From positions 1 through 12,528 of the forward strand of contig JAIROQ010000052.1 of assembly GCA_031257455.1 (NCBI GenBank): a DNA stretch of 12,528 bases, in the 5' to 3' direction. The position numbers were made by a program, and so were the translations under genes. The DNA comes from Prevotellaceae bacterium. GTDB taxonomy: Bacteria; Bacteroidota; Bacteroidia; Bacteroidales; UBA932. Positions within the stretch are counted from its first letter, which is position 1. Every line of letters begins with the position of its first letter. Below are positions 1 to 12,528 of the stretch, piece by piece. The notes beneath the pieces were generated by a model, which made no database searches, was not told the DNA's origin, and saw only the letters and a list, made by a program, of their open reading frames with translations.

Positions 1-65
1 TGTGCTGTGCTGTGCTGTGCTGTGCTGTGCTGTGCTGTGCTGTGCTGTGCTGTGCTGTGCTGTGC
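1..65. repeat. Pentanucleotide microsatellite (TGTGC)x13
   Basis: Thirteen uninterrupted copies of TGTGC fill the first 65 bases. The tract starts at the window edge, so the true copy number may be larger. Because the period is 5, the tract has no stop codon in any frame on either strand: it reads C-A-V-L-C on plus and A-Q-H-S-T on minus. If it lies in a gene or leader to the left, slippage would change the frame or the spacing. No start codon in this window ties it to a reading frame. A contig end caused by an unresolved repeat is an equally good explanation. Confidence 0.95.
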
Positions 66-78
66 GCTGACAACAGCT

Positions 79-117
79 CAAAGCTACGGATAATTCCGTT
101 ACGAAGCAGGGGCTTTG
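79..117. other. Nested stem-loop of unknown role
   Basis: CAAAGC at 79-84 pairs with GCTTTG at 112-117. Inside them ACGGA (86-90) pairs with TCCGT (95-99) around a TAAT loop. The structure lies 50-90 bases downstream of the minus-strand promoter-like box at 171-178, so it would sit in that transcript's leader or in a small RNA. I do not recognise it as a known RNA family. Apart from this, the microsatellite and the promoter, I see no gene in 1-249. Confidence 0.3.
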
Positions 118-170
118 GCGATATGTTTTCAAGAAGTTTTGCACAATGCGGTTTTTATTAAAAAACGCTG

Positions 171-178
171 CAAAAGTA
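171..178 (-). promoter_or_regulatory. Bacteroidota -7 box (TACTTTTG) pointing out of the window
   Basis: On the minus strand the sequence reads TACTTTTG followed by CAG, an exact match to TAnnTTTG. A TTTG lies upstream at 194-197 (minus), but the gap is only about 15 bases, shorter than usual. Transcription would run toward base 1, through the stem-loop at 79-117 and the microsatellite. No ATG start follows in that direction before the window ends, so the target is either a gene off the left side with a long leader or an RNA. Confidence 0.45.
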
Positions 179-249
179 CCGCCCCCTTGTTACAAAAGAA
201 TGACCGGATTATTACAAAACAGTTACAGTGGCCAAATGTTGGTAGAAAC

Positions 250-1764
250 TTAAAACCCGAAGTCGGTTACATTTTTTTCTTCCTGCTGTTCCCGTTGGGG
301 CAATTGCGCTATCTGGTGTTCGGCGTTTCCCTGTACGAAAATAGCTTTGTCGGGACGTCCCGGACAAATATATTCGCAACCGCCGCAACCAATACATAAG
401 TTGGTATCTACTTCCGGCAGCAGCAATCCATCGCGGTACGGCGCCATGTGTACGGCTTTGGTGGGGCAGTGTTCGTCACATGCGCCGCAATCCGTTCCGT
501 CAATAACCACAATGCAATTGCCGGCTTTGAATGTGGCTTTGCCGATTTGGGTGGTCTTTTTCTGTTCTACCGTCAAGGGACGCAATGCGCCGTTGGGGCA
601 GATAGACGAACAGTCCGTACATTCATAGTTGCAATAGGAATTATTGTAGTCCATGACCGGCATCATCACGCCGTCCAAACCGTATTCGCCCAATGCCGGA
701 CGCAATGCCTGCGAAGGGCATTTGGCAATGCATGCATGGCAGGCTGTACAATGTTGTTTCAGGTGCTCCAGACTTTGCGCGCCCGGCGGCGCAATGGCTT
801 TCGGGTTATTGGCGGGCAAGGACAGTTTCGGGGTTACCAGTTTGGCTATCGCCGCTATTCCCAACAACCCGGCTGAGGTAATGAATACCCTGCGTTTAGA
901 GGGGTCGGGCGTTGCCGGCCGTTCTTTCCATGCATAGGCAAAGCGGAAGCCAATGGCATTAAATTTACAAACAGTCGTGCAATTGTAGCATTGCACGCAA
1001 CGCGAAATATCCACCCGTTCCTCTTTCGCGTGCACGCATTGCGCCTTGCAGGAAATTTCACACATACGGCAATGGGTACACCGGTCTTTATCAATTCTGA
1101 TACGGAAGAGGGAATACTTGGAAAGCAAGCCCAGCAACGAACCTACGGGACAAATGGTATTACAGTACAGACGTCCGCGCCAGGCGCTCATTACGGTAAC
1201 CAGCACAAAAAACGCCGCCCCGCCAATAATACTGCCATAAGTAAACGTTTTGTAACTTACGCGGTAGAAGGTCGTGGAAAACAGGGTCGCTCCCCAGTTG
1301 TTAATACCGGTTACCGAAGGGCGGAATACGTTTTCCGCTACGCGCCCGTAGTTGCTGTAGGGGTCTAACCACAACAGCAGGGTCGCGCTGCCTAAAATCA
1401 TCAATACTGCGGTAGCCGTCATAATGCCGTAACGCAGCCAGCGGTGCGGCTTTGCATATTGGTAACGGCGGGCTTTCCTGCTTTTGAAAAGGTTGGCAAC
1501 AGTCGTAACCACATCCTGGAAAATGCCGGCAGGACAGAGTACGGAACAATAAACGCGCCCGAACAGGAGGGTCAGCGATACGATAAACAGCAATATGCCC
1601 AATGTGCCGGCAGCAGCCCCCAGCAAGGCGGGCGTGAATTGCCACCGCAGCAGTCCCTGCAAAAAAGCCGTAGTTTCCCCGCTAATATCTACAAAGACCA
1701 GCGTGATGAACGTTAAAATCAGCAACGCAATAATAACACGTAAATGACGAAGTATTTTATACAT
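250..1764 (-). CDS. Membrane polyferredoxin, NapH-like half fused to NapG/MauM-like half
   Basis: A 504-residue iron-sulfur membrane protein, likely passing electrons between the membrane and periplasmic or membrane-bound partners. Residues 1-285 are NapH-like: hydrophobic segments near 10-26, 46-69, 111-133 and 176-194, two CxxxCP motifs (C73/C77 and C201/C205), then two 4Fe-4S motifs (C229-C232-C235-C239 and C256-C259-C262-C266). After these comes a basic RRVF at 291-294 followed by a hydrophobic stretch, resembling an internal Tat-type or anchor signal. The C-terminal half (339-467) carries four further cysteine groups: C339/342/345/349, C378/382/385/389, C417/426/429/433 and C457/460/463/467, as in NapG/MauM ferredoxins. 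In nitrate reductase systems these halves are separate subunits. The gene follows the DUF362 gene by 93 bp with no TAnnTTTG box between, so they probably form an operon. No nitrate reductase gene is present, so the partner and substrate are unknown. Confidence 0.88.
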   Translation of the reverse strand: MYKILRHLRVIIALLILTFITLVFVDISGETTAFLQGLLRWQFTPALLGAAAGTLGILLFIVSLTLLFGRVYCSVLCPAGIFQDVVTTVANLFKSRKARRYQYAKPHRWLRYGIMTATAVLMILGSATLLLWLDPYSNYGRVAENVFRPSVTGINNWGATLFSTTFYRVSYKTFTYGSIIGGAAFFVLVTVMSAWRGRLYCNTICPVGSLLGLLSKYSLFRIRIDKDRCTHCRMCEISCKAQCVHAKEERVDISRCVQCYNCTTVCKFNAIGFRFAYAWKERPATPDPSKRRVFITSAGLLGIAAIAKLVTPKLSLPANNPKAIAPPGAQSLEHLKQHCTACHACIAKCPSQALRPALGEYGLDGVMMPVMDYNNSYCNYECTDCSSICPNGALRPLTVEQKKTTQIGKATFKAGNCIVVIDGTDCGACDEHCPTKAVHMAPYRDGLLLPEVDTNLCIGCGGCEYICPGRPDKAIFVQGNAEHQIAQLPQREQQEEKNVTDFGF

Positions 1765-1857
1765 AATTTCGGATTTTTTTCACCCATTTACATAAGCTAT
1801 CCTTACGTCCCTTAAAATAGTTAGTAACGTTGTTGATAACTTTTGTAATCTGTGTTG

Positions 1858-2784
1858 TTATAATCGGATACGCTCTATCTTCAGGGTATCGAGCTTGGTT
1901 GTTCCCACGTTCATTTCTTCGCCCAGTTTGATATGGCTGGCATCATTAATGCTCATGGTTTTGTATTGATTGAAAAAGTTCACGGAAGCCGTATCCACCG
2001 CTACCGGGTCAATCGCGATAAATATCGCTTTGGGCGTTTGCACGTCATTCAGGCTGGTGCCCTGCGGCCCGTTTTGCGTCATAATCCGGTAGGCGTCCAC
2101 AATATGTAATGCCGGTTTTTTATACGTGGAAAAATCGGCAATACATTGCTGCAAATCGTTGGAATGCCAGAAGCGGCGGTCCCACACTACGCCCATATTA
2201 TTTTTCATGGCAATGGTCATCTTTGCGCCGCCATGATTTTTCAGTACCGGCACATTTATCCATACATCATAATCCAAAATGGCTTCATGCACTTTGGCTT
2301 TTTTCAGGCGTTTTCCCTGCGGGATGGATACTTCCCGGTAATACTTTTCTTCGTGTGCAAACAGCATTTTTCCACCGGCGGCTTTCACGGCGTCTTCAAT
2401 GCCGCTGGTTTTGTAGCATTGTTTCCAGTCATCGCAGGTATGGTCGAAAACGGCCACTTCCGAAGCGCCCGCCGCCAGACAGTCTTTCACAATCGCCGCC
2501 ACCAGTTCGGGATTGGTGTCTGCCGCCAGTTCGGGTTTGCGATCCCAGCCTATATTCGGCTTGACAACTACCCGTTGTCCTTTCTTCACGAATTTTCCGA
2601 TACCGCCCATCGCGGCAATGGCTTTTCCGTAAAGTTGCACAGGCTCGCCGCCCATGACGGCTACTAAATCATTGGCCGTAGCAGAAGCCTTTGCCGGCTT
2701 GGCCAATAAATTTTCCGGTTGGAGTTGCATCATCCCGGCCGCGCCGCCCAATGCAAGCGTCTTTAGAAAATTTCTACGTTCCAT
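1858..2784 (-). CDS. Tat-exported DUF362 domain protein
   Basis: A 308-residue protein that matches the DUF362 family by eye. It has a typical twin-arginine signal at the N-terminus (RRNFLK at 3-8, then an Ala/Gly/Leu-rich core to about residue 22 and an AKA-type cleavage region near 28-33). This predicts export of a folded protein. The mature part has the family-like stretches VVVKPNIGW (near 72-80), VLKNHGG (near 181-187) and DPVAVDTAS (near 259-267). The biochemical role of DUF362 is not established. In Bacteroidota and other anaerobes it often sits beside ferredoxin-type proteins, as here with the polyferredoxin downstream. Tat export is usual for proteins that bind a cofactor before export, which would fit a redox role, but that is inference. 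The start is supported by a full promoter 30 bases upstream. Confidence 0.85.
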   Translation of the reverse strand: MERRNFLKTLALGGAAGMMQLQPENLLAKPAKASATANDLVAVMGGEPVQLYGKAIAAMGGIGKFVKKGQRVVVKPNIGWDRKPELAADTNPELVAAIVKDCLAAGASEVAVFDHTCDDWKQCYKTSGIEDAVKAAGGKMLFAHEEKYYREVSIPQGKRLKKAKVHEAILDYDVWINVPVLKNHGGAKMTIAMKNNMGVVWDRRFWHSNDLQQCIADFSTYKKPALHIVDAYRIMTQNGPQGTSLNDVQTPKAIFIAIDPVAVDTASVNFFNQYKTMSINDASHIKLGEEMNVGTTKLDTLKIERIRL

Positions 2785-2813
2785 AATGAATAATTTAAAA
2801 GGTTTTGAAAGTT

Positions 2814-2843
2814 CAAAAGTACAAATAATTATTGAAATACAAA
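2814..2843 (-). promoter_or_regulatory. Promoter of the DUF362/polyferredoxin operon
   Basis: On the minus strand a -33 type TTTG (2843-2840) is followed after 18 bases by TACTTTTG (2821-2814). This matches both elements of the Bacteroidota housekeeping promoter. The start codon lies at 2784, giving a leader of about 20-25 bases. It is the most complete promoter in the window. Confidence 0.75.
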
Positions 2844-2859
2844 AAAATATTTGTGGCAG

Positions 2860-3165
2860 GGGTGCATTTCAAATGGTCGCTTTTTTTGACATAATTCACA
2901 AAATTTGCAGAATTAACGGCTCCATGATTTTGTACAATCGCGCAATTATGCATCTCCTACGGAGATTTATCGGCGTTTTTTTGCATTGATTCTATTGATA
3001 TGGATGCCCTGACGGGCAATGTACGCACATAGCATATTCCAAGCATTTTTCCCACAAACGTTTTTCCCGTCAGGGAAAACAGTTCAATAGAAAAAGGCAT
3101 CCGTCCTGTTCCAAAACCTCGTAGCGATTTCCTGTTATCCGGATGCGACAATTTGAAATGCACCC
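2860..3165. mobile_element. MITE-like element with 15-21 bp terminal inverted repeats
   Basis: GGGTGCATTTCAAAT at 2860-2874 is exactly inverted at 3151-3165. The match extends inward to 21 bases with one mismatch (2860-2880 against 3145-3165). The 306 bp between contain a second, internal inverted repeat: TTCTATTGA plus CCCTGACGGG (2990-2998 and 3007-3016) against CCCGTCAGGG plus TCAATAGAA (3066-3075 and 3084-3092). They also contain local hairpins TCTCC-TAC-GGAGA, TGCCC-TGAC-GGGCA and TTTTCCC-GTCA-GGGAAAA. No transposase is present and no target duplication is obvious. It fills the gap between two divergent genes. It may be a non-autonomous transposon or a large dispersed palindromic repeat. 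Confidence 0.6.
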
Positions 3166-3187
3166 TCTATATCGGGCGATATAGAGG
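3164..3187. repeat. 10-bp perfect hairpin just upstream of the argS promoter
   Basis: CCTCTATATC (3164-3173) and GATATAGAGG (3178-3187) pair perfectly around a GGGC loop. The hairpin overlaps the right end of the MITE-like element by two bases and ends 18 bases before the argS -7 box. It could be an operator, a barrier to readthrough, or the hairpin next to which the element inserted. No T-run follows on the plus strand that would make it a standard terminator. Confidence 0.5.
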
Positions 3188-3205
3188 CGCTATACAAATT
3201 TTTCT

Positions 3206-3213
3206 TACCTTTG
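3206..3213 (+). promoter_or_regulatory. argS -7 box TACCTTTG
   Basis: TACCTTTG followed by CACC matches TAnnTTTG. No clear TTTG is seen at the -33 position. The argS ATG lies 38 bases downstream at 3252. This position argues against the longer reading frame that opens upstream at 3153, because that start would precede the promoter. Confidence 0.65.
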
Positions 3214-3251
3214 CACCTCGTGTAAAACAATTAACAGACCATTTGAATTTT

Positions 3252-5030
3252 ATGACTGCAGAACAATTTTTGAACAAAGAAATAGCCGAAGTGATTAGTA
3301 CCCTGTATGCGCAACCCGCGCCGGATGCGGCATTGCAATTGCAGGCTACCCGCAGGGAATTTGAAGGCGACTTCACGGCAATGATGTATCCATTGTTAAA
3401 AATCAGTAAAAAATCGCCGGAGCAAACGGGCGAAGAAGTCGGTAACCGGTTGCTGCAACAATGTCCTGAAGTCGCTTCTTTCAATGTGGTGAAGGGTTTT
3501 TTGAATATTAAATTATCGGCTGATTTTTGGCATAAACAGTTTGCCGCTATCGCCGGCTCGGAACGCTACGGGATGCACCCGTCTTCGGGAAAGACAGTCG
3601 TTATAGAATACTCGTCTCCCAATACAAATAAGCCATTACACTTGGGACATATCCGCAATAATTTATTGGGATGGTCGGTAGCGCAGCTTCTGGAAGCCAA
3701 TGGACACAGGGTAATCAAAGTAAATCTGGTAAACGATCGGGGTATTCATATTTGCAAGTCCATGCTGGCATGGCAAAAATGGGGCAAAGGCGAAACGCCG
3801 GAATCGTCCGGGAAGAAAGGCGACCACCTGGTCGGGGAATATTACGTGTTATTCGACAAGGAATATAAAAAGCAACAGGCAGCGCTGAAAATGCAAGGCA
3901 AAAGTGATGCGGACGCCGCCAAACAGGCGCCGGCAATAGGCGAAGCGCAGGAAATGCTGCGCCGGTGGGAACAGGGCGATGAAGAAACGGTAAACTTGTG
4001 GCGTACGATGAACACGTGGGTGTATGCGGGTTTTGATGAAACCTATCAAAAACTCGGCGTACATTTTGACAGGATTTATTACGAATCCGGCACGTACTTA
4101 TTAGGCAAAAAAATGATTGCCGAAGGTTTGCAAAAAGGCGTGTTTATGCGGCGTCCGGACGGTTCGGTGTGGATAGATTTAACGGCTGACGGTTTAGACC
4201 AGAAATTAGTATTGCGCTCCGATGGCACGTCAGTTTATATGACGCAAGACCTTGGGACGGCGCAGCAGCGCTACGAAGAATATCATTTTGACGAACACAT
4301 ATACGTGGTGGGCAATGAACAGAATTATCATTTTCAAGCGTTAAAATTAGTACTGGGTAAATTAGGTTATCCATGGGCTGCGGCGATTTATCACTTGTCG
4401 TACGGCATGGTGGAATTACCCGAAGGCAAAATGAAATCACGCGAAGGCACGGTAGTGGACGCAGACGATTTGATAGATGAAATGATTGCCACCGCCCGTG
4501 AAACTTCCACCGCATTGGGTAAACTTGATGAAATACCGGCAGACGAACAACAACGCCTCTTTGAAATGGTCGGGCTGGGAGCGCTGAAATATTTTATCCT
4601 GAAAGTAGATCCGAAAAAGACGATGCTCTTTGACCCCAAAGAATCTATTGATTTCAACGGCCACACGGGGCCATTTATCCAATACACCCATGCCCGCATA
4701 AAATCAGTATTGCGCAAGGCGGCGGAACAGGCATTGCAGCCTGCATTGACCGATGCCGCATGGATGGAAAAAGAAATTTCGCTTATAAAATTATTGCATG
4801 CCTTTCCTGCAAAAATCCGCGAAGCGGGCGATGAACATTCACCGGCATTGATTGCCAATTATGCTTACGAGCTGGCGAAAGAATTTAACCAATACTACCA
4901 TGACGTTTCCATACTGAAAGAACCGGACGCCGCGCTGAAAAAACAACGCTTGCTGCTCCTGCAACAGGTAGCCGCCGTATTAAAGACGGCCATGAATATC
5001 TTAGGCATCGCACTGCCGGAAAGAATGTAG
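3252..5030 (+). CDS. argS: Arginyl-tRNA synthetase
   Basis: A cytoplasmic class I aminoacyl-tRNA synthetase that charges tRNA-Arg, 592 residues, which is normal for the family. The N-terminal tRNA-binding domain (about 1-100) is followed by the catalytic Rossmann domain with the HIGH-type motif HLGH at 130-133 in the context SSPNTNKPLHLGH. The KMSKS-equivalent is KMKSREG at 393-399. The C-terminal DALR-type anticodon-binding domain begins near TGPFIQYTHAR (about 475) and runs to the end. The frame is open upstream to an ATG at 3153, but that would lie inside a terminal inverted repeat and before the -7 box at 3206, so the start MTAEQFLNKE at 3252 is preferred. The gene has its own promoter, and the next gene starts 71 bases downstream with another. 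Confidence 0.97.
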   Translation: MTAEQFLNKEIAEVISTLYAQPAPDAALQLQATRREFEGDFTAMMYPLLKISKKSPEQTGEEVGNRLLQQCPEVASFNVVKGFLNIKLSADFWHKQFAAIAGSERYGMHPSSGKTVVIEYSSPNTNKPLHLGHIRNNLLGWSVAQLLEANGHRVIKVNLVNDRGIHICKSMLAWQKWGKGETPESSGKKGDHLVGEYYVLFDKEYKKQQAALKMQGKSDADAAKQAPAIGEAQEMLRRWEQGDEETVNLWRTMNTWVYAGFDETYQKLGVHFDRIYYESGTYLLGKKMIAEGLQKGVFMRRPDGSVWIDLTADGLDQKLVLRSDGTSVYMTQDLGTAQQRYEEYHFDEHIYVVGNEQNYHFQALKLVLGKLGYPWAAAIYHLSYGMVELPEGKMKSREGTVVDADDLIDEMIATARETSTALGKLDEIPADEQQRLFEMVGLGALKYFILKVDPKKTMLFDPKESIDFNGHTGPFIQYTHARIKSVLRKAAEQALQPALTDAAWMEKEISLIKLLHAFPAKIREAGDEHSPALIANYAYELAKEFNQYYHDVSILKEPDAALKKQRLLLLQQVAAVLKTAMNILGIALPERM

Positions 5031-5073
5031 TTTTGAATTGCCCGTCAACTCCTCTTTCCACCAAAATAAATTG

Positions 5074-5081
5074 TATATTTG
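5074..5081 (+). promoter_or_regulatory. -7 box TATATTTG of the GT2 gene
   Basis: TATATTTG followed by CAACC matches TAnnTTTG. It lies 21 bases before the ATG at 5102. No good TTTG is seen at -33. It sets the start of the glycosyltransferase at 5102 rather than at the earlier in-frame ATG at 5033, which would lie before the promoter. Confidence 0.65.
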
Positions 5082-5101
5082 CAACCAGATTTTTAGAAAA
5101 T

Positions 5102-5833
5102 ATGAGCGATACGTTGGTAATTATTCCCATGTACAATGAATGTGAAAATGCGGAAAGAATTTTGCGGAAGGTTTTTTCTTTCGGTCGTTTTCATGTTTTA
5201 GTCATTGACGACCATTCTCCCGATGGCACGGCTGCTATCGTTAAGCGTCTGCAAAAGGAATTTCCGGAACAGTTGCATTTAATAGAACGCGCCGGCAAAT
5301 TGGGCTTGGGCACTGCTTATATCACGGGATTTCATTGGGCGCTGGCGCATGAATATGAATATGTCATCGAGATGGACGCCGATTTTTCGCATAACCCGGA
5401 CGACCTGCCGCGCCTGTATGAGGCCTGTGCCAATGGCGCGGATGTAGTTATCGGGTCGCGTTATTCCAATGGCGTGAGCGTGGTAAACTGGCCGCTCGGC
5501 CGCGTATTGATGTCCTACTTCGCTTCCAAATACGTGCGGCTGATTACCGGCATGCACGTGCATGATACGACTGCCGGCTTTGTATGTTACCGCCGCCGCG
5601 TATTGCAACATATTCCATTAGACCGCATCCGCATGAAAGGCTACGGCTTCCAAATCGAAATGAAATACTTCGCTTATAAATCAGGATTTACGATAAAGGA
5701 AGCGCCTATTATTTTTATCGACCGCAAAGAGGGCGCGTCCAAAATGAGCGGCGGCATCTTTAATGAAGCCTGCATGGGCGTGCTGAAATTACGGTTCCGG
5801 CGGGTCAAGAAGTGGAAGCGCCTTTGTCCGTAG
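5102..5833 (+). CDS. Polyprenyl/dolichyl-phosphate mannosyltransferase-like GT2 enzyme
   Basis: A 243-residue family 2 glycosyltransferase of the dolichol-phosphate mannose synthase (DPM1/Ppm1) type. It is expected to move a hexose, usually mannose from GDP-mannose, onto a polyprenyl phosphate at the cytoplasmic face of the inner membrane. The motifs appear in family order: IPMYNE at 8-13, IDDHSPDG at 35-42, the metal-binding DAD in EMDADFSHNP at 90-99, GSRY at 118-121, and the C-terminal RKEGASKMSGG. No membrane anchor domain follows, so it is the short, peripheral form. The exact sugar cannot be read from sequence. It has its own -7 box and probably leads the unit GT2-pyrC-EamA. The stop codon lies inside a small hairpin (5823-5839). 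Confidence 0.88.
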   Translation: MSDTLVIIPMYNECENAERILRKVFSFGRFHVLVIDDHSPDGTAAIVKRLQKEFPEQLHLIERAGKLGLGTAYITGFHWALAHEYEYVIEMDADFSHNPDDLPRLYEACANGADVVIGSRYSNGVSVVNWPLGRVLMSYFASKYVRLITGMHVHDTTAGFVCYRRRVLQHIPLDRIRMKGYGFQIEMKYFAYKSGFTIKEAPIIFIDRKEGASKMSGGIFNEACMGVLKLRFRRVKKWKRLCP

Positions 5834-5839
5834 GACAAA
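5823..5839. repeat. Small hairpin over the GT2 stop codon
   Basis: TTTGTCC (5823-5829) pairs with GGACAAA (5833-5839) around a GTA loop. The TAG stop at 5831-5833 lies in the loop and first stem base. There is no T-run behind it, so it does not look like a simple terminator. The CC-GTA-GG core resembles the CC-TAC-GG core of a hairpin in the 2860-3165 element. Confidence 0.5.
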
Positions 5840-5846
5840 ATAGCAA

Positions 5847-5870
5847 GATTTAAAGATTTAAAGATTTAAA
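5847..5870. repeat. Tandem octamer (GATTTAAA)x3
   Basis: Three perfect copies of GATTTAAA lie in tandem in the GT2-pyrC gap. It is AT-rich with no visible promoter. Confidence 0.85.
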
Positions 5871-5897
5871 GAAATGGCAAAACAACCCTGCGGGACG

Positions 5898-5917
5898 TTT
5901 CCCCCACGTGGGGGAAA
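5898..5917. repeat. 20-bp perfect palindrome TTTCCCCCACGTGGGGGAAA
   Basis: The 20 bases are exactly their own reverse complement, centred on an ACGT core. GGGACGTTTCC starts just before it (from 5892) and recurs near 5936-5946, where ACGTTT-CCA-AAACGT forms a second, smaller hairpin. It lies between GT2 and pyrC. It could be a repeat-family palindrome, a protein-binding operator, or an RNA hairpin that reduces readthrough into pyrC. Confidence 0.8.
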
Positions 5918-5964
5918 GGCAAAACAGGTGGCGGGGACGTTTCCAAAACGTTATTGCTGCTTCG

Positions 5965-5999
5965 CATAACTCATAATTCATAACTCATAACTCATAACT
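5965..5999. repeat. Tandem heptamer (CATAACT)x5 next to the pyrC start
   Basis: Five tandem copies of CATAACT, the second with a single change (CATAATT), end nine bases before the pyrC ATG. They form most of the leader. Changes in copy number would change spacing but not the reading frame. Confidence 0.85.
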
Positions 6000-6008
6000 C
6001 CAAAAAGT

Positions 6009-7337
6009 ATGTCTTTCTTTATACGCAATGCCACGATAATTAACGAGGGGCTGGGTGTTCAAGGCAGCCTTTTTATCAGCGGCGGCATTATTCAACGTAT
6101 TTACCTGTCGCCGGAATTGCCCGAAATCCCTGCCGGCAGTACGGTGATTGACGCTACCGGGCAATGGCTGTTGCCCGGCGTGATTGATACGCATGTGCAT
6201 TTCCGCGAACCCGGCGCAACGCATAAAGCCTGTATCGCATCGGAAACGCGTGCAGCGGCGGCCGGCGGCGTTACTTCGTTTATCGACATGCCCAACAATA
6301 CGCCCGCTACGGCCACGCTGGACTTGCTGGAAGAAAAATGCCGCCGCGCCGCCGCCGTATCATTGTTGAATTATTCGTTTTACTTGGGCGCAACCAACGA
6401 TAACCTTGCGGAGATAAAACATATCAATCCGGCGGAAGTAGGCGGCGTGAAACTGTTTTTAGGCTCCTCCACCGGAAATATGTTGGTGGATGATGAAAAA
6501 ACCATAGCGGCTATTTTTGCCGAATCGCCGGTATTGACGGCGGTGCATTGCGAAGACGACCGGCTTATCCGGCGCAACCTGACTGCCCTTGTGGCACGCT
6601 ACGGCGAGGCATTGCCGGCCGGAATGCATCCGCATATCCGTACGGCAGCGGCTTGCCTGCGCAGCGCCGAACGCGTGATGACTTTGGCATTGAAATACCG
6701 GGCGGCGGTGCATGTATTGCACGTTACTACTGCCCAAGAGTGCGCATTGTTCTCGCCGGGCGCCGCCATTACTGCCGAAGCCTGTATACCGCACTTGTGG
6801 TTTGACGACAGCGCTTATGCACAGGGGCAGCATTTTGTAAAATGCAATCCGGCCGTCAAAACCGCTGCCGACCGCGAAGCCTTGCGCCATGCGGTAACCA
6901 ACGGTGGTATCACCACCATCGCCACCGACCATGCACCACACACGCGCAGCGAAAAACAACAACCCTATTTGCAGGCGCCGGCGGGTATGCCTTCGGTGCA
7001 ATATGCGCTGCCGCTGATGCTGGAACTGTGCCGCGAAAAAATCTTTACGCCCGGAATGGTAGTGGAACGTATGTGCCATGCTCCGGCAAAGTTGTTCAAG
7101 ATAGTCCGGCGGGGCTTTATCCGCGAAGGCTATTATGCCGATTTGGCATTAGTGCATCCTGACAGGGAATGGCGTATTACGGACGCTACCGTGCTGTCGA
7201 AATGCGGATGGACGCCTTATGCCGGAACAACCGTACATGCACAGGTTACCCATACCTTTGTTAATGGCGTGCCGGTGTTCGTAAACGGAAAAATAAACGA
7301 CTCCGTCAGAGGCCAACGATTACTTTTTACCGCATGA
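6009..7337 (+). CDS. pyrC: Dihydroorotase
   Basis: A 442-residue amidohydrolase of the dihydroorotase type. It catalyses ring closure of carbamoyl-aspartate to dihydroorotate in pyrimidine synthesis, in the cytoplasm. The binuclear metal site is complete: HVH at 62-64 in DTHVHFREPG, the lysine that becomes carboxylated at 148 in GGVKLFLGSS, H180 in the HCED motif, H238 in VLHVTT, and D307 in ATDHAPH. It resembles the longer class I enzymes rather than the ~350-residue E. coli type. The substrate-binding region FREPG (65-69) supports dihydroorotase over hydantoinase or allantoinase. No -7 box is seen in the 175-bp gap upstream, so it is probably read from the GT2 promoter. It overlaps the next gene by ATGA. 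Confidence 0.94.
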   Translation: MSFFIRNATIINEGLGVQGSLFISGGIIQRIYLSPELPEIPAGSTVIDATGQWLLPGVIDTHVHFREPGATHKACIASETRAAAAGGVTSFIDMPNNTPATATLDLLEEKCRRAAAVSLLNYSFYLGATNDNLAEIKHINPAEVGGVKLFLGSSTGNMLVDDEKTIAAIFAESPVLTAVHCEDDRLIRRNLTALVARYGEALPAGMHPHIRTAAACLRSAERVMTLALKYRAAVHVLHVTTAQECALFSPGAAITAEACIPHLWFDDSAYAQGQHFVKCNPAVKTAADREALRHAVTNGGITTIATDHAPHTRSEKQQPYLQAPAGMPSVQYALPLMLELCREKIFTPGMVVERMCHAPAKLFKIVRRGFIREGYYADLALVHPDREWRITDATVLSKCGWTPYAGTTVHAQVTHTFVNGVPVFVNGKINDSVRGQRLLFTA

Positions 7338-8233
7338 AAAAATTTATAAAATCCTACGCCGCCATTGTTATTACGATGTCGCTCTTTGGCCTGTCATTCG
7401 TATGGTCGGAGCAGTTATTGACTTTCCGGCATTTCCCGCCGCAGAGTTTGACCTTGTTCCGGTTGTTTTTCTCCGCCCTGCTGTTACTCGTATTTCTGGT
7501 TGCCGTCAAACGTTTTCAACTGCCGAAGCGGCGCGACCTTAAATGGTTTTTCCTGCTGGCGCTGTTCGAACCGTTTATTTATTTCATCGGCGAAACCAAC
7601 GGCCTGCGCATTACGCAATCGCCATCGCTGGGGTCTATTATCATTGCGACTATTCCGCTGTTTACCATGATTGCCTGTTTTATTTTTTACGGGGAACGTT
7701 CTACATGGATGAATATTGCCGGCATGTTGATGACCTTACCGGGCGTGGTGTTGGTGATGTTCAACAATGATTTGAGCTTGCAGGCGCCGCTGTCCGGGAT
7801 TTTCCTGTTCTTTCTGGCGGCTATGGCTACGGCCGGTTATGCCGTGGTGGTACGGAAACTTTCGGCCTATTCGCCGTTTACTATCGTCACTTTTCAAGGA
7901 TTTATAGGCACGCTTTATTTTCTTCCGCTGTCGCTGGGTTTTGAACGGCAGGCATTGGCAGCTGTCCGGTGGGACTTCGATACGCTTTATCCGCTGGCCA
8001 TGCTGACGGTGTTTGTATCGGCGTTGGCATTTGTACTGTTTGTTTATTCCGTGAAACAAATCGGCGTGGCCTATTCCAATATGTTCACCGCATTCGTGCC
8101 GGTAGTGGCCACGCTCACGGCCGTACTGACCGGCCGCGAAACAATAGCCGGGCATCAGGTAGCCGGAATGGCGGTCGTTATTTTTGGCGTAATTCTCTCC
8201 CAGTGGACAGTAGGCAGACGCAGTTTTCAGTAG
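7334..8233 (+). CDS. DMT superfamily transporter (EamA family)
   Basis: A 299-residue inner-membrane protein with ten hydrophobic segments by eye (about 8-30, 38-58, 71-91, 98-120, 125-143, 153-173, 182-203, 218-240, 246-268, 277-294). This is the two-fold EamA layout. Substrates in this family vary (amino acids, nucleosides, metabolites), and sequence alone does not decide. The start codon overlaps the pyrC stop (ATGA), which suggests translational coupling and a shared transcript. The last codons (GRRSFQ) and the TAG stop are made of the CAGTAGGCAG repeat that fills the following gap, so the C-terminal tail has probably been changed by that repeat. Confidence 0.88.
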   Translation: MKKFIKSYAAIVITMSLFGLSFVWSEQLLTFRHFPPQSLTLFRLFFSALLLLVFLVAVKRFQLPKRRDLKWFFLLALFEPFIYFIGETNGLRITQSPSLGSIIIATIPLFTMIACFIFYGERSTWMNIAGMLMTLPGVVLVMFNNDLSLQAPLSGIFLFFLAAMATAGYAVVVRKLSAYSPFTIVTFQGFIGTLYFLPLSLGFERQALAAVRWDFDTLYPLAMLTVFVSALAFVLFVYSVKQIGVAYSNMFTAFVPVVATLTAVLTGRETIAGHQVAGMAVVIFGVILSQWTVGRRSFQ

Positions 8234-8429
8234 GCAGTTTTCAGTAGGCAGTTGGCAGTCGCAGTTGGCAGTAGGCAGTTGCAGTTGGCAGTCGCAGTTG
8301 GCAATTGACACTAATCATTATATCCATAGTGGCGTCAGCACTGCCTACTGCGACTGCCGACTGTTTACTGCCTACTGCCGACTGTTTACTGCCACTGCCG
8401 ACTGTTTACTGCCACTGCCTACTGCGACT
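8208..8429. repeat. CAGT-rich inverted repeat array between convergent genes
   Basis: The left arm (8208-8303) is built from units such as CAGTAGG, CAGTTGG, CAGTCG and CAGTTTT, with 13 CAGT cores. The right arm (8339-8429) is the same text inverted, with 13 ACTG cores (ACTGCCT, ACTGCCG, ACTGTTT). A ~35 bp spacer lies between. The arms can fold into a long imperfect hairpin. The left arm begins within the EamA gene and the right arm ends within prfA, so the array supplies the end of both reading frames. A role as a two-way terminator is plausible. Confidence 0.85.
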
Positions 8430-9501
8430 CTTTTAGCCGTTCGGCATTTTCGGCAACCTGCAACTGGTCGATGACTTCTTGAATGTCGCCGTCCAAGAAG
8501 ACCGGCAAATTATACATCGTGTAATTAATGCGATGGTCGGTTACGCGGCTTTGCGGATAGTTATAGGTGCGTATTTTTGCTGAACGGTCGCCGGTAGAAA
8601 CCATTGTTTTTCGTTTGTTGGAAATCTCGTTCAGGTATTTTTCATATTCCATATTATACAGGCGTGTGCGCAGTTCCGCCAATGCTTTGTCGAAGTTTTT
8701 CAGTTGCGATTTTTCGTCCTGGCACTGCACTACGATACCTGTCGGGATATGCGTCAAACGAATGGCGGAATAAGTGGTATTCACCGACTGCCCGCCGGGT
8801 CCTGAAGAACAGAAAGTATCTTTGCGGATATCGTTCATATTTAATTCAACATCGAACTCGTCTGCTTCCGGCAATACGGCTACCGAAGCGGCAGAGGTAT
8901 GCACGCGTCCCTGCGTTTCGGTTTGCGGTACGCGCTGCACGCGGTGTACGCCGCTTTCGTATTTCAATACGCCATATACGCCGTTGCCTTTCACTTCGCA
9001 GATAATTTCTTTATAACCGCCCACCGTACCTTCGGAGCTGCTGTTTACCTCCATTTTCCAACCTTTCTTTTCCGCGAATTTTACATACATGCGGAATAAC
9101 TCGCCGGCGAAAATGGATGCTTCATCGCCGCCGGCGCCGGCACGGATTTCAAGGATGGCATTCTTGCTGTCCTGCGGGTCGGCGGGAATGAGCAGGAGCT
9201 TTATCTTTTCTTCCATTTGCGGAATGGACGCTTCCAGTAAATCCACTTCTTCTTTTGCCATCTCGCGCAATTCCGCATCTTTCTCGGTAGCAAGAATAGT
9301 TTTCGCGCTTGTCCAGTCGGCCAATGCTTTTTTATACGTGGAAGTAATCGCTACAATCGGTTCCAGTTCGCGGTATTCCTTGTTCAGCGACACATAGCGT
9401 TTCATGTCGGACAATGCATCAGGCTCGCCCAATTGTGCGCCGATAGTTTCAAACTTCCGTGTTAAGCCTTCCAGTTTGGTCAGGATATTATTTTCATCCA
9501 T
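8419..9501 (-). CDS. prfA: Peptide chain release factor 1
   Basis: A 360-residue class I release factor that ends translation at UAA and UAG. The codon-reading site has the RF1-type PxT tripeptide (PQT at 192-194, where E. coli has PAT) rather than the SPF of RF2. The catalytic GGQ is at 236-238 in SSGPGGQSVNTT. The coiled N-terminal domain (about 1-105) and the central QRVPQTETQGRVHTSA block are intact, and the length is normal. It has its own -7 box and a short leader. The last three codons and the stop (ESQ, TAG) lie in the CAGT-rich repeat. Because RF1 reads TAG, the gene ends on a codon its own product recognises; this is noted only as a detail. Confidence 0.96.
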   Translation of the reverse strand: MDENNILTKLEGLTRKFETIGAQLGEPDALSDMKRYVSLNKEYRELEPIVAITSTYKKALADWTSAKTILATEKDAELREMAKEEVDLLEASIPQMEEKIKLLLIPADPQDSKNAILEIRAGAGGDEASIFAGELFRMYVKFAEKKGWKMEVNSSSEGTVGGYKEIICEVKGNGVYGVLKYESGVHRVQRVPQTETQGRVHTSAASVAVLPEADEFDVELNMNDIRKDTFCSSGPGGQSVNTTYSAIRLTHIPTGIVVQCQDEKSQLKNFDKALAELRTRLYNMEYEKYLNEISNKRKTMVSTGDRSAKIRTYNYPQSRVTDHRINYTMYNLPVFLDGDIQEVIDQLQVAENAERLKESQ

Positions 9502-9516
9502 ATTTCAAATTTTGTG

Positions 9517-9524
9517 CAAAAGTA
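9517..9524 (-). promoter_or_regulatory. prfA -7 box TACTTTTG
   Basis: On the minus strand TACTTTTG is followed by CAC, an exact TAnnTTTG match, 15 bases before the prfA ATG. The -33 position has only a weak TTTC. The short leader supports the start MDENNILTKL. Confidence 0.65.
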
Positions 9525-9563
9525 CATAAAAAAGTTGAGTTGAAAGGAGGAATTAAGGATTTG

Positions 9564-9618
9564 CGATACTCGACTTCTCGATATTCGATATTCGATATCC
9601 GACTTTTCGATTCGCGAC
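9564..9618. repeat. TCGATATT-type low-complexity repeat upstream of prfA
   Basis: The stretch repeats CGATATT and CGACTT(C/T)TCG units, including three close CGATAT(T/C) copies, with partly palindromic content. It lies upstream of the prfA promoter and downstream of the tolC stop. No gene is seen in it. Confidence 0.6.
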
Positions 9619-9624
9619 AAGCGC

Positions 9625-9668
9625 AGTGGCGCAAGCCCAATTAGTCACATTAGCACATTAGCACATTA
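9625..9668. repeat. Composite repeat, left copy (3' of tolC)
   Basis: AGTGGCGCAAGCCCAATT (9625-9642) is followed by CACATTAG units (9646-9653, 9654-9661, partial 9662-9668). The same text occurs inverted upstream of tolC at 11110-11179, with a ~32 bp insertion in that copy. Confidence 0.7.
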
Positions 9669-9683
9669 AAAAATCCCTCAATC

Positions 9684-11012
9684 CTATTCGGCCATGACCA
9701 GTTCGCCGCCCAGGATGCGGAGGTTGATTTCGGAGAGTTTGGCCTGGTACATGGCATTGAATTTGCGGTCTACCGCTTCCAGGTAGTTTTTCTGGTATTC
9801 CCGGAACTCTATTCCGGAGAGGTTGCCCAGTTTGTAGCGCGACATGGCGGCATCCAATGTCTGGAAGGCTGTTTCGACCGCTTCGGTTTCAAAATTTATC
9901 ATCAGCAGGTTTCGCTCATAGGTGTTGTACAGCAATGCCAGCTCGCTCATCACGCTGTTTTCGATTTGCCGATAATTCAGTTCGCTGCCTTTGACTTCCA
10001 GTTGGGCGTTCTTTATCCGGCGGTGGACGTCGAAACCGCTGAACAGCGTCCACGAGAGGGAAAAACCCCAGTTAAAACCGTTGGAACGGTTGTAGGTAAT
10101 AGCCGCCGAAGGCGTGTCGGCAAAAGTATAATTATAACCCGTATTAAAATCGATGGTCGGGTATCGCGCCGCCCTTGCAATTTTCAAATCCAGTTCCGTC
10201 ATGCGCTTGCCGAGGCGGGCGGTTATCAGGGAACTGTTGTAATCAAGGGTGCGCGCCGACAGTTGTTCCCTGTCCATTTTGGACAGCAGGGTGATGCTGT
10301 CGCTTACATAATCAAGCGTATTCAATGGTATATTCATTAACGTATTCAGCCGGATGTAGGCATTTTGCAATACTTCTTCCTGTGTAACGAGGGTCGAACT
10401 GTCGGCATTCAGGTCTATTTTCGCCTGCCGCAAATCCAGGCCCGAAGACGAACCGAGCGTGTACATTTCCATCGCCTGCTGGTAACGCTCCTGCGACAGC
10501 ATCAGCGAATACTGCGCGGCGCTCAGGCGGTTTTTCAACACTATTATATTATAGTATTCGTAACACACTTGCGCAATCAGGTTTTCGAGCGATATTTTCA
10601 CTTCCTGCCCGCTCACGCTCAACGCCTCTTTCTGGCGGTTATAGGTGGCAAACATCGACAGCCCGTCGAACAGACGCCAGTTGAGCGATACGCCGGCATT
10701 CAGGTTATTCGCCCTGGCGTCTATAGTTGTTTCTTCCGGACTGGACGCCAGTGTGCGCGTGCTGGTACTGTGTGTTTGGTTTTGCGTGCCGCTGGCCGTT
10801 ACATTCGGCAAAAAAGGTTTGTAGGTAACATTATTTTCCGCAATGGCTTGCCGGTTGTGGGCAATTTTAACGGAATAATTACTTTCCACCGCCTGCCGGA
10901 TACAGTCATACAGCAGCCATGGCTGCTGCCCCCGGAGCGGGAGAACGGAAAGAATGAGAAGAAAAAAACTCCCCAGTCGAAAGAAGCATGTAGAGATTGT
11001 TAATTTCGCCAT
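9684..11012 (-). CDS. TolC family outer-membrane efflux protein
   Basis: A 442-residue outer-membrane channel component of the TolC/OEP type. It would form the outer exit for an efflux pump or a type I secretion system. An N-terminal signal peptide is clear (basic start, hydrophobic FFLLILSVL, likely cut after LRG near residue 27). Two OEP repeats follow, with long helical segments and OEP-like stretches such as LNAGVSLNWRLFDG and FNWGFSLSWTLFSGFD that mark the beta-strand parts. The frame is open to an ATG at 11069, but that overlaps the -7 box at 11067-11074, so MAKLTIST at 11012 is chosen. No membrane-fusion or pump gene lies beside it here, so it is a stand-alone gene whose partners are encoded elsewhere. 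Confidence 0.9.
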   Translation of the reverse strand: MAKLTISTCFFRLGSFFLLILSVLPLRGQQPWLLYDCIRQAVESNYSVKIAHNRQAIAENNVTYKPFLPNVTASGTQNQTHSTSTRTLASSPEETTIDARANNLNAGVSLNWRLFDGLSMFATYNRQKEALSVSGQEVKISLENLIAQVCYEYYNIIVLKNRLSAAQYSLMLSQERYQQAMEMYTLGSSSGLDLRQAKIDLNADSSTLVTQEEVLQNAYIRLNTLMNIPLNTLDYVSDSITLLSKMDREQLSARTLDYNSSLITARLGKRMTELDLKIARAARYPTIDFNTGYNYTFADTPSAAITYNRSNGFNWGFSLSWTLFSGFDVHRRIKNAQLEVKGSELNYRQIENSVMSELALLYNTYERNLLMINFETEAVETAFQTLDAAMSRYKLGNLSGIEFREYQKNYLEAVDRKFNAMYQAKLSEINLRILGGELVMAE

Positions 11013-11066
11013 CTTTTTATAAAAATTAGTAAGTTGAAATGCGGGGTATAACATAATTACACAGTG

Positions 11067-11074
11067 CAAATATA
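11067..11074 (-). promoter_or_regulatory. tolC -7 box TATATTTG
   Basis: On the minus strand TATATTTG is followed by CAC, an exact TAnnTTTG match. It lies 54 bases before the chosen start at 11012. No clear -33 TTTG is seen. Confidence 0.6.
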
Positions 11075-11109
11075 CAAAAAAGTTTTCCTCTACCGGCGTT
11101 AAAAGCTGA

Positions 11110-11179
11110 TGTGCTAATGTGACTAATTGATTTGGAGATTTGGAAATGTGGAAATGTGATTAATTGGGCTGGCGCCACT
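11110..11179. repeat. Composite repeat, right copy (5' of tolC)
   Basis: TGTGCTAATGTGACTAATTG (11110-11129) and AATTGGGCTGGCGCCACT (11162-11179) correspond, inverted, to 9625-9657. A ~32 bp stretch of TTTGGA/AATGTGGA units sits between them. The following CCACTAACCACTAATCACTAATTATA is similar in style to the spacer of the CAGT array (CACTAATCATTATA near 8308-8321). Confidence 0.7.
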
Positions 11180-11208
11180 AACCACTAATCACTAATTATA
11201 ATTTTGCA

Positions 11209-11237
11209 TTGTAATTCAAAAAAGAGTTGTATCTTTG
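11209..11237 (+). promoter_or_regulatory. Plus-strand promoter facing the AT-rich gene pair
   Basis: TTG (11209-11211), an 18-base gap, and TATCTTTG (11230-11237, followed by CAA) match the Bacteroidota pattern. Transcription would start near 11244. No convincing protein gene follows on the plus strand before the hairpin terminator at 11275-11306. It may make a short RNA or be the remnant of a gene displaced by the AT-rich module. Confidence 0.55.
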
Positions 11238-11243
11238 CAAACG

Positions 11244-11310
11244 AGTTCATTTCTCATTTGAGAAAAGGAAATCGAAAAACGCAAACCCTGAAGTTCTGCG
11301 TTTTTTGCTT
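11244..11310 (+). ncRNA. Possible ~60 nt RNA between a promoter and a terminator
   Basis: Between the -7 box at 11230-11237 and the terminator at 11275-11306 there is room for one short transcript. It would contain a small stem-loop, TTTCTC-ATTT-GAGAAA (about 11250-11265), then the terminator hairpin. It ends just short of the 3' end of the opposing nuclease-like gene (stop at 11313). No known RNA family is recognised. The call rests on position and signals only. Confidence 0.25.
11275..11306 (+). terminator. Hairpin terminator
   Basis: AAAAACGCA (11275-11283) pairs with TGCGTTTTT (11297-11305) around a 13-base loop. On plus it is followed by TTTTTT-GC-TTTTTT, a strong U-tract. On minus the tract is only five T, so it works better for plus-strand transcripts, though it may also end the minus-strand pair that stops at 11313. 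Confidence 0.6.
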
Positions 11311-11312
11311 TT

Positions 11313-11513
11313 TTACACCATATTGCTTAATCTCCTTCTGTACTTTTTCATTATCTTTTCACGCGCTTTATCTTTTCCTGCAAGATAGTATGCGGTCAGC
11401 AAATAATATTCGTTTTTCTTATGCATCGGCTCTAAAACAATGACATAAAATTCATCGTGGTCGTAAATGTACGTTCTTATTCCGTTGGGCTCTGCAACCG
11501 AAAACACAAACAT
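11313..11513 (-). CDS. C-terminal fragment of the split nuclease-like gene
   Basis: A 66-residue frame opening at an ATG six codons after the TAA, in the same phase as the 95-residue frame. It holds the predicted beta-sheet and a lysine/arginine-rich tail. No promoter is seen before it, so expression would need re-initiation or readthrough. Confidence 0.45.
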   Translation of the reverse strand: MFVFSVAEPNGIRTYIYDHDEFYVIVLEPMHKKNEYYLLTAYYLAGKDKAREKIMKKYRRRLSNMV

Positions 11514-11531
11514 ATTGTTCTTTTTGTTTTC

Positions 11532-11819
11532 TTAAATATGATGCTTAATCCAGTGTAAGCGCACGGAACGAGCCATATCAAACGCTCGTCTGTTTGTTGT
11601 CTTATCAGTAATCACAGTTGTAAGGTGTGTAAAAAGCCGTTCCATTGAATCCTGTCCTTCGGCAGGCGTTGGGTTTATCTGTTTTGTTTGAAATTTAAAA
11701 TTCGGATTGTTTGTAATATCACGGTCAAACACTCTCTGCAAAGATTGTTTGCGCTGAAATTCATTCATCGAAACAATATCCAATAACTGATTATATCTTT
11801 TGAGCACATTTAGCGGCAT
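11532..11819 (-). CDS. N-terminal fragment of the split nuclease-like gene
   Basis: A 95-residue frame starting one base after the DUF3800 stop and ending at the in-frame TAA. It is mostly helical, with charged segments (NEFQRKQSLQRVFDRD) and an R/H-rich end. On its own it would lack the strand-rich half. Confidence 0.5.
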   Translation of the reverse strand: MPLNVLKRYNQLLDIVSMNEFQRKQSLQRVFDRDITNNPNFKFQTKQINPTPAEGQDSMERLFTHLTTVITDKTTNRRAFDMARSVRLHWIKHHI

Positions 11820-11820
11820 C

Positions 11821-12492
11821 TTATTTCAATTCAATAAAAAATAGGTTTAACTTGTTATTATAATTGGTTCTTCCTAAATCAGGCATTTCGGAGCGTCTTT
11901 TTATTTTCTCAATAATTTGCATTTTCGCAATGTTTTTATGTGCATCGTCATTAATATTATAAGAAATTGCGCCCATTAAAAAATCAGCCAACTGCATCAA
12001 TAAAGCTTCGTGAGAACGAATATTTTGGACATTGCGGAAAACCCCCAATTTAGTATTTAGTATTTCGCGTAACTTGCGAACTTTACAAGCGCTTAAAGTG
12101 TCTTTAATATCAAGGTAGACATTGTAATTATAAAACGGATTAATATTATAATGCAATAACCGATAGTACATTTTGTAATAAAAATCATCGTAGGTTTGCG
12201 AAAAAACATCATTGTTAATTTTTGATTTTTCAACACCAAGGATACGAAATTTAAGGTCCGTGTCAAAAAAATAATCAACCAAGTCCAAATAGAAGCGGAG
12301 TTTTGAGTGTGAAACTTTTGTCCATTTTATTTCTGCATAAAAATGGTGTTCTTTTTTCAGCTCGTCAATTCGCTTGCTGTGTCTTTCTACTTGCGGATAA
12401 GCGCAACTGACCGACCCTAAAAACATAAATTTTTTGTGGTCGTTTTCCAAATGGCAACTTTCATCGCAATATATGTTGAATGTTTTATCCAT
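11821..12492 (-). CDS. DUF3800 domain protein
   Basis: A 223-residue protein of the DUF3800 family, thought to have an RNase H-like fold. Conserved acidic positions are visible: D10-E11 in IYCDES, E54 in the EIKW motif (54-57), D128 in YLDIKD, E162 and D170 in QLADFLMGA. All candidate metal-binding residues appear to be kept, so it may be an active nuclease. No substrate is established for the family, which is common on mobile elements and in variable regions. Base composition is clearly AT-rich (poly-Lys/Asn/Tyr/Ile usage) compared with argS or pyrC, which suggests transfer. It is followed after one base by the split nuclease-like gene. A weak -7-like sequence (TTATTTTG, one mismatch, 12504-12511 minus) lies just upstream; the window ends 36 bases before the start, so an upstream gene cannot be excluded. 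Confidence 0.82.
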   Translation of the reverse strand: MDKTFNIYCDESCHLENDHKKFMFLGSVSCAYPQVERHSKRIDELKKEHHFYAEIKWTKVSHSKLRFYLDLVDYFFDTDLKFRILGVEKSKINNDVFSQTYDDFYYKMYYRLLHYNINPFYNYNVYLDIKDTLSACKVRKLREILNTKLGVFRNVQNIRSHEALLMQLADFLMGAISYNINDDAHKNIAKMQIIEKIKRRSEMPDLGRTNYNNKLNLFFIELK

Positions 12493-12528
12493 AAATTAAT
12501 TTTCAAAATAATAGGGCATGCTTTTATA

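Follow-up and report, generated by a model that had tools for sequence, protein, structure and literature searches.

The locus at the end of this contig raises the question of what two adjacent, AT-rich genes on one strand encode and what else belongs to them. We refer to the whole stretch of DNA analysed (12,528 nucleotides) as the window and to the two genes as A and B. A preliminary description of the window had presented them as a tightly spaced module of a DUF3800 gene with an intact acidic set and a nuclease-like partner of BECR-like layout. The features of the pair are the following.

11821..12492, minus strand: A, a DUF3800 protein of the RlfA / PDC-M04A family, 223 aa (open reading frame, Pfam, PADLOC, predicted fold)
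11532..11819, minus strand: first piece of B, a 95-aa open reading frame covering RlfB / PDC-M04B positions 1-95, with the conserved H and both R
11532..11534, minus strand: in-frame TAA interrupting B
11313..11513, minus strand: second piece of B, a 66-aa open reading frame in the same frame covering PDC-M04B positions 103-166, with the conserved last-strand T

A and the first piece of B lie on the same strand with the spacing TAA-g-ATG, on which the open reading frames and the sequence agree with the preliminary description. Its claim of an AT-rich composition unlike the rest of the window was also borne out: the GC content of the A–B module is 34%, compared with 49% for window positions 1-11000, and the module was AT-richer than its flanks in 71 of the 72 related loci measured. 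The contig ends 36 nt before A, and the next long open reading frame on the other side of the module (9684-11069) is TolC-like, by eye only. One copy each of A, B and the RNA described below was found in the source genome, which is 80% complete. Elsewhere in the window, a low-complexity stretch (8235-8475) with repetitive open reading frames on both strands lies between an EamA-like gene and prfA, both named by eye.

The PADLOC models were used for the identification of the pair. A matched PDC-M04A at 6e-83 and the two pieces of B matched PDC-M04B at 6e-42 and 9e-25; the two PDC-M04 proteins stand side by side, B here being in two pieces. The A protein of the window is 40.7% identical to RlfA of phage P1 over 99%, P1 RlfB matched the B profile at 8e-31, and rlfA-rlfB of P1 (rapA-rapB of P7) have the same gene order as the window. 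Judged by these matches, the pair is the known candidate defence system PDC-M04, of the family of rlfA-rlfB of phage P1. No paper naming PDC-M04 was found in our literature search, outside which subscription papers lay. In the P1 record (NC_005856, L204), rlfA comes after repL, has a C1 operator (Orlf) in front of it and shares one base with rlfB; both genes are annotated only as possibly associated with lytic replication. Since the operator Orlf before rlfA is controlled by C1, the pair in P1 is expected to be repressed during lysogeny and expressed in the lytic cycle.

The partner gene was described only in part by the preliminary description: it looks BECR-like and has the conserved H/R/R/T, but it is not one open gene, and the in-frame TAA had gone unmentioned. 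The two B open reading frames share a reading frame, only one TAA separating them, and both match one 167-position PDC-M04B model, so this copy of B is interrupted. When compared with the nearest relative examined (L044), to which A is 87% identical, the two pieces of B were 84% and 81% identical, with a pN/pS of 0.16 before the stop and 0.18 after it. As both pieces look equally conserved, the TAA may be a recent break, a sequencing error or a site of read-through. B was also broken next to an intact A in L054 and in the G229 copy (L002/L266). The broken B of five genus-g49 genomes goes back to one identical deletion, with its junction near residue 116, and a sixth genome has the start of that deletion in common with them. 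Phase variation, or a breakpoint programmed into B, was considered and rejected, because the residue-116 break is this shared junction and not a slippery tract. It should be noted that the B protein of L059 is closer to that of the window (81/79%) than its A protein is to the A of the window (70%). The comparison of L059 and L056 with the window suggests that B may move between A backgrounds.

For the examination of A and B as one unit, genome contigs were scanned with an alignment of A and the best 80 loci were kept. B lay directly downstream of A in 79 of them, the 80th (L113) ending inside A. B was unbroken in 78 of these 79 loci, at a gap of -11 to +16 nt, and broken in L054. On viral contigs, an adjacent B open reading frame was present in 44 of 47 scorable loci and absent in L178, L182 and L202. 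In L182, a partial B open reading frame was seen ~2.8 kb after A, as if there were an insertion between or within the genes, and the RNA follows this partial B. All 12 genomes with a strong A match (at least 171 bits) in a class sample of 395 genomes have B, two further B matches in the same sample being C-terminal fragments. Of 296 genomes sampled from the phylum, 27 gave a match for A and 14 for one B model; here, L041 has an N-terminally cut B and no A in its stretch. The distances of A and B correlate with r 0.79 (3003 pairs from 78 loci).

Pfam analysis and fold prediction were then applied to each protein. A scored 55.4 bits against Pfam DUF3800 (PF12686; curated cut-off 21), and D10, E11, E54, D128 and D170 were invariant in 49 of 49 aligned A proteins, in agreement with the acidic set described before. 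DUF3800 was the sole Pfam domain of A, so that neither a DNA-binding domain nor any other was reported for it. The predicted fold of A is an RNase HII-like RNase H fold, with RNase HII as the best match and similarity well above background, while the PDB sequence search with A gave one weak match. The RNase H fold of P1 RlfA and of the NamA toxin had already been given in a passage of Anantharaman 2013 (PMC3710099). For the predicted structure of B, the best fold rows were RNase toxins, colicin D tRNase included. H65, R84 and a W were conserved in 56 of 56 members of the B family, position 87 was R or K in 56 of 56 and position 142 was T or S in 55 of 56; the conserved H, basic and T/S positions are presumably catalytic. 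No Pfam family was found for B, the weak matches being scattered and the commonest occurring in 10 of 56 members at 0.002, and the PDB sequence search with B gave no match. The earlier interpretation is partly supported: the pair is real and its predicted folds look nuclease-like. It overlooked the interruption of B and a structured RNA on the plus strand (11245-11316).

This RNA emerged from the alignment of the DNA 3' of B in 11 loci, which revealed a strongly conserved non-coding block; no conserved element was seen in the DNA upstream of A, aligned in 13 loci. The block lies downstream of B nearly throughout the set, including records labelled as a cyanobacterium, Geobacteraceae, Nitrosomonas, Dehalococcoidia and Anaerolineae, and is also present in P1 and P7. 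The window has the following features on this side of the module.

11230..11237, plus strand: TATCTTTG, matching the Bacteroidetes -7 element TANNTTTG, shortly upstream of the RNA
11245..11316, plus strand: structured RNA, ~72 nt, convergent with A-B, its 3' end overlapping the B stop codon; 66.9 bits with the covariance model R1, in which the window's own row is included
11250..11265, plus strand: hairpin 1 of the RNA (TTTCTC-ATTT-GAGAAA)
11273..11316, plus strand: hairpin 2 of the RNA with a T-run, in the layout of an intrinsic terminator

From its 5' end, the RNA consists of a first hairpin (CUC-A-UCUAC-loop-GUAGA-AG-GAG), a short linking segment and a second hairpin that varies; the DNA behind it is rich in T. 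In the alignment of 81 sequences, from which L181 and L070 were excluded, compensatory changes on both sides were found in 17 of 18 base pairs. Pairing cells amounted to 90.9%, compared with 68.5% in shuffles (0 of 500 as high), and the covariation score of 0.680 fell to at most 0.214 when the partners were slid. Single-sequence folding of seven examples gave z values from -2.6 to -7.1, that of the window being -3.3. Of the 68 loci that were treated as Bacteroidota, 60 have the consensus of the Bacteroidetes -7 element, which we take to be TANNTTTG, within the 24 nt that precede the RNA; shuffling gave a mean of 1.4, and a control stretch on the opposite strand, at the other end of these 60 nt, contained it in 1 of 68. 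Sigma-70-like pairs scoring at least 10 of 12 were present in 22 of the 50 remaining loci (7 from genomes, the others viral or from phages) and in 2% of shuffles. Judged by its sequence, the RNA is almost certainly a real structured element.

The search of Rfam 15 at the RNA gave no significant match in the window and 19 related loci, part of them judged at gathering scores only, and the DUF3800 RNA families of Rfam had no match in the same loci; the C4 RNA of P1, used as a positive control, was recovered. All Rfam matches in the window were at chance level, including an overlap of rli40 with the RNA (15.3 bits, gathering 100, E 0.6), which was discarded. In P1, the same RNA lies 3' of rlfB on the opposite strand (52904-52976 of the record) and scores 60.8 bits with R1, and the P1 record has no feature annotated at its position. 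The passages on rlfB in the P1 papers PMC6906374, PMC9603915 and PMC10695390 report no tested function and no RNA, and no description of the RNA was found in the literature searched (subscription papers excluded). Overall, the pair is known, this copy of it is interrupted and the RNA component is new.

To follow the RNA across genomes, the loci of the pair were searched with R1, whose training set included the window and 49 of the 80 genome loci. The RNA was found next to B in the window and in 77 of the 80 genome loci, L054 scoring only 31.5 bits; the three misses end inside A (L113), 25 nt after B (L123) and 98 nt after B (L085). It was likewise found in 46 of 55 viral or phage sources (47 rows), P1 included, 31 of the 55 being part of R1; eight of the nine misses end at or before the place of the RNA, and the ninth, L199, has a broken A. 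Ten control DUF3800 loci from genomes without a B match (L017, L020, L023-L027, L148, L150, L151) had no RNA. Four divergent A–B pairs (L012, L013, L014, L028) gave no significant R1 match; on inspection by eye, L013, L014 and L028 do have hairpins 3' of B. These four loci may have diverged versions of the RNA.

The RNA also occurs in bacteria where the proteins are broken or missing. In one genus of 65 genomes, A was present in 13, B in 18 and the RNA in 26 genomes (35 places). Among 30 RNA loci of this genus, A and B were both intact in 3, A was intact and B broken in 1, only a B remnant was left in 15, and neither A nor B was found in the examined stretch in 11, two of which are weak 27-bit matches; in total, 26 of the 30 had no A in the examined stretch. 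In 24 of these genus loci, the RNA block was 94% and 90% alike (two groups) and the flanks were 50-77% alike, L263 and L247 lacking an anchor for this comparison. Remnants of both genes abound in genus g49 (L216-L235, L237-L266), which looks like a graveyard of the pair. For the window's class (198 genomes), 13 places with a strong RNA match (at least 37.9 bits) remained after 19 of 32 places at 24 to 32 bits had been dropped: 8 have A–B, the window among them, 2 have a B remnant, and 3 have neither protein or a trace of A. In bacteria, the RNA outlives the A and B proteins.

Viral contigs were also scanned with the exact RNA motif, no protein being used, which yielded 44 + 5 stretches. Three of these 49 have A and B and 7 have less than 1.3 kb on the B side, while the remaining 39 (363 kb in total, partial genomes) contain no A or B on either strand. 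The R1 scores of all 39 ranged from 29 to 64 bits; the search pattern already contained hairpin 1, so only hairpin 2 contributes independently to these scores. A tRNA gene lay within 600 nt of the RNA in 15 of the 39 (6.9 expected; 0 of 5000 simulations), or in 12 of 30 groups of near-identical stretches, and at 150 nt there was no excess (5 versus 3.0 expected). The tRNA-side RNAs are mostly at the low end of the R1 scores. One phi3T-like stretch matched 23 phage records wholly or partly, 21 from Bacillus (phi3T/SPbeta group) and 2 from Vibrio. SPBc2 has two tandem copies of the RNA (43.3 and 38.7 bits with R1) in the unannotated gap between yonN and yonK, and tandem pairs were also present in the SPbeta-like stretches L304, L308, L315, L327, L332, L337 and L346. 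None of the 10 phage records in which A was matched at 1e-10 belongs to the SPbeta group.

The explanation that we favour, and in which our confidence and our doubt are about equal, is a three-part system: an RNase toxin module controlled by an RNA, the antidote RNA having been taken by phages. Its parts would be RlfA as an RNase HII-like nuclease, RlfB as a BECR-like endoribonuclease and the ~72-nt convergent RNA behind a promoter-like element. The toxic RNase would be RlfB, alone or together with RlfA, and its target probably tRNA or another RNA of translation; the RNA would be the antidote that keeps the protein or proteins inactive, perhaps via RlfA binding. An infection that stops or destroys host transcripts would lead to loss of the RNA and free the RNase, and for phages carrying the RNA alone it would serve as a decoy antidote. 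What the computations show is the gene pair with its order and predicted folds, the covarying RNA, the promoter-like elements on its strand and the occurrence of the RNA apart from the proteins in bacteria and phages; the toxicity, the neutralisation and the role in defence are what we infer. RNA antidotes of RNases are known from ToxIN. As the RNA stands beside two RNase-like proteins, outlives both and occurs alone in phages, an antidote seems a better description of it than a guide or a mere regulator. Hairpin 1 tracks A, not B (partial 0.61 versus -0.12 in 49 loci), so the RNA may act through A. The resemblance of B to colicin D and the tRNA genes near the RNA in some of the phages would point to a tRNA-type target, in line with published work on phage tRNA counter-defence (PMC10264068, PMC11555353). 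In the window, where B is interrupted and A, the RNA and the promoter-like element are kept, the module is probably no longer toxic and could still make the RNA.

Other divisions of labour among the three parts were weighed against the antidote. If the RNA were a cofactor or guide bound by RlfA, with RlfB as accessory or effector, the phage RNAs would be decoys occupying RlfA. The RNA, however, has no spacer-like variable part, its hairpin 1 is conserved across phyla and its hairpin 2 is terminator-like, and a cofactor role alone does not explain why copies without A are kept at high identity, which makes an RNA-using nuclease rather unlikely. Alternatively, RlfA might neutralise RlfB directly, as in a protein–protein toxin–antitoxin pair, with the RNA merely tuning expression. 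The A-then-B order at translational-coupling distances, the correlated distances of the two proteins and the three copies with a broken B and an intact A (window, G229, L054) are in favour of such a pair. We nevertheless consider it quite improbable, given that A, RNase HII-like in its predicted fold, has all of its acidic residues and no DNA-binding domain by Pfam, that the RNA is almost as constant a member of these loci as the proteins and persists where they are lost, and that a mere regulator of expression is not expected in 39 phage stretches without either protein.

Two further possibilities were weighed. Type I neighbours were considered for 78 loci, 15 of which were not scorable; hsdS before or hsdR after the pair was found in 26 of the 63 scorable loci, and the order in L051 by Pfam is hsdM-hsdS-A-B-hsdR. 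Among the neighbours scanned, Specificity_I was matched by 24 of 145 upstream, and REase_I and REase_III models by 21 and 3 of 136 downstream. On a quick A tree, the type I label needs 13 changes, compared with a shuffled mean of 22.2 (0 of 500 as low), so the label is clustered, yet was gained or lost repeatedly. This setting would fit a guard in which a restriction enzyme restrains the RNase pair, phage inhibition of restriction releases it and the RNA is an extra safety catch, a logic that a section of PMC3710099 describes for PrrC and proposes by analogy for HEPN RNases. Such a guard is nonetheless about as improbable in our view: 37 of the 63 scorable loci have no adjoining type I genes, housekeeping genes lie beside the pair in several loci, and no restriction gene was recognised on the visible side of the window copy. 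The name rlf, in turn, implies a replication function, in which RlfA would remove RNA primers or hybrids; the place of rlfA after repL in P1 and RNase HII as the best fold match of A agree with it. We give this reading a very low probability, as the rlf genes are non-essential in the P1 CRISPRi table of PMC10695390, belong to a part of P1-like elements that is variable and poor in GC (PMC9603915), are deleted or replaced in other such elements (PMC6906374), and stand in a restriction-operon setting in other loci.

The RNA-controlled toxin module stays our preferred reading. More tentatively, with somewhat more doubt than belief, we propose that RNase H-fold protein, BECR RNase and convergent RNA could form a new class of RNA-controlled conflict system in several bacterial phyla, with the RNAs of SPbeta, phi3T and tRNA-array phages as counter-defence decoys. 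A candidate defence system for which no published mechanism was found, together with P1 rlfA/rlfB, gains a third component, testable in E. coli K-12, and the covariance model R1 finds such loci without any protein. If the RNA is an antidote, the unannotated gaps of phages including SPbeta and phi3T would contain an RNA counter-defence ready for use, and the tRNA arrays of phages would encode more than tRNAs. If the reading as a conflict system is true, both the unannotated phage RNA and P1 rlfAB would gain a function.

Among the closest known systems is PDC-M04 itself, whose PADLOC models comprise two proteins with no description and do not include the convergent RNA. The DUF3800 RNA families of Rfam, the numbering of which runs up to XI, are structured RNAs as well. 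They are tied by name to DUF3800 (DUF3800-I and -IX in PMC11701678), and DUF3800 has been found with putative ncRNAs (PMC10910872). Like PrrC/EcoprrI, the pair can place an RNase-type protein beside type I restriction genes; unlike it, A and the B pieces have no HEPN or ABC ATPase domain by Pfam, and the system consists of separate small proteins and a structured RNA, more than half of the scorable copies standing without type I genes. A type II toxin–antitoxin layout was not found, as the only other protein is the RNase HII-like DUF3800 protein and not a small DNA-binding antitoxin. In type III toxin–antitoxin systems, the antitoxin RNA is encoded together with the toxin and immediately before its gene, most often as tandem repeats. 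The likeness to ToxIN consists of a small structured RNA beside an RNase-like gene and of tandem RNAs in some SPbeta-like phage stretches. Unlike ToxIN, the present system, with its putative neutralisation, has two proteins, B being predicted as BECR-like rather than ToxN-like; it differs also in the position of its RNA, which lies 3' of the toxin-like gene, on the opposite strand and behind a promoter-like element of its own.
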